Source of the DNA: Thermoprotei archaeon
Lineage (GTDB): Archaea > Thermoproteota > Methanomethylicia > Nezhaarchaeales > B40-G2
Reading direction: 5' to 3'
Assembly (NCBI GenBank): GCA_003649615.1
Contig: QMSI01000004.1
Coordinates: forward strand, 1-52,857
DNA length: 52,857 nucleotides
A program made the translations under genes and the position numbers. Shown here in pieces: positions 1 through 52,857 of the stretch (the stretch's first letter is position 1; the number at the start of each line of letters is the position of its first letter). A model generated the notes under the pieces. The model ran no database searches, had not been told where the DNA came from, and worked only from the letters and a program-made list of their open reading frames with translations.

Positions 1-163
1 AAAATAGTAATGTAGTATATAGATTTAAGATGTAAGCGGGAGCTTTTAGCGAGCCGCCTTCTACATTATCAAGTCGTACTAGACTTAATCTCTAAGCCCT
101 ATTAGTCCATCAGCATTTGCGTAGCCTTAGTTAAACACCCCTGACCTGAATCGAAGATCAACG

Positions 164-1171
164 TTACACCATGTCTCGAGAGGCTCCTAGCCTCAAATGT
201 TCCCATCCTCTGGGCTCAACGGTCCTCGTGGATCCTTCAACGTATACTTGCACCTTTCGATCCGCAACAGCTTCACCGATTCTTATCAGCTTCCCGCCCG
301 CCTTGTCCACGGCATCAGCAGCCATCGACCAGCTGTCTCGAGCTATGGTGACCAGCAGCTCAAACTCTTCGCCTCCATAGAGAGCTAGATCGACAGGGTC
401 GAGGTCAAACTCCTCAGCAAAGATCTGCGCCTCCTCAGCTATGGGGACCTCTTCCACGACGAAGCCTACACCACTTGCTCTTGAAAGTTCAAATAAGCTG
501 GCAGCTAAGCCATCGCTCGAGTCTATCGAGGCTGTAGCTACGCCTGTAGAGGCTAGGGCTAAGCCTTCCTTCAACCTAGCCTTAGGCATGGTCAACGACT
601 CCCATAAACTATCACGCAGCTTAGAGCTGCTCGGGGTAAGCTTGCGCTCATACATGAGGAGAGCTGCCGCCGTCTTCCCGAAGAGGCCTGTGACCGCTAG
701 GATATCTCCAGGCTTAGCTCCACTCCTCGACGTTAGGTTGCCTTCAACTAACCCCAACGCCGCGACGTCAACTATCACCGTGGAGGCTTCATTTGTGTCC
801 CCGCCCACAATGTAGGCATCGTACTCCCTTGCCCCCGAGTTTAACCCTCTCATAAGCTCTAAAGCCTCGTCTAAGCCAAGCTGAGGAGGCAGCCCTAGGG
901 AGGCAAGGATAGCTAAAGGCTTAGCCCCCTTGGCAGCCATGTCGCTTATACATGACACCACAGCTTTTCGTCCAGCTTGCCAATAGCTCATACCTCTAGG
1001 TACGTCGGTATCCCACACCAACATATCACAGGATAAGGCGAGGCGTACCCCCCTAATCTCCATGGCAGCCACGTCGTCATTATAGGGTAGGAGCATGCCC
1101 CCAAACTTATCCAGGGCTCTCACGAACTCCTCGATTAAGCGGCGCTCTCCAAGCTCAGACAGCTTAACCAT
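164..1171 (-). CDS. thiL: Thiamine-monophosphate kinase ThiL
   Basis: Predicted cytosolic kinase that phosphorylates thiamine monophosphate to the active cofactor thiamine diphosphate using ATP. The 335-residue protein has the usual family length. Visible family signs are an acidic metal-binding NDD near residues 31-33, a CDMLV segment near 48, GGDTNEA near 122, the KPGDILAVTG segment near 153, DSSDGL near 217 and GGEEFELLV near 265. The AIR-synthase fold is shared with PurM, SelD and HypE, but this motif set and order fit ThiL best. No other thiamine gene is nearby, so it stands alone. An AT-rich TTTTTAAG stretch lies upstream of the ATG on the minus strand and could be its promoter. The 163 bases between its stop and the window edge hold no gene that I can support. 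Confidence 0.9.
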   Translation of the reverse strand: MVKLSELGERRLIEEFVRALDKFGGMLLPYNDDVAAMEIRGVRLALSCDMLVWDTDVPRGMSYWQAGRKAVVSCISDMAAKGAKPLAILASLGLPPQLGLDEALELMRGLNSGAREYDAYIVGGDTNEASTVIVDVAALGLVEGNLTSRSGAKPGDILAVTGLFGKTAAALLMYERKLTPSSSKLRDSLWESLTMPKARLKEGLALASTGVATASIDSSDGLAASLFELSRASGVGFVVEEVPIAEEAQIFAEEFDLDPVDLALYGGEEFELLVTIARDSWSMAADAVDKAGGKLIRIGEAVADRKVQVYVEGSTRTVEPRGWEHLRLGASRDMV

Positions 1172-1273
1172 GACCTCTCGATAGTTTAAGGCTATGCTTG
1201 ACTTAAAAACCTAGTAGCTACCCATACCGCGCAGATGCTCGATGTCGACTTCACCGACCACAGATAGTGAGCT

Positions 1274-2116
1274 CTAATGTTTAACGCCCATCTTTTCTAC
1301 GAGGGCCTCAACGTCCTCCTCCGCCTTCTCTCCATGAATAGGCTTGCCTTCAAGGCAGGCCTCGAAGATCTCAGGGTCATACCTGATGAAGCCAGCAACG
1401 TTAACGCCCCTATTCCCTAAGTCCTCCATCAGCTTCAAGGCCACATTCTCCGAGGGAACCTTATTGAGGACGACGTAGATGTTCTTGATCCCCGCTTCTG
1501 CGGCAAGCCTACTCATCTCTTCAGTTATCCTTATCGACTCGAGGGAAGGCTCGGTAACGATCACCATGCTGTCTACGTTGGCTTCAACCCCTCTACCGAA
1601 ATGTTCCAGTCCAGCCTCAGTGTCTACCAGCACCACTTCATCGTCCTTTAAGCGCAGCTTGCCTAGAAACTCCCGGCTTAGAAAACCCATGGGGCAAGCA
1701 CAGCCTTCCGAGAACCTGTTTATCTTACCTATGAGTAGCAGCTTTAAGCCGTCATCCTCCACGAGGTAAGGAGGAGAAAGCTCGCTTAGCGAGACCACAT
1801 CTCGATCAAGGATGTTTACCGGAGACTTCCCTGTCGCTACGAGGAAGGTCTTCGGAGACATCTTTCGTTTCAGGCCCTGTCTCCCGCCAGCGAGCTCCAT
1901 CAAGGGTGTAGGAAGCTGTTTGAAGCCTAGCATCCAGTAGAGGCCCCTATTCGATTCATCAGCATCCACCACCAACACCTTTAGCCCCCTTTTCCTGAAA
2001 GCCTTCGCTAACAAAGCCGTGACCACGCTCTTGCCACAACCCCCCTTCCCAGACACTGCTATGCGGCCTAGCCTCACCGTTAAGCCCCCCATAGCTTCAT
2101 AGAGTTTAACCTCCAT
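1274..2116 (-). CDS. cooC: CooC-like nickel-insertion ATPase (CO dehydrogenase maturation factor family)
   Basis: A MinD/ParA-type P-loop ATPase of the CooC group, which delivers nickel to carbon monoxide dehydrogenase in the cytosol. The deviant Walker A motif GKGGCGKS lies at residues 23-30, DADESNRG follows near 51, and DTEAGLEHFGRG is in the second half. A Cys-Ala-Cys motif sits at residues 139-141, where CooC proteins carry the CxC used to bind metal at the dimer interface; this is what separates it from plain MinD or ParA. No CODH subunit gene is in the window, so the client is inferred. The first start is used; ATG at residue 9 or GTG at residue 14 are reasonable alternatives because the conserved region begins only near residue 18. 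It is divergent from the radical-SAM gene at 2218. Confidence 0.8.
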   Translation of the reverse strand: MEVKLYEAMGGLTVRLGRIAVSGKGGCGKSVVTALLAKAFRKRGLKVLVVDADESNRGLYWMLGFKQLPTPLMELAGGRQGLKRKMSPKTFLVATGKSPVNILDRDVVSLSELSPPYLVEDDGLKLLLIGKINRFSEGCACPMGFLSREFLGKLRLKDDEVVLVDTEAGLEHFGRGVEANVDSMVIVTEPSLESIRITEEMSRLAAEAGIKNIYVVLNKVPSENVALKLMEDLGNRGVNVAGFIRYDPEIFEACLEGKPIHGEKAEEDVEALVEKMGVKH

Positions 2117-2217
2117 TCCTTTAAAGCGTTACTTAACCATTACAGCGCATCACCACGGATCGAGGCAAAGTTCCATGGACAGCTTTAAATCCTCGTAGCT
2201 GCAAATAACCAGCGTAC

Positions 2218-3933
2218 ATGAAAATCGTCTTAGTAGACGGGTACAGCGATGAGCCTTCAGGTCTAGGTGTGCCGCCGTACCTAGACGTCTACGCTAGGTA
2301 TGTGGCAGGCGCAGCGTGGGAACATGACCCCTACAGCGAGGTGTTTTACTTAACCATAGATCAGGTAAGGGAAAAGCCAGATCTCTACGTTAAGACTGCT
2401 TCCAAAGCCGACCTCCTAGTTTTCCTCGCTGGAGTATGTGTGCCAGGCAAGTACCTAGGCGGGGAGCCCATCAAGCTAGCGGAGCTAAGGAGGTATCCAT
2501 TGATGGTTGAGGGGCCAGTCAAGGTGCTCGGAGGCCCAGCTGCCAAGTTCGGTATAGGGGTAGAGGGAGGGAGGGTGGCCAAGCTACCCAGTGAAGTAGC
2601 TAATAGTTTCGACCTAGTCGTTAACGGCGATATAGAAGTCGTGGTATCAGATCTGCTCAGGGAGAGATTAAACGTAGAGGCCGTGGACCCCTCTAGGGCG
2701 AGAAGGAGCTTCAAGGAAGTAGAGGGTAAAGCTGTAAGAGGAGCTAAAGTAGTTAAACAGCATCCATGCTATGGACGAAACCTCATAGTTGAGCTGGAGA
2801 CGTATCGAGGGTGTCCTAGATTCCTTGTAGGTGGATGCTCGTTTTGTATAGAGCCTCTTTACGGACCTCCTGATTTTAGGAAACCTGAAGACGTGGCAGC
2901 TGAGGTAGCAGCCCTATATTCGGAGGGCGTAGATAGGTTTAGGGTAGGTAGACAGCCTGATCTACTATGTTACATGGCCATAGGGGTAGGGGAACAAGAG
3001 TACCCTAAGCCTAACTTGAACGCCATAGAGAAGCTGTTCAGAGGTATTAGAGCGTCAGCACCTCTCCTTGAAACTCTTCACATCGACAACGTGAACCCAG
3101 GAACCATAGCGCACCACCCTGAGGAGGCTGCTGAAGCGCTTAAAATCGTGGTCAAGTACCATACGCCAGGCGACGTCGCCGCCATGGGCGTGGAGAGCGT
3201 GGACCCCAACGTGATGAAAGCTAACAACTTAAAGGTAGAGGCCGAGGAGGCATTGAGAGCTGTTGAGCTGGTCAACCGCATTGGTGCTCAGCGAGGCTAC
3301 AACGGCCTCCCACACCTCTTACCGGGCATCAACTTCGTCTACGGCTTGATCGGCGAGACCAAGGAGACCTTTGAGTTGAACCTAGAGTTCATGAAGGAAG
3401 TCCTACGCAGAAACCTACTCGTCAGGAGGATAAACCTGCGTCAGGTCATGGCCTTCCCCGGGACGAAGATGTGGGATGTAGGGGACTCTATTATTAGGAG
3501 GCATAAAGCCTTCTTCAAGGCCCATAAAACTAGGATGAGGTCGGAGGTCGATCAGCCCATGCTCATGAAACTCATGCCCCGCTGGACAATCTTGCGGGGC
3601 GCCTACACCGAGGCCTACGGTAAAGGTTTAACATACGCTAGACAACCAGGCTCTTATCCCATACTGGTATGCTGCAGGTCTAAGCTTAACCTAGGGCTCT
3701 ACTTGGACTTCGTGGTGGTCGATTATGGACATCGATCCGTGACCGCCGTCCCCTACCCCATAGACTTGAACACCGCGAATAGGAGACTCCTCGAAAGCAT
3801 ACCTGGCGTAGGTGAGCGTAGAGCCGCCAGGATCATGAGTGCAAGGCCCTTCAGAAGGTTAGATGAAGTCTTTAAGGCTTTAGAAGACCGAGAGGTGGCC
3901 GAGAATTTGGTTAGGTATGCCACCCTATCTTAA
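2218..3933 (+). CDS. COG1031-type radical SAM protein with C-terminal helix-hairpin-helix
   Basis: A 571-residue protein that I match to the uncharacterised archaeal family of radical-SAM enzymes with a C-terminal helix-hairpin-helix. The N-terminal ~190 residues look like a Rossmann-type region seen in B12-binding-like radical-SAM proteins. The likely cluster-binding cysteines are C199, C207 and C210, an unusual CX7CX2C spacing rather than CX3CX2C. The C-terminus (about 521-555) contains the double hairpin phrase IPGVGERRAARI, suggesting nucleic-acid contact. The reaction is unknown; a role in RNA or DNA modification is inference from the hairpin. A TATA-like CTTTAAAT lies about 30 bases before the ATG, so the transcript probably has almost no leader. 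It is divergent from the CooC-like gene. Confidence 0.75.
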   Translation: MKIVLVDGYSDEPSGLGVPPYLDVYARYVAGAAWEHDPYSEVFYLTIDQVREKPDLYVKTASKADLLVFLAGVCVPGKYLGGEPIKLAELRRYPLMVEGPVKVLGGPAAKFGIGVEGGRVAKLPSEVANSFDLVVNGDIEVVVSDLLRERLNVEAVDPSRARRSFKEVEGKAVRGAKVVKQHPCYGRNLIVELETYRGCPRFLVGGCSFCIEPLYGPPDFRKPEDVAAEVAALYSEGVDRFRVGRQPDLLCYMAIGVGEQEYPKPNLNAIEKLFRGIRASAPLLETLHIDNVNPGTIAHHPEEAAEALKIVVKYHTPGDVAAMGVESVDPNVMKANNLKVEAEEALRAVELVNRIGAQRGYNGLPHLLPGINFVYGLIGETKETFELNLEFMKEVLRRNLLVRRINLRQVMAFPGTKMWDVGDSIIRRHKAFFKAHKTRMRSEVDQPMLMKLMPRWTILRGAYTEAYGKGLTYARQPGSYPILVCCRSKLNLGLYLDFVVVDYGHRSVTAVPYPIDLNTANRRLLESIPGVGERRAARIMSARPFRRLDEVFKALEDREVAENLVRYATLS

Positions 3934-4021
3934 ACCTAGTAGATGGACTCTATGAGGAAAAAGCGGCGCTAAGCCTCAGCGTGATCTTACGCTACCTATC
4001 GCGGCATACCGGGGCAGTAAA

Positions 4022-4032
4022 GGTTTAAAAAA
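4022..4032 (+). promoter_or_regulatory. TATA box of the aminopropyltransferase gene
   Basis: GGTTTAAAAAA is centred 28 bases before the ATG at 4056. That is the archaeal TATA-to-start distance for a leaderless or nearly leaderless mRNA, and no strong Shine-Dalgarno sequence sits before this ATG. Confidence 0.6.
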
Positions 4033-4055
4033 CTCCGCTAGAAAACGGCGTTAAC

Positions 4056-4973
4056 ATGTCTGAGGAGACCTCCTGGCTCCACTTTACCGAGATGCAAACC
4101 CCGAACACTGCGGTATTGCATAAGGTGAAACGCGTAGTATACCGTGGGAGGACGAGGTTTCAGCAAGTCGACCTCGTGGAGACTTACGACTTCGGCTTAT
4201 GCCTCATACTGGACGGTAAGCTGCAATCCTCGGTGATGGACGAATGGATATATCACGAGGCCCTGGTCCATCCAGCAATGTTGACCCACCCTCACCCTAA
4301 AAGGGTAGTTATCATAGGGGGAGGGGAAGGGGCTACAGCCCGTGAAGTACTGAAGCATGACGCAGTCGAGGAGGTAGTCATGGTTGACTTAGACGAGGAG
4401 GTCGTAAACCTAGCCAGGAGGAAGCTTAGGGTTATGCATAGAGGAGCCTTCGATAACCCTAAGCTTAAGCTCCTCCACCAGGACGGCAGGAAGTACCTTG
4501 AGGAAGAGGAGGACACCTTTGACGTGGCCATCATCGACATCACGGACCCCCTGAGCGGAGGGCCCTCCTATCTCCTTTACACCAAGGAGTTCTACGATAT
4601 CCTAGCCGGTAAGCTAAGTGAAGATGGTGTCATGGTGACTCAGGCCACCTCGACCTGCTATAGCCGCGAATGCTTCACTTCCATAGCCAAGACCATTGCT
4701 GCTACCTTCCCCATAGCAAGGCCTTACCGTGCCTGGATCCCCTCCTTCAGCTCGGAGTGGGGTTTCGTGCTAGGCTCCAAGCACCACGACCCCGTCAAGC
4801 TGAGCGCCAGGACAATCGCTCAGAGGCTTAGAAGCAGAGGAGTAAGGAACCTCAAGTTCTACACGCCTAGGCTACACCGCTACCTCTTCTCTCTGCCTAA
4901 GTTCCTGGAGAAAGCATTAAGGACGGAGGGCAGGGTCATCAGAGACGGAGAGCCAGTTTTCATGCCGGCATAG
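4056..4973 (+). CDS. speE: Polyamine aminopropyltransferase, ACL5/thermospermine synthase-like
   Basis: Transfers the aminopropyl group of decarboxylated S-adenosylmethionine to a polyamine acceptor in the cytosol. Motifs in this 305-residue protein: DGKLQSSVMDEWIYHE near residue 51-67, the glycine-rich GGGEGATAREVLKH near 89-102, and DITDPLSGGPSYLLYTKEFY near 164-184. The wording of these motifs (DGK-QS, E-IYHE, REVLKH, the GGP-Y-LYTK-FY block) resembles plant ACL5-type thermospermine synthases more than bacterial spermidine synthases; this comparison is from memory. The acceptor could be spermidine, agmatine or another amine. A clear TATA box is 28 bases upstream. It is followed by a tRNA gene. 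Long or branched polyamines are common in thermophiles, where they stabilise nucleic acids. Confidence 0.85.
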   Translation: MSEETSWLHFTEMQTPNTAVLHKVKRVVYRGRTRFQQVDLVETYDFGLCLILDGKLQSSVMDEWIYHEALVHPAMLTHPHPKRVVIIGGGEGATAREVLKHDAVEEVVMVDLDEEVVNLARRKLRVMHRGAFDNPKLKLLHQDGRKYLEEEEDTFDVAIIDITDPLSGGPSYLLYTKEFYDILAGKLSEDGVMVTQATSTCYSRECFTSIAKTIAATFPIARPYRAWIPSFSSEWGFVLGSKHHDPVKLSARTIAQRLRSRGVRNLKFYTPRLHRYLFSLPKFLEKALRTEGRVIRDGEPVFMPA

Positions 4974-4982
4974 ACCATCAAT

Positions 4983-4991
4983 CTTATAAAA
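4983..4991 (+). promoter_or_regulatory. TATA box of tRNA-Thr
   Basis: CTTATAAAA is centred about 26 bases before the first base of the tRNA, the standard archaeal promoter spacing. Confidence 0.6.
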
Positions 4992-5012
4992 CTCATTCAA
5001 CCAGTAAAGCCT

Positions 5013-5086
5013 GCCCCGGTAGCTCAGCTCGGTAGAGCGGCAGCCTCGTAAGCTGTTGGCCGCGGGTTCAAATCCCGCCCGGGGCT
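5013..5086 (+). tRNA. tRNA-Thr(CGT)
   Basis: A complete intronless cloverleaf. The acceptor stem is GCCCCGG (5013-5019) with CCGGGGC (5079-5085) and discriminator T5086. The D-stem is GCTC/GAGC. The anticodon stem GCAGC/GCTGT encloses the loop CTCGTAA with anticodon CGT at 5047-5049, which reads the Thr codon ACG. The T-arm is GCGGG-TTCAAAT-CCCGC. The CCA end is not encoded, consistent with the cca gene at 25562. Confidence 0.95.
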
Positions 5087-5208
5087 CTTAAGTAACGTGA
5101 AGACTTACATCATCAGGGCCAAATCAAATCCAGAGGCTTCCAGTCTTCTACACCAAGGTGAAGACCTTCGATTCCACTCGCTCAAAAATAGTTTAATAGG
5201 TTAAGCTG

Positions 5209-5226
5209 CTTCAATTCGTTGAAGCC
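5209..5226 (+). other. Perfect 7-bp hairpin with TTCG tetraloop
   Basis: GCTTCAA-TTCG-TTGAAGC is a perfect stem closed by a UUCG-type tetraloop. It lies in the 219-base gap between tRNA-Thr and the nucleotidyltransferase gene. Two TATA-like stretches flank it (about 5190-5200 and 5269-5278), so it may or may not be in the mRNA leader. The function is unknown; it could be a 5' leader structure or a small RNA element. Confidence 0.35.
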
Positions 5227-5305
5227 TAAATAGCGAATACCCTGAGCGTAAGCTATTAACTTCACCTCTAAATAGAAGAGGCTGTCCCCCGTGGGGGAGG
5301 GTAGG

Positions 5306-6307
5306 ATGCACCTAGTGGGAGGCATTCTCTGTGGAGGGTTAGGGAAAAGGCTTAGACCTTTGACCGATACTGTGCCCAAAGCCCTCATCGAGCTTAAGGA
5401 TGGCTACACGGTGCTAGACCACCAGCTTTCCAAGCTTAAGTACGCGGGGATTAATAAGGTCTACTTGCTGGTAGGCCATCTCCACAATAAGATCGAGGAA
5501 AAGTATGGAAAAGAGTGGAAAGGAGTGAAGCTAGAGTACCTCGTCGAAGATAAGCCACGAGGAACCCTGTATGCGATAAATAACCTTCTCAGTTCCATGA
5601 ATGCTGGTGAAGTTGCTGTGGTAATGAATGGAGACGTGGTTAGCGACGTTAACCTAAAGGAAATGTTGATGAACTGGACGAAAGGCACCGTGTCCATGTT
5701 TATCACCCTTCTAACCTCTCCCTATGGGATAGTGGAGGCTGTCCATGACGGAAAGATAGTGTCTTTCCGCGAGAAGCCTAAATTACCATATTACATTAAC
5801 GGAGGCGTTTACATCATACCTAAGGAGCTCGAGGAACATTTCAGAACCTACCAAGAAGGCGACGTGGAAAAACTAGTGTTCCCTAAGTTGGCTCGCATGG
5901 GTTTACTTCGAGGCTACAGAGAGGACGATGTGTTTTGGCAGTCCATAGACTCCTTGAAGGACCTCGAGAACCTAAGGAGCGAGTATCGAAATCGCCACGA
6001 TACACCGTGGGGCTACGAGAAAACCTTAGTATCCACTGAGGGATACATGACGAAGACTGTATACATTATGAAGGGTTACACGACGCCGCTACACGTACAT
6101 AAGGTTAAGGATGAGACCTTACACATAGTCAAGGGAGAAGGGATAGTCACCTTAAACGGAGAGAACCTATACGTGAAGAGCGAGGACGTAATCAGGATAA
6201 AGCCAGGCACTACTCACGCCGTAACCGCCCTCGAAAACCTGTTGATGCATGAATACTCCACCCCTCATCCAGAAGATCTCTTAGAGCTCAATAACCCCTA
6301 CGCTTAG
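5306..6307 (+). CDS. Sugar-phosphate nucleotidyltransferase fused to a cupin domain
   Basis: A two-domain protein of 333 residues. Residues 1 to about 225 are a nucleotidyltransferase of the GT-A-like NTP_transferase family, with the nucleotide-binding signature GGLGKRLRPLTD near 10-21, KAL near 25 and MNGDVV near 107. Residues from about 240 to 320 form a single cupin barrel with the metal-binding pattern HVHKVKDE and a late HEYSTPHPE. Such pairs are known for mannose-1-phosphate guanylyltransferases coupled to phosphomannose isomerase-like cupins, so an NDP-sugar precursor role is likely, but the exact sugar is unclear. The ATG at 5306 is preferred over the in-frame GTG at 5291 because GGGAGGG at 5295-5301 is well placed before the ATG and homology starts at once. 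Confidence 0.8.
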   Translation: MHLVGGILCGGLGKRLRPLTDTVPKALIELKDGYTVLDHQLSKLKYAGINKVYLLVGHLHNKIEEKYGKEWKGVKLEYLVEDKPRGTLYAINNLLSSMNAGEVAVVMNGDVVSDVNLKEMLMNWTKGTVSMFITLLTSPYGIVEAVHDGKIVSFREKPKLPYYINGGVYIIPKELEEHFRTYQEGDVEKLVFPKLARMGLLRGYREDDVFWQSIDSLKDLENLRSEYRNRHDTPWGYEKTLVSTEGYMTKTVYIMKGYTTPLHVHKVKDETLHIVKGEGIVTLNGENLYVKSEDVIRIKPGTTHAVTALENLLMHEYSTPHPEDLLELNNPYA

Positions 6308-6310
6308 ATT

Positions 6311-6330
6311 GAGGCCTCAGCTTTTTTATT
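6311..6330 (+). terminator. Oligo-T terminator after the nucleotidyltransferase-cupin gene
   Basis: A palindrome GAGGCCTC (6311-6318) is followed by CTTTTTTATT just after the stop codon at 6307. Oligo-T tracts are the usual archaeal termination signal. Confidence 0.5.
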
Positions 6331-6352
6331 CTTTAGGCAGCTTGGACGTAAA

Positions 6353-6362
6353 GGTTTAAACC
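6353..6362 (+). promoter_or_regulatory. TATA box of tRNA-Leu
   Basis: GGTTTAAACC, a perfect palindrome, is centred about 28 bases before the tRNA start at 6386. Confidence 0.55.
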
Positions 6363-6385
6363 CTGAGTGGTCACGGTGTTAGCGA

Positions 6386-6508
6386 GCGGGGGTTGCCGAG
6401 CCAGGTCAATGAGCTCAACGGCTCGGCTAAAGGCGCAGCCCTGACCTAGAAAGGGGGTAAAGGCGGCTGTCCCGTAGGGGTTCGTGGGTTCAAATCCCAC
6501 CCCCCGCA
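6386..6508 (+). tRNA. tRNA-Leu(GAG) with two predicted introns (D-loop and anticodon loop)
   Basis: The acceptor GCGGGGG (6386-6392) pairs with CCCCCGC (6501-6507), discriminator A6508; the T-arm is GTGGG-TTCAAAT-CCCAC; a long class II variable arm (CCCGTAGGGG region) marks a Leu or Ser type. The anticodon stem CAGCC (6436-6440) pairs with GGCTG (6465-6469), but 24 bases lie between them instead of 7. Removing 17 bases (6445-6461, or one base earlier) gives the loop CTGAGGC with anticodon GAG, Leu. The D-arm has about 21 extra bases (about 6410-6430); removing them gives a normal archaeal Leu D-arm and an 85-base mature tRNA. The exact splice points are ambiguous. The D-loop insert can pair with the flanking exon: GCCGAGCC (6395-6402) with GGCTCGGC (6420-6427). 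Confidence 0.85.
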
Positions 6509-6532
6509 TGTGAGATTAAGGTGGTGGCTTAA

Positions 6533-7408
6533 GTGACGGTCAATAGAACCGCCTTAGGGCTTATTTCAGGAATAATCCGCATGATAAGAGCTCCAAATAG
6601 CGTCATGACAGGGCTGGCCGTGATAACAGGAATGCTGATAGCTTCTAAAGGAGCTTGGAGCCTAGAGCTCTTTAAACGGGCAGCACTAGGCTTCACGACA
6701 GGGTTCATGCTATGCGCGGCAGCCATGGCCGTAAACGACTACTATGACAGGGAGATAGACATGATAAATGAGCCTGAGAGGCCGATACCTAGCGGCCTTG
6801 TTAAGCCCAAGGAAGCAATAATAGTAGCAGCAATACTTAGTTTTCTAGGCTTGGTTTCTTCAGCTGCCATAAACATCGAGTGCTTAGCAGTAGCGGTCAT
6901 AGCCTTAGCGGTAGCAATAGGGTATGCCACCGCTGGTAAAGCGACGGGTGCTCCAGGCAATGTAATGGTTAGTTTCTGTGTATCCTTACCTTTCATCTAC
7001 GGAGGCCTAACCTTAGAGGCCTTAGACGAGGCGTTATTTGTCTTCGCTTCAATAGCTTTCCTAGCTAACATGGGCAGAGAAGTGACAAAGGGGATAGTCG
7101 ATGTGGTAGGAGACGCGGCTAGAGGAGTTAAGACCATAGCTGCCGTTTATGGACGCGTTAAAGCAGCGATATTATCAGCCATCTTTTACCTAGCAGCCGT
7201 AGCTTTAAGCATACTTCCATGGCTTATGAGGGTCGTAAGTATATACTACTTACCCGCGGTGGCCGTCAGCGACCTCGGGTTCATCAAGGCTTCCTTCGAG
7301 CTACTCAGAGACCCTTCAAGAGACACGGCGAGAAGGGTAAAGAGAGAAGGGCTTTTATGGATGCTGATAGGCTTGATAGCCTTCATCATCGGCACCAATC
7401 TTCACTAA
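6533..7408 (+). CDS. UbiA-family prenyltransferase, probable digeranylgeranylglyceryl phosphate synthase
   Basis: An integral membrane enzyme of 291 residues predicted to add the second geranylgeranyl chain to geranylgeranylglyceryl phosphate, an essential step in archaeal ether-lipid synthesis. The first Asp-rich motif NDYYDREID lies near residues 68-76, followed by N-E-RPIPSG; the second Asp-rich segment EVTKGIVDVVGD is near 184-195. About eight hydrophobic helices are visible. The start is GTG with AAGGTGGTGG upstream. It begins 24 bases after the tRNA. The 3' end overlaps the convergent trm1 gene by 54 bases. Other UbiA enzymes (heme O, menaquinone) are possible, but the archaeal context and the RPIPSG motif favour the lipid enzyme. 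Confidence 0.82.
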   Translation: MTVNRTALGLISGIIRMIRAPNSVMTGLAVITGMLIASKGAWSLELFKRAALGFTTGFMLCAAAMAVNDYYDREIDMINEPERPIPSGLVKPKEAIIVAAILSFLGLVSSAAINIECLAVAVIALAVAIGYATAGKATGAPGNVMVSFCVSLPFIYGGLTLEALDEALFVFASIAFLANMGREVTKGIVDVVGDAARGVKTIAAVYGRVKAAILSAIFYLAAVALSILPWLMRVVSIYYLPAVAVSDLGFIKASFELLRDPSRDTARRVKREGLLWMLIGLIAFIIGTNLH

Positions 7409-8593
7409 CCTAGCTATCGTGCTGAGCAAGTCGTTAATCATAGCATCGGTCTTTAACCCCTTTGGATGAAAGTGCGTTCGATAAACCTGGAAACCTGACG
7501 AGCGAAGCTCTTCCATGATAGAGGTCATTGGAGGCTCCCTACTTCTTAAACGGTGGCTCAGGCTATCTACAGTGTAGTATAGTGGAGGAGCTTGGCTTTC
7601 CTCAACGATGGTTGAGAGCAGAGATGACTCACGTCTCTTATGCCTAAAGCCACTGGCTTCAACCTCCCTCAATACCTGGTCCACGAACATCCTGTCCTGT
7701 ATAGGTCCACACCATAGAGGACCCCCTATGAGCAGGCGCGACCCACATAGTGGACAACGTTCTTCAAGAGCAGTGGCGATGCCATGTTTAAGGAAACGAT
7801 GCCCGCACCTAGGGCAATGCTCTACGTATCCAAGGTAACGAAAACTGAACGTTGATTTCGAAGCGCCTACCTCTATAAGGACGCACACCCTGAAGTGGTG
7901 TTCAAGGCTATAGCTCAACAAGGGCTTGATAGCTAAATCGAGCTTGCCTGCCTCCCTACATATGAAGCCCATGATTAAGCGGACCGCCAGTTCATGACAG
8001 TACTCAGTCCTAAGCGATCGTCCACCATAACGTCTCTCAGCCACCCTAGGATAAACCCCGCAGAGCGGAGGAGCATCTGTAGCCGTCAACATCAATAACC
8101 CTCCGCTATTCAAAGCTCGCAAAGCCGCCTCCACGTAAGGCGCTGGAGAGCCGAAGGGGTCAAGGTCAACTACGTCGTACCTTGAGCCGGGCTTAGCCAT
8201 AGTTGACAATAGCTGGTTGGCTTCAGCCTTCTCTACACGGACTACTCCAGTTAAGCCGTTTAACTCCACGTTTCTCTTAGCTAGCTCCGCTGCGAGAGGG
8301 TTTACGTCACCGATAATCACCTCAGATACTCCTTCAACCTCCTTAGCATACCTTATACCTCTAACGCCAGTAGCTGTCAATGGCTCTATTACCTTCAAGT
8401 CTCGTCCAACCATTTTATGGTAAGCCCTAAGACAACCAATAGCTATGTCTCTGCTCACCTCCATCCTAGGGTTGTAGAATACCGGAGATGATGGGGGGGA
8501 CACCGTGGAGGTAGAGGGCACCAAGAGAGAAGCTTCCCCTTCCACGATCCTCCGTAGCTCTATCCCCTGAAAAACCAAGCTAGCCTTCCCCAC
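7355..8593 (-). CDS. trm1: tRNA (guanine(26)-N2)-dimethyltransferase Trm1
   Basis: A SAM-dependent methyltransferase that makes dimethylguanosine at position 26 of tRNAs. In 412 residues: an N-terminal substrate region (VFYNPRMEVSRDIA), the SAM-binding motif EPLTATGVRGIRYAKE near 70, IIGDVNPLAAE near 92, the catalytic DLDPFGSPAPY near 144, and a C-terminal zinc ribbon with two CPxCG knuckles (CPRCGH, CPLCGS). Length and order match archaeal Trm1. Its start overlaps the end of the upstream rlmE gene by 14 bases, implying co-transcription from the TFE-beta promoter. Its last 18 codons or so run antisense into the UbiA-family gene. Confidence 0.93.
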   Translation of the reverse strand: MGKASLVFQGIELRRIVEGEASLLVPSTSTVSPPSSPVFYNPRMEVSRDIAIGCLRAYHKMVGRDLKVIEPLTATGVRGIRYAKEVEGVSEVIIGDVNPLAAELAKRNVELNGLTGVVRVEKAEANQLLSTMAKPGSRYDVVDLDPFGSPAPYVEAALRALNSGGLLMLTATDAPPLCGVYPRVAERRYGGRSLRTEYCHELAVRLIMGFICREAGKLDLAIKPLLSYSLEHHFRVCVLIEVGASKSTFSFRYLGYVEHCPRCGHRFLKHGIATALEERCPLCGSRLLIGGPLWCGPIQDRMFVDQVLREVEASGFRHKRRESSLLSTIVEESQAPPLYYTVDSLSHRLRSREPPMTSIMEELRSSGFQVYRTHFHPKGLKTDAMINDLLSTIARLVKIGADDEGYQAYQHP

Positions 8594-9185
8594 CCTTAAA
8601 AAGGAGAGCTACAGCATAAATTTCAGCGCTTGAGGACCTTGAAGCTCTAGGCCTCGTAAGCTTAACGGACTCGAACCTACCCTTAACTTCCTTGAAAGCT
8701 TCCTGGAAAGAGTAGCCTTGAAACATCTTCAACACCGCGCTCCCCCTAGGTTTAAGCACTTCATCGATCACCTTTAAGGCCGACTCTACTAAGGAGGCTT
8801 GCCTAGCCACGTCTAACTCCCATACACCTGATACTTTCGGTGAAAGGTCTGAGAGCACGACGTCGGCCTTTCTAGGTAAGGCTTCAAGAATAAGTTGAGG
8901 AGCACCCGGGCTGGTTACATCGAGTCTAAGTAGCTTGACATTACTCCAAGGGAACGGCTTAATGGGGTTAAGGTCAACCCCCAGCACAAACCCATCCTCC
9001 CCCACGTGCTCTCTAGCTACTTGAATCCATCCACCAGGAGCTGCTCCAAGATCAACCACCACGGCGCCTCTCCTAAAAATTCTAAAGCGATCAGCGAGCT
9101 CCTTGAGCTTGAAAGCAGCCCTTGAGCGATAACCCAATCTACGCGCAAGGAAGTAGAAGTGGTCTTTACGTCTCTTCTCCGTCAT
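8580..9185 (-). CDS. rlmE: FtsJ/RlmE-type 2'-O-ribose RNA methyltransferase
   Basis: A SAM-dependent methyltransferase that in bacteria modifies a uridine in the A-loop of 23S rRNA; archaeal homologues are assumed to modify rRNA. From the chosen start the protein has 201 residues: KRRKDHFYFLARRLGYRSRAAFKL at the N-terminus (shown here as two joined family blocks around the catalytic Lys), the SAM motif DLGAAPGGW near 45, GVDLNPIKP near 68, the catalytic Asp in DVVLSDLSPKVSG near 108, and VLKMFQG near 149. A longer reading from 9290 would overlap the upstream gene; the ATG at 9185, five bases after that gene's stop, begins exactly where homology begins. It forms an operon with TFE-beta and trm1. 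Confidence 0.9.
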   Translation of the reverse strand: MTEKRRKDHFYFLARRLGYRSRAAFKLKELADRFRIFRRGAVVVDLGAAPGGWIQVAREHVGEDGFVLGVDLNPIKPFPWSNVKLLRLDVTSPGAPQLILEALPRKADVVLSDLSPKVSGVWELDVARQASLVESALKVIDEVLKPRGSAVLKMFQGYSFQEAFKEVKGRFESVKLTRPRASRSSSAEIYAVALLFKGGEG

Positions 9186-9189
9186 ATTT

Positions 9190-9615
9190 TCAAGCAGCTT
9201 CCTCGAGAGTAGATGCTTCAGCTTCAAGCCACTTCGTGAGCGCTGGGCACCTGCCAGGACTGATGGGTTGACCAGGGGCACAACGCTCAATGTCAGGACA
9301 GGAGAAACATGGACAACCTACAATGTCGTCGATGTTCACCTTAAAGGTTCGCTGCACCAACACAATCCTGTAGGTTTTACGTTTATTATAAACGACAGGC
9401 TCTCTCTTAACAAGGCCTTTACGCTCTAAGCGCAACGTTATCCTAGAGCCTTCACGGCTACTAACATTTAGAGCCTTCCATAGGTCACACTGTAGAGCCT
9501 CTCCTGCCTCCTTGACCATCTTGAGAGCCTTCTCCTCAATTTCACTAAGCGAAGGCGTAGCAACACGCCCCCAGCCCTTGTATATTTCTCCCCACCCTTT
9601 ACATATATTTCGCAT
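9190..9615 (-). CDS. TFE-beta / Rpc34-like transcription factor with Fe-S cluster
   Basis: A protein of up to 141 residues. An N-terminal winged helix (LSEIEEKALKMVKEAG through KRKTYRIV) is followed by a cysteine-rich C-terminus with GCPCFSCPDIERC and the phrase ISPGRCPALTKWLE. This tail closely resembles the end of eukaryotic RPC39/Rpc34 (CP-FDDC--GGEISPSNC---TEWLEF, from memory) and archaeal TFE-beta, which with TFE-alpha assists TBP/TFB in promoter opening and binds a cubane Fe-S cluster. The start is uncertain: ATG at 9615 lies only a few bases after the TATA box, and GTG at about 9564, preceded by a G-rich stretch, would better fit transcription start spacing. It sits between TFB and rlmE-trm1, an operon of RNA-related genes. 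Confidence 0.78.
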   Translation of the reverse strand: MRNICKGWGEIYKGWGRVATPSLSEIEEKALKMVKEAGEALQCDLWKALNVSSREGSRITLRLERKGLVKREPVVYNKRKTYRIVLVQRTFKVNIDDIVGCPCFSCPDIERCAPGQPISPGRCPALTKWLEAEASTLEEAA

Positions 9616-9618
9616 CTC

Positions 9619-9643
9619 TCTTATATATGGCTTTAATAAGCCA
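9619..9643 (-). promoter_or_regulatory. TFE-beta promoter: TATA box abutted by a 6-bp inverted repeat
   Basis: On the minus strand CATATATAAG (about 9621-9630) is a strong TATA box. Directly upstream and partly overlapping it is TGGCTT-TAAT-AAGCCA (9628-9643), a perfect inverted repeat covering the BRE position where TFB contacts DNA. A repressor bound here would block initiation, so it is a candidate operator. Confidence 0.4.
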
Positions 9644-9732
9644 ATACCCTTCTATAACCAACTTCATAGTTCTTCTCTAACCTTCAATTAAAACGTGTTT
9701 AAACAAGAATTCAGAATTAATAAATAATCAAT

Positions 9733-9739
9733 AAAAAAA
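9733..9739 (-). terminator. Oligo-T terminator after TFB
   Basis: Seven A residues on the plus strand read as TTTTTTT on the minus strand, eight bases past the TFB stop, within a very AT-rich stretch. Confidence 0.5.
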
Positions 9740-9747
9740 GTATGCGA

Positions 9748-10662
9748 TTATATCATCACTATGAAGTCGAGCTTCTTCAACAACTCTTGGTATCTATTTC
9801 TCACCGTGACCTCCGTAACGTTAGCGGAGGTGGCGACGTCCTTTTGAGTACATTTACATTGAAGAAGAGCGCTGGCTATGTAAACCGCCGCCGCCACGAT
9901 CCCCATAGGGCCTCTACCGGACGTTAACCCTGCCTCAGCAGCCTTCTCCAGTATCCTCATGGCCTCTACCTGTACCTCGCTGGGTAGCTTGAGCCTTGAT
10001 ATTAGGCGGGGGACGTAGCTTATGGAGGTGGTGGGTACTACCTTAGCTGAGATGGCCCTAAGGAGGAAGCGATAACTTCTACCTACCTCTTTCTTCTTAA
10101 CCTGCGAGACCCCCGCTATTTCGTCGAGGGTCCTAGGCAACTTGGCTTGGCGGCAAGCCATGTAGATGGCGGCGGCCACCATGCTTTCAATAGACCTACC
10201 TCTAATCAGCTTATTCTCCACCGCCTTCCTATATATTATCGCAGCTTCCTCCCTAACGTTCCTTGGCAAACCTAGCTGAGAAGCCATCCGCTCAAGCTCA
10301 GACAAGGCATGGGCCAGGTTTCTCTCAGAGGCGCTTGAAACCCTAACTCTTTGCTGCCACTTCCTAAGCCTATAGACTTGAAGCCTCTTTGTTAAGGTTA
10401 AGCCTTTACCTGAGGCATCACGGCTAGTCCAGTCAATCACCGTGGAGAGGCCTTTATCGTGAATAGTGTGGGTTAAGGGGGCACCTATCCTAGCTCTCTT
10501 ATCCTGTTGCTCTAAATCGAAGGCCCTCCACTCCGGCCCCATATCTATCATTTTTTCCCTAACTACAAGGCCACAGCATAGGCAAGTCATCTCAGCTCTA
10601 TCGTAGTCTCGTACAAACCTTGTACCTCCACATTCGGGACATCTAATGCTTACGCCTTCCAC
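9748..10662 (-). CDS. tfb: Transcription initiation factor B (TFB)
   Basis: The archaeal TFIIB homologue, which binds the TBP-TATA complex and the BRE and recruits RNA polymerase. An N-terminal zinc ribbon (CPECGG ... CLCCGL) is followed by the B-reader region (GPEWRAFD) and two cyclin folds, the first near 95-190 and the second near 200-300, ending in a helix-turn-helix ([16 protein letters not shown]). The GTG at 10662 is chosen over the ATG at 10719: GGAGG lies seven bases before it, the zinc ribbon starts at once, and the longer reading would run 77 bases into gar1. Length is then 304 residues, normal for TFB. It follows gar1 with a 20-base overlap. Confidence 0.93.
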
Positions 10663-10921
10663 GCTTAATCCCTCCAGGTCGCTTAGCCCCCCTGGTCTCC
10701 TTAACGAAAAGCTCACCATTATGAGGTAGCTTCACTGGGAGGGTCTTTATAACTATGTACGGCGACTTAGTGCTCCCTATGATGTCGTAGACCTCCCCAA
10801 CCTCCACGCCTTCACGATTATAAACCTTGGAGCCGAGAGGTGGAAGCGTAGAAAGCATAGAAGGTTTGACTATAAGGGAGCCCAGCTTTGATGCATGTTG
10901 CACCTTGCCGAGTCTCCTCAA
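10643..10921 (-). CDS. gar1: H/ACA ribonucleoprotein subunit Gar1
   Basis: A small RNA-binding subunit of the H/ACA complex that guides pseudouridylation of rRNA and tRNA with Cbf5, Nop10 and L7Ae. The 92 residues have the reduced archaeal form: a single six-stranded barrel ([21 protein letters not shown], then SPYIVIKTL) without the glycine-arginine tails of eukaryotic Gar1, and a short basic C-terminus ([10 protein letters not shown]). The start codon is TTG. A TATA-like ACTTATATTC (10962-10970, minus strand) lies upstream in the divergent gap shared with srp19. It overlaps TFB by 20 bases, so both are probably on one transcript; gar1-tfb linkage is known in archaea. Confidence 0.88.
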
Positions 10922-10970
10922 GAAATCATCCCCGGGGGGCGGGAAATACCCCGCTCCACAGAATATAAGT

Positions 10971-10988
10971 CTTTCTACATGCAGAAAG
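10971..10988. repeat. 6-bp inverted repeat between gar1 and srp19
   Basis: CTTTCT-ACATGC-AGAAAG is a perfect inverted repeat in the 136-base divergent gap, just upstream of the gar1 TATA box. It could be an operator or chance. The same gap has the direct repeat GTAAGGAGGG at 11010-11019 and 11042-11051; the second copy is the srp19 ribosome binding site. Confidence 0.3.
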
Positions 10989-11057
10989 CTTAGATGGAAG
11001 GGAGAGGAGGTAAGGAGGGTTTGGAACCTTCCTTATAAGGTGTAAGGAGGGCTATAC

Positions 11058-11351
11058 GTGAAGGAAAAGGGATGGCAGTACATCTACCCAGCTTACTTGG
11101 ACAGCTCTAGATCGAGAAGCACGGGTAGAAGAGTGCCTAGAAGCTTAGCGGTGGAGAAACCTAGGCTCGAAGAGATAGTCGAGGCTGCGAGAAAACTTGG
11201 ATTAGAGGTGAAGGCGAAAGAAAACGCAAAGTACCCTAGAGCTTGGTGGAGCGTAGAAGGCTGTGCGCTCGTAAAGAAACGCTGGCCTAAGGAGGAGCTG
11301 CTACGTAAGATAGCCTACAAGATACGAGAGGAGCGATCTAAGACTCGATGA
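11058..11351 (+). CDS. srp19: Signal recognition particle protein SRP19
   Basis: The small protein that binds the tips of helices 6 and 8 of archaeal 7S RNA and prepares it for SRP54 binding during membrane protein targeting. The 97 residues show the family order: YIYPAYLDSSRSRSTGRRVP at the start, where the RNA-binding loop is, then LEEIVEAARKLGLE, the AWW segment and a basic C-terminal end. The GTG start is preceded by AAGGAGG at a good distance. A palindromic TATA box CCTTATAAGG lies about 22 bases before the start. The gene overlaps the convergent rps8e by 14 bases. Confidence 0.93.
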   Translation: MKEKGWQYIYPAYLDSSRSRSTGRRVPRSLAVEKPRLEEIVEAARKLGLEVKAKENAKYPRAWWSVEGCALVKKRWPKEELLRKIAYKIREERSKTR

Positions 11352-11724
11352 GGACCCCGTTAACCACTCCGTCTTGGCCGGGCCTCGAAGTAATCCTAGC
11401 TACGCCTATCTCCGTCTTAACTAAGGCCCCCTTAGTTATGACCCCTCTCCTCGAGTAATCTACGCTGGCTGGATTGGTTAAGACCTGGAGGATCTTCACC
11501 TTCTTCGTGGTGCCCGTTGAAGGATCGCTTACATTGACGTAGGAGGCAGTCCTTAGCTTAATCTTTAAGTTGCCTCCCATTGCCCTCGCAAGAGATCTTC
11601 GCTCCTCTTGTCCTAGTATAGTCTCTACGGGCAGGCTACCCGTCTCGCTTTTACGCTTCCCTCTATGAGGCCTAAACCTTCCTCCCGTAGGCTTCCTTAA
11701 GTCTCTGCCGTGCCAAACGCTCAT
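11338..11724 (-). CDS. rps8e: Ribosomal protein S8e
   Basis: An archaeal-eukaryotic small-subunit ribosomal protein absent from bacteria. The 128-residue protein starts with VWHGRDLRKPTGGR, the canonical S8e beginning, followed by a basic stretch (PHRGKRKSETG) and the core ending in GVITKGALVKTEIG and TSRPGQDGVVNG. Length fits archaeal S8e. It is convergent with srp19 and divergent from the M24 peptidase gene, with 60 bases between the two starts that must hold both promoters (TATA-like TATAATATATG near 11757-11767). Confidence 0.95.
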   Translation of the reverse strand: MSVWHGRDLRKPTGGRFRPHRGKRKSETGSLPVETILGQEERRSLARAMGGNLKIKLRTASYVNVSDPSTGTTKKVKILQVLTNPASVDYSRRGVITKGALVKTEIGVARITSRPGQDGVVNGVLIES

Positions 11725-11784
11725 ACCTGTTCAGCTTAAGAGGCAGGGCAGGGGGTTATAATATATGTTTCGTATGAGGGGTAG

Positions 11785-12876
11785 ATGATGAAGGGAAGAT
11801 TGAAGAGAACCATAGCTAAGCTGGAAGAGCAAGGCTTGACTTACGCCTTAATATCCACCCCTGAAAACGTAATGTACCTCACGGGCTTCAAAGCCATAGG
11901 GCAGCCACCGAAGCCCTGCCATCTCCTCATCTCGGCGAAGGAGCCTAAAGCTAAGCTGCTAGTTTCGCCCTTAGACTATGAAGAAGCCATGGAGAGCGTA
12001 GGCAGTGAACTCGAAGTGGTGAAGCTGAAGACTAAGTCCGTCGCCGACGCTCTTTCCAAGATCCTTCCTAGGGGACGTGGAGTTTTAGGTGTGGAGCTAG
12101 GCTACGTCAACCACCTCTTCCTCGAAGAGCTGAAGAGCAAATTAAAGGACGTGGAGCTGAAAGACTTCTCAAGCCAAGTAGAAGAGCTAAGAGCGGTTAA
12201 GGACTCAGAAGAGGTAGAAGCCATAAAGAAAGCTGTTCAAGTAGCCGAAGAGGCCATAAAGAAAGGGCTTAACTTAATAGTCGAAGAGGCCACAGAGAGA
12301 GAAATAGCAGCAGAGATAGAGTATGAAGCTAGGAAAGCTGGAGCTGAGGGGGTTGCCTTCGATACCATCGTCGCTTCAGGGCCCTACTCAGCTTACCCTC
12401 ATAGAACTGCTGGGGAAAGAAAGGTGAGGAAAGGTGAGGCCGTGGTGTTAGATGAAGGTGTGAGGGTGAAGGGGTATTGCTCCGACATAACTAGGACCGT
12501 CGTACTGGGCAAGATCCCTGAAAAGCTAGAGGAAGCCTATGTAGCTGTGCTTGAAGCACAGGAGGAAGCCTCCCGGGCGCTAAAGCCAGGGGTTAAGGCA
12601 TCCACGGTGGATGCTAAGGCAAGAACGTGGCTAAAAAGGAAGAAACTCGCAAGATGGTTCATCCACGGTGTAGGCCACGGCGTAGGTCTAAGTGTACATG
12701 AAAAACCAGCGCTAGCCCCTAAAAGCCACGATAGGTTAATGAGAGGAAACGTTGTCACCCTTGAGCCAGGCATCTACTTGGATAAGCTGGGAGGCGTTAG
12801 GGTGGAGGACATGTACCTCGTGGTTAAGGAAGGAGCTATGAAGCTTACTACCTTAGAGCCACGGTTGGTGCTATAG
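11785..12876 (+). CDS. M24-family metallopeptidase, Xaa-Pro dipeptidase-like
   Basis: A cytosolic two-domain aminopeptidase-P/prolidase family protein of 363 residues. The N-terminal creatinase-like domain (about 1-125, with TPENVMYLTGF) precedes the pita-bread catalytic domain. Metal ligands are visible: Asp in VLDEGVRVKGYCSDITRT (two Asp near 224 and 235), His in HGVGHGVGLSVHE near 297, and Glu in TLEPGIY and GGVRVEDMY near the end. It should cleave N-terminal residues before proline or Xaa-Pro dipeptides. It is the first gene of a tight operon: the next gene starts with the base after its stop codon. Confidence 0.88.
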   Translation: MMKGRLKRTIAKLEEQGLTYALISTPENVMYLTGFKAIGQPPKPCHLLISAKEPKAKLLVSPLDYEEAMESVGSELEVVKLKTKSVADALSKILPRGRGVLGVELGYVNHLFLEELKSKLKDVELKDFSSQVEELRAVKDSEEVEAIKKAVQVAEEAIKKGLNLIVEEATEREIAAEIEYEARKAGAEGVAFDTIVASGPYSAYPHRTAGERKVRKGEAVVLDEGVRVKGYCSDITRTVVLGKIPEKLEEAYVAVLEAQEEASRALKPGVKASTVDAKARTWLKRKKLARWFIHGVGHGVGLSVHEKPALAPKSHDRLMRGNVVTLEPGIYLDKLGGVRVEDMYLVVKEGAMKLTTLEPRLVL

Positions 12877-13659
12877 TTGAGTAAGGCCAAGGAGGTCTTA
12901 AAGAAACTAACAGAGGTTGAAGAAAAGCTAGAAGTTAAGTTAAGTTGCGTGAAGAAGGTTGAAGAAAAGCTCCACGAAGCCCGTAGCAAGCTATCGAGGC
13001 TAAGCGAAGAGGGAATGGAGGTAAAGGAGAAGTTGAGGGAGATCTACGAAGAGGTCTCTAGACTTAAGAAAAGAGAGTTGGAGTTAAGGAGGGAGGAAGC
13101 AGAGCTTAGGAAAGAGCTCAGAGAACCTGAAGAACAGTTGAAGCTTAAGCTCGAGAAGCTTGAATGGAAACACCAAGTAAGTAGTCTAAGCAAGGAGGAG
13201 GAAAAACGGCTAATCGGGGAAGTAAAGGCAGTTGCCCGAAGCCTTAAGGCCTGGAGGAAGGTTAAGGAGATAGAAAAAGAGCTAGGAGAAGCCTCCTCAA
13301 GGAGATCGGAGCTTAGAATCGAGGCAGAGAGACTAAAGCAGCGTCTAGCCCAGCTGAGCGAGGAGAAGGTTAAAGTTAAGAAAAGAATAGAGGAGCTTAA
13401 AGCTGCTTTAAAACAGGAAAAAAGCGGGTTAAAAGAAGTTAAGGACGAGGTTAAAGCCTATCGAGAAGAGCTCCATAAACTAAAAGAGGCCGAGCTTGAA
13501 GAAAAAGCCAAGGTTTTAGCGCAGGAAACTAAGAGGAAAGGACAAATAGCGAGAGAGGCCTTAAAGAAATTAAGAGAGGGCAGGAAGGTTTCCTTAGATG
13601 AGATGAGGGTGCTGATGGAGGAAGGGTTGTTAAGGGAGGGTGAAGAATCATTTGAGTGA
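12877..13659 (+). CDS. Coiled-coil protein of unknown function
   Basis: The 260-residue protein is almost entirely Lys/Glu/Leu-rich heptads, predicted to form a long coiled coil with a break near Pro in LREPEEQL (about residue 85). No signal peptide, membrane helix or catalytic motif is visible. The C-terminus (about 220-260: REALKKLREGRKVSLDEMRVLMEEGLL) looks like a short globular helical cap. It resembles archaeal coiled-coil proteins of the COG1340 kind, but coiled coils match by composition and I give no function. The TTG start directly follows the stop of the M24 gene, and the end overlaps the DUF373 gene, so translation is probably coupled. Confidence 0.75.
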   Translation: MSKAKEVLKKLTEVEEKLEVKLSCVKKVEEKLHEARSKLSRLSEEGMEVKEKLREIYEEVSRLKKRELELRREEAELRKELREPEEQLKLKLEKLEWKHQVSSLSKEEEKRLIGEVKAVARSLKAWRKVKEIEKELGEASSRRSELRIEAERLKQRLAQLSEEKVKVKKRIEELKAALKQEKSGLKEVKDEVKAYREELHKLKEAELEEKAKVLAQETKRKGQIAREALKKLREGRKVSLDEMRVLMEEGLLREGEESFE

Positions 13660-14767
13660 AGAGCCGAAACAGCGCTTCTTAGTGATCTATGTTGATAGAG
13701 ACGACGACATCGGTAGAACTCTTAACATCAAGACCCCCATCGTAGGTAGGCAGCAAAACCTTGAAGCTGCTACTCGTTTCGCTCTAGCAGCACCTGAAGA
13801 CTCCGACGCTAACGCCCTCTTCGCAGCTATACAGGTATACGATAAGCTACGGGAGGAAGGAGCTGAGTGCGAAGTAGCAACTCTTGCTGGAGCGTTTGAA
13901 GGAGGTGTTAAAGCAGATATAAAGGTAGCTAAGGAGCTTGACGAAGTACTTAGAAAGTACCCAGCCGACGGGGCTGTGATGGTCAGCGATGGGGCAGCCG
14001 ATGAACACGTTATACCTATCATTCAGTCCAGGCTGCCCATAACCTCCATTAGAAGAGTGGTAGTGAGGCAGTCCAGGGGGCTAGAGGAAACCTACTTCTT
14101 GCTGGTTAAATACCTTAGAAGGGTCATGGAGGACCCTAAGTACTCCATTTACATGTTCGGTATCCCTGGAGTCTTCCTAGTGATGGTGGCTATCCTGTCC
14201 AGCTTGGGTATGGCACACTATGCAGGAGCAGCTCTTCTATTTCTTATAGGGATGACACTAGTGGTTAAGGGCTTCTCCCTGGATAAGATGCTCCTAAATG
14301 CCTGGTCGTCGTCCCCCATAATATTCTCCAGCGTCGTCATAGCCATAATAACCTTCAGCATCGCCGCCTACCTCGGAGCAGCTGCTGTCTCCTCGATAAT
14401 CGCTGCGGAGGGCCATGCCGAGCTCTTGGGACTGCCAAGGTTGATTGGAGCCTTCCTCTCCTTGCCCGACATGCCCGTCTTCCTCACCAAAATATACAAC
14501 GTCGACATAATAATGGGTGGGATCATCATACTCCTTATCGGCAGAGCCGTTGATAAATATGTTAGTGGAAGGCCAAAGGTCTGGCATGAAGGGCTCACCA
14601 TAATCCTATGCATAATGCTAATCCTACTACTCAGGGAGGTAGCCGACCTACTCATGAACCCTCTACAGACCCCTCTAACCTTCATGATATGGATACTATT
14701 GACTGTGATAATTTACGGAGCATTGATGGTAGCATTCATGTTCTATGAAAGGTGGAAGCGGGCTTGA
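13652..14767 (+). CDS. DUF373 family membrane protein
   Basis: A conserved archaeal protein of unknown function, about 371 residues. A soluble N-terminal domain (about 1-165) contains VIYVDRDDDIG, the DSDANALFAA segment and VMVSDGAADE, typical of DUF373. About six hydrophobic helices follow from residue 150 to the end, so the enzyme-like domain is membrane-anchored on the cytoplasmic face. The start is uncertain: TTG at 13652 has GGGAGG upstream and forms a TTGAGTGA overlap with the previous stop, while GTG at 13640 has no room for a ribosome binding site. The acidic DRDDD and SDGAADE clusters suggest metal binding, which is inference. It sits between the coiled-coil gene and a phosphorylase gene in one operon. 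Confidence 0.82.
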   Translation: MSEEPKQRFLVIYVDRDDDIGRTLNIKTPIVGRQQNLEAATRFALAAPEDSDANALFAAIQVYDKLREEGAECEVATLAGAFEGGVKADIKVAKELDEVLRKYPADGAVMVSDGAADEHVIPIIQSRLPITSIRRVVVRQSRGLEETYFLLVKYLRRVMEDPKYSIYMFGIPGVFLVMVAILSSLGMAHYAGAALLFLIGMTLVVKGFSLDKMLLNAWSSSPIIFSSVVIAIITFSIAAYLGAAAVSSIIAAEGHAELLGLPRLIGAFLSLPDMPVFLTKIYNVDIIMGGIIILLIGRAVDKYVSGRPKVWHEGLTIILCIMLILLLREVADLLMNPLQTPLTFMIWILLTVIIYGALMVAFMFYERWKRA

Positions 14768-15534
14768 AGATAGGTATAATAGCGGGTAGCGGGATGGAGG
14801 AGCTAGCTGATGGAGCACCGAGACAGAAGGTTAAAACAACCTACGGGGAAGCTGAGGTTGCATACGTATCTCTTCAGGGAATAGAGGTTGTCCTACTACC
14901 TCGACATGGATTTAGCCATACAGTTCCTCCCCATAGAGTAAACTACAGGGCAAACATAGCTTCCTTGAAGAAGCTTGGCGTGGAACGAGTCATAGCTACC
15001 GCAGCCGTAGGATCACTTAACGATGAGTTTAAGCCGGGAGACCTAGTCGTCGTAAACGACTTCCTGGACTTCACTAAGAGTAGGCCACCTTCATTCCATG
15101 AGGGCCTTAAGGTTATACATGTAGACCTAACTACCCCCTACTGTCCTGAGGTTAGAGCTTGCCTCATAGAAGGATGTAGGAAGAGCGGGGTGGAGGTCCA
15201 TGATGGAGGGGTCTACGTATGTACCGAAGGACCTAGATTTGAGACCCCGGCTGAGATACGCATGTTTAGAAGGCTTGGAGGAGACGTAGTAGGCATGACG
15301 GGGCTCCCCGAAGCCGTCTTAGCGAGAGAAGCCGGTTTATGTTACGCTTCACTCTGTATAGTGACAAACATGGCTGCCGGGATGCAAGCCAGGATCACCG
15401 CCTCAGAGGTGGTGGAGGTCATGAGGAGGGTGAGGCCCACCGTGGTAAAGGTCTTAGCGGAAGCCCTGCATCTCATCCCCGATAAGCGCGGGTGTGGTTG
15501 TTCACAGGCCTCCTTGACCGCTAGCTCGGAATAA
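14764..15534 (+). CDS. S-methyl-5'-thioinosine / 6-oxopurine nucleoside phosphorylase
   Basis: A trimeric PNP/MTAP-family enzyme that splits purine nucleosides with phosphate. Visible motifs in 256 residues: GIIAGSG at the start, LPRHGFSHTVPPHRVNYRANI near 45-65 (in two family blocks), AVGSLNDEFKPGD, YVCTEGPRFETPAEI near 151, and GDVVGMTGLPEAVLARE near 173. The purine-binding segment reads VTNMAAG: Asn here is the 6-oxopurine type, whereas adenine-specific MTAP has Asp, so methylthioinosine or inosine/guanosine is the likelier substrate. A CGC motif near the C-terminus resembles the stabilising CXC of archaeal MTAP II. The TTG at 14764 overlaps the previous stop (TTGA) and has GGTGG upstream; GTG at 14752 is an alternative. 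Confidence 0.85.
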   Translation: MKIGIIAGSGMEELADGAPRQKVKTTYGEAEVAYVSLQGIEVVLLPRHGFSHTVPPHRVNYRANIASLKKLGVERVIATAAVGSLNDEFKPGDLVVVNDFLDFTKSRPPSFHEGLKVIHVDLTTPYCPEVRACLIEGCRKSGVEVHDGGVYVCTEGPRFETPAEIRMFRRLGGDVVGMTGLPEAVLAREAGLCYASLCIVTNMAAGMQARITASEVVEVMRRVRPTVVKVLAEALHLIPDKRGCGCSQASLTASSE

Positions 15535-15535
15535 G

Positions 15536-16327
15536 TCAAGTTACGTATTCTTCTCCACCGCCAGCAAAGACTCGTTGAAGCTCTGCGAAGAGCTCGTCTA
15601 ACCCTTTCCCCGTCTTCGACGATACGGGGAGTAGATAGGGTGTCGGGTTTAAGTCCTTTAGAGCCTCACATAGCCTTTGGTTCATCTCCCTACCTAGCCC
15701 TGAAACCTCAGCGTCAAGCGCATCCATCCATTCGACCGGGTTATCCATCCACCTTAAAATCCTCTCCTCAGCTTCAGGGCTCAGAAGGTCAGCCTTGGAG
15801 AGGACGTTGAGCTGAGGCTTGAGCAACCTGTAGTTAACTGAGGTGGCTAGCAAAAGGGATGATACCAGGCCTGAAGGCCTTTCAGCAAAGACAGAGTCAA
15901 CTAAGAAAATTACGGCGGTACGCTCTCCGGATATAGAGGAGGTTATGTAGGGCCCAGAGCTCCTGAAAGCATAGAGCTCCATCTGGCCGGGAGTATCGAC
16001 AAGGACATACTCAGGATTTAGATCGACTATCTCCTCTCTTATGCGCTCCACGTGAGCCGCTATCATATCTGCACAAGCTATGAGAGCGCCGTTAGGCCCC
16101 AAATTATATTCACGCATCACATCCTCGACATTTACGTAGTCTCTCACGTCTACGTCAGGGCCATAAGGCAACCACACCGCTGCTGGATCCAGGTTTACTG
16201 TTGCTACATCCAGTTCGTGGTCAAGAAGCCAGCTAGCAAATGCATCTACCAACGTGGATTTACCGCAGCCAGCCGTCCCTACGACGAAAACGAAGAACAA
16301 AAAACCACCGTGAGGGCTTTGCTTCAC
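15536..16327 (-). CDS. GPN-loop GTPase
   Basis: A GTPase of the Gpn/XAB1 family, whose eukaryotic members help assemble and import RNA polymerase II; the archaeal role is not settled. The 263 residues carry Walker A GTAGCGKST near 17-25, NLDPAAVWLPYGPDVDVRD near 45-63 with the G2 region, the diagnostic GPN loop in NLGPNGAL near 75, DTPGQMELY (G3) near 110 and LSKADLL (G4) near 176. Two hydrophobic residues runs near the N-terminus are the first beta strand. The start overlaps the stop of the upstream zinc-ribbon gene by the ATGA arrangement, implying translational coupling. Confidence 0.92.
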   Translation of the reverse strand: MKQSPHGGFLFFVFVVGTAGCGKSTLVDAFASWLLDHELDVATVNLDPAAVWLPYGPDVDVRDYVNVEDVMREYNLGPNGALIACADMIAAHVERIREEIVDLNPEYVLVDTPGQMELYAFRSSGPYITSSISGERTAVIFLVDSVFAERPSGLVSSLLLATSVNYRLLKPQLNVLSKADLLSPEAEERILRWMDNPVEWMDALDAEVSGLGREMNQRLCEALKDLNPTPYLLPVSSKTGKGLDELFAELQRVFAGGGEEYVT

Positions 16328-16533
16328 CCTCCTTTTTTACCTCCCAACCACCACCTCAAATACTCTTTCCTGAGCTTCTCCCTCTCATCCTCCTTTGCCT
16401 GAGGCTTCCGTTTACCTTCCAAGGTCCGCTCATACTCAAACCTAGTTAGCGAGAGACCGCAGCTACGACAAATATACATGTATCTCGATCGATCAAACTT
16501 CAACTCCCCTCCACATTCAGGACAGACGGGCAT
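16324..16533 (-). CDS. Small zinc-ribbon protein
   Basis: A 69-residue protein from the chosen ATG. The N-terminus holds two CxxC knuckles (CPECGG, CRSCGL) separated by about 15 residues, a typical zinc ribbon of the kind seen in archaeal transcription and translation proteins. The C-terminus is a basic amphipathic helix (KRKPQAKEDEREKLRKEYLRWW split here across a Lys-rich run). No specific function is known to me. An upstream ATG at 16569 would add 12 hydrophobic residues; the ATG at 16533 has GGAAGTGG before it and begins right at the ribbon. It is coupled to the GPN GTPase by a 4-base overlap. Confidence 0.72.
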   Translation of the reverse strand: MPVCPECGGELKFDRSRYMYICRSCGLSLTRFEYERTLEGKRKPQAKEDEREKLRKEYLRWWLGGKKGG

Positions 16534-16643
16534 GCAAGCCACTTCCGCGTACAAAAAGCTGAGGACCATTTTTAGCCTTACTCTTCCCGCTTAAGCTAGT
16601 TTTATATCGAAGAGCAAGGGCTCATATTAGGGTTGTTGGGCGC

Positions 16644-17744
16644 TTGTGGAGGCTCTTAAGGCCAGACTCAGCCACAGTGTGGCAGGACGATGAAGTAGTG
16701 GCCAGGCTTAATTGGTACTATAGCGTCATGACCGATAGGAAGCCGGCCAAGTACCTGATATGCAAACGAGTAGAAGTTGAGTTTAGCGGGGAGGAGGAGC
16801 TTGAGGAGCTCTGGGCTTTACACGATAAGGCAGCCAACAGCTTCAAGGAGCTCTGGACGAAAGTAAGAGAAGGCTTAAAGCTTGAAGAGGTCGACGCTCC
16901 TTCGAAGAGCTTACTTGACCTAAAGGTGGAGCTCGTTAAGCGGATGCTGAAAAGCTGCATGTTCTGTGAGAGGAGATGTTCAGTCGATAGAAGTAGAGGC
17001 GAAACAGGGTTCTGCAAACTAGATTCGCTAAGCAGGGTATCGACGTGGTTTCACCATTACGGTGAAGAAGCCCCTCTAGTGCCTAGCGGCACGATCTTCT
17101 TCACTTCATGCAACTTCCGCTGCCAGTTCTGCCAGAACTGGGACATCTCCACCGATCCACTGAACGGAGTAGAGGTTACACCGCGTAAGCTGGCTTCCAT
17201 AGCCTCAACGCTAAGAAGAGAGGGCTGTAGGAACATCAACTATGTGGGGGGTGAGCCCACACCTAATCTTCACGTCATAGTCGAGTCGTTGAGGTACATG
17301 GAAGTAAACGTACCTATCCTTTGGAACAGCAACATGTACTGCAGCTTGGAGACCATGAAGATTTTAAGAGAGTTAGTGGACATATGGCTGCCAGACTTCA
17401 AGTACTATAGTGACGAGTGCGCCGAGAGGCTTTCAAAGGTCCCCAGGTACTTTGAAGTGGTGTCGAGAAACCATTTAATGGCTCATGAGAGCGGGGACAT
17501 GATAATCAGGCACCTCGTATTGCCAAACCACCTCGAATGCTGTACTAAGCCTCTTTTAGAGTGGATAGCCAAGAACCTACCCAGGGCGCTAGTAAACATC
17601 ATGGCTCAGTATAGACCGGAACACGTGGTTGCAAGGGAGCCTCACCGCTTCCCTGAAATTGCAAGGAGGCCGACCCTCGAGGAAATGAAGGAGGCCTATG
17701 CCACTGCTCGAAGGCTGGGGATCATATACGAGCCTGTCTCCTAG
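16644..17744 (+). CDS. PflX-like radical SAM protein (COG1313)
   Basis: A 366-residue radical-SAM protein resembling the PflX / pyruvate-formate-lyase-activase-like group of unknown substrate. The first ~100 residues include CMFCERRCSVDRSRG with further Cys, likely an extra Fe-S or zinc site. The core motif CNFRCQFCQNW (CX3CX2C) lies near residues 156-166, followed by GGEPTPN near 206 as the SAM-binding Gly motif, and LPDFKYYSDEC near 253. These motifs are diagnostic of COG1313. The start is TTG, preceded by a TATA-like TTTTATAT about 40 bases upstream. The downstream trmG10 gene starts inside its 3' end. Confidence 0.82.
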   Translation: MWRLLRPDSATVWQDDEVVARLNWYYSVMTDRKPAKYLICKRVEVEFSGEEELEELWALHDKAANSFKELWTKVREGLKLEEVDAPSKSLLDLKVELVKRMLKSCMFCERRCSVDRSRGETGFCKLDSLSRVSTWFHHYGEEAPLVPSGTIFFTSCNFRCQFCQNWDISTDPLNGVEVTPRKLASIASTLRREGCRNINYVGGEPTPNLHVIVESLRYMEVNVPILWNSNMYCSLETMKILRELVDIWLPDFKYYSDECAERLSKVPRYFEVVSRNHLMAHESGDMIIRHLVLPNHLECCTKPLLEWIAKNLPRALVNIMAQYRPEHVVAREPHRFPEIARRPTLEEMKEAYATARRLGIIYEPVS

Positions 17745-18795
17745 CAAGTTAAAGACGGCTGGTAAAATCAGAGTGTTCTTCACGCTCTCAGGCGAGCATC
17801 CAACCCTGCCAGCCGCCGAGGTTAAGGCTTTACTGGAGGCTGAAGAAGTTGAAGTTAAAGAGTTCGAGGCTCGTAGGTTTCTAGCTAGGATGCTCATCTC
17901 TCAGGATGACTGTTCAAGGATACTAGATAGGGCTTCAATGGTCACAGGCTGCTACCATGAGCTCCTAGCCTGCCGGGCAGAGGTGGAAGAGATAGCTAAG
18001 GAAGTAGGGGGAGTAGATTGGTCGACGCTCAAGGGTAAAAGCTTCGCCGTGAGGGTGGAGAGGAAAGGAGGGTGCTGTCCTCATCTAAGATCGGCAGAGT
18101 TGGAGAGGCTCATAGGGAAGGTGGTGAAGACGCAGGTTCCGGAAGCCAGGGTGTGCCTTAAAGCCCCCGAAGTGTTGGTCAAGGGGCTAGTGGTGGATCA
18201 AAGCTTCTATCTAGGCTTAAGCTTAGCTGAGGTAAGGAGAGGTGTTTTTGATGAGAGGAGGCCTAGGAGGAGGCCTTTCTTCCACCCCTCAGCGTTAGAG
18301 CCAAAGCTCGCTAGGCTCTTTGTAAACCTAGCTCGAGCTAAGAGAGGAGACCTCCTTTTCGACCCTTTCGCGGGGACAGGCAGCATCTTGATGGAAGCTG
18401 CATTGATAGGTTGCAGCCCAGTAGGCCTAGACATCGACCTTAGAATGGTGGAAGGCACTAAAGCTAACCTTAGACGCTACGCTCCCCACGCTATCGGAGC
18501 TTTGCGTGGAGACGCGAGGCATCCCCCGATATTAAAGGTAGACTGCGTAGTCACAGATCCTCCTTACGGCAGAACCTCGTCGACGAGGGGGGAGGACACC
18601 TCCACGTTGATAGAAAACTTCCTGAACGTCGCGGCTGATCTACTGCCTCATGGAAGATACATGTGCCTAGCTACCCCTTCTTGGCTCGACTTGGCTGAAG
18701 CGGCTTTAAAGGCCGGGTTTAAAGTAGTGGAGGAGCATGAAATAAGAGTGCATAGATCCTTGACGAGGAGAGTAACGGTATTTAGGAGGTGTTGA
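17698..18795 (+). CDS. tRNA (guanine(10)-N2)-dimethyltransferase TrmG10
   Basis: Methylates the exocyclic amine of guanosine 10 of tRNA. An N-terminal ferredoxin-like/THUMP RNA-binding region (to about residue 170) begins with FFTLSGEHPTLPAAEV, the usual TrmG10 start. A Rossmann methyltransferase follows with FDPFAGTGSILMEA near 221 and the catalytic TDPPYGRTSS near 283. The ATG at 17698 has AAGGAGG before it but lies inside the upstream gene (47-base overlap); homology begins only near residue 24, so the GTG at 17773 is a real alternative. Operon: COG1313 radical SAM, trmG10, rnz. Confidence 0.88.
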   Translation: MPLLEGWGSYTSLSPSKLKTAGKIRVFFTLSGEHPTLPAAEVKALLEAEEVEVKEFEARRFLARMLISQDDCSRILDRASMVTGCYHELLACRAEVEEIAKEVGGVDWSTLKGKSFAVRVERKGGCCPHLRSAELERLIGKVVKTQVPEARVCLKAPEVLVKGLVVDQSFYLGLSLAEVRRGVFDERRPRRRPFFHPSALEPKLARLFVNLARAKRGDLLFDPFAGTGSILMEAALIGCSPVGLDIDLRMVEGTKANLRRYAPHAIGALRGDARHPPILKVDCVVTDPPYGRTSSTRGEDTSTLIENFLNVAADLLPHGRYMCLATPSWLDLAEAALKAGFKVVEEHEIRVHRSLTRRVTVFRRC

Positions 18796-18796
18796 C

Positions 18797-19711
18797 GTGG
18801 TCCTTGAAGTATGGTTCCTAGGCACCTCAGCCAGCATCCCCACCCTCAATAGAGGGTTACCGTGCATAGCGTTAAAGCGAAGAGGAGAGCTCATCCTCTT
18901 CGACTGCGGTGAAGGTGCACAGAGACAGATGATGAAGGCAGGGGTAGGTTTCAGCAAGAAGATGAAGGTGTTCATAACGCACCTCCACGGAGACCACGTC
19001 CTCGGGCTTGCAGGCCTACTACAAAGCATGGGCCTCATGGGGAGAGAGGAAGAGCTGCAGGTTTACGGCCCTGAAGGGCTAGGAAGACTAATAGAGGCCT
19101 TTGAAGAAGCCCTCGGGTTCAAGCTGCCTTACGAGGTAGTAGTAAACGAAGTAGGGGAAGGTGTAATCCATAGAGGAGATGGGTATTTTATACAGGCAGC
19201 ATATGTTGAACATTCGGTTCCAACGTTAGCCTACGCCCTCATCGAGGATAATAGGCCTGGACGCTTTAAACCTGAAAAAGCAGAGAAGCTGGGGGTCCCG
19301 AGAGGGCCGCTATGGAAAGCCCTGCAACGAGGAGAAAGCGTGGAGGTTAAAGGTAGAATCGTCAAGCCTGAGGAGGTAACGGGGCCTCCTAGGAAGGGGT
19401 TAAAGGTGGTTTATAGCGGAGATACCTCCTTCTGCGAAGCAATGGTTAAGCTCTCGGAAGATGCAGATCTCCTCATCCATGAAGCTACGTTCGACGACTC
19501 GCTCATACAGAAAGCCTTAGAAGAAAAGCATTCGACAGCTAGCCAGGCAGCTGAAGTAGCTAAGCTGGCACAAGTCAAGAGGCTTGTATTGACACATATA
19601 AGCCCTAGATACCAAGACCCTTCCCCGCTTTTAGATCAAGCATCCAAGATTTTCCCAACGGTATTAATAGCTGAAGATTTCCTTAAGCTAAGGCTTAGTT
19701 ATGAAGATTAA
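18797..19711 (+). CDS. rnz: Ribonuclease Z
   Basis: The metallo-beta-lactamase-fold endonuclease that trims the 3' trailers of tRNA precursors, needed here since the tRNA genes lack an encoded CCA. The 304-residue protein has the short-form (RNase Z-S) length: FLGTSASIPT at the N-terminus, the zinc motif THLHGDHVLGL near 61-71, YSGDTS near 212, HEATF near 230 and the late HISPRY. The GTG start is one base past the trmG10 stop with GGAGG upstream. The stop overlaps the convergent UPF0201 gene by 4 bases. Confidence 0.94.
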   Translation: MVLEVWFLGTSASIPTLNRGLPCIALKRRGELILFDCGEGAQRQMMKAGVGFSKKMKVFITHLHGDHVLGLAGLLQSMGLMGREEELQVYGPEGLGRLIEAFEEALGFKLPYEVVVNEVGEGVIHRGDGYFIQAAYVEHSVPTLAYALIEDNRPGRFKPEKAEKLGVPRGPLWKALQRGESVEVKGRIVKPEEVTGPPRKGLKVVYSGDTSFCEAMVKLSEDADLLIHEATFDDSLIQKALEEKHSTASQAAEVAKLAQVKRLVLTHISPRYQDPSPLLDQASKIFPTVLIAEDFLKLRLSYED

Positions 19712-20145
19712 GGATCCTCGGGCATAGGTACCTCGAACCTGGGCTTCCCATTCACGGTCGGAGGCGCCAGCCAGTCCAAGATCCTTTTAAGGTCACTACC
19801 CTCCACCTCTACCTCTATAGGTCCCAGCGGTGACTCAGCTTCAGGCAAGCAGAAAACAGCGTGTCCTGAGTAAGCTGCCTGTTTATGCAGGTAGAAAACA
19901 AGTTTATCGCCGGTGGAGAAACGCTTGATCATGTATCTAGCCGCATCCAAAGTCCTCTGTTTACGCAGCCTCTCCCGAAGCTTAGCTAAGCTAAGCAGAG
20001 TATCGGACCGACCTGTAAGGAGTATAGTGCCTTCTAAACCCTCAGCCGTCCAGGAGGTTAAGGAAAACAAGTTCTCCACTGCTCTCTTCACTTTATCTTC
20101 ATCCTCCGTGGGATAGACGTGAACCCTTACCTGCACTCTCCCCAA
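19708..20145 (-). CDS. UPF0201 family RNA-binding-like protein
   Basis: A conserved archaeal protein of 145 residues (COG1931) with a ribosomal-protein-L5-like RNA-binding fold; the function is not established. Visible family features are the opening VQVRVHVYPTEDEDKVKRAV, the central LRERLRKQRTLDAARYMI helix with its conserved basic face, the LHKQAAY segment, and ESPLGPIEVEV. It starts three bases after the stop of the UPF0200 gene. In some archaea these two families are fused into one polypeptide, so the adjacency points to a joint function, perhaps with RNA. Confidence 0.85.
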   Translation of the reverse strand: MGRVQVRVHVYPTEDEDKVKRAVENLFSLTSWTAEGLEGTILLTGRSDTLLSLAKLRERLRKQRTLDAARYMIKRFSTGDKLVFYLHKQAAYSGHAVFCLPEAESPLGPIEVEVEGSDLKRILDWLAPPTVNGKPRFEVPMPEDP

Positions 20146-20148
20146 GCT

Positions 20149-20697
20149 TCAACCCCTCTCAGCTAGCTCTCTAAGAATTTTGGAGGCTAGTGAAAAGGCT
20201 TGGGTAGGTGATTCCTCGTTGACGATCATATAGTCAGCTAAAGCAATCACCTCTCCAAGCCCTACCTTGAGCTCCCTTAAATCACGTTCAACAAACTCGC
20301 TCCAATTTGAAGGATCATCGCTCCTACCCCTTCGTTTAAGCCTCCCATACCTAAGCCTAGGCGAAGCGTGTACTGCTACGATCACCACATGGTTAAAATG
20401 CTGCTTGAAGACTTCAACCTCCGCTAAGCTACGCGTCCCTTCAAACACCACGACGTCATCGTCCGGCGACACCTGCATTAAACAAAGCTTCGCGACCGCT
20501 GCAGGCCCCATTTCCTCCCTAAGCCTCAACATCAGTGAACCTAATCCTTCACGGGTCAGAGGAACCCCTCTCTTCATCGCTTCCCGTCTCACGGCATCCC
20601 CCATCACTATGACCTTAAAACCAAGCTTCCTAGCAGCCTCAGATACCAGCGTCTTTCCTGAGCCTGGGAGACCTGCCACGCAAATAGCGAGCTTCAA
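20149..20697 (-). CDS. UPF0200 family nucleotide kinase-like ATPase
   Basis: A 182-residue P-loop protein related to dephospho-CoA kinase and adenylate kinase. Walker A is GLPGSGKT near residues 9-16; MGDAVRRE near 32 is the NMP-binding-like segment; FEGTRS near 102, and the LID-like RLKRRGRSDDPSNW near 133 match UPF0200. It probably phosphorylates a nucleotide-like substrate, but the substrate is unknown. It is first in a two-gene operon with UPF0201. A TATA-like GCTTTTAAATAC (about 20774-20785, minus strand) lies some 80 bases upstream of the ATG. Confidence 0.85.
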   Translation of the reverse strand: MKLAICVAGLPGSGKTLVSEAARKLGFKVIVMGDAVRREAMKRGVPLTREGLGSLMLRLREEMGPAAVAKLCLMQVSPDDDVVVFEGTRSLAEVEVFKQHFNHVVIVAVHASPRLRYGRLKRRGRSDDPSNWSEFVERDLRELKVGLGEVIALADYMIVNEESPTQAFSLASKILRELAERG

Positions 20698-20916
20698 ACC
20701 ACGACCCTCAGTCCTAAAAGATGATATGGTTCACCGCATAACCCTTCTACCGTCAAGGTTACGCCTAACATGTATTTAAAAGCTAAAAAACAGCGGTCGA
20801 TCGCTAGAGGTGGCATCAATGGTATTGTTTAACTCTTCAATCTCGTTTTAAGACCTTGAAGGAAAAGCTTCTCCACGTTAATCAACGCCGAGACGCATGG
20901 TCTTAGCCATGCTACA

Positions 20917-21891
20917 CTACACCTTGGCCTTATAGAATATCGTCTCGCCGTAAGCTTCCTCGACTATTGAGCCATCAGCAACTAGGCCTTTAACTATGCT
21001 CTCAGCCTCCTCGAGCCTTAAGCCGAGGATCGATGCTATTTCGCTTATTCGGCAAGGCCTTCTCCTAGTCAAATCTATTACTTTCAACTCCAGCTCCTCT
21101 ACGACGGAAACCTTTAGCTCACCCTTAACTTGGCGTGGTTGATAAGCAGTTATGACGTTAGACGATGAGTACTCTCTTATAAGCGATGCAGCCTCCTGCA
21201 TTTCATGTAGCTCTAAGGGCTTAACCCATTTTTCAGCGGGAGGCCTTAGAACAGTGTTGAGCTGAACCTCCTTAGGTGAGAGCTCACATATAATTTCGGA
21301 CAGCTTCATTAAGTACTCAGCGCTGTTATTAACGTCTTTAATAAGCATTACTTGGAGCGCAAGCTTATCGCTACCCCACTCTTCTTTAAACCTCCTCAAA
21401 CCATCGATAATCATGCTTATCCGGAGCCTAGGCGAGGGCCTATTGATGGCTTGAAAGGTTTCTTCATCAACCGCGTCTAGCTTAGCCACCACAAGGTCGA
21501 GGAGGCTTAGGGCCTCACGCACCTCGTTTCTCCACATAAGAGAGGAGTTGGTTAAGATAGCTATCTTTAGATCGCCAACCTCCTCTCTAAGATTGGTGAC
21601 GAGCTCCTTTAACTTAGGGTAAAGCGTAGGCTCACCGACCCCTGAGAGCGTTACGTAATCGATGGATTCTTGTTTAAGCTTCTTCAAGGCTGAGGCAAGC
21701 TCCTTCCTTATGGTTTGAGGATCGACGTAGTTCTTGACGTCTTCAGGGCCATCAACCTTACGCCTAGTACTCCCAAGCTGACAGTAAACGCAGTCGAAGG
21801 TGCAGGTCTTAGGTGGAAGCAGGGGGTCTACGCCCAAAGAGTAACCTAGACGCCAAGAGCGGACTGGGCCGTAAATGGTCAAATAGTCCAC
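20917..21891 (-). CDS. Radical SAM protein of the COG0731 (TYW1-related) group with C-terminal winged helix
   Basis: A 324-residue radical-SAM protein. The N-terminal start YGPVRSWRLGYSLGVDPLL and the cluster motif CTFDCVYCQLG (CX3CX2C) near residues 33-43 mark the COG0731 group, related to wybutosine-synthesis TYW1 but without its flavodoxin part. SGVGEPTLYP near 91 is the SAM Gly motif. After about residue 250 comes a winged-helix segment (RRPCRISEIASILGL ... IVKGLVADGSIV), an addition that suggests regulation or nucleic-acid binding. The physiological substrate is unknown. It is 17 bases downstream of the alanine dehydrogenase-like gene on the same strand. An 18-base hairpin, GCATGG-TCTTAG-CCATGC (20895-20912), follows its stop. 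Confidence 0.82.
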   Translation of the reverse strand: MDYLTIYGPVRSWRLGYSLGVDPLLPPKTCTFDCVYCQLGSTRRKVDGPEDVKNYVDPQTIRKELASALKKLKQESIDYVTLSGVGEPTLYPKLKELVTNLREEVGDLKIAILTNSSLMWRNEVREALSLLDLVVAKLDAVDEETFQAINRPSPRLRISMIIDGLRRFKEEWGSDKLALQVMLIKDVNNSAEYLMKLSEIICELSPKEVQLNTVLRPPAEKWVKPLELHEMQEAASLIREYSSSNVITAYQPRQVKGELKVSVVEELELKVIDLTRRRPCRISEIASILGLRLEEAESIVKGLVADGSIVEEAYGETIFYKAKV

Positions 21892-21908
21892 CGAGATAAT
21901 GAGGAGGC

Positions 21909-22919
21909 CTAGCGATATAACACTAACTCCATGTAGAGGCCTAGCCCTTTCTCCTTCGCCTTTTCATAAGCTAGCTTAGCGGTCACAGCATCCTGTACAG
22001 CTAACCCCGTAGAGCAGAATACCGTAATTTCGCTTTCAGACTCTCTTCCAGGCTTTAGCCCAGCCACGACCTCGCCTATCTCGGCATGAATATCCTTCTC
22101 CGAAAGTAAGCCTTTAGACAAGGGCACGTTTACTTCACCGCTATGTATGGCTTGTTCCATATCATCAACCACTATCTTCGCTCTCTTCAGTATCATAGGA
22201 TCAAGCTCTTCTTTGCCTGGAGCATCGGCACCTATACAGTTAAAGTGGGTTCCCGGGCCGACCCACTCGTCCTTCACAATGGGCTGCCTAGAGGGGGTTG
22301 CGGTAACCACGATATCTGCCCCTTTTACGGCTTCCTCAGCGCTATCAACAGCTTTAAAGTTAGCCACTCCGGAGTATAGCTTTCCCATCTCTTCGACAAA
22401 GCTCTGCGCCCTCTCTCTAGATATATCATAAACCCTAACTGCCTCGAGCTTGCCGTAAATCGTGGTTAAGGCCGCTAGCTGCGTTCTTGCTTGTCGGCCT
22501 GCTCCTATCATCCCAATGACCTTGCTATCTTTCCTCGCTAGATACTTAGCTGCTACCCCTCCCGCTGCCCCCGTCCTCAAGTCAGTTATATGGCCGCCGT
22601 CCATGATGGCTAAGGGGAAGCCTGTCTCAGGGTCGACCAGTATTACCGTGGACATGACTGTCCGTAAACCCTTCTCAACGTTCTTAGGATGCGAATTCAC
22701 CACTTTGACCGTTGAGACCTCTAAATCTTCGATGTAGGAAGGCATACATCTTAAGTCCCCTCCATATTTCGAGTAGAAGAGGTATATTTTAGCGGGCATC
22801 TGCACTTTCCCCAATGCCTTAAGCCTGAAGGCCTCCTCAACCCTCTCGATAACTTCATTTATCATTAACAGGCCCTTCAGCTCCTCCCCTCTTACCAATA
22901 GAGTCTTCAAGGCCACCAC
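21909..22919 (-). CDS. Alanine dehydrogenase / ornithine cyclodeaminase family protein
   Basis: A cytosolic NAD(P)-dependent enzyme of the OCD/mu-crystallin family, 336 residues. The N-terminal region (EEAFRLKALGKVQMPAKIYL, read as two joined blocks) is very like archaeal alanine dehydrogenase from Archaeoglobus, from memory; the Rossmann motif GMIGAGRQARTQ lies near 136-147, preceded by LRTGAAGGVAAKYLAR. Deamination of alanine or a related amino acid is likeliest; ornithine cyclodeaminase, pyrroline-carboxylate reductase or lysine-forming activity cannot be excluded. The first GTG is used; GTG at 22916 or TTG at 22910 would also do. It appears to be the first gene of a two-gene operon with the COG0731 radical-SAM gene. 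Confidence 0.8.
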   Translation of the reverse strand: MVALKTLLVRGEELKGLLMINEVIERVEEAFRLKALGKVQMPAKIYLFYSKYGGDLRCMPSYIEDLEVSTVKVVNSHPKNVEKGLRTVMSTVILVDPETGFPLAIMDGGHITDLRTGAAGGVAAKYLARKDSKVIGMIGAGRQARTQLAALTTIYGKLEAVRVYDISRERAQSFVEEMGKLYSGVANFKAVDSAEEAVKGADIVVTATPSRQPIVKDEWVGPGTHFNCIGADAPGKEELDPMILKRAKIVVDDMEQAIHSGEVNVPLSKGLLSEKDIHAEIGEVVAGLKPGRESESEITVFCSTGLAVQDAVTAKLAYEKAKEKGLGLYMELVLYR

Positions 22920-23130
22920 GCCTCGAGGGTAAAGAGAGTTTCAATCGCGATGCCTGTCAACCTTGCTGAAAGCATAATCCAGCGCTTCAATTCCCCTATC
23001 CGTTCTCCCCAGTTATTGGTAGTCAATTTTGATAGTAGCCTTCTTTCTATATATCTTTTAATAACCTCCTAATCGTCTTGGTGTACATGGCGTTTAAGGG
23101 TTTTAGGTTCCTCAAAAGAAAAAGTAAGGC

Positions 23131-23880
23131 TTAGCTTAGAGGATGAAACTTCTCTAGACCTCTTTCTCTCGTCCTAACATAAACCTCCCTGAAACCGCTG
23201 TCATATACAATCCTAGCTAGCTTTAACAAGACCTCTCTAGGAGTGGCAGGGAGTTTACGAAAATCAGGGTTGAGCACCGTCTCGCTAGGCACGAACTGGT
23301 TTAGGATGTAATAGTCGCACTCCGCTATGCCCGAAGCAATGGAGGCTACTTCCTCCTCACCTATCATTCCTGGAACCACCGTGGTCCTAACCTCGAGTTT
23401 CACTCCGCTTGCTCGACATAGCTTTATGGTCTCCTCCACCCTCTTCACCGCCCAGGCTCCATCAACCCCCGTAAGCCTTGAGTAAGCCTCAGGGTTCAGC
23501 GGCGCCTTCACATCCATGGCTACGTGGTCGACTAGGCCTTCCTCTATCAACGCCTTTAATACGTCAGGCCTAGACCCGTTGGTGTTAACCCCCACGCTCA
23601 TGCCCAGCTCCCGCGCCGCCATACATACCTGCCTTAACCCATCGGGCTGAATAGTACATTCTCCACCAGTCACGTGGAGGCTATCGACAAGCAGCAAAGC
23701 CTTCCTCAGCCTCTCGGCTATCAGGCTTATGTCCACCTCCACCCCAGAATCGATAGGTATGAGCGTGGAGTTTTGACAGAACGGGCACCTAAAGTTGCAT
23801 CCAGCGAAGAAAACCACGGCACAAGGCTTACCGGGCCAGTCGGAGGCTGAAAGGTCCAGAATACCCCCTATCCTAACCAA
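23131..23880 (-). CDS. Anaerobic ribonucleotide reductase activase-like radical SAM protein
   Basis: A 249-residue radical-SAM activase of the NrdG2/PflA type, which would install a glycyl radical on a partner enzyme such as anaerobic ribonucleotide reductase. The motif CNFRCPFCQNSTL (CX3CX2C) lies near residues 28-40 following WPGKPCAVVFFAGC; THE SAM-binding LHVTGGECTIQP is near 68. The C-terminal half (MDVKAPLN, NQFVPSE) is typical of the TIGR02495 group. No class III reductase gene is in the window, so the partner is not identified. The TTG start is the only one I see near the homology start. Confidence 0.82.
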   Translation of the reverse strand: MVRIGGILDLSASDWPGKPCAVVFFAGCNFRCPFCQNSTLIPIDSGVEVDISLIAERLRKALLLVDSLHVTGGECTIQPDGLRQVCMAARELGMSVGVNTNGSRPDVLKALIEEGLVDHVAMDVKAPLNPEAYSRLTGVDGAWAVKRVEETIKLCRASGVKLEVRTTVVPGMIGEEEVASIASGIAECDYYILNQFVPSETVLNPDFRKLPATPREVLLKLARIVYDSGFREVYVRTRERGLEKFHPLS

Positions 23881-23970
23881 GCTAAGCCACAGCCCCGCCC
23901 TTAAGGCGTAATAGGTTCTTTTAAGTTTTAATTGGAAGGGGAGTAGACAATTGTTAGGGGTTGGCTGTCC

Positions 23971-24849
23971 ATGATCAAGGTCGTGCCTGGCCCTGCCTCA
24001 AGGAGGTTAGGCGCAAGCTTAGCTGAAGAGCTGAAAACCAGCGTCTTAGAAGTGGAGAGCAAGGTGTTTCCCGACGGCGAGTCTTATGTAAGGTTGAAAG
24101 GTGAAGTTGCTGGAGAAGAAGTAGTAGTGGTGCAGTCTTGTTATCCTCCTCAGGATAAACACCTCATCGAGTTGTTGCTACTGGTTAAGACTATCAAGGA
24201 GCTTGGAGCACGCAAGGTAATCGCTGCCGTGCCTTACTTAGCGTACTCGAGGCAGGATAAAAGGTTCCTCGAAGGAGAAGCAGTTAGCGGGAGAGTGGTG
24301 TTAGAGCTTATAGGGCTAGCTGGCGCCGATGCCTTATTGACGGTTGACGTGCACAGCGAAGCCTTGTTAGAAAAGCTAAGCTTTAAAGCAGTCAACGTCT
24401 CAGCCATGCCGCTCATAGCTCGGTACTTGTCCCAGTTAAGGCTCCTGAACCCCTTCATCCTCTCCCCGGACAAGAAGAGAGCAAGGGAAGCAGGCTTAGT
24501 GGCTTCCCTGCTTAATACTGATCATGGTTATCTAGAGAAGGTGAGGGATCTTTCAACGGGAGAGGTTAAGACAATGGTTAAAGGCTTGCCTGTGGAGGGG
24601 AGAGACGTGGTGATAGTGGATGATATAATAAGCACCGGAGGCACCATCGCCAACGCAGCGTCCATAGTTAAGAGTCAAGGAGCTAGGAGAGTGCTGGCAG
24701 CATGTACTCATCCTATTTTAGCTAAGGGGGCGGAGGAACGTATGCGTAAAGCTGGAGTAGAGGAGATCATAGGGACTGACGCCGTGGAAAGCCATGTTAG
24801 CCGCGTATCGGTAGCTCCTGCCCTAGCTGAGGCTTTAAGAAAGCTCTAG
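23971..24849 (+). CDS. prs: Ribose-phosphate pyrophosphokinase (PRPP synthetase)
   Basis: Makes phosphoribosyl pyrophosphate from ribose-5-phosphate and ATP, feeding purine, pyrimidine, histidine and tryptophan synthesis. The 292-residue protein has archaeal length and motifs: FPDGESYVR near 31-39, PYLAYSRQDKRF near 89 for the ATP flexible region, DVHSE near 120, SPDK near 167 and the PRPP-binding loop VIVDDIISTGGT near 206-218. It stands alone on the plus strand with its stop three bases from the convergent thpR. The ATG is at the conserved N-terminus. Confidence 0.95.
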   Translation: MIKVVPGPASRRLGASLAEELKTSVLEVESKVFPDGESYVRLKGEVAGEEVVVVQSCYPPQDKHLIELLLLVKTIKELGARKVIAAVPYLAYSRQDKRFLEGEAVSGRVVLELIGLAGADALLTVDVHSEALLEKLSFKAVNVSAMPLIARYLSQLRLLNPFILSPDKKRAREAGLVASLLNTDHGYLEKVRDLSTGEVKTMVKGLPVEGRDVVIVDDIISTGGTIANAASIVKSQGARRVLAACTHPILAKGAEERMRKAGVEEIIGTDAVESHVSRVSVAPALAEALRKL

Positions 24850-24852
24850 GGA

Positions 24853-25416
24853 TCAGCCAAGTTGCTTAACGTATAGGTCCGAGTATATGGATCCCTTAGG
24901 CGTTAAGATGCTTCGTTTCAGCTTAACCGACTCTACGTGTTGAAGCCCGAAGTCCGCGTCAGCCATCTCAGCTAAAAGCTTAGTTAGAGAGTTTAAGGCT
25001 CGAGGGCTTTTAACCCTAGCCAACGTAATATGAGGGGTAAAAGCTTCCCGCTCAGGCCTAAAGCCTAAAGGCCTAAGGGAAAACTCTACCTGCCTGTATA
25101 GGTCTATTAACTGTTGAGAGCCGTCAGCCACCCCTACCCACACAACTCTAGGCCTCCCCGGAGAAGGGAAAGCTCCGAGGCCTTTAAGCCTCATATCGAA
25201 AGGCTTTCCGCTTAGCTTACCTAGCGCCTTCGCAACCTCGTCTACAAGGCTTTGAGGTATCTCGCCTAGGAAACGTAGCGTTACATGGATATTCTCCTTC
25301 TCCACCAACTTCACGTTGCAGCCCAGCTTATTTATAGCATCCTGTACATCACATAGCTTACTGAGAAGGCTGGGGTCATCAACGTCCACTGCTATGAAAC
25401 ATCTGATCCTCTCCAC
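24853..25416 (-). CDS. thpR: RNA 2',3'-cyclic phosphodiesterase (ThpR/LigT family)
   Basis: A 2H-family phosphodiesterase that opens 2',3'-cyclic phosphate ends of RNA to 2'-phosphates; such ends arise when the archaeal splicing endonuclease cuts tRNA introns. The two catalytic HxTx motifs are clear: HVTLRFLG near residue 45 and HITLARVK near 129. The length of 187 residues is standard. The start is GTG. A TATA-like GCTTTTACC lies about 26 bases upstream, inside a 10-bp inverted repeat. It is divergent from cca and shares with it the theme of tRNA end processing. Confidence 0.92.
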   Translation of the reverse strand: MERIRCFIAVDVDDPSLLSKLCDVQDAINKLGCNVKLVEKENIHVTLRFLGEIPQSLVDEVAKALGKLSGKPFDMRLKGLGAFPSPGRPRVVWVGVADGSQQLIDLYRQVEFSLRPLGFRPEREAFTPHITLARVKSPRALNSLTKLLAEMADADFGLQHVESVKLKRSILTPKGSIYSDLYVKQLG

Positions 25417-25440
25417 TAGACCACCATGAATAAAGAGAGG

Positions 25441-25481
25441 TAAAAGCTAGGCTTAAGCCTTAGCCCTCAGGCTAGCTTTTA
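25441..25481. repeat. 10-bp inverted repeat in the thpR/cca divergent promoter region
   Basis: TAAAAGCTAG (25441-25450) is the exact reverse complement of CTAGCTTTTA (25472-25481), with a 21-base spacer that includes the palindrome GCTTAAGC. The left arm covers the likely thpR TATA box. It could be an operator for the divergent pair or an RNA hairpin. Confidence 0.4.
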
Positions 25482-25561
25482 GTTAAAGGACCAGGCCGAG
25501 AGGCAACCTATTTACTGTTCTTTGACAGCAATATCCGGTAAGCAGGCGGGAAGGGCCAGGT

Positions 25562-26989
25562 ATGGAGGAGCTTAAGCGTAGGCTCATTGCTAAGCTTAGG
25601 CCGAGCATCGAAGAGAGGCAGAGGATCGAGCAGATCATAAAACAGGTTAAGGAGAAGGTGGAGGCAGAAGCCAGTAGGCTGAGCGTAGACGTGGAGGTTA
25701 AGGTGGAGGGCTCCATAGCTAAGGATACTTGGATCAGCGGAGACCGGGACATAGATGTGTTCATTAGGCTACCACCAAGCTTAAGCAAGAAAGGGTTGGA
25801 GGAGCTCGGGCTAAAGATAGCGAGGGCAGCTGCTGGTCAAAGCTACTTAGAAAACTATGCTGAGCATCCATACATTCAAGCCTTCATTGAAGGCTACAGA
25901 ATAGACCTCGTACCCTGCTTTAAGCTGGAGAAACTTGAAGGAGAAGTCACCGCCGTGGATAGGACCCCTTTCCACACCGCATTTATCAAGGCTAAGCTAA
26001 GCGAGGAAGCTAGAGATGAGGTTAGGCTTCTAAAGGGTTTCATGAAGGGCGTAGGGGTTTACGGAGCCGAAATCAAGGTTCAAGGTTTCTCAGGCTACCT
26101 ATGCGAACTACTAGTGCTTCACTATGGAGGCTTCCGACAAGTACTCGAAGCCGCGACATCCTGGAGACCTAGAGAAGTAGTGATAGATATAGCTGGGCAT
26201 TACAGCAAGGTTGAAGATGCCCTAAACGTCTTCGATCAACCTCTAATAGTGGTGGACCCTGTTGATGCTAAGCGTAACGTGGCAGCAGCGCTCTCACTTC
26301 AGCGAATGGCGGAGTTTGTCGTCGCCTCGAGGCTTTTCCTGAAAACGCCGAGTGAACATTTCTTCTTCCCACCGCCCCCTCGGGAGATTAGCCATGAAGA
26401 GCTAGGGGAGCAATTGAAGGTTAGGGGCGTACACATAGTAGCCTTGGAGGTCAAGGTTTCAAGAGAGCCTCCTGATATACTCTGGGGTCAGCTTTACAAG
26501 TCGCTTGAAGGGTTTGAGGAGTTGTTGATGGGGGCAGGCTTTGAAGTGTTAGATAGGGGGGTATGGAGTGATGAGGAGAGAGTGGCGGTCTTTACCTTCG
26601 AGCTCCCACACGTGCGCATTCCAAGGGTTAAGAAACAGCTAGGACCCCCTGTATCCTCCGCCCCGCATGAAGAGCGTTTCTTACAGAAGCATGTGGGTAA
26701 GGACTTGAAGGGCCCTCGCCTTGAAGATTGGAGGTGGATAGCATATTCTTCGAGAAAGTATGTCGATGCTGCTGAGCTGCTCAGGGAGCAGGGTCAAAGA
26801 GCTAGGCTGGGTAAAGCCGTCCAGGAGGGGTTGCGTAGGGAGGCTAGAACCTACATGGACCTTGAGTTAGCTGTGCTACTCGATAGGCTTGAGGGGTATC
26901 GACTCCACCTCTCAGAACTACTCGACGGCAGGCCGAGGTGGCTGAGGGCTTACATGGAGGCCGCTAAGCTTGAAGATAAACGTAGCTAA
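25562..26989 (+). CDS. cca: CCA tRNA nucleotidyltransferase, class I
   Basis: Adds CCA to the 3' ends of tRNAs, needed here because none of the three tRNA genes encodes CCA. The 475-residue archaeal (class I) enzyme has the catalytic GSIAKDTWISGDRDIDVFIRL region near residues 47-70 with its Asp pair, followed by the neck, body and tail domains (VQGFSGYLCELL near 173, HVRIPRVKKQLGPP near 349, HVGKD near 380). The C-terminal extension is normal for the family. Its stop lies inside the next gene (20-base overlap), whose ribosome binding site is in the cca coding sequence. Confidence 0.95.
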   Translation: MEELKRRLIAKLRPSIEERQRIEQIIKQVKEKVEAEASRLSVDVEVKVEGSIAKDTWISGDRDIDVFIRLPPSLSKKGLEELGLKIARAAAGQSYLENYAEHPYIQAFIEGYRIDLVPCFKLEKLEGEVTAVDRTPFHTAFIKAKLSEEARDEVRLLKGFMKGVGVYGAEIKVQGFSGYLCELLVLHYGGFRQVLEAATSWRPREVVIDIAGHYSKVEDALNVFDQPLIVVDPVDAKRNVAAALSLQRMAEFVVASRLFLKTPSEHFFFPPPPREISHEELGEQLKVRGVHIVALEVKVSREPPDILWGQLYKSLEGFEELLMGAGFEVLDRGVWSDEERVAVFTFELPHVRIPRVKKQLGPPVSSAPHEERFLQKHVGKDLKGPRLEDWRWIAYSSRKYVDAAELLREQGQRARLGKAVQEGLRREARTYMDLELAVLLDRLEGYRLHLSELLDGRPRWLRAYMEAAKLEDKRS

Positions 26990-27710
26990 ATGGGCGAAAG
27001 CCCTATGCTACCCTCGCTGTAGCGAAGAAGAGCTGAAAGCCAGGTTAAGGGAGCTTGAAAAGCTCGGCGTCGAGGAGCTCTTGGAGGAAGGTAGATCTTC
27101 CATAGACGGCCTTAAAGTGCTAGGGAAAGGCTGCGTAGGCGTAGTAGTCGTGGCGGTGGCTAGAGGAGCTAAGTTGGCCCTCAAAGCCAGGAGGACAGAC
27201 GCTGATAGGGAAAGCTTGTTGAGGGAGGCAGAAATGTTGAAGGTAGCTAACAGCTTAGGGATAGGCCCCAGATTGATAGGAGCTACGAGGAACTTTCTAG
27301 CCACCGAGCTCATTGAAGGAGAGGTCATAGAGGAATGGTTTCAATGTAATCCAGACGCCAGTGAGCTTATAAGAGTCATGAGGGAGCTGCTTTGGCAGTG
27401 TTTTAAGCTCGATCAAGCTGGGCTTGACCATGGAGAGCTCTCGAGGGCAGGAAGACATATACTAGTGTCGAAGAGCGGCGCCCCAGTCATCGTGGATTTT
27501 GAGAGCGCTAGCCTACATAGGAAGCCTAGGAACGTTACCTCACTATGCCAATACTTTCTCATTAGAGGACGGGCTGCGGAGAGGGTAGTCGAGGCTTTAG
27601 GCTTAAGCGATGAGGATAAGCGAAGAGTGTTAAGGCTGCTTCGTGACTATAAGAGGGGAGCGAGCGAAGCTTCATTGAAAGCGCTGCTTAGAGGGCTCAA
27701 GCTAACCTAA
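26970..27710 (+). CDS. COG2112-type predicted protein kinase
   Basis: A compact 246-residue archaeal protein-kinase-like fold. The glycine-rich loop is LGKGCVGVVVVA near 51-62, the Lys of LALKARR near 71-75 is the ATP-anchoring residue, and the Glu of LLREAEML near 85 matches helix C. The catalytic loop reads LDHGELSRAGRHI, in place of HRD, and the metal-binding motif VIVDFES has DFE instead of DFG, as in RIO and Bud32-like kinases. The substrate is unknown. The TTG start has GGAGG nine bases upstream within cca, so expression is coupled to the CCA-adding enzyme. Confidence 0.82.
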   Translation: MKINVAKWAKALCYPRCSEEELKARLRELEKLGVEELLEEGRSSIDGLKVLGKGCVGVVVVAVARGAKLALKARRTDADRESLLREAEMLKVANSLGIGPRLIGATRNFLATELIEGEVIEEWFQCNPDASELIRVMRELLWQCFKLDQAGLDHGELSRAGRHILVSKSGAPVIVDFESASLHRKPRNVTSLCQYFLIRGRAAERVVEALGLSDEDKRRVLRLLRDYKRGASEASLKALLRGLKLT

Positions 27711-27799
27711 TGGGCTCGTTGGTACTTTCCGCTCATCACTCTTCAGCAAGGCGCTTCAACTCATCGCCCAGCTAAAGCTATCCAAACACCCTTAAAACC

Positions 27800-28093
27800 T
27801 TACAGCTTCCTCCTAGCCACAAACTTCTTCGCCCGCCCCTCCCTCAACGTGTACCTATAGCCACCTATCACTGCTGAGCCACCTATGTTTCGGAGAGCTT
27901 CAATTAGCTTAATGGGAGCTTCGTCAGCGAATATCCATTCACCCTCACCGCTAGGGTATTCACGCCAATTAAGCGTATCAAGCTCTTGAGGGCTTGGAGG
28001 CGCGGCTCGTCCCTTAAGGAGGGCCAAGATTTCATCTAGCTTACGCTCGATCCTACTCAAACGTTCCTCCAAGCTCATTCGAGGTCCACTCAT
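27800..28093 (-). CDS. Hypothetical protein with N-terminal coiled coil
   Basis: A 97-residue protein I do not recognise. Residues 5-28 (LEERLSRIERKLDEILALLKG) form a short predicted coiled coil of the type used for oligomerisation; the C-terminal half (about 55-97) has an alternating hydrophobic pattern (WIFADEAP, SAVIGGYRYTLREG) suggesting a small alpha-beta domain with a basic tail (KKFVARRKL). No Cys, membrane segment or catalytic motif is seen. It stands alone between the COG2112 kinase and tRNA-Pro. Codon use looks like its neighbours, which supports a real gene. Confidence 0.65.
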   Translation of the reverse strand: MSGPRMSLEERLSRIERKLDEILALLKGRAAPPSPQELDTLNWREYPSGEGEWIFADEAPIKLIEALRNIGGSAVIGGYRYTLREGRAKKFVARRKL

Positions 28094-28172
28094 AGGGTTA
28101 AGGTGTCAACCAGCTATAAAGCCTAGGTCAGCGCTAACATAAATTGAGTTAAGGAAGCCCTTAGAAGAAGCG

Positions 28173-28180
28173 TTTTTAAC
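28173..28180 (+). promoter_or_regulatory. TATA box of tRNA-Pro
   Basis: TTTTTAAC is centred about 26 bases before the tRNA start at 28202. Confidence 0.55.
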
Positions 28181-28201
28181 TCCCACTCCACACCAAGTTG
28201 A

Positions 28202-28341
28202 GGGGCCGTCGTCTAGCTTGGATTAAGATGCCAGCCTGGGGGGTATCCCCCACCAAGCTAGGGGCACCCGGAGCGCTGGTGATCCCGGGTTCAAATCCAA
28301 CGCGGGCGCATCCCGCGTCGGTGAAAATCCCGGCGGCCCCA
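28202..28341 (+). tRNA. tRNA-Pro(GGG) with two predicted introns (anticodon loop and T-arm)
   Basis: The acceptor GGGGCCG (28202-28208) pairs with CGGCCCC (28334-28340), discriminator A28341. The D-arm is GTCT...AGAT. The anticodon stem CCAGC (28231-28235) pairs with GCTGG (28275-28279) across 39 bases. Removing 32 bases (28242-28273, or one earlier) gives loop CTGGGGC, anticodon GGG, Pro, with the intron at or next to the canonical 37/38 site. The T-arm starts CCGGG-TTCAAAT (28285-28296), but the pairing CCCGG is at 28329-28333; a second 32-base insert, which contains the 7-bp hairpin ACGCGGG/CCCGCGT, must go. Its exact place is ambiguous between T-loop position 56/57 and 62/63. The mature tRNA is 76 bases. 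Confidence 0.88.
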
Positions 28342-28428
28342 CTTTACTTCCATCACTAGGTTTAAGCAAGGTTACAATTAGGTGAGCGGTTAGCTTCCTT
28401 ATGCAGGGAAACTAGGCAGAGAATCCTC

Positions 28429-29214
28429 TTATATTAAGGAAGAGCTAGGGGTGGGCTCCTCTGGAATGATGACCACTCTCTCTGAAAAGTTCAAGACTTT
28501 AACCTTCACTCCGTAAACAGACTCTATGTTGCATGGCGTTAGTACCTCAGGCCCGCCTGCAGCGAAAACTTTCCCTTTGATGAGCATTACCACCTTGTCG
28601 CTGTACATCGCCGCGATGTTCAAGTCATGTATAGCCATAACCACTGAAATATCCCTTTCCTTCGCCAGCCTCCTCACCATGTCCATGACCTCGAGCTGAT
28701 GTCTAATATCAAGGTTACTCGTAGGCTCATCAAGCAGAAGCACCTCCGGCTCCACGGCCAGGGCTCTCGCTATAAGCACCTTCTGCCACTCTCCTCCGCT
28801 GAGCTCCCTGATGTCTCTCGTAGCCAGCTCTTTAAGCCCTAGAGCCTCTATTTTATCGGAGACGATCTTTAAGTCCCTGGAGCTAGGGCTCCAGTCCACG
28901 TAGGGTCTCCTACCCATCAACACCATCTCAAAGACCGACATGGGGAAGTGGGCTCTCTCAGATTGAGGTACAAGGCCTATCTTCCTCGCCACCTCCCCTC
29001 TGCTTAATGCATTAATGTCCTTTCCATCCACTAGGATTGTTCCAAGCCTCGGTCTCAGCATCCTGTCTATACACCTAAGTAGCGTGCTCTTACCAGACCC
29101 ATTCGGACCAATAATACTTAGTATCTCCCCACCCTTCACGGTGAGGCTTACATCCTCTAATACAGGGGTACTGTCGTAACTGAATGAAACCCCTTTAACC
29201 TCCAGCCTGACCAT
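28429..29214 (-). CDS. ABC transporter ATP-binding protein, FecE/BtuD type
   Basis: The nucleotide-binding subunit of an importer for iron chelates, heme or corrinoids. The 261 residues carry Walker A GPNGSGKST near 37-45, the Q-loop in VPQSERAHFP near 84, the signature LSGGEWQKVLIARALA near 138-153, Walker B VLLLDEP near 158-164 and the switch His in MAIHDLN near 192. It is the last gene of a three-gene operon: binding protein, permease, ATPase, with 6 bases between permease stop and this start. The ligand cannot be told from this subunit. Confidence 0.92.
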   Translation of the reverse strand: MVRLEVKGVSFSYDSTPVLEDVSLTVKGGEILSIIGPNGSGKSTLLRCIDRMLRPRLGTILVDGKDINALSRGEVARKIGLVPQSERAHFPMSVFEMVLMGRRPYVDWSPSSRDLKIVSDKIEALGLKELATRDIRELSGGEWQKVLIARALAVEPEVLLLDEPTSNLDIRHQLEVMDMVRRLAKERDISVVMAIHDLNIAAMYSDKVVMLIKGKVFAAGGPEVLTPCNIESVYGVKVKVLNFSERVVIIPEEPTPSSSLI

Positions 29215-29220
29215 CTCGTT

Positions 29221-30312
29221 TCACCAAAAGTCCTTCTTCCTCCTAATTAACAGGTAGAAGAAGAGAGGAGTACCCATGAAAGAGGTGACTATACCTACGG
29301 GAAGTACCATGGGTGATATTATCGTCCTCGCAACGGTGTCCGCGGCTAGGAGTAGGACCGCCCCCATGAGGCATGAAGCCGGGATAAGGAACCTGTGGTC
29401 TCCACCAATAACCATCCTGGTCATGTGTGGAGCCACCAGCCCGATGAAGCCTATGGTCCCAAGGAAGCACACAGGGATAGCTGTCAGCAACGATGATAAC
29501 ACGATACCCGCAAGCCTCACCAGCTCAACATCCACTCCAAGGCTCCTAGCCCCCTCGTCACTAATAAGGAGAGCGTTGAGATCCCAGGAGAACTTGAGGA
29601 TCAACACCGCGGTTATTGAAACAGCCGTAACCGACACTACGCTTAGCCTCCACCACGTAGCTTTAGAGAGGCTTCCGAAAAGCCAAAACACCACGGCGGT
29701 TACAGCTTCAGGAGTCGCAAAGTATTGAAGGAGCGCGGTCCCTGCAGAGAACAGATACATCATTGCTATCCCTGATAGGATCATGGTTTCTGGACGGGCG
29801 CCCCTAAACTTCGCTAAGCCCATGACCACGAGCGACGGGATCAAGGCAAAGATGAAGGCGTTGACTGCTACCAGCCATTCGTTGGTGTACGTGACCCCTC
29901 TATACGTGATGATGCCTGCTCCAAGAATAATAGCTAACGCAGCTCCGAAGCCAGCACCAGAAGCCACCCCAAGCGTGTAGGGGCTTGCGAGAGGATTCCT
30001 TAACACGCTCTGCATCACGACCCCAGCTACGGCAAAGGCTGCTCCAGCAACGACAGCCATGAAAATCCTTGGAAGCCTTAGCTCCCATACAATGAGCTGG
30101 ACGAGGCTTGGACACGAAAACGATGGAATAAGCCTAGAGAGAAGCGCGTGGAGGACGTCGTTTACGCCTATAGAGGCTGTGCCGAGAGAGGCTGAGAGAG
30201 GTATTAAGATAAGTAGGAGGACGATGAGGAGGACGATGAAGCATGTCCTCCTCCACGTAAGCCTCAAATACTTCTCTGCTGCGTCCGTGCTTTTCACAGC
30301 CACCGTCCACAC
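29221..30312 (-). CDS. ABC transporter permease, FecCD/BtuC type
   Basis: The membrane subunit of the same importer, 363 residues with about ten hydrophobic helices. Typical FecCD phrases are LRLPRIFMAVVAGAAFAVAG and MQSVLRNPLASPYTLGVASGAGFGA near 95-125 (read as separate blocks), the GSLSKATWWRL region near 215, and CFLGTIGFIGLVAPHMTRM near 302 with the L-loop that contacts the ATPase. The first GTG is chosen; other GTG codons follow closely. A first helix at about residues 25-45 comes after a basic N-terminus. Confidence 0.9.
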   Translation of the reverse strand: MWTVAVKSTDAAEKYLRLTWRRTCFIVLLIVLLLILIPLSASLGTASIGVNDVLHALLSRLIPSFSCPSLVQLIVWELRLPRIFMAVVAGAAFAVAGVVMQSVLRNPLASPYTLGVASGAGFGAALAIILGAGIITYRGVTYTNEWLVAVNAFIFALIPSLVVMGLAKFRGARPETMILSGIAMMYLFSAGTALLQYFATPEAVTAVVFWLFGSLSKATWWRLSVVSVTAVSITAVLILKFSWDLNALLISDEGARSLGVDVELVRLAGIVLSSLLTAIPVCFLGTIGFIGLVAPHMTRMVIGGDHRFLIPASCLMGAVLLLAADTVARTIISPMVLPVGIVTSFMGTPLFFYLLIRRKKDFW

Positions 30313-30349
30313 CTAGTCATGGTCGAAGTGAGGGCTCAATGACGCGTTG

Positions 30350-31501
30350 CTAAGCGCTGACGCCTCTGAACGAACCCTGCTTAAAGGAGGTAGTCTCCGT
30401 GAACGGAGGATAGGCGTAAACGCCGCGATACTCTACTCCAAGCCATAGCTCAAAGTAATCCCTGAGGACCACCTCTGGGTCTACGTCTTGGAACCTTTCA
30501 GGGTAGAACCACTTGGCTAAGTACAACTCACCTATAAAGGTCCTCATCCCTCCTAGCAGCTTACTATTCACGATGTAGACTCTACCATTCTTCACGGCGT
30601 TCGTCTCCATCAGCTCGAGCCTATTGCACGTGTCCTCCCAGAGCTGCTCCATACCTGCATAGTCCTCGACGCTATACCCAGAGACCCTTCCATAGTCCGC
30701 GATCACTATCACGTCAGGGTTCTGTTCAAGAACCCACTCAGCTGAGACCTCAGGGTAAGAGACGTTGAAGCCCTCAGCTATATTGATGCCTCCAGCTGCG
30801 ACTATAGCTTGATGTGTAGCTGAGCCTTGAGAAAACGTCTTCCACTGCCTGCTGCCAAACTCCACGTAGACTTTAACCTTCTCCTCGGGCTGCAAGTCCA
30901 TTAACCTATCTTCAACCATATCCATCATGCTCCGCTTCCATGAAATGAAGCTGCTAGCTACGTCCTCCCTCTCGAGGATCATAGCCAGTTTAGTGAGGTC
31001 GGAGTCGAAGGTTTCAGGCTTGTAGAAGTCTAGCCTCACCACAGTGATGTTGAAGGGGGTAAGCATCTCCTCAAGCTCGCTACCAGGCCACCTAGCATAG
31101 GAGATCACGATCTGTGGCTTTAGCTCAGCGATCGCCTCATAGTTAGGGTCTCTCCACGACCCTACGGTGGTTAAGTTCTCCATGTGAAGGTAATCCTTCG
31201 ACGCTACGGTGTCCGAAACGCCCACTATTCTATCTCGAGAGCCTAAGATACACATAGCCTCAGCAGCATCAGTGTTGAGGACCACTACTCTCTCCACTGG
31301 CAGCGTCACTGTAACGTTTCTTCCCGCGGAGTCCGTGATCGTAACTGTCTTAACACCTTCTATCCCCTCCTCCGAAGGGCCGCCCATGAACGTAGGCGCA
31401 GCTAAGATTAAAGCCGCAGCCACCAAGACAACTATGACGAAAGCCACCAGCGAGACTTGAAGGGTTGTTAAAGCCTTCCTACTACGCGCGCGCAAGGCCA
31501 T
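30350..31501 (-). CDS. ABC transporter substrate-binding protein, FecB/BtuF type
   Basis: The extracytoplasmic ligand-binding subunit, 383 residues. A basic N-terminus (MALRARSRK) and one hydrophobic helix (about 16-37) anchor it in the membrane or act as an uncleaved signal; a Ser/Gly-rich linker follows. The class III binding-protein fold has RVVVLNTDAAEAMCILG near 67 and NPDVIVIADYG near 246. Many acidic and aromatic residues (FGSRQWKTFSQGSA near 214) could line the ligand pocket. The ligand may be a corrinoid, heme, or iron or cobalt chelate; shared regulation with cobN favours cobalt or tetrapyrrole. It is first in the operon. Confidence 0.87.
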   Translation of the reverse strand: MALRARSRKALTTLQVSLVAFVIVVLVAAALILAAPTFMGGPSEEGIEGVKTVTITDSAGRNVTVTLPVERVVVLNTDAAEAMCILGSRDRIVGVSDTVASKDYLHMENLTTVGSWRDPNYEAIAELKPQIVISYARWPGSELEEMLTPFNITVVRLDFYKPETFDSDLTKLAMILEREDVASSFISWKRSMMDMVEDRLMDLQPEEKVKVYVEFGSRQWKTFSQGSATHQAIVAAGGINIAEGFNVSYPEVSAEWVLEQNPDVIVIADYGRVSGYSVEDYAGMEQLWEDTCNRLELMETNAVKNGRVYIVNSKLLGGMRTFIGELYLAKWFYPERFQDVDPEVVLRDYFELWLGVEYRGVYAYPPFTETTSFKQGSFRGVSA

Positions 31502-31546
31502 CCACCGACACTCCTACCTCACGCTTTGCGCAGTGTAGTGCCGGAG

Positions 31547-31583
31547 GCTATTTAAGTGTTACCGATTAAAATTAAATAACACT
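31547..31583 (-). promoter_or_regulatory. Importer operon promoter with 7-bp inverted repeat operator candidate
   Basis: On the minus strand a TATA box TTAAATAG (31547-31554) lies about 50 bases before the ATG of the binding-protein gene. Directly upstream is GTAACACTTA (31553-31562), the same 10 bases found at the cobN TATA box. AGTGTTA (31555-31561) and TAACACT (31577-31583) form a perfect inverted repeat with a 15-base AT-rich spacer, the layout of a dimeric regulator site. Confidence 0.5.
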
Positions 31584-31652
31584 GGACTTAGGCGCAGAGG
31601 CCTATGAACATTATACCCAGCTAGTGCTGCTCCGAGAAAAGCAGGGTACCGA

Positions 31653-32264
31653 TCAATGAAGCTCCCTAGAAAACATGTTCCCTCGAAAGGGCGGACGAAG
31701 AAGCCTTAGAGAAGCGGACGAAAGCGTAAATAGCGCGGCTACGATCAATGTAGCCGCTAAAGTTTCTGGAATAGCTAAGCCGCTCCACGGAAAAAGCCAA
31801 GGTATCCCTGAGCTTAGCGATAAGAGAAGTATTGTAAGGCCTGTCTTAGGAAACTTTGTCCAAATAAGACCTATACCTATGACGATAAGGGAAATCGGGG
31901 TCAAGGCGAAGAAGCCTAGCGACACATAGAAATGAATTCTTCCGGCAGTCTCGGGGAAAAGCCCTATCGAAGACAGCAGTAGAGAAGATAGTAGGAGTAG
32001 GACGGATCCGACCCTGAGAAGACCGGCGGAGCGGTAAAGGTTCAACAACCCTAAACTGAAGACCACGCCCAAGAGGCCGCTGAAGATTAGGCCTGAATTA
32101 AAAATCAAGGCTGAAACCCCTTCAACTCCCAGGTCGCTCAACGCATTATTCCCCCAGTTAAACCAAGGCGAGGCGGCTATCGCCAACGCTATTGACGAGA
32201 AAGCAAAGAACGGCAATATAATGCCGCAGAGCAGCGCGGCTTTGATAAACCTAACATTATTCAA
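31653..32264 (-). CDS. DUF998 family membrane protein
   Basis: A 203-residue polytopic membrane protein with six predicted helices (about 7-32, 54-75, 83-103, 111-133, 137-160, 166-190). The DUF998 family signs are the first-helix PFFAFSSIALA, then SPWFNWGNNALSDLG (the conserved W-ALSDLG loop), the FPE segment near 103 and the H-in-helix near 110. The function is unknown. It is 19 bases downstream of the Cas4-like gene on the same strand. The remaining gap to the importer promoter has no gene. Confidence 0.8.
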   Translation of the reverse strand: MNNVRFIKAALLCGIILPFFAFSSIALAIAASPWFNWGNNALSDLGVEGVSALIFNSGLIFSGLLGVVFSLGLLNLYRSAGLLRVGSVLLLLSSLLLSSIGLFPETAGRIHFYVSLGFFALTPISLIVIGIGLIWTKFPKTGLTILLLSLSSGIPWLFPWSGLAIPETLAATLIVAALFTLSSASLRLLRPPFRGNMFSRELH

Positions 32265-32283
32265 ACCGAATACCTCAGGTACC

Positions 32284-32919
32284 TTACAGAAGTTCTACTT
32301 GGACATCCCTCTTCTTACTAAAACCACATATATGTCTATACTCGCACCACTCGCATTCCTCCGATCCCCATAAAGGGAAGCTATGTTCCCAACGCTTAAT
32401 GTGAGACGCGACGTCTAGGTCTACCTCTATAGGCACCTCGATGATATCGGTGGGGGTTATGAAGAGTATGGATGCGTGCTTAGCTTCGGTAAGCCACTTA
32501 TACAACGCTACTTGGCACGTATACACCTTATCAACCCTCTCCACCCTCCTAGTCGAGTACTTGATGTCTATCACCTTCACCGGCGCTCCGTCCTCGTAAA
32601 CCACGACGTCCGGGTGTCCAACAACCCTATAACCCTCCACCTCCTTAACGAACTCGCGTTCAATGAGCACTGAAGCATCCCTGTAGATCTTAGCTAATGC
32701 CTGAAACACGCCTTGATGTATAAGCTCGCCTATCATGAGCCTTGGGTGCCACCGTCTCAGCTCAGCCACCTGCTCCTTAACCGCGTCGAAGTCACCACGC
32801 TTCTTACACTGTGCCAGCTCATGGACTAGGATGTCCTGGTTCCTTCGCTTAGCGTACTTGGAGCTCATTAAGTTGTACAGGTAGTTACGTAGATCGCGGC
32901 CTACGATGAGGTCGCTCAA
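32284..32919 (-). CDS. Cas4-like / RecB-family nuclease with four-cysteine Fe-S motif
   Basis: A 211-residue PD-(D/E)XK nuclease of the Cas4/Dna2 group. A Cys at about 38 (AQCKK) and a C-terminal cluster CEWCEYRHIC (about 192-201) can bind a 4Fe-4S cluster. Nuclease residues are GELIHQG near 79 (His/Glu), GHPDVVVYEDG near 116 (Asp) and VIDIKYS near 130 (D-x-K), followed by QVALYKWL, the RecB QhxxY motif. No cas1, cas2 or CRISPR array is in the window, so it is a stand-alone member, likely in DNA repair. It seems to be co-transcribed with a DUF998 membrane protein. Confidence 0.82.
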   Translation of the reverse strand: MSDLIVGRDLRNYLYNLMSSKYAKRRNQDILVHELAQCKKRGDFDAVKEQVAELRRWHPRLMIGELIHQGVFQALAKIYRDASVLIEREFVKEVEGYRVVGHPDVVVYEDGAPVKVIDIKYSTRRVERVDKVYTCQVALYKWLTEAKHASILFITPTDIIEVPIEVDLDVASHIKRWEHSFPLWGSEECEWCEYRHICGFSKKRDVQVELL

Positions 32920-33060
32920 AGCGCTCTCCAGTTAAAGTTCCTTGAAGCGAGCTTTAAACCTAGCTGGAGCTTCCACCCCCTCACGGAGAAAACGACCAAT
33001 CATGCTGCAAGCCTAACGCCAGTAAAAGAGATAATACGGTGATTGAAGGGTCTCTGACAC

Positions 33061-33555
33061 ATGCAGGAAAAGCTTCTCGAGGCCTATAGGAACCTGGCTT
33101 TAGCCTATAGCTATGGCTGGTGGAGGACGCTAGCTTTAACCATCAAGAAGTATGGGTGGGGGCTCGTGGAGGATGAAGAATGGCCTAGACTTGCCAGAAG
33201 CTTCGGCTTGAAGGAGGCTCGAGGCATACTTAAAGTATTACCTACGCTCCACAAAGTTGACCTTGTAGCGGAGGCCTTGAAGCTGTCGCACTGGGCCCTA
33301 TTCGAGAAGGTAGACATCGAAGTGGACGGCTCGAAGGTTAAGATGAGGGTTTATGAATGTTCAGCTAGGAAGTCGCTGGCTAAGTGGAGGCTTGAGGATT
33401 ATAGATGCGAAGTATTCACGTCGGCTGCCCTTGAAGGGTTCATGGAGGCGTTAGGGGTTAAAGCCAAGATAATACGTGTTTATGGACCCCCCGACCCCTT
33501 GCCCGCATACGCGCCTAAAGGAGCGTCGTGTGAATGGTTAGTTGAAGTAAGCTAA
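33061..33555 (+). CDS. Uncharacterised protein, DUF6125-like C-terminus
   Basis: A 164-residue protein with no firm match. The N-terminal half is helical and rich in Trp and Leu (WWRTLALTIKKYGW). The second half has MRVYECSARKS, then RCEVFTSAALEGFMEALG, GPPDPLP and CEWLVEV. The order ‘EC--RK ... C ... PPD-hP ... CxW’ resembles DUF6125-type proteins of anaerobes, a comparison from memory. Three conserved-looking Cys (about 99, 117 and 159) might bind metal or a thiol ligand. It lies alone on the plus strand between convergent and divergent neighbours and overlaps the end of the deacetylase-family gene by 4 bases. Confidence 0.6.
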   Translation: MQEKLLEAYRNLALAYSYGWWRTLALTIKKYGWGLVEDEEWPRLARSFGLKEARGILKVLPTLHKVDLVAEALKLSHWALFEKVDIEVDGSKVKMRVYECSARKSLAKWRLEDYRCEVFTSAALEGFMEALGVKAKIIRVYGPPDPLPAYAPKGASCEWLVEVS

Positions 33556-34619
33556 TCGTTTTTGAGAGGCCAGTAAGGGGATAACACGGTCTTAATCCTC
33601 CTCAACAACCCATCCACATAGCTCTTAACCGAGGGCTGTGTGTGGGTTGCGGCTTCCCTGAAGGGAGGAGGGTGGCCAGCAAAAGCAGCTATGGTGTTGG
33701 CGGCACACTTAGGGATATACTTTAAGTTATAACCGCCCTCCAGTACAGCCACAAGCCTCCCTGAACAGTGTCTATGGGCTAGCTCCACCACTAGCTTGGC
33801 TATCTCGTAGTAACCTTGAGCGCTCAGCTTTAAAGCACCCAGCTGGTCTTGACGATGAGCGTCGAAGCCCACAGAAGCCACGATGAATTCAGGAGCGTAA
33901 GCCTCAACTATTGGAGGCAAAATCTCACTCAGCGCATACAGGTACACGTCGTCCCCTACCCCAGGGGGGAGGGGCAGGTTTATGTTGAAGCCTTCGCCCT
34001 CGCCCTCACCTACCTCATCAAAGCTGCCGGTGCCCGGGTAGATAGTCCTGCCGTCTTGGTGGACCGAGAAGTACAATACTTCTCGGCTTTGATAGAAGAG
34101 GTCCTGCGTCCCATTACCGTGATGGACATCCCAATCGACGATCAACACCCTCCTTAACCCCTTATCCTTCAATAGATGGGCTGCCAGTAGCGCAGCGTTG
34201 TTGAATAGGCAGAAGCCCATGGCTTCGTCCCTAGTGGCGTGATGTCCCGGCGGACGGATGAGGCAGAAGGCGTTCGTCAACTTACCGTCCATGACTAGGT
34301 CGCCTGCCCTGAAAACTCCACCGACGGCCAGTAGGGCTACGTTAAAAGAGTCCGGTGAAGTGACGGTGTCCGAGTCTAGGTAGCCTCCCTTGACGCTAGC
34401 CTTCTCCACCTTCTCTATGAGGGCGGGTGAATGGACGTAGAGAAGCTTCTCAGGGTCGAGGCGTATTGGCTTAACTAGCTTAAGCTCGGCTCGCTCTATG
34501 AGCGAGGACTCCTTCAAGGCCTTAACTATCGCTATTAACCTAGCCCCTCTCTCAGGATGATCCTTGCCGGTGTCGTGTTTAAGGAATGCACGACTATAGA
34601 TAATCCCTGTGGAGGGCAC
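33552..34619 (-). CDS. Histone deacetylase / AcuC family protein
   Basis: A zinc-dependent deacylase fold of about 355 residues. Active-site elements are visible: HPERGARL near 19, RPPGHHATRDEAMGFCLFN near 122-140 (catalytic His pair), VDWDVHHGNGTQ near 160-171 (Asp/His zinc ligands), GFDAHRQDQLG near 255 (third zinc ligand Asp) and LEGGYN near 295. Archaeal members may deacetylate proteins such as Alba, polyamines or small amides. GTG at 34619 is preferred over TTG at 34649: it lies at the homology start and downstream of AAGGTG, whereas the TTG is too near the AT-rich promoter. Confidence 0.88.
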   Translation of the reverse strand: MPSTGIIYSRAFLKHDTGKDHPERGARLIAIVKALKESSLIERAELKLVKPIRLDPEKLLYVHSPALIEKVEKASVKGGYLDSDTVTSPDSFNVALLAVGGVFRAGDLVMDGKLTNAFCLIRPPGHHATRDEAMGFCLFNNAALLAAHLLKDKGLRRVLIVDWDVHHGNGTQDLFYQSREVLYFSVHQDGRTIYPGTGSFDEVGEGEGEGFNINLPLPPGVGDDVYLYALSEILPPIVEAYAPEFIVASVGFDAHRQDQLGALKLSAQGYYEIAKLVVELAHRHCSGRLVAVLEGGYNLKYIPKCAANTIAAFAGHPPPFREAATHTQPSVKSYVDGLLRRIKTVLSPYWPLKND

Positions 34620-34700
34620 GTGAAAACACCTTGACCTTGAGGAGGGCAAAGAGAGCTAAAATGTTTTACCCCTGTGAGAAGAAGTTAGGGAGGGAATTTT

Positions 34701-36053
34701 ATGCCTATCCTACCCATAGACACTGGGCGTTACGGTAGCCCTGAAATAAGAAAAGTGTTCGATGAGGAGGCTAGGCTTCAAAGGTTTCTAGACGTGGAGG
34801 CTGCGCTGGCGAAGGCCCACGCGGAGCTGGGCAACATTCCCGCAGAGGCTGCCGAGGAGATAGCTTCGAAGGCTAACGTTAACTACGTGAAGCTGGAAAG
34901 GGTCAAGGAGATCGAGGCTAGGATAAAGCACGATCTTATGGCTGTAGTAGAGGCCCTAGAGGAGGTTTGCGGGCCTCACGGCAGATTCGTGCACTTTGGA
35001 GCTACGAGCTACGACATAGAAGACACCGCCACCGCTCTCCAGCTTAAAGAGGCTTTGGAGATCATCGAGGCCAGGATGCTCGAGGTTGTGAAGGAGCTCC
35101 TACGGCTGACCGAGGAGCACGCTGAGACAGTGATGGTTGGTAGGACCCATGGACAGCACGCCCCACCTATAACGCTCGGCTTCAAGTTTGCCGTGTGGCT
35201 TAGGGAAATGGCTAGACACGTAGAGAGGCTTAAGCAGGTCAGGGAGAGGGTGCTCGTCGGGAAGATGTCAGGGGCGGTCGGAACGATGGCCGGGTTTGGG
35301 CCTAAAGCCTTAGAGCTTCAACGCAGGGTTATGGAGATACTTGGCTTAAAGCCAGCTGAGATCTCCACGCAGATTGTTCAGCGGGACCGCTATGCCGAGC
35401 TCATCTCGCTCTTCGCCTTGATAGCCTCAAGCCTAGACAAGTTCGCCACGGAGATACGCAACCTACAGAGGCCGGAGATAATGGAGGTGGCGGAGGGCTT
35501 CGAGGCTGAGCAGGTGGGGAGCTCGACGATGCCTCACAAACAAAACCCGATTACCTGCGAGCGTATATGTAGCTTAGCTAAGCTCGTGAGGGGGCTCGTA
35601 GTACCAGCCTACGAGAACATCCCGCTCTGGCATGAAAGAGATCTAACCAACAGCGCTTCAGAGCGCTTCTTAATACCTGAAAGCTGCATCCTCCTCGAAG
35701 AGATGTTGAGGAGCACGGTGAGCGTGCTTAGAGGCTTAAGGATATACCCAGACAACATGAGGAAGAACTTGGAGCTGACTCAGGGAAGGATCTTAAGCGA
35801 GGCTGTTATGTTAGCCATGGTAAAGAAAGGAGTGCCGAGGAAACAGGCGCATGAAAAGTTCCGTCGACTCTCAGCTAAATCCATGCTTGAGAAACGAACG
35901 CTTCTAGAGGTGGCTCTCGAAGACCCTGAAGTGTCGAGGCTACTAAGCCGCGAAGAATTGGAGAGGCTGTTAAACGCTGAAGAATACCTAGGAATGTCCG
36001 TGAAGCTAGCAAGAGACATGGTGGAGCTCACAAGGAAAGAGCTGGGACTATGA
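34701..36053 (+). CDS. purB: Adenylosuccinate lyase
   Basis: Catalyses two fumarate-releasing steps: SAICAR to AICAR in purine synthesis and adenylosuccinate to AMP. The 450-residue tetrameric enzyme starts with PILPIDTGRYGSPEIRKVF. HFGATSYDIEDTA near 93 and GRTHGQHAPPITLG near 147 hold substrate-binding and catalytic His residues; the fumarase/aspartase superfamily signature GSSTMPHKQNP is near 273-283. The ATG has AGGGAGGG upstream. The last 6 bases overlap the convergent SPASM radical-SAM gene. Confidence 0.95.
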   Translation: MPILPIDTGRYGSPEIRKVFDEEARLQRFLDVEAALAKAHAELGNIPAEAAEEIASKANVNYVKLERVKEIEARIKHDLMAVVEALEEVCGPHGRFVHFGATSYDIEDTATALQLKEALEIIEARMLEVVKELLRLTEEHAETVMVGRTHGQHAPPITLGFKFAVWLREMARHVERLKQVRERVLVGKMSGAVGTMAGFGPKALELQRRVMEILGLKPAEISTQIVQRDRYAELISLFALIASSLDKFATEIRNLQRPEIMEVAEGFEAEQVGSSTMPHKQNPITCERICSLAKLVRGLVVPAYENIPLWHERDLTNSASERFLIPESCILLEEMLRSTVSVLRGLRIYPDNMRKNLELTQGRILSEAVMLAMVKKGVPRKQAHEKFRRLSAKSMLEKRTLLEVALEDPEVSRLLSREELERLLNAEEYLGMSVKLARDMVELTRKELGL

Positions 36054-37094
36054 TGTTGCTAAGAAAACCTCGCTCCCTCCGATAGCGCTCGGCCTTCCTG
36101 CCCCGAGGGTACATCGCGATAAGGGGCATAGCGGATCAGGCTCCTCGAAGGAGCCTGTCAGCGCGTAGGCTCTTGCTTTACAACCACCTCGACAGCGATC
36201 CCTCGCAGCGCAGGACTTACATGTACTTGGAAGCTTAGCGGCAATCTCATTTATTAACGGATGCGCCAAGTACTCCCGCCATGCCTCCGCTACGCCTTTC
36301 TTAACATCCGAGACAGGGATCCTTAACGTGTCGCAGACAGGGATTATGCCGCTGGGCAGTATGTCGAATGATCTGCGAGGGTTGCACTCATATACGTGGA
36401 AGTGCTTGGTCGGACCTATGAGGTAAGCGAAGGGCGCACACCATATGGAAGCCTTGAAGCCCAAGAGATCCGCTGCGTCTCGAAGCGAGTAAAAGGCTTC
36501 GAGGAGCTCAGCTGAGCTCGGCAGAAAAGATGTGGTAGCAGCTCTCCCAGCCGGTATCACCGGTAGGAAAGCGGCGTAGCTTGAGCCCAGCTGCCTCGAT
36601 AGCTCGAGGATAGATGGTAGCTCACGTACATTAGCCCAGCTGATAGTTGTAACAGTTGCAAACTGTAGGCCTGCATCGCGAGCTAGCTTCAGCCCCCTAA
36701 GCAAGGCCTCCCAGCTTCCAGGTCCTCTGAATTTTTCATGGATCTTCTTCGCGGGGCCGTCTAGGCTCGTAAAGAGGAATATGTTGTGCTCAGCGAAAAA
36801 GTCGGCATCACTAGGGCTGAAGAGTGTCAAGTTAGACTGAACCGAGGAGCTTACACCGTTCGCTGACAGGATCTCAAGTACCTGGCGAAGAGGACGCCAA
36901 AGGAGCGGTTCACCCCCCGTTATCCCAACGGAGGAGGGAGCTAGTTCAACAAGCCCCTTAGCCACGGCTATTGCCTCGTCGGCACCTAGCTCACCGTGGA
37001 CCCCTTCCATGTAGCAGTAGGCACAGGACATGTTGCATCGAGCTGTAACGAGCCAGATGACGAGGTCAGGAGGTGCGCTCACGCCACCCATCAC
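36048..37094 (-). CDS. SPASM-domain radical SAM protein of unknown substrate
   Basis: A 348-residue radical-SAM protein with CNMSCAYCYMEG (CX3CX2C) near 19-30, GITGGEPLLW near 58 and TSLDGPAKKIHEKFRG near 108. The C-terminal SPASM domain begins with VCDTLRI near 255 and has a Cys-rich segment SCAARDRCRGGCKARAY near 296-312 plus further Cys, enough for two extra 4Fe-4S clusters. Such proteins make heme-side-chain, heme d1, pyrroloquinoline-quinone or peptide modifications; sequence alone does not choose. No precursor peptide gene was found next to it. A TATA-like TTTAAATATTTATG lies upstream at about 37159-37172 (minus strand). Confidence 0.82.
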   Translation of the reverse strand: MMGGVSAPPDLVIWLVTARCNMSCAYCYMEGVHGELGADEAIAVAKGLVELAPSSVGITGGEPLLWRPLRQVLEILSANGVSSSVQSNLTLFSPSDADFFAEHNIFLFTSLDGPAKKIHEKFRGPGSWEALLRGLKLARDAGLQFATVTTISWANVRELPSILELSRQLGSSYAAFLPVIPAGRAATTSFLPSSAELLEAFYSLRDAADLLGFKASIWCAPFAYLIGPTKHFHVYECNPRRSFDILPSGIIPVCDTLRIPVSDVKKGVAEAWREYLAHPLINEIAAKLPSTCKSCAARDRCRGGCKARAYALTGSFEEPDPLCPLSRCTLGAGRPSAIGGSEVFLATS

Positions 37095-37282
37095 CCCGCG
37101 AGCGCGCCTTAACCTTCCCGAAAAGGCTGCACCCTTGCGCTAGAGGGAGCTGGCATAAATATTTAAACTCGTTGAGAACAAGGGCGGCAGCGCTTCGTAA
37201 ACATCACTCCAGGCGTTCTGTTCTTTTAAATAGCCAGCCCTTAACGTTAAAGTGGCCGCTCAGACCGGGAAAACCCTCTCTG

Positions 37283-37289
37283 AAAAAAA
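37283..37289 (-). terminator. Oligo-T terminator after hel308
   Basis: Seven A on the plus strand read TTTTTTT on the minus strand, three bases after the hel308 stop codon; it would end the gins23-mcm-hel308 transcript. Confidence 0.55.
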
Positions 37290-37292
37290 GCT

Positions 37293-39473
37293 CTAAGGAA
37301 GCCTCTCCTTCTCGCTTAACATGCCTAGCTGCTTAAGGATACTCTTAGCGGTCTCCACGCCAATAGTGGGTATCCTAGTCAGCTCCGTAATGGAGGCCTT
37401 AGCCAGGTCTTGAGGAGATCTATAGCCAGCGTTATAGAGGAGCCTTGCCCTAACCCTACCTATTCCTTCAAGCATGGTTAAAGGCAACAGCTCCTCGCGG
37501 CATCCTATCTTAAGTCTAAGCTCTAGGTTGTGAAGAGGCTGCAGGTGGTTCTGAAGGCCTAAAACCCTACATAACTCCTTAGCTGAGTAAGCCAGCCACC
37601 TAGCAGTCTGGGAGAGGCTGTAGATGTCTCCTGGGCCTACGCTACGTTCCTCGATGATGGAGTCCTCAGGCTTCTCCTCTACCCAGTCGTGGAGGATCAA
37701 GGAGGTCTTTAAGGAGGCCAAGTAGTCCTCATAGCCATAAGCATCTTCAAGAGGATCGGGAATAGGAAGCAGCATCTCAGAGGCATGTCGTTTAAGTAAA
37801 GGTTCAAGCCTCTTACGGTCCCCCCTCCTCAAGTAAACCTTAGGGATATCGGGGGTGCTACAGAGTAGATGTAAATACCCTAGAGGAGAGGTTGCAGGCT
37901 TGCCTGCAAGCCCTTCCCTGAGCACCACCGCCGACAACGGGTCTATGTATAGTTGAGACACGCGCTGCCCTAGCATGGTGGCCACTAACCCTGTAGGTGT
38001 GGAGGCTATGAAGCCTTCACGTTCGAGAAAAGCCAAGACTCTCTTAACGGCTGGGTAAGCGGTGTTAGGTCCGTATTGGTAAGCGTAGAAGGTGTTCTGT
38101 ATGAAGGATGCTAGGTCCTGCTCAGCCACGATAGGGCTGGAGGCTATGAAAGCTAGGACGTGTGATCTAAGGGCAGGCTCACTCGCCAGCTTAGACCATA
38201 TACGCTCCGGAGGAGCCAGTACGTAGTTTTCGAAAAGTGCTTCAAGCTCCCCTTGGCTCTTAGCCACCAAGATGGCTTCACCGTACTCGTCGAACTGAGG
38301 CCTACCAGCCCTACCAGCCATTTGGTGAAACTCCAGCGTGGGGATGGGTCCGTAACCTAGCCCTGGGTCATAGCGCCTATAATCCTGAAGAACAACCCTC
38401 CTCGCAGGTAGATTAACTCCAGCCGCTAGCGTTGGGGTGGCGCATACCACCTTCAACACACATGACCTAAACGCCTTCTCAACTATTTTCCTATGTGAAG
38501 GAGCTAGGCCTGCATGGTGAAAAGCCACCCCAGCCCTGATGCACTCAGCTAGGCGCTGAGAGACTCTATTGACCTCCCCTTCGCTCAACACTTGGCCGGC
38601 AAGCTCATTTAACGTAGACCTATCCTCCTGGCTTAGCGTCTTAGCTACGTGGCTCTTCACCCGGTCAGCGTAGGTAAGCGAAGACTGCCTCGTGTTGTTG
38701 AAAACTAGTGCCTGGCCGCCCTTAACAACCACGTCTGTCGCTAGGCCTACTACGGGGTCTACGCCTTTAGGTATGGGCGCTTCTACGACTGAGCCGTCGT
38801 TGAAGAAAAGCCTACCGGCATGGTAGACCCCCATTTTAAGCGGCACAGGCCTCCACGAGCTTGTTACCAATTTAGCTCCTAGCCACTCTGCTATGTCTGC
38901 GGCGTTCCTTATCGTAGCGCTAAGCGCAATCAACTGAGCTTTAGGGTTGACCTGTCTAAGCCTCGCTAACACTACCTCGAGCGTTGGTCCCCTTGAAGCA
39001 TCGCCTATAAGGTGGACCTCATCGGTCACCGCTACGGCCACCTCTTCGAGCCACTCAGCTCGATGCCTCAGGAGGCTATCGGCCTTTTCATTGGTAGCCA
39101 CTATCACGTCGTAGCGTGAAAGCCAAGGATCGCTGCTATCGTAATCACCTGTCGAGACAGCCACCTTCAACCCTAGCTTTTCAAGCCCTGAAAACTCCTC
39201 GTACTTCTCTGAGGCTAAGGCCCTGAGAGGTACAAGGTAGAGAGCTTTGCCTTCACCGCTTAGGGTTTTCTTAAGCATGGCCATTAAGGCGACAAGGGTT
39301 TTCCCAGCCGCCGTTGGGACGGCTAAGACCATGTTTTCTCCTTCAAGCAAACCTTTCTCCACGGCCTCGACTTGAGGCGGATACAGCTCCTCTATACCGC
39401 TACTTCTAAGATACTCCTTAGCCTTATCGGGTAGCCCTGACACATCATCTATCTTTATTGAAGGCACCTCCAC
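37293..39473 (-). CDS. hel308: Ski2-like DNA helicase Hel308
   Basis: A 3'-5' SF2 helicase that acts at stalled replication forks and in recombination repair. The 726-residue form begins with IDDVSGLPDKAKEYL and the Q-like IEELYPPQ; Walker A VPTAAGKT is near 46-53, the DEVH box (TDEVHLIGD) near 147, motif III SATIRN near 176, HHAGLAPSHR near 326 and QMAGRAGRPQFDEYG near 390. The C-terminus has helix-hairpin-helix phrases (LEGIGRVRARLL, IPTIGVETAKSIL). The GTG at 39473, eight bases after the mcm stop, is preferred; a longer reading from 39557 would run 77 bases into mcm. It is third in the gins23-mcm-hel308 operon. Confidence 0.9.
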   Translation of the reverse strand: MEVPSIKIDDVSGLPDKAKEYLRSSGIEELYPPQVEAVEKGLLEGENMVLAVPTAAGKTLVALMAMLKKTLSGEGKALYLVPLRALASEKYEEFSGLEKLGLKVAVSTGDYDSSDPWLSRYDVIVATNEKADSLLRHRAEWLEEVAVAVTDEVHLIGDASRGPTLEVVLARLRQVNPKAQLIALSATIRNAADIAEWLGAKLVTSSWRPVPLKMGVYHAGRLFFNDGSVVEAPIPKGVDPVVGLATDVVVKGGQALVFNNTRQSSLTYADRVKSHVAKTLSQEDRSTLNELAGQVLSEGEVNRVSQRLAECIRAGVAFHHAGLAPSHRKIVEKAFRSCVLKVVCATPTLAAGVNLPARRVVLQDYRRYDPGLGYGPIPTLEFHQMAGRAGRPQFDEYGEAILVAKSQGELEALFENYVLAPPERIWSKLASEPALRSHVLAFIASSPIVAEQDLASFIQNTFYAYQYGPNTAYPAVKRVLAFLEREGFIASTPTGLVATMLGQRVSQLYIDPLSAVVLREGLAGKPATSPLGYLHLLCSTPDIPKVYLRRGDRKRLEPLLKRHASEMLLPIPDPLEDAYGYEDYLASLKTSLILHDWVEEKPEDSIIEERSVGPGDIYSLSQTARWLAYSAKELCRVLGLQNHLQPLHNLELRLKIGCREELLPLTMLEGIGRVRARLLYNAGYRSPQDLAKASITELTRIPTIGVETAKSILKQLGMLSEKERLP

Positions 39474-39480
39474 GCATAAT

Positions 39481-41541
39481 CTAAGCGCGCTTAAAGTAGC
39501 CGTCCTTAGGTTCGTAGAGCGTGCCCTCGCTCTTAAGCTGTTTAATAGCCTTTTCAACGAAAGCTCTATCGAGCCCCTCCTCCTCAGCCTTCTTCATTAT
39601 GTCCTCCTTGCTTATCGGCATACCTCCCGACTCGCGTTCGAGGGTTACTATGATGTCCACCAGCTTGATGAACTTCTCCTGCTGAGACTTGGGCTTACCG
39701 ACCATGATCAGGTCTATGTCCAGCGCCTTGGACGCCCTATCATAGCCTACCTGCCTCAACACGGCCTGCTCCAGCCTTATGGCTGCTTCAGCATCCTCCA
39801 CTGTAGCCACGTCACGTAAAGCTATCCTAGCCCTCGCCTCAGCCGCTCTCACCAGCGACTCCAGCTGCCTCAAAGTTATGGGCACAGGGGCGTCTGGGGC
39901 CTCGCTCTTAGCTCTAAGCTCTAGGAAGAAGGCCTTGATCCTCTCCATGGCCTCCCTGGATAGCCTTGGATGTACGTGGCGGCGAGCATAGGCAATGTAC
40001 TTTCTCAGGAACTCCTCGGTGAAGGGAGCGCTCAGTGTAGGTGTAGGTGAAGATCGAAGCCTAAGCACGTAGTCAGCCATTTCCTCGTCACGCGCAGCAT
40101 CAGGCTTATCGGTCAGGACGAAGATGAAGTCGAACCTCGAAAGTATGGTGACGGGCAAGTTGATGTTCTCGGCGATAGGCCTCTGGAACACGTAGCGTCC
40201 ATAGGCAGGGTTGGCCGCTGCGAGGACTGAGGTTCTAGCGTTTAGCGTTGCAACTATGCCTGCCTTAGCTATACTAACTGTCTGCTGCTCCATGGCTTCA
40301 TGTATAGCAATCCTATCCTCCGCCCTCATCTTATCAATCTCGTCGATGGCCGCCACCCCACCATCAGCGAGAACCAAGGCTCCAGCCTCCAGGTAGAAGT
40401 CTCCTGCTGATCGATCCCGCACCACCGTGGCCGTTAAGCCGGCAGCGGTCGACCCCTTACCTGAAGTGTACATCCCTCGAGGAGCTAGCTTAGCCACGTA
40501 TTGGAGGAGCTGGCTTTTAGCCGTGCCAGGGTCCCCTATCAGGAGAACGTGGATATCGCCGCGCACCCTTATGCCATCGGGCAGGACCTTAGGTTCTCCT
40601 CCGAAAAGTAGGTAGGCTATGGCTTCCTTGACCTCCTCCATGCCGTAGACGGAGGGGGCGATGGACTTTATCACCTTCTCTACAACCGCAGGGTCCTTAG
40701 CGGCCTCCCTTATCTTAACCTCGTCCTCAGGGGTTATCTCCACCTCTTCGACACCTTTCTCCGAGACCTCTATGTAGTTGAGGTTTAAGTGGGAGGAGAA
40801 TGAGGCTAGCCTACCTCTAGGCGTTGACTCCTGTAGAGGCTCCAACACCCCTACCGCCACTATACGGTCGCCCGGCCTAACCACGTCGACTAGATCCTCC
40901 GTCGCCACTGCCTCGATGGATCTTGGAAGCTGGCCTGGAGGTAGCTCTTCAGGCCTCTCCTGTATCGTTAACCTCTGCCAGTCTATGAAGCTTGACTCCT
41001 CGACTATGAGCTCGAAGGGGCCGCTTTTACCCGGACAGTCAGGGTTGGTACACCTACTTGGCGTGACCAGGAAGCGCTCAGTCTGCGGTACAACCATGCG
41101 TTCCTCGCATCTCTTACAGCGAAACACCGCTTCGATAAGCTTGTGTTTAACCGTGCTTGCCCTAGTTAAGATGCCTTCCACCGCGATGAGCTTACCGAAG
41201 AGGTGTGCCCTTATCTTCCTGATAGGGATGGTCTCAGGCAGCTTACGAAACCTTGCGTGGAAAACCTTCATCCTATCAGCGTAGGACGGGTTCTCCACGC
41301 GCATTACGTCAAGCACGGCCTTTGAAGCCTCGCCTAGCACGGCTTTAGGGTTATCGATGAGCATGGCTGCTAGGTCGGAGTTGAAGGATAAGAGGTCTTC
41401 AAAGTCGACGACTAGGGAGACGGACCCTGTAAGAGGCATCTCCCCTATCTTGTCCCTATACTTGTAGTCTCCTGAAGGGGTCTTGAAGGTCTTGAAGAAC
41501 TCCACGAACATGCTCCTCGCGTCGATGTCAGCCACGTACAC
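39481..41541 (-). CDS. mcm: Replicative helicase MCM
   Basis: The hexameric replicative DNA helicase, 686 residues. An N-terminal domain with a zinc motif (CKRCE ... CTNPDC, about 141-168) precedes the AAA+ core: Walker A GDPGTAKSQLLQ near 337, the pre-sensor hairpin region TSGKGSTAAGLTATV near 357, Walker B AAIDEIDKM near 393 and the arginine-finger motif LSRFDFIFVL near 456. A C-terminal winged helix follows (about 620-686). The second GTG at 41535 has a better-placed GGGAGG than the first. It lies nine bases after the gins23 stop, a linkage known from Sulfolobus, where Gins23 binds MCM. Confidence 0.96.
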   Translation of the reverse strand: MYVADIDARSMFVEFFKTFKTPSGDYKYRDKIGEMPLTGSVSLVVDFEDLLSFNSDLAAMLIDNPKAVLGEASKAVLDVMRVENPSYADRMKVFHARFRKLPETIPIRKIRAHLFGKLIAVEGILTRASTVKHKLIEAVFRCKRCEERMVVPQTERFLVTPSRCTNPDCPGKSGPFELIVEESSFIDWQRLTIQERPEELPPGQLPRSIEAVATEDLVDVVRPGDRIVAVGVLEPLQESTPRGRLASFSSHLNLNYIEVSEKGVEEVEITPEDEVKIREAAKDPAVVEKVIKSIAPSVYGMEEVKEAIAYLLFGGEPKVLPDGIRVRGDIHVLLIGDPGTAKSQLLQYVAKLAPRGMYTSGKGSTAAGLTATVVRDRSAGDFYLEAGALVLADGGVAAIDEIDKMRAEDRIAIHEAMEQQTVSIAKAGIVATLNARTSVLAAANPAYGRYVFQRPIAENINLPVTILSRFDFIFVLTDKPDAARDEEMADYVLRLRSSPTPTLSAPFTEEFLRKYIAYARRHVHPRLSREAMERIKAFFLELRAKSEAPDAPVPITLRQLESLVRAAEARARIALRDVATVEDAEAAIRLEQAVLRQVGYDRASKALDIDLIMVGKPKSQQEKFIKLVDIIVTLERESGGMPISKEDIMKKAEEEGLDRAFVEKAIKQLKSEGTLYEPKDGYFKRA

Positions 41542-41550
41542 CGCCTCCCG

Positions 41551-42084
41551 CTAAGCTTGAATCGAGGAGAGCCACTCATTGATCAGCGACTTGATCCTTT
41601 CAAAGAGGAACTTTTCCTCAGGCGTTAAGCTGTCGAGTAGTGACTTGGGAACTGAGGGTGAAAGAGCCGCCTGTACCAGCTTCTGTAGCCTACACCTCAT
41701 GATATCTCTCACCTTCACCTCAGCCTGCCTCTTAAGCGCATGGGCCTCGATGTTGGCCAGCGCCTCCCTGCTTAGCTGCTCTAGTAGAGCTCTTATCTTC
41801 GCGTAAAGCAACTCCTCAGCTGGCAGCAGGCTGGAAGAGCGCTCCTCCCTCCATGAAAGCTTCGATAGCGCTGCTACATCCATGCCTCCTTCATCAAGCA
41901 CCTTGACGAAACCCTTCTCCTCAAGAATTGAGGCCAACCACCTCGGAACCTCAACCACAGCCCCCGCCGGGAGGAGGTGGATAGGTCTATCTTCAAGTAC
42001 CTCAGGCAAGGGCTTCACGATCTCAACCTTGACCTCCTCGACGAGGAGGGGGAGGTTTATACGTTTAACCTCACGAGCGCCCAT
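41551..42084 (-). CDS. gins23: GINS complex subunit Gins23
   Basis: A subunit of the archaeal GINS complex that links MCM and Cdc45/RecJ at the replication fork. The 177 residues show the beta-rich B-domain first (VEIVKPLPEVLEDRPIHLLPAG, PRWLASILEEKG at about 19-62) and the helical A-domain second (SSLLPAEELLYAKIRALL to the end). This B-A order fits Gins23 rather than Gins51 (A-B). It heads the operon with mcm, a diagnostic neighbourhood. It is divergent from rfcS with a 249-base gap. Primary sequence conservation in GINS is weak, so the call rests on layout and context. Confidence 0.82.
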   Translation of the reverse strand: MGAREVKRINLPLLVEEVKVEIVKPLPEVLEDRPIHLLPAGAVVEVPRWLASILEEKGFVKVLDEGGMDVAALSKLSWREERSSSLLPAEELLYAKIRALLEQLSREALANIEAHALKRQAEVKVRDIMRCRLQKLVQAALSPSVPKSLLDSLTPEEKFLFERIKSLINEWLSSIQA

Positions 42085-42333
42085 AGGAAGACCTACTATA
42101 TACAGCTAGGTGTGGGAAATTTCTTAAGCTTGTTCCTCGCCAAGGAAGCCCTACATAAAAACTGATGAGGAGTGCGTTGAGCAATCATCGCCTATGGGCA
42201 TGTGGAGGCCGAGGACCACGGGCTAAGCCATAGCATGGCGTAACCCAGTTTAAACTTAAAGACCAAATTTATATTTCAGCCCCTATCTTCTCCTTCAGAT
42301 GAGAAGCTTGTTAATGGTATTGAGGGGCTAAGC
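42085..42333. promoter_or_regulatory. Divergent promoter region between gins23 and rfcS
   Basis: This 249-base gap is the largest in the window. On the plus strand it has AT-rich TTTAAACTTAAAGACC and AAATTTATATTTC (about 42250-42285), likely the rfcS promoter. On the minus strand TGTATATAG (about 42096-42104) and CTTAAGAAATTT (about 42114-42126) could serve gins23. I find no convincing ORB-type origin element, tRNA or small ORF here. Confidence 0.45.
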
Positions 42334-43320
42334 TTGAGCTTTGAGGAAATGGTTTTATGGGTCGAGAAATATAGGCCCATGGTACTAGACGACATAGTCA
42401 ACCAGAAGGACGTCGTGGAGCGCCTTAAACAGTTTGTTAAGTCCAGGAATATTCCTCATCTTTTATTCGTAGGTCCTCCAGGAACAGGCAAGACTACTGC
42501 TGCTCTATGCCTCGTCCACGAGCTTTACGGAGAGAGCTGGAGGCAGCACACGCTTGAGCTAAACGCTAGCGATGAGAGAGGGATTCAGACGATAAGGGAG
42601 CGTGTCAAGGACTATGCTAGGACTGTGTCGATGGGCGAGGTACCCTTCAAGGTGATCATACTTGACGAGTGCGACGCCATGACCGCTGACGCTCAGTGGA
42701 GCCTGAGGAGAATAATGGAGATGTTCTGGAGGACCACCAGGTTCGCCCTGATAGCTAACTATGGCTCGAAGATAATAGAGCCCATCCAGTCCCGGTGCGC
42801 CATCTTCAGGTTCTCCCCGCTATCCAAGGACGACGTAGCCGGTAGGGTTAGGTACATAGCTGAGAAGGAAGGGGTGAAGCTCACGGACGACGGCCTTGAA
42901 GCCATCTGGAACGTTTCTGGAGGAGACCTTAGGAGAGCCATTAACGCCCTTCAAGCAGCCGCAGCGCTGGGCGGAGTAGTCGACGAGAAGACGGTGTATA
43001 AGGTGATAGGTAGAGCTACGCCCAAGGAGGTTAGGGAGATGGTGGAGAAGGCGCTAAGCGGAAAGTTCATGGAGGCGAGAGAAGCCCTATACAGGCTTAT
43101 AATGGAGTATGGACTTTCAGGGCCCGACATCGTTAGGCAGGTCCACACCGAGGTCTTCAACCTCAAGATACCTGAGGAGGCTAAGGCGGAGATAGCTAAC
43201 ATGGTGGGCGAGATAGACCATAGGCTAGTAGAGGGAGCAAACGAGGACATCCAGCTCAGCGCTCTCCTCGCCCAGCTCGTAAAGTATGGGCAGTTATTGA
43301 GGCAGAAGAGCGCTGCGTGA
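42334..43320 (+). CDS. rfcS: Replication factor C small subunit
   Basis: The clamp-loader small subunit that forms the bulk of the RFC pentamer opening PCNA. Of 328 residues, WVEKYRP is near 9-15, Walker A GPPGTGKT near 47-54, Walker B IILDECDAM near 107-115 (DECD in place of the common DEAD), sensor-1 ANYGSKI and the SRC motif SRCAIFRF with the arginine finger near 153-160. The C-terminal collar is helical. The TTG start lies eight bases after GAGGGG; ATG at residue 6 is an alternative. The rfcL gene begins 13 bases after the stop. Confidence 0.95.
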   Translation: MSFEEMVLWVEKYRPMVLDDIVNQKDVVERLKQFVKSRNIPHLLFVGPPGTGKTTAALCLVHELYGESWRQHTLELNASDERGIQTIRERVKDYARTVSMGEVPFKVIILDECDAMTADAQWSLRRIMEMFWRTTRFALIANYGSKIIEPIQSRCAIFRFSPLSKDDVAGRVRYIAEKEGVKLTDDGLEAIWNVSGGDLRRAINALQAAAALGGVVDEKTVYKVIGRATPKEVREMVEKALSGKFMEAREALYRLIMEYGLSGPDIVRQVHTEVFNLKIPEEAKAEIANMVGEIDHRLVEGANEDIQLSALLAQLVKYGQLLRQKSAA

Positions 43321-43333
43321 TAGGTGTAAGGGC

Positions 43334-44557
43334 TTGAGCGCCACCTACGTAGGAGCCCCATGGGTCGATAAGTATAGGCCTAAGAAGATTAGCGATATCA
43401 TAGGGAACCAGGAAGCAGTACAGCAGTTCGTAAGCTGGCTTAAAGCTTGGAAACCAGGCGCTAAGCCAGCCCTCCTCCACGGTCCTCCTGGGGTCGGCAA
43501 AACCGTAACAGTTGAAGTGGCGGCTCAGGAGCTTGGCTATGAGCTCATAGCGCTCAACGCCAGCGACGTCCGGTCGGCGGACGCTATTAAACGAACCCTA
43601 GGTCCAGCCTCACACTACGGCACGATCTTCGGCCAGCGGGGAAGGCTTATCTTCCTCGACGAGGTGGACGGGATCTCCACCGCAGAAGACCGTGGAGGAC
43701 TCACCGCTGTACTCGAGCTGATAAGGGAGGCTAGGACCCCCATAGCGCTAGCCGCCAACGACCCCTGGGACCCTAAGCTTAGGCCGTTGAGGGAGGCCTG
43801 CTTAATGATAAGGTTCAATAAGGTAAGGGTTACGCAGCTCGTACCCTTCCTCAGAAAGATCTGTGAGGCTGAGGGGGTCAAGGCCGACGAAAGGGCGTTG
43901 AGGATAATAGCTGACCTAGCCGAGGGCGATGTCAGGTCAGCCATAAACGACCTACAGGCGGTAGCTGGGGGGCGCAAGGTGCTCAAGCCAGAGGATGTAG
44001 AGTGGCTTAGAGCCAGGAACAGGCAGTACGGGGCTTTCGACGTGCTCAAGATGCTGTTTATGGCCAGGACGGCTAAGGAAGCGAAAGAAGTCATTAACAG
44101 CTCGCTTATCGACTACGAAACCCTCCTACAATGGGTCCACGAAAACCTCCCCCTACAGTACACAGACCCTGAGGAGCTAGCTAAAGCCTACGACGCCCTG
44201 TCGCTCGCAGACGTGTACCTTGGCAGAGCTAAGCGTAAACAGCGCTGGGAGCTTCTACGCTACTTCTTCGACTTAATGACCGCTGGAGTGGCGCTGGCGA
44301 GGAAGGGTAAATACCACTTTGTGAAGTACCAGTTCCCGAAGAAAATATTGATGATGTCTCGGACCAAGAAAGCTAGAGAGCTAAGAGAGGAAGCAATTAG
44401 GATTATAGCTTCGAAGTGCCACCTCTCAAGGAGAGCAGCGAAGACAGAGATCTTGCCCTTCCTGAGCATCATGTTACCCACCCCTATGGGGCAGGGCATA
44501 GCTAAGTGGCTTGGGCTAAGCGACGATATGGTTAAAATACTAGTACATGAAGGCTGA
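43334..44557 (+). CDS. rfcL: Replication factor C large subunit
   Basis: The fifth, clamp-loader large subunit of archaeal RFC, 407 residues. WVDKYRPKKISDIIGN is near 10-25, Walker A GPPGVGKT near 50-57, LNASDVRSAD near 74, Walker B IFLDEVDGIS near 102, and the collar domain from about 230. The C-terminus is shorter than in many family members and I do not see the basic PIP-box tail (QxxLxxFF) often present, so PCNA contact may use another surface. The start is TTG. It is the second gene of rfcS-rfcL-rpl13e. Confidence 0.94.
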   Translation: MSATYVGAPWVDKYRPKKISDIIGNQEAVQQFVSWLKAWKPGAKPALLHGPPGVGKTVTVEVAAQELGYELIALNASDVRSADAIKRTLGPASHYGTIFGQRGRLIFLDEVDGISTAEDRGGLTAVLELIREARTPIALAANDPWDPKLRPLREACLMIRFNKVRVTQLVPFLRKICEAEGVKADERALRIIADLAEGDVRSAINDLQAVAGGRKVLKPEDVEWLRARNRQYGAFDVLKMLFMARTAKEAKEVINSSLIDYETLLQWVHENLPLQYTDPEELAKAYDALSLADVYLGRAKRKQRWELLRYFFDLMTAGVALARKGKYHFVKYQFPKKILMMSRTKKARELREEAIRIIASKCHLSRRAAKTEILPFLSIMLPTPMGQGIAKWLGLSDDMVKILVHEG

Positions 44558-44572
44558 GAAGGGGGTTTTGGC

Positions 44573-44791
44573 TTGAGGCTTAAAGCCGTGGTCAAAACCC
44601 CGAGGAACGTCAGCAGGGGGCTAGCGATCCCTAAGGTCAGGGAAGGTAGAGGCTTCAGCGTTGGAGAGCTAAAGGAAGCTGGGTTAAGCGTAGCTAAGGC
44701 TAGGAAGCTGGGGCTATATGTCGATCTACGTAGGAGATCTGTGCACCCAGAGAACATAGAGGCTCTGAAAAACTTCATCAAGGAAAGCTAA
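44573..44791 (+). CDS. rpl13e: Ribosomal protein L13e
   Basis: A small large-subunit ribosomal protein of crenarchaeal-type archaea and eukaryotes, 72 residues. The conserved core reads [24 protein letters not shown] (two joined family blocks, about 30-53) and [16 protein letters not shown] near 54-69. The beginning (AVVKTP) is a short basic extension. The start is TTG with GGGGG upstream. It follows rfcL by 15 bases, and its stop is one base from the convergent moaA. Its presence supports placement outside Euryarchaeota. Confidence 0.88.
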
Positions 44792-44792
44792 G

Positions 44793-45707
44793 CTAAAGGC
44801 AGTAGGGTTCCTTGAGCTCCACGGCTTTTCTCAATAACTCCTTGATCCCCTCCACGTCTCCTTTTCTTAAAGCCTCTTTAACCTCCAAGGTGTTATCCTC
44901 CCTCATCAAACATGGCTTAAGCCTACCGTTAGCAGTCACCCTCATCCTAGAGCAACCCATACAGAAGCGGCCGTGAAAAGGCCTAATAACCTCCACCTCC
45001 TGTCCTTCGGGAAGCACGTACTTCCTACGGTTATGTAAAGACCTGAACACCACCTTTACAGCCTTGTTCTCCAGCCAGTTCTCGATAGGGGTTAAATCGT
45101 AGTATAGCTCGTCGTAGAGCTTTGAGGAAGCATACCCGAGCTTTTCAAGCTCTATGAGCTGTAGGATAGCAGGTACCTCAGCGGCGAAGTTTATCATCTC
45201 ATGTATCTCGTCCACGTTTAAGCCTTTGAGCACCACCATGTTTATCTTAATAGGCTCTAAGCCTGTTTTCGCCGCTTCGAATAAACCTCTCTTCACTTCC
45301 TCCATTAGGTCGAAGCCTGTTATACGTCGGTAGCGTTCAGGCTTAAGTGAAGGAAGGTTGACGTTCACTCTCTTTAGCCCAGCCCTTGCTAGGCTGGAGG
45401 CGTACTTGGCTAGGAGGGTGCCGTTAGTGGTCATAGACACCTCCACCACGCCGGGGGCCTTCGCCACCGCCTCCACCGCTTCCACCACGTCTTCCCTCAT
45501 CAACGGCTCTCCACCCGTCAACTTCACCTTTCTAATGCCCAGCTCCGCGGCAGCCTCCACGAGGAGGCTTAACTCAGAAGGCGTAAGCTCCACACCGGTG
45601 TAGATAGAGGTGCCCTCACGGTGGCAGTAGATACAGTTAAGGTTACACTTCTCGGTTATGGAGATGCGTAGCGTAGTTACCTTACGCCCAAATCTATCCA
45701 AGCACAC
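44793..45707 (-). CDS. moaA: GTP 3',8-cyclase MoaA
   Basis: A radical-SAM enzyme making the first intermediate of molybdopterin (or tungstopterin) synthesis from GTP. The 304-residue protein carries the N-terminal cluster C21-C25-C28 (CNLNCIYC), TGGEPLMRE near 64, and the C-terminal substrate-binding cluster CMGCSRM ... LKPC near 252-269. It is slightly short but complete. The C-terminal Gly-Gly of bacterial MoaA is not present, as in many archaea. It is the last gene of an operon with moaC and moaB. Confidence 0.92.
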   Translation of the reverse strand: MCLDRFGRKVTTLRISITEKCNLNCIYCHREGTSIYTGVELTPSELSLLVEAAAELGIRKVKLTGGEPLMREDVVEAVEAVAKAPGVVEVSMTTNGTLLAKYASSLARAGLKRVNVNLPSLKPERYRRITGFDLMEEVKRGLFEAAKTGLEPIKINMVVLKGLNVDEIHEMINFAAEVPAILQLIELEKLGYASSKLYDELYYDLTPIENWLENKAVKVVFRSLHNRRKYVLPEGQEVEVIRPFHGRFCMGCSRMRVTANGRLKPCLMREDNTLEVKEALRKGDVEGIKELLRKAVELKEPYCL

Positions 45708-45717
45708 CTTCGACGCC

Positions 45718-46251
45718 TTACCTGACCCCTTTTACCTCGGCGACTAGGTGTCCAGCCTCAGGTAAAATAAGTTTAGTTAGCGCTAGCCTAGCTGCGTGGG
45801 GCGAGCCAGGTAATATGAATAGAACGGAGCCTCTGTAGATCCCCGCGCTAGCTCTACTAAGCATCGCTGCTGAGCCTACCTCTTCGAAGCTTAGATACCT
45901 AAAGAGCTCGCCGAACCCAGGTAGACACCTCTCTAATAGAGGGGTTAAGGTGTCCACGGAGATATCTCTAGGCCCTAGCCCTGTGCCGCCGCTTACAAGC
46001 ACTATTTCAGCTCCTTTAGCTAAGGCTTCCTCCACCTCCTTTACGAGCCTTTCACGGTCATTAGGGACTATAACCCTATGCACCAGTACGTGCCCAGCTG
46101 CCGACACCAGCTCCTCCATTAAGTCCCCGGTCTCATCATTTACGGGCAGGCCCTTAACGGCTCTTTCATGGAGGGAATCGCTAGTCACTATAACCGCGAA
46201 CCTAACCTTCTCAGGAGCCTTCTCACGGTGTTTATGGACCGGAGAGCTCAT
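45718..46251 (-). CDS. moaB: Molybdenum cofactor adenylyltransferase MoaB
   Basis: Adenylates molybdopterin before metal insertion in archaea. The 177-residue MogA/MoaB fold shows VIVTSDSLHERAVKG near 21-35, DETGDLMEELV near 39, IVPNDRERL, the active-site SGGTGLGPRDISVDTL near 87-102, EVGSAAMLSRASAGI near 126, and LPGSPHAARLAL near 149. It overlaps the upstream moaC by 20 bases and is followed after ten bases by moaA. Length and motifs are normal. Confidence 0.92.
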   Translation of the reverse strand: MSSPVHKHREKAPEKVRFAVIVTSDSLHERAVKGLPVNDETGDLMEELVSAAGHVLVHRVIVPNDRERLVKEVEEALAKGAEIVLVSGGTGLGPRDISVDTLTPLLERCLPGFGELFRYLSFEEVGSAAMLSRASAGIYRGSVLFILPGSPHAARLALTKLILPEAGHLVAEVKGVR

Positions 46252-46693
46252 GAGCTCCTCCCTTAACCTTGCTCTCTACCCGTATGCTCATTATCTCCGT
46301 GAATGGGTACTGGCCTCTTTCATCCTTCTCAAGCTTCTTCACCATATCCCAGATGGTTAGGAGAGCTACTGAAGCTGCCACCAACGCCTCCATCTCCACC
46401 CCTGTCTTAGCCACAGACCTCACAGTAGCCTTCACCTCCACGGTGTCCTTGCCGGGCTTAAAGGATACCTTAACCGCGGTTATCGGTATCGAGTGGCATA
46501 GAGGTATGATCTCCGGGGTCCTCTTAGCAGCCATAATAGCGGCTACCTGAGCCGTAGAGAACACGTCTCCCTTCTCCACCTCGCCCTTTAACATCGCCTT
46601 CAAGGTCTCCTCCCTGAGCTTTATCACCCCAATCGCGGTGGCTTCACGGTACTCCCCAGGCTTCTCCGTAATGTCTACCATCTTAACCGTCAA
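46232..46693 (-). CDS. moaC: Cyclic pyranopterin monophosphate synthase MoaC
   Basis: Converts the MoaA product to cyclic pyranopterin monophosphate. The 153 residues include KMVDITEKPGEYREATA near 4-20, TAQVAAIMAAKRTPEIIPLCH near 47-67 (two family blocks, with the key His), TGVEMEALVAASVALLTIWDM near 98-118 and KLEKDERGQYP near 121. The TTG start overlaps the stop of the upstream regulator (TTGA); ATG at residue 5 is an alternative. It is coupled upstream to a winged-helix gene and downstream to moaB. Confidence 0.93.
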   Translation of the reverse strand: MTVKMVDITEKPGEYREATAIGVIKLREETLKAMLKGEVEKGDVFSTAQVAAIMAAKRTPEIIPLCHSIPITAVKVSFKPGKDTVEVKATVRSVAKTGVEMEALVAASVALLTIWDMVKKLEKDERGQYPFTEIMSIRVESKVKGGAHELSGP

Positions 46694-46968
46694 CTAGCCT
46701 TACCTCCATACACCTCAAAGAGGTCGAAGAGCTTCCTTAAAGCTTGAACCCTAGGGTCCTCGAGCTTAACTCTAAGGATCCTTATCCTCCCAAAGGTCTT
46801 CTCCTCCAGTAAGCCAGCCTCCTTCAACGCGTCTATATGTGAAGCAACGGCTGTATAGTTTAGCCCAGACCTTCTAACGACCTCTGAGATGTTGAGCTCC
46901 AAGCTCTTCAACAGCACCTTCAACACCTTAACCCTACCTTTAGAGGAAAGCACCTCCTCGATGGACAA
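46690..46968 (-). CDS. ArsR-like winged-helix regulator
   Basis: A 92-residue DNA-binding protein. A winged helix-turn-helix spans about 8-70: GRVKVLKVLLKS, NISEVVRRSGLNYTAVASHIDALKEAGLL (helix 2-turn-helix 3) and the wing FGRIRILRVKL. A short C-terminal helix (RVQALRKLFDLF) may dimerise. No metal-binding Cys is present, so it is not a metal sensor of the classic ArsR type. It lies between the orc1/cdc6 and moaC genes in one operon, six bases after the orc1 stop, so it may control the operon or a gene elsewhere. Confidence 0.8.
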   Translation of the reverse strand: MSIEEVLSSKGRVKVLKVLLKSLELNISEVVRRSGLNYTAVASHIDALKEAGLLEEKTFGRIRILRVKLEDPRVQALRKLFDLFEVYGGKAS

Positions 46969-46974
46969 GCACGT

Positions 46975-48192
46975 CTACCTCCCCTTACCCGTTTTTAAGA
47001 CCTCCTCCACCCTCTGCTCTAGGAGGGAGGCTTGTACGTCGATTAAGCCTATGAGCGTGGTTCTTCCACCTGCACCGCCAGTAACCTTGGTGTGGAGGTA
47101 GCCAGCCTCCTTCAACCTCCTGATCATCAGCCACACCTGCGTATGTCTCCTAGCAGCTTCACTATAGGCTCTACATACATCAACGTACTCACGCTCCACC
47201 TCACCGGTAGTACTGTAGGCTTTACACGTCCTCCTCAACACTCTCGCCACTGATAGTAGGAGGAGGAGCTCGTGGCGGGTAAGCTGATAGAGGTCTTCCC
47301 GGCTAAGCAACGGGTGGGTTTGAGCGTAAACCTCTCTGACAAGCTCAGGGTCTATGCGTCTAAGCCTCCTAGCCTCAGCTAGCCTACCAGCCCTCCATAG
47401 CAGCTCTAAGGCATACCTAGCGTCTCCTGAGCCGTGGCCGTCCACACCAGCCAAGTCCGCTATTAAGCTTAAGGCTTCCTTCGTCACAGCCCCTTCGACG
47501 AAAGCCTCCGGCACCCTATCCTCCAAGATATCGAGGAGCTGGCTTGAAGTATAAGGCTCAAACCTAACCAGGTTATGAGCTGAGCTGCTAGACACGCTCT
47601 CGCTTAGCCCATAGGTGGAGGGGTGGCTCCTGGAAATCAGCATCAACCCTAGCCTTTGAGGCACGTTTAAACGTTCATCAGACACTCTTGAGAGAGCGTA
47701 TAGAGGTGCCTCCCCCACGGCCTTAACCATGTAGTCCACCTCGTCCAGCGCCGCAACAAGGTAAGCATCCTGGTCCTCGAGAGCCTTCCAAGCCATCTCC
47801 AGAAGCTCCTGCGCCGAGAAACCTCTCTCAGGTATCGAAGGTAAGACGCGCTGAGCTATCCGTTTAGCTACGACGAAGAACGTTCTATCCTTGTAGCAGT
47901 TAACGTGGACGTAGCGAACATCCACCCCTCTCCTACGAGCTTCACGTTCAAGAAGATAGCCGAGGCGCTTAGAGGTAGCCGTCTTACCTGTACCTACACC
48001 ACCCACCAACCATACCTTCACGAAGAAGGAGCCTGGAGCCTCCAAGAACACCCTGAAGAAGCTGGAAAGCTCCTTTAACTGAGCTTCACGGTGAGGGAGG
48101 CTGGAAGGCACGTATTCAGGCGATAGCTTGCCTTCATCCCTGAATACCTTGAACTGAGAGAAGCTAAAGCCCTCACTGAGACCTTCAGCCAC
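46975..48192 (-). CDS. Orc1/Cdc6 replication initiator-like AAA+ ATPase
   Basis: An archaeal Orc1/Cdc6-family origin-binding ATPase, 405 residues. Walker A GGVGTGKT is at residues 64-71, Walker B ALDEVDYM near 149-155, and a C-terminal winged helix starts near 310 (DVCRAYSEAARRHTQVW ... GRTTLIGL). The segment at the sensor-1 position reads LMLISRSHPSTYG, whereas most Orc1/Cdc6 proteins have a GISN-like motif, so this is a divergent member and may be a regulator instead of an initiator. It heads an operon with the winged-helix gene and moaCBA. I found no ORB-type repeats in the neighbouring gaps. Confidence 0.88.
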   Translation of the reverse strand: MAEGLSEGFSFSQFKVFRDEGKLSPEYVPSSLPHREAQLKELSSFFRVFLEAPGSFFVKVWLVGGVGTGKTATSKRLGYLLEREARRRGVDVRYVHVNCYKDRTFFVVAKRIAQRVLPSIPERGFSAQELLEMAWKALEDQDAYLVAALDEVDYMVKAVGEAPLYALSRVSDERLNVPQRLGLMLISRSHPSTYGLSESVSSSSAHNLVRFEPYTSSQLLDILEDRVPEAFVEGAVTKEALSLIADLAGVDGHGSGDARYALELLWRAGRLAEARRLRRIDPELVREVYAQTHPLLSREDLYQLTRHELLLLLSVARVLRRTCKAYSTTGEVEREYVDVCRAYSEAARRHTQVWLMIRRLKEAGYLHTKVTGGAGGRTTLIGLIDVQASLLEQRVEEVLKTGKGR

Positions 48193-48265
48193 CCTCCAAC
48201 CCTAAGTCAATCTCTAAGCGACACCTAAAAAGTTCTCGCGGATAGGACACTGCGAGGCTGAGGGC

Positions 48266-48823
48266 TTGCCCATAACTTTAATCACCACTATACAAGGCAA
48301 GGAGCACACCGCCATGGAGGAGATCCCCGACTGCCTATACCGCTTCGACGAGAACGTCAGGGTTGAAGCCGCCCCCTTTAAAGGCGTGCTTAAAGTGTAC
48401 ACCTCCATCCCCTCCAGAGAAGCAGCCAGAATCATAGCTTCCTGCTGGACAAGCCACGTAGTACGCATAGTACCCTTAGACATAGTGGTGGAGGCCAGCC
48501 TACCTCGCATCGTAGAGGAGGTGGTGAAACTGGCCAGGGAGAAACGCTTGAGCAAGGAGACCGTGGCTGTCAAGTGTACCAGGAGAGGAGGCAGGCTAAG
48601 GTCAAGCAAAGAAGTTGAGGAGGAGGTCGGAGCAGCGTTGAAAAACTCGCTCAGGTTGAAGGTCAACCTATCCAACCCTGACGTGCTAGTTAGAATAGAA
48701 GTGCTGGGAGATGAAGCCGGAATAGCCTTGCTGAGCAGGGAGGATCTTAAACCTCCTCGTAGAGTCTGGCCTCCATACCTATACCAAGTAGACGAGGGCG
48801 GCCAAGGAGGCTACGCGGAGTAG
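48266..48823 (+). CDS. THUMP-domain protein (COG1818, Tan1-like)
   Basis: A 185-residue RNA-binding protein with a single THUMP domain. The start PITLITTIQGKEHTAMEEI is typical of the N-terminal ferredoxin-like part; the THUMP core is near 75-165 (TVAVKCTRRGGRLRSSKEVEEEVG, then VLVRIEVLGDEAGIALL). No catalytic domain is attached, as in Tan1, the helper of tRNA cytidine acetylation. It may present tRNA to a partner enzyme such as an acetyltransferase or thiolase. The start is TTG. It is divergent from orc1/cdc6 across 73 bases. Confidence 0.78.
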   Translation: MPITLITTIQGKEHTAMEEIPDCLYRFDENVRVEAAPFKGVLKVYTSIPSREAARIIASCWTSHVVRIVPLDIVVEASLPRIVEEVVKLAREKRLSKETVAVKCTRRGGRLRSSKEVEEEVGAALKNSLRLKVNLSNPDVLVRIEVLGDEAGIALLSREDLKPPRRVWPPYLYQVDEGGQGGYAE

Positions 48824-48942
48824 AGGTTTGATTAACTAAAGACATACTTGGTGAAGCCATAGTCCTCCAGGGCTCTTGCTCAGCTCTAAGCGCCTACAGC
48901 CCCGTCCTCCCGGAGGAGGATTTATGTAAAATTTTGTAAATA

Positions 48943-48957
48943 GTAACACTTATAAAG
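48943..48957 (+). promoter_or_regulatory. cobN promoter: TATA box with upstream GTAACACTTA element
   Basis: TTATAAAG (48951-48957 region) is centred 28 bases before the ATG at 48982, so the mRNA is nearly leaderless. GTAACACTTA (48943-48952) overlaps its upstream edge, the BRE position. The same 10 bases occupy the same place at the importer promoter (31553-31562, minus strand). An AT-rich TGTAAAATTTTGTAAATA precedes it. Confidence 0.55.
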
Positions 48958-48981
48958 ATCCGAGGGCGGCGAGGTTGCGTT

Positions 48982-51900
48982 ATGGAGCTTTGCGTAATAT
49001 CAACCAAGACAAGCCTTGAGCCGCTACTAGAAGCCGTTGAGGAGCTTAACGAACAGGGCATCGCGCTTAACCTAAAACTGCTCTATACACACCAGTTAGA
49101 TGAGGCCGGCGAGGCTTCAAGGCAAGAGCTCAGCGAAGCCTTGGAAAATGCCGATATCGTAGTCATAGACCTTAGGACGCCTACTAGCTGGTTTGTCAAG
49201 GAGCTGCCCAAGGCCATAAACGCCAGTAAAGCCAAGGTGGTTCTACCACTAGTCGTCGGTAGCCCAAGCATCCTTAAGCTGCTCAGATTAGGCAGCTTTT
49301 CAGGCAAGTTCTTTGAGTCCAAGGCCAAGGAGGTCGACATGGACGTTGAGTACTTAGAACTATCTAAGGTATGGATGATGATGGAGCTCACCAAGAAGGC
49401 TGGCAAAGCACTCCCTCTAGGCCCACTTAAACATCTAAGGAACTGGTCTAAATGCATCGATTACTGGACGCTTCATGGTAAGAGAAACCTAAAGAACATG
49501 CTCCTCCTGATACTCAAGGAATACTTCAACCTGGAGGTTAGCCCTGAGGAACCCATCCTCGAGGTGCCGCCCGGCTCAGTATGGGACCCTATCGACGGAG
49601 CTTGTAAGAGGCTCGAGGAGTACGTCAGCCACCACAAGCTAGACCTAGCTAAACCCACCGTCGCCCTACTCCTATACGCAGGGATGCACTTCGACCAGTG
49701 TAGGCCTATAGCTGAGCGCTTATTCATGGAGCTTAGACGTGAAGGGATAAACGTGATCCCGGTTGTTGGAGGAGCAGCCAAGGAGCTACGCGGCAACGTG
49801 GAGATGCTCAAACAAAACACCGTTGTGTCCGGTAAGCCGGTGGTGGACGCTGTGGTTAACCTACAGTGGTTTAGGCTTGTTGGCGGGCCCTATGGAGGGC
49901 CTCCTGAGCCCACCTATAACCTATTCAATGAGTTGAACTGCCTTCTTTTCAATGGCCTGATAATGTATATGAGGGAGGTTTCAAAGTGGGAGAAGGATCC
50001 ACGCGGCATAGCGCCTGTGGAGGTGGTCACGGCAGTAGCCCTGCCCGAGGCTGACGGTGCCATCGAGCCGATACCCACAGCTGGGCTCAGCGACGACCTA
50101 AGAAAAAGGATGACGGTGATTGATGAAAGGCTGGCTAGGCGAGTCGAGAGGATCTCTAGGTGGGTGAGGCTGAGACGTAAGCCCGTTGAGGATAGGAGGC
50201 TGGCTTTAATCATCTATAACTACCCTCCGGGGGAGCATAACGTTGGCAGCGCAACCTACCTAGACGTGTTCGCTAGCCTCGAAGCCTTAATGAGGAGGTT
50301 GAAGGAGGAAGGCTATGAACTAGAGGTTTTACCCAAGGAGGAGCTGAAGGAGCTGCTCTTATCCCGAGGACTCATAAACTCGCCGCAGTGGACGGCCTTT
50401 AAAGACCCTATCAAGCTAAGCTTAAACATGTACGAGGACTACTTAGCGAAGCTCCCCAGCGAGGCTAGGTCAAGGCTCGTAGAGGCCTGGGGGGAGCCTC
50501 CTGGCAACGTGAACGTTATCGAAGGCGACCTGGTCATACCGGGCGTAGTGCTGGGCAACCTGTTCATCGGCGTCCAGCCCAGTAGAGGGGTGCATGAAGA
50601 GGTCGATAAGCTATATCATAGCAAGGACCTCCCCCCACACCACCAGTACGTGGCCTTCTACCAGTGGATCGACAAGGTCTTTAAAGCAGACGTCGTGGTC
50701 CACCTGGGGACCCATGGAACCCTCGAGTTTATGCCCGGTAAGGAGGTGGGGCTCTCCGGTAAGTGCTTCCCCGACCTGCTCATCGGTAACATGCCTCACC
50801 TCTACGTCTACCACGTGACCAACCCTTCAGAGATGACGATAGCTAAGCGTAGAGGTTACGCCTACACCATAACCCACGGCTCACCACCCTTCACCAAGGC
50901 CGACCTATACGAGGACTACGTTGAGCTCGAGGAGCTGCTGCACGAGCTTAAGGAGGCTGAGGCTCAAGACCCGGAGAGGGTTAGCGTCGTCAAGAGGTTG
51001 ATAGAGGACCGATGCTCCAAGCTCAGCTTGGCTTACTCAAGCCTCGACGAGCTATACGACAAGCTGTTCGAGATGAGGAGGTCCATCATACCTAAGGGGC
51101 TACACGTGCTCGGCGAGCGGTGGAGCGATGAGGAGCTCGTCGACTACCTCGCCTTCGTGTTGAGGTACGATAGGGAGGTGCGGTCCCTGCATAGGGTGTT
51201 GGCGGAGGCGAAGGGCCTCGACTACGACGAATTGCTTGAGAAGCCCCACACGGTGATAAACGGTAGGAGAGCCACTGAGCTGGTCAACGAGCTGGAGGAG
51301 GAGGCCAGAAGCTTCGTAGCCATGGTGTTGAGCGGCAAAAGCGACCAAGCGATTCGTAGGCTTCCCAGAGGAGCTAGACGTGAAGCCAAGCAGATCGCCG
51401 ACTTCGTAAAGGACTTAGCGTCAAGGGTTGGAGCTTGCGACGAGCTAAGCTCAGTGGTCAAAGCCTTAAACGGCGAGTATGTTCAGCCCAGAGTTGCTGG
51501 CGACCCTCTCAGGACCCCTGAAGCCCTTCCAACAGGTAGCCACGGCTACGGCTTCGACCCTAGGCTAACGCCTAGCAAGGCAGCTTACCTTAGAGGAGCC
51601 AAGATAGCTGAGGACACCTTGAAGCTGTACAAGGAGAAAGATGGGCGTTACCCTGAGGCTGTAGGCGTGGTTCTCTGGGGCTTTGAAACCATGGGGACGA
51701 GGGGTGAAACCATAGGTCAGATTCTTCAGCTTCTAGGCGTAAGGCTCGTGAGGAAGCATGGACCGTGGAGCTCAGACCTAGAGGTGATACCGCTCGAGGA
51801 GCTTGGTAGGCCTAGGATCGACGTAGTGGTCACCATATGCGGGATCTTCAGGGACACCTTCCCCAACCTGATCACCTTGATAGATAGGGCGGTTAGGCTG

Positions 51901-52707
51901 GTAGCAAGCTTAGAGGAGCCACCTGAGGCGAACTATGTGAGGAAGCACATCCTTGAGGCTCAGGAAGTTTATGGCGCTGACTCGACGGTTAGGGTCTTCG
52001 GCCCCAAGGATGGAGCCTACAACACCCGGCTGACCGACATGGTGGAGTCCTCAGCTTGGAGAAGCGAGGAGGAGCTTGCTAAAACCTACATTGAAGACAT
52101 GACGTACGGCTACGGGGAGAACGTGGAGGCTAAGCCGCTCAACGAGCTATTCAGGGGCCTCCTATCCAAGGTAGACTTGGTGAGCCAGGTAAGGTATGCT
52201 CACGAATACGAGGTGATAGACCTCGACCATTACTACGAGTTCCTGGGAGGCTTAAAGAAAGCTGTCGAGGACATCAAGGGGGAGAAGGTAGACGCTGTGT
52301 GGATAGACACCACGTTGGAGAAGGTAAAGCTTAGAGGCCTATCAGAGGCCATCGACCACGCCGTCCGCACGAGGCTCCTTAACCCGAAGTGGGCCAACGC
52401 CATGCTGGAGCACGGCTACGATGGCGCACGCGAAGTGGCCAAGAGAGTGGAGTACGTGTTAGGGCTAGCTGCAACCACAGGCGAAGTACCAAGCTGGGTG
52501 TGGGATAAAATCGCTGAAAGATACCTGTTCGATGAGAAGCTCAGGGAGAGAATGATTGAAGAGAACCCTTGGGCAGTCCACGAAATAGCTAAGAGGCTCT
52601 ATGAAGCATATGCCAGAGGGTACTGGAAGGTTAAGGAGGACGTGCTCAGAAAATTAAAGGACATCTCCAGTGAAATCGAGGGTCTCTTAGAGGAGAAGGG
52701 AGGCTGA
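48982..52707 (+). CDS. cobN: CobN/BchH-type cobalt or magnesium chelatase large subunit
   Basis: The large, substrate-binding subunit of an ATP-dependent metal chelatase; in archaea this is normally used for cobalt insertion into corrin precursors. The 1241-residue protein is full length. Family signs: GTHGTLEFMPGKEVGLS near 576-592, IGNMPHLYVYHVTNPSE near 600, VLWGFETMGTRGETI near 897 and VRVFGPKDGAYNT near 1003, with a helical C-terminus. The ATPase partners (CobS/CobT or ChlI/ChlD-like) are not in the window. The ATG has a TATA box 28 bases upstream and a weak GAGG. It starts 158 bases after the THUMP gene, in which gap a GC-rich palindrome (about 48905-48919) and the promoter lie. Confidence 0.92.
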   Translation: MELCVISTKTSLEPLLEAVEELNEQGIALNLKLLYTHQLDEAGEASRQELSEALENADIVVIDLRTPTSWFVKELPKAINASKAKVVLPLVVGSPSILKLLRLGSFSGKFFESKAKEVDMDVEYLELSKVWMMMELTKKAGKALPLGPLKHLRNWSKCIDYWTLHGKRNLKNMLLLILKEYFNLEVSPEEPILEVPPGSVWDPIDGACKRLEEYVSHHKLDLAKPTVALLLYAGMHFDQCRPIAERLFMELRREGINVIPVVGGAAKELRGNVEMLKQNTVVSGKPVVDAVVNLQWFRLVGGPYGGPPEPTYNLFNELNCLLFNGLIMYMREVSKWEKDPRGIAPVEVVTAVALPEADGAIEPIPTAGLSDDLRKRMTVIDERLARRVERISRWVRLRRKPVEDRRLALIIYNYPPGEHNVGSATYLDVFASLEALMRRLKEEGYELEVLPKEELKELLLSRGLINSPQWTAFKDPIKLSLNMYEDYLAKLPSEARSRLVEAWGEPPGNVNVIEGDLVIPGVVLGNLFIGVQPSRGVHEEVDKLYHSKDLPPHHQYVAFYQWIDKVFKADVVVHLGTHGTLEFMPGKEVGLSGKCFPDLLIGNMPHLYVYHVTNPSEMTIAKRRGYAYTITHGSPPFTKADLYEDYVELEELLHELKEAEAQDPERVSVVKRLIEDRCSKLSLAYSSLDELYDKLFEMRRSIIPKGLHVLGERWSDEELVDYLAFVLRYDREVRSLHRVLAEAKGLDYDELLEKPHTVINGRRATELVNELEEEARSFVAMVLSGKSDQAIRRLPRGARREAKQIADFVKDLASRVGACDELSSVVKALNGEYVQPRVAGDPLRTPEALPTGSHGYGFDPRLTPSKAAYLRGAKIAEDTLKLYKEKDGRYPEAVGVVLWGFETMGTRGETIGQILQLLGVRLVRKHGPWSSDLEVIPLEELGRPRIDVVVTICGIFRDTFPNLITLIDRAVRLVASLEEPPEANYVRKHILEAQEVYGADSTVRVFGPKDGAYNTRLTDMVESSAWRSEEELAKTYIEDMTYGYGENVEAKPLNELFRGLLSKVDLVSQVRYAHEYEVIDLDHYYEFLGGLKKAVEDIKGEKVDAVWIDTTLEKVKLRGLSEAIDHAVRTRLLNPKWANAMLEHGYDGAREVAKRVEYVLGLAATTGEVPSWVWDKIAERYLFDEKLRERMIEENPWAVHEIAKRLYEAYARGYWKVKEDVLRKLKDISSEIEGLLEEKGG

Positions 52708-52708
52708 T

Positions 52709-52822
52709 CTACAGGTAAGGCTCAGCACTCAAAACCTTGCCGCTCATCGACGCGCCTCTTTGATGGTCAGGATCCCTCCTTCGCCTCTCCATAGCCTCCC
52801 AGTCAATATAGGAAGACCCCAT
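52709..52822 (-). CDS. Possible small protein (37 residues), doubtful
   Basis: A complete small reading frame running ATG to TAG downstream of, and convergent with, cobN. It would encode a very polar 37-residue peptide with an Arg-rich centre (MERRRRDPDHQRG) and the end SAEPYL. An in-frame TAG sits directly before the ATG, so it is not the tail of a larger gene. I do not recognise it, and no well-spaced promoter or strong ribosome binding site is seen. Chance is as likely as a real gene. Confidence 0.25.
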   Translation of the reverse strand: MGSSYIDWEAMERRRRDPDHQRGASMSGKVLSAEPYL

Positions 52823-52857
52823 CTATCAGCTTTAAAGAGAGTAATGCTGTTAATTGT

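Follow-up and report, generated by a model that had tools for sequence, protein, structure and literature searches.

What does a 10-mer shared by two promoters of an uncultured archaeon say about their regulation? In the window, i.e. the whole stretch of 52,857 nucleotides that was analysed, GTAACACTTA occurs twice, compared with 0.04 occurrences expected, once upstream of an ABC importer operon and once, on the opposite strand, upstream of cobN. In both promoters it continues into a TATA-like box (CTTATAAA at cobN and CTTAAATA at the importer), and its location at the upstream edge of the TATA box, as given in the original prediction, was borne out by the sequence. That prediction also suggested that one regulator couples the uptake of a metal or corrinoid to metal insertion into a tetrapyrrole. 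We consider it likely that GTAACACTTA is a composite of one arm of a NikR operator (GTAACAC) and the archaeal core promoter (BRE and the start of the TATA box), and that it marks a small nickel regulon consisting of nikR, a FecCD-type importer and a CobN/ChlH-like chelatase.

The shared 10-mer against its genomic background

In the draft genome (1.58 Mb, 94% complete), GTAACACTTA is present four times, and only the two copies in the window are located in promoters; the remaining two (C17:6450 and C76:5622) lie within ORFs. As background set, 1.366 Mb of the draft genome (86%) with 1251 upstream 100-mers were used. Shared 10-mers are common in this set: 12,172 different 10-mers are found in at least two of the upstream regions, and no region is without a shared one; the ten-out-of-ten match by itself is therefore weak evidence. 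Directly before the TATA box, promoters of this genome have the BRE-like consensus RTAA, with GTAA as the favoured tetramer, while CTTA and TTTA are favoured as the start of the box. Thus, GTAA and CTTA within GTAACACTTA are partly expected at any promoter, and ordinary BRE/TATA sequence makes up roughly half of the 10-mer.

The sequence GTAACACTT is found in three of the 1251 upstream regions, those of the importer, cobN and nikR, compared with 0.28-0.39 expected, and the chance of encountering it in one named upstream region is about 3e-4. Of 244 other TATA-like boxes in intergenic upstream regions, only 2 have GTAACA before them; one belongs to the importer and one to an operon whose orthologue in a related genome (G018) carries a perfect dyad. 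Among the 1251 regions, the complete 10-mer is confined to the importer and cobN promoters, and it is kept at the orthologous promoters of the ChlID-cobN operon in L061 and of cobN in L058. Rarity at unrelated TATA boxes and conservation at orthologous promoters, the two tests by which the original prediction could have failed, both came out in its favour. Duplication of a larger block was rejected, as the similarity between the two promoters stops at the element. A riboswitch or other RNA element was likewise rejected for either promoter, with no Rfam match apart from a tRNA elsewhere.

A NikR-type operator, its probable regulator and the importer

The GTAACAC part of GTAACACTTA corresponds to one arm of the NikR operator published for delta-proteobacteria, GTGTTAC-[N13/14]-GTAACAC (Rodionov et al. 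2004, PMC545781), and overlaps the BRE and the TATA box. At the importer promoter, a second, inverted arm (31576-31582), which the original prediction had overlooked, completes a 27-bp dyad. This dyad agrees with the delta-proteobacterial consensus at 13 of 14 positions and is identical in form to the nikMQO site of D. vulgaris, GTGTTAt-[N13]-GTAACAC (PMC545781). Across the 1.58 Mb genome, GTGTTA-N15-TAACAC without mismatches is found only at the importer, and dyads with at least 13 of 14 matching positions are restricted, in 1.366 Mb, to the importer and nikR. Two dyads with one mismatch (C26:9421 and C54:8901) lie inside genes and were taken as chance, and genome-wide counts of the pattern with three mismatches were set aside as mostly noise (9 in the window, compared with 12.6 expected). 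The region 5' of all importer relatives was searched for the dyad and mostly contained none; the importer operator is thus, judged by these sequences, lineage-specific. In relatives of the same class, a perfect palindrome, GTTTCATATGAAAC, recurs ahead of Peripla_BP_2 importers and is a candidate for a different operator.

The nikR gene is located on contig C29 and has its own site, ATGTTAC-N13-GTAACAC, 56 bp upstream. Its product can be aligned over its whole length with the P. horikoshii NikR of known structure (2bj1) and has kept the square-planar His/His/His/Cys nickel ligands, EHSFNDVIVSTMHVHLDEENC aligning with 2bj1. The window contig and the nikR contig have the same composition as the genome, and the NikR of one genome of the same family is 76% identical; misbinning is therefore unlikely. 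A second NikR_C paralogue (contig C1, L103, about 10439-10849) shares 37% identity with the first and has also kept four metal ligands.

The genome encodes a [NiFe]-hydrogenase, and NikM/CbiM is absent from it. Divergent from nikR lies an ORF of which the first ~46 residues are NikM (52% identity to the NikM of G002), while its end is similar to that of a CbiO/NikO ATPase; stop codons come next. This fusion ORF is an apparent scar of a nikMNQO deletion beside nikR, with the NikR site retained, and nickel supply may since have passed to the FecCD-type importer. The importer has the complete BtuFCD/FecBCDE-type composition, and its genes for a Peripla_BP_2 binding protein, a FecCD permease and an ABC ATPase form a single operon. 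The binding protein reached no NCBIfam equivalog cut-off, and the best NCBIfam models of the ATPase were corrinoid, heme and F420-0 importer ATPases, all of them below cut-off. The level of the vitamin B12 importer BtuFCD equivalogs was missed as well, with scores of 65.5 for BtuF (cut-off 234), 228 for BtuC (461) and 234.7 for the corrinoid ATPase (537).

Table 1. Positions of promoter elements and genes; coordinates without a contig or locus refer to the window.
Feature	Position	Strand	Support or remark
Importer ABC ATPase	28429..29214	-	PF00005
FecCD-type permease	29221..30312	-	PF01032, 297.6 bits
Substrate-binding protein (Peripla_BP_2)	30350..31501	-	PF01497, 92.9 bits
TATA-like box CTTAAATA, importer operon	31549..31556	-	sequence and consensus context; putative function
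GTAACACTTA, right operator arm and first TATA bases	31553..31562	-	sequence
NikR-type operator dyad GTGTTAT-N13-GTAACAC, palindromic	31556..31582	-	downstream arm overlaps importer BRE/TATA
Expected left-arm position at cobN, TTATGTA (N14), degenerate	48922..48928	+	2/7 consensus bases; best dyad 9/14
GTAACACTTA, single NikR half-site and TATA start	48943..48952	+	same 10-mer at L061:2968 and L058:4913
TATA-like box CTTATAAA, cobN	48949..48956	+	sequence; putative function
CobN/ChlH-type class I chelatase large subunit, 1241 aa	48982..52707	+	PF02514, 1139.8 bits
NikM-CbiO/NikO-like fusion ORF	L100 (G000:C29), about 11867-12109	-	
nikR	C29:12196-12633		PF08753, 102.7 bits; NF003381, 149.6 (cut-off 105)
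Palindrome GTTTCATATGAAAC	L029, L030, L036, L043, L046, L048, L049, L051, L053 and others		~60-90 bp upstream of the binding-protein match

The cobN promoter and the chelatase

At the cobN promoter of this genome, a half-site rather than a two-arm operator is present, the right arm matching at all seven positions and the left arm at two; half of the right arm, moreover, falls together with the BRE consensus. The centre of CTTATAAA is about 29 bp before the cobN ATG, and the cobN mRNA is therefore probably leaderless. The closest CobN relative (79% identity, L061) has the dyad GTGTTAA-N14-GTAACAC (13 of 14 positions, L061:2947-2974). In its extended form, GTGTTAA-N14-GTAACACTTAAAG, it includes the exact 10-mer and is located 35 bp before an operon in which a ChlI/ChlD fusion gene is combined with cobN. 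L058, the locus of a CobN relative with 67% identity, carries the exact 10-mer at cobN together with a degenerate upstream dyad, TTGTTAA-N14-GTAATAC. No dyad was found upstream of cobN in L059, L060, L062 and L063, where CobN is 47-56% identical. Three points suggest that cobN is a real NikR target here: the dyad in L061, the 10-mer in L058 and the low chance of the match in a named upstream region. The single strong arm may entail weaker binding and a graded response, or it may be a decayed site. For the common regulator of importer and cobN that had been predicted, NikR can thus be named, but the claim is tempered by the one-armed cobN promoter and by the BRE/TATA share of the 10-mer.

The cobN product is full length and nearest to ChlH/BchH. 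It reaches 966 bits with TIGR02025 (BchH; cut-off 829), in line with membership of the Mg-chelatase H/class I group, and 699 bits with the cobaltochelatase CobN equivalog TIGR02257, which is below the cut-off of 822. The nearest solved structure is ChlH (4zhj, 624 bits), compared with 532 bits for CobN and 404 bits for HmuS; the protein is thus not closest to HmuS. A ChlI/ChlD partner adjoins cobN in L061, and in the present genome it is encoded only on contig C72, a composition outlier, and not beside cobN. On this contig (L116, 1246-6762), a ChlI/ChlD fusion is found together with a CobN that is split into two genes, and its tetranucleotide composition (0.72 compared with 0.96-0.98) indicates that it is possibly a contaminant or acquired. 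Corrin synthesis was rejected as the context of cobN, as CbiF, CbiL and CbiT gave no match in 86% of the genome, a weak negative for which a single set of distant queries was used.

The ATP partner ChlI/ChlD in L061 points to an energy-driven reaction, and the energy-driven reaction of known enzymes is insertion. A nickel-starvation gene beside importers, on the other hand, suggests acquisition, which would favour the removal of nickel from an imported complex. For a starvation response, removal is more plausible. Of the predicted coupling between uptake of a metal or corrinoid and metal insertion, the metal can be specified as probably nickel; its removal from a tetrapyrrole is as possible as its insertion.

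A candidate nickel regulon in a wider context

In 300 genomes of the phylum, 23 perfect dyads were counted, compared with 14 in a reversed control; many perfect dyads are therefore due to chance, and single matches elsewhere prove little. The informative dyads are those that adjoin relevant genes. In G002 (L231) one lies upstream of nikM-nikN-nikQ, and in G115 (L220) one separates a Peripla_BP_2 gene from an ABC ATPase gene, in both cases with GTAACACTTATA. A dyad likewise precedes nikR in G136 (L225); in G126 (L226) it neighbours nikR as well as an ABC-3 metal importer, and in G094 (L228) it accompanies an ABC ATPase gene that has a similar partner. The perfect dyad of G018 (L230) precedes an ECF S-component/TrmO operon (446-1528), and the orthologous operon of the present genome (L121, G000:C6, 732-1800) has the half-site GTAACATTTATA; this operon is a candidate for a further NikR-controlled transporter. 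In both genomes this operon consists of two genes, one for a Trep_Strep-like ECF S-component and one for a protein of the TrmO family; in the present genome, the latter carries a His-rich tail at its end.

CobN and importer genes adjoin in about half of the relatives checked, with gene order taken from match coordinates. A Peripla_BP_2 gene is present within ~6 kb of cobN in nine genomes (G002, G028, G031, G048, G062, G069, G114, G115 and G136), often at less than 500 bp and usually in the same orientation. There was none near cobN of G005, G017, G057, G372, G398 and the present genome, and the contigs of G008 and G334 are too short to tell. The proposed co-regulation thus matches a physical association seen elsewhere. 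In G115 (C10:14787-21491), three tandem Peripla_BP_2 matches in one long open frame are found directly before cobN.

If NikR controlled only the importer and nikR itself, the match at cobN would be a BRE/TATA coincidence in an AT-rich promoter or the remnant of a lost operator, and cobN would not be nickel-regulated. The single arm, the general RTAA consensus and the abundance of shared 10-mers agree with such a reading, but we regard it as unlikely, given the low expectation for GTAACACTT both in the whole set and per named gene. Moreover, the gene concerned is the one whose closest relative has a near-perfect dyad and whose L058 counterpart keeps the exact 10-mer, and the two other boxes preceded by GTAACA are those of the importer and of the operon with the perfect dyad in G018. 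That both promoters merely share a strong-promoter sequence (BRE and TATA), without any regulator, is hardly credible: it would account for GTAA and for the CTTA/TTTA start of the box, but CAC at the junction of element and box is outside the BRE/TATA consensus, the inverted second arm at the importer has the right spacing and is unique in the genome, and the dyad recurs at nikR.

A different regulator, either the C1 paralogue or another RHH protein that senses cobalt or another metal, would turn the set into a cobalt/corrinoid regulon. The four ligands of the paralogue, the resemblance of the importer to corrinoid/heme importers, and the zinc sensing suggested in one case for a Methanothermobacter NikR homologue (PMC3087415) could be cited for this alternative. 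Yet the near-perfect dyad is located at the first nikR, whose product exceeds the NikR equivalog cut-offs, the same dyad is present at nikMNQ in G002, and the DNA-contact strand R-x-S/G-V-S/T is common to the first NikR and its site-bearing relatives and different in the paralogue. As CbiF, CbiL and CbiT were without match in the part of the genome that was read, corrin synthesis is disfavoured too, and the cobalt/corrinoid alternative appears distinctly improbable.

For the NikR-controlled nickel regulon, we infer the following switch. With ample nickel, Ni-NikR would bind the operator across BRE and TATA box, and repression would result from the exclusion of TBP and TFB; with scarce nickel, importer and chelatase would be derepressed together. 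The importer would then take up a nickel complex, either a metallophore or a tetrapyrrole, and the chelatase would move nickel into a tetrapyrrole or, in keeping with starvation, out of it. In this uncultured archaeon, both are probably switched on together at nickel shortage.

The NikR regulon of delta-proteobacteria (PMC545781) has the same operator and regulator family and also controls a nickel importer. It differs from the present case, in which NikR would act on its own gene, a FecCD-type importer and a CobN/ChlH-type chelatase; here, moreover, the operator arm merges with an archaeal BRE and TATA box, and nikMNQO is lost. In the open-access literature, NikR, chelatase and regulon were encountered together only in this study, in which CobN does not appear, and earlier reports elsewhere are possible. 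The NiuBDE/CeuE system of Helicobacter pylori (PMC7840056) likewise combines a binding-protein-dependent ABC nickel importer with the repression of nickel uptake genes by NikR; CeuE (4ino) is one of the solved structures to which the present binding protein is distantly related. In contrast to the archaeal system, that of H. pylori is bacterial, involves outer-membrane receptors and has no chelatase coupled to it. In the hmu operon of Bacteroidota (PMC12583661), the heme de-chelatase HmuS, a CobN/ChlH-superfamily protein, is genetically coupled to an importer for metal acquisition. HmuS acts on iron/heme and works without ATP partners, whereas here the metal would be nickel, the closest CobN relative is accompanied by ChlI-ChlD, and the sequence is nearer to ChlH. 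In Methanothermobacter marburgensis, a published proteomics study found high levels of CobN1 and NikR1 solely under nickel limitation (PMC12350162). The joint rise of a CobN and a NikR homologue resembles the response proposed here, but M. marburgensis is a methanogen with F430, and the passage on this response describes no operator or importer link, whereas the archaeon studied here, uncultured and of Thermoproteota type, lacks NikM.

In the 2025 HmuS paper (PMC12583661), the part played by the CobN/ChlH homologues of archaea is described as unclear. We tentatively suggest, as a possibility that we would not put at even chances, that those beside FecCD-type importers are nickel-acquisition enzymes, with NikR-controlled import of a nickel tetrapyrrole or metallophore followed by ATP-driven, ChlH-type recovery of nickel, or its loading at very low nickel concentrations. 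If true, this would be the nickel counterpart of heme-iron harvesting by HmuS. NikR control and the link to an importer would assign to the orphan archaeal CobN/ChlH homologues a specific function in nickel homeostasis that can be tested. Such a nickel regulon would also fit the unexplained methanogen proteomics, in which CobN1 and NikR1 appear only under nickel limitation (PMC12350162).
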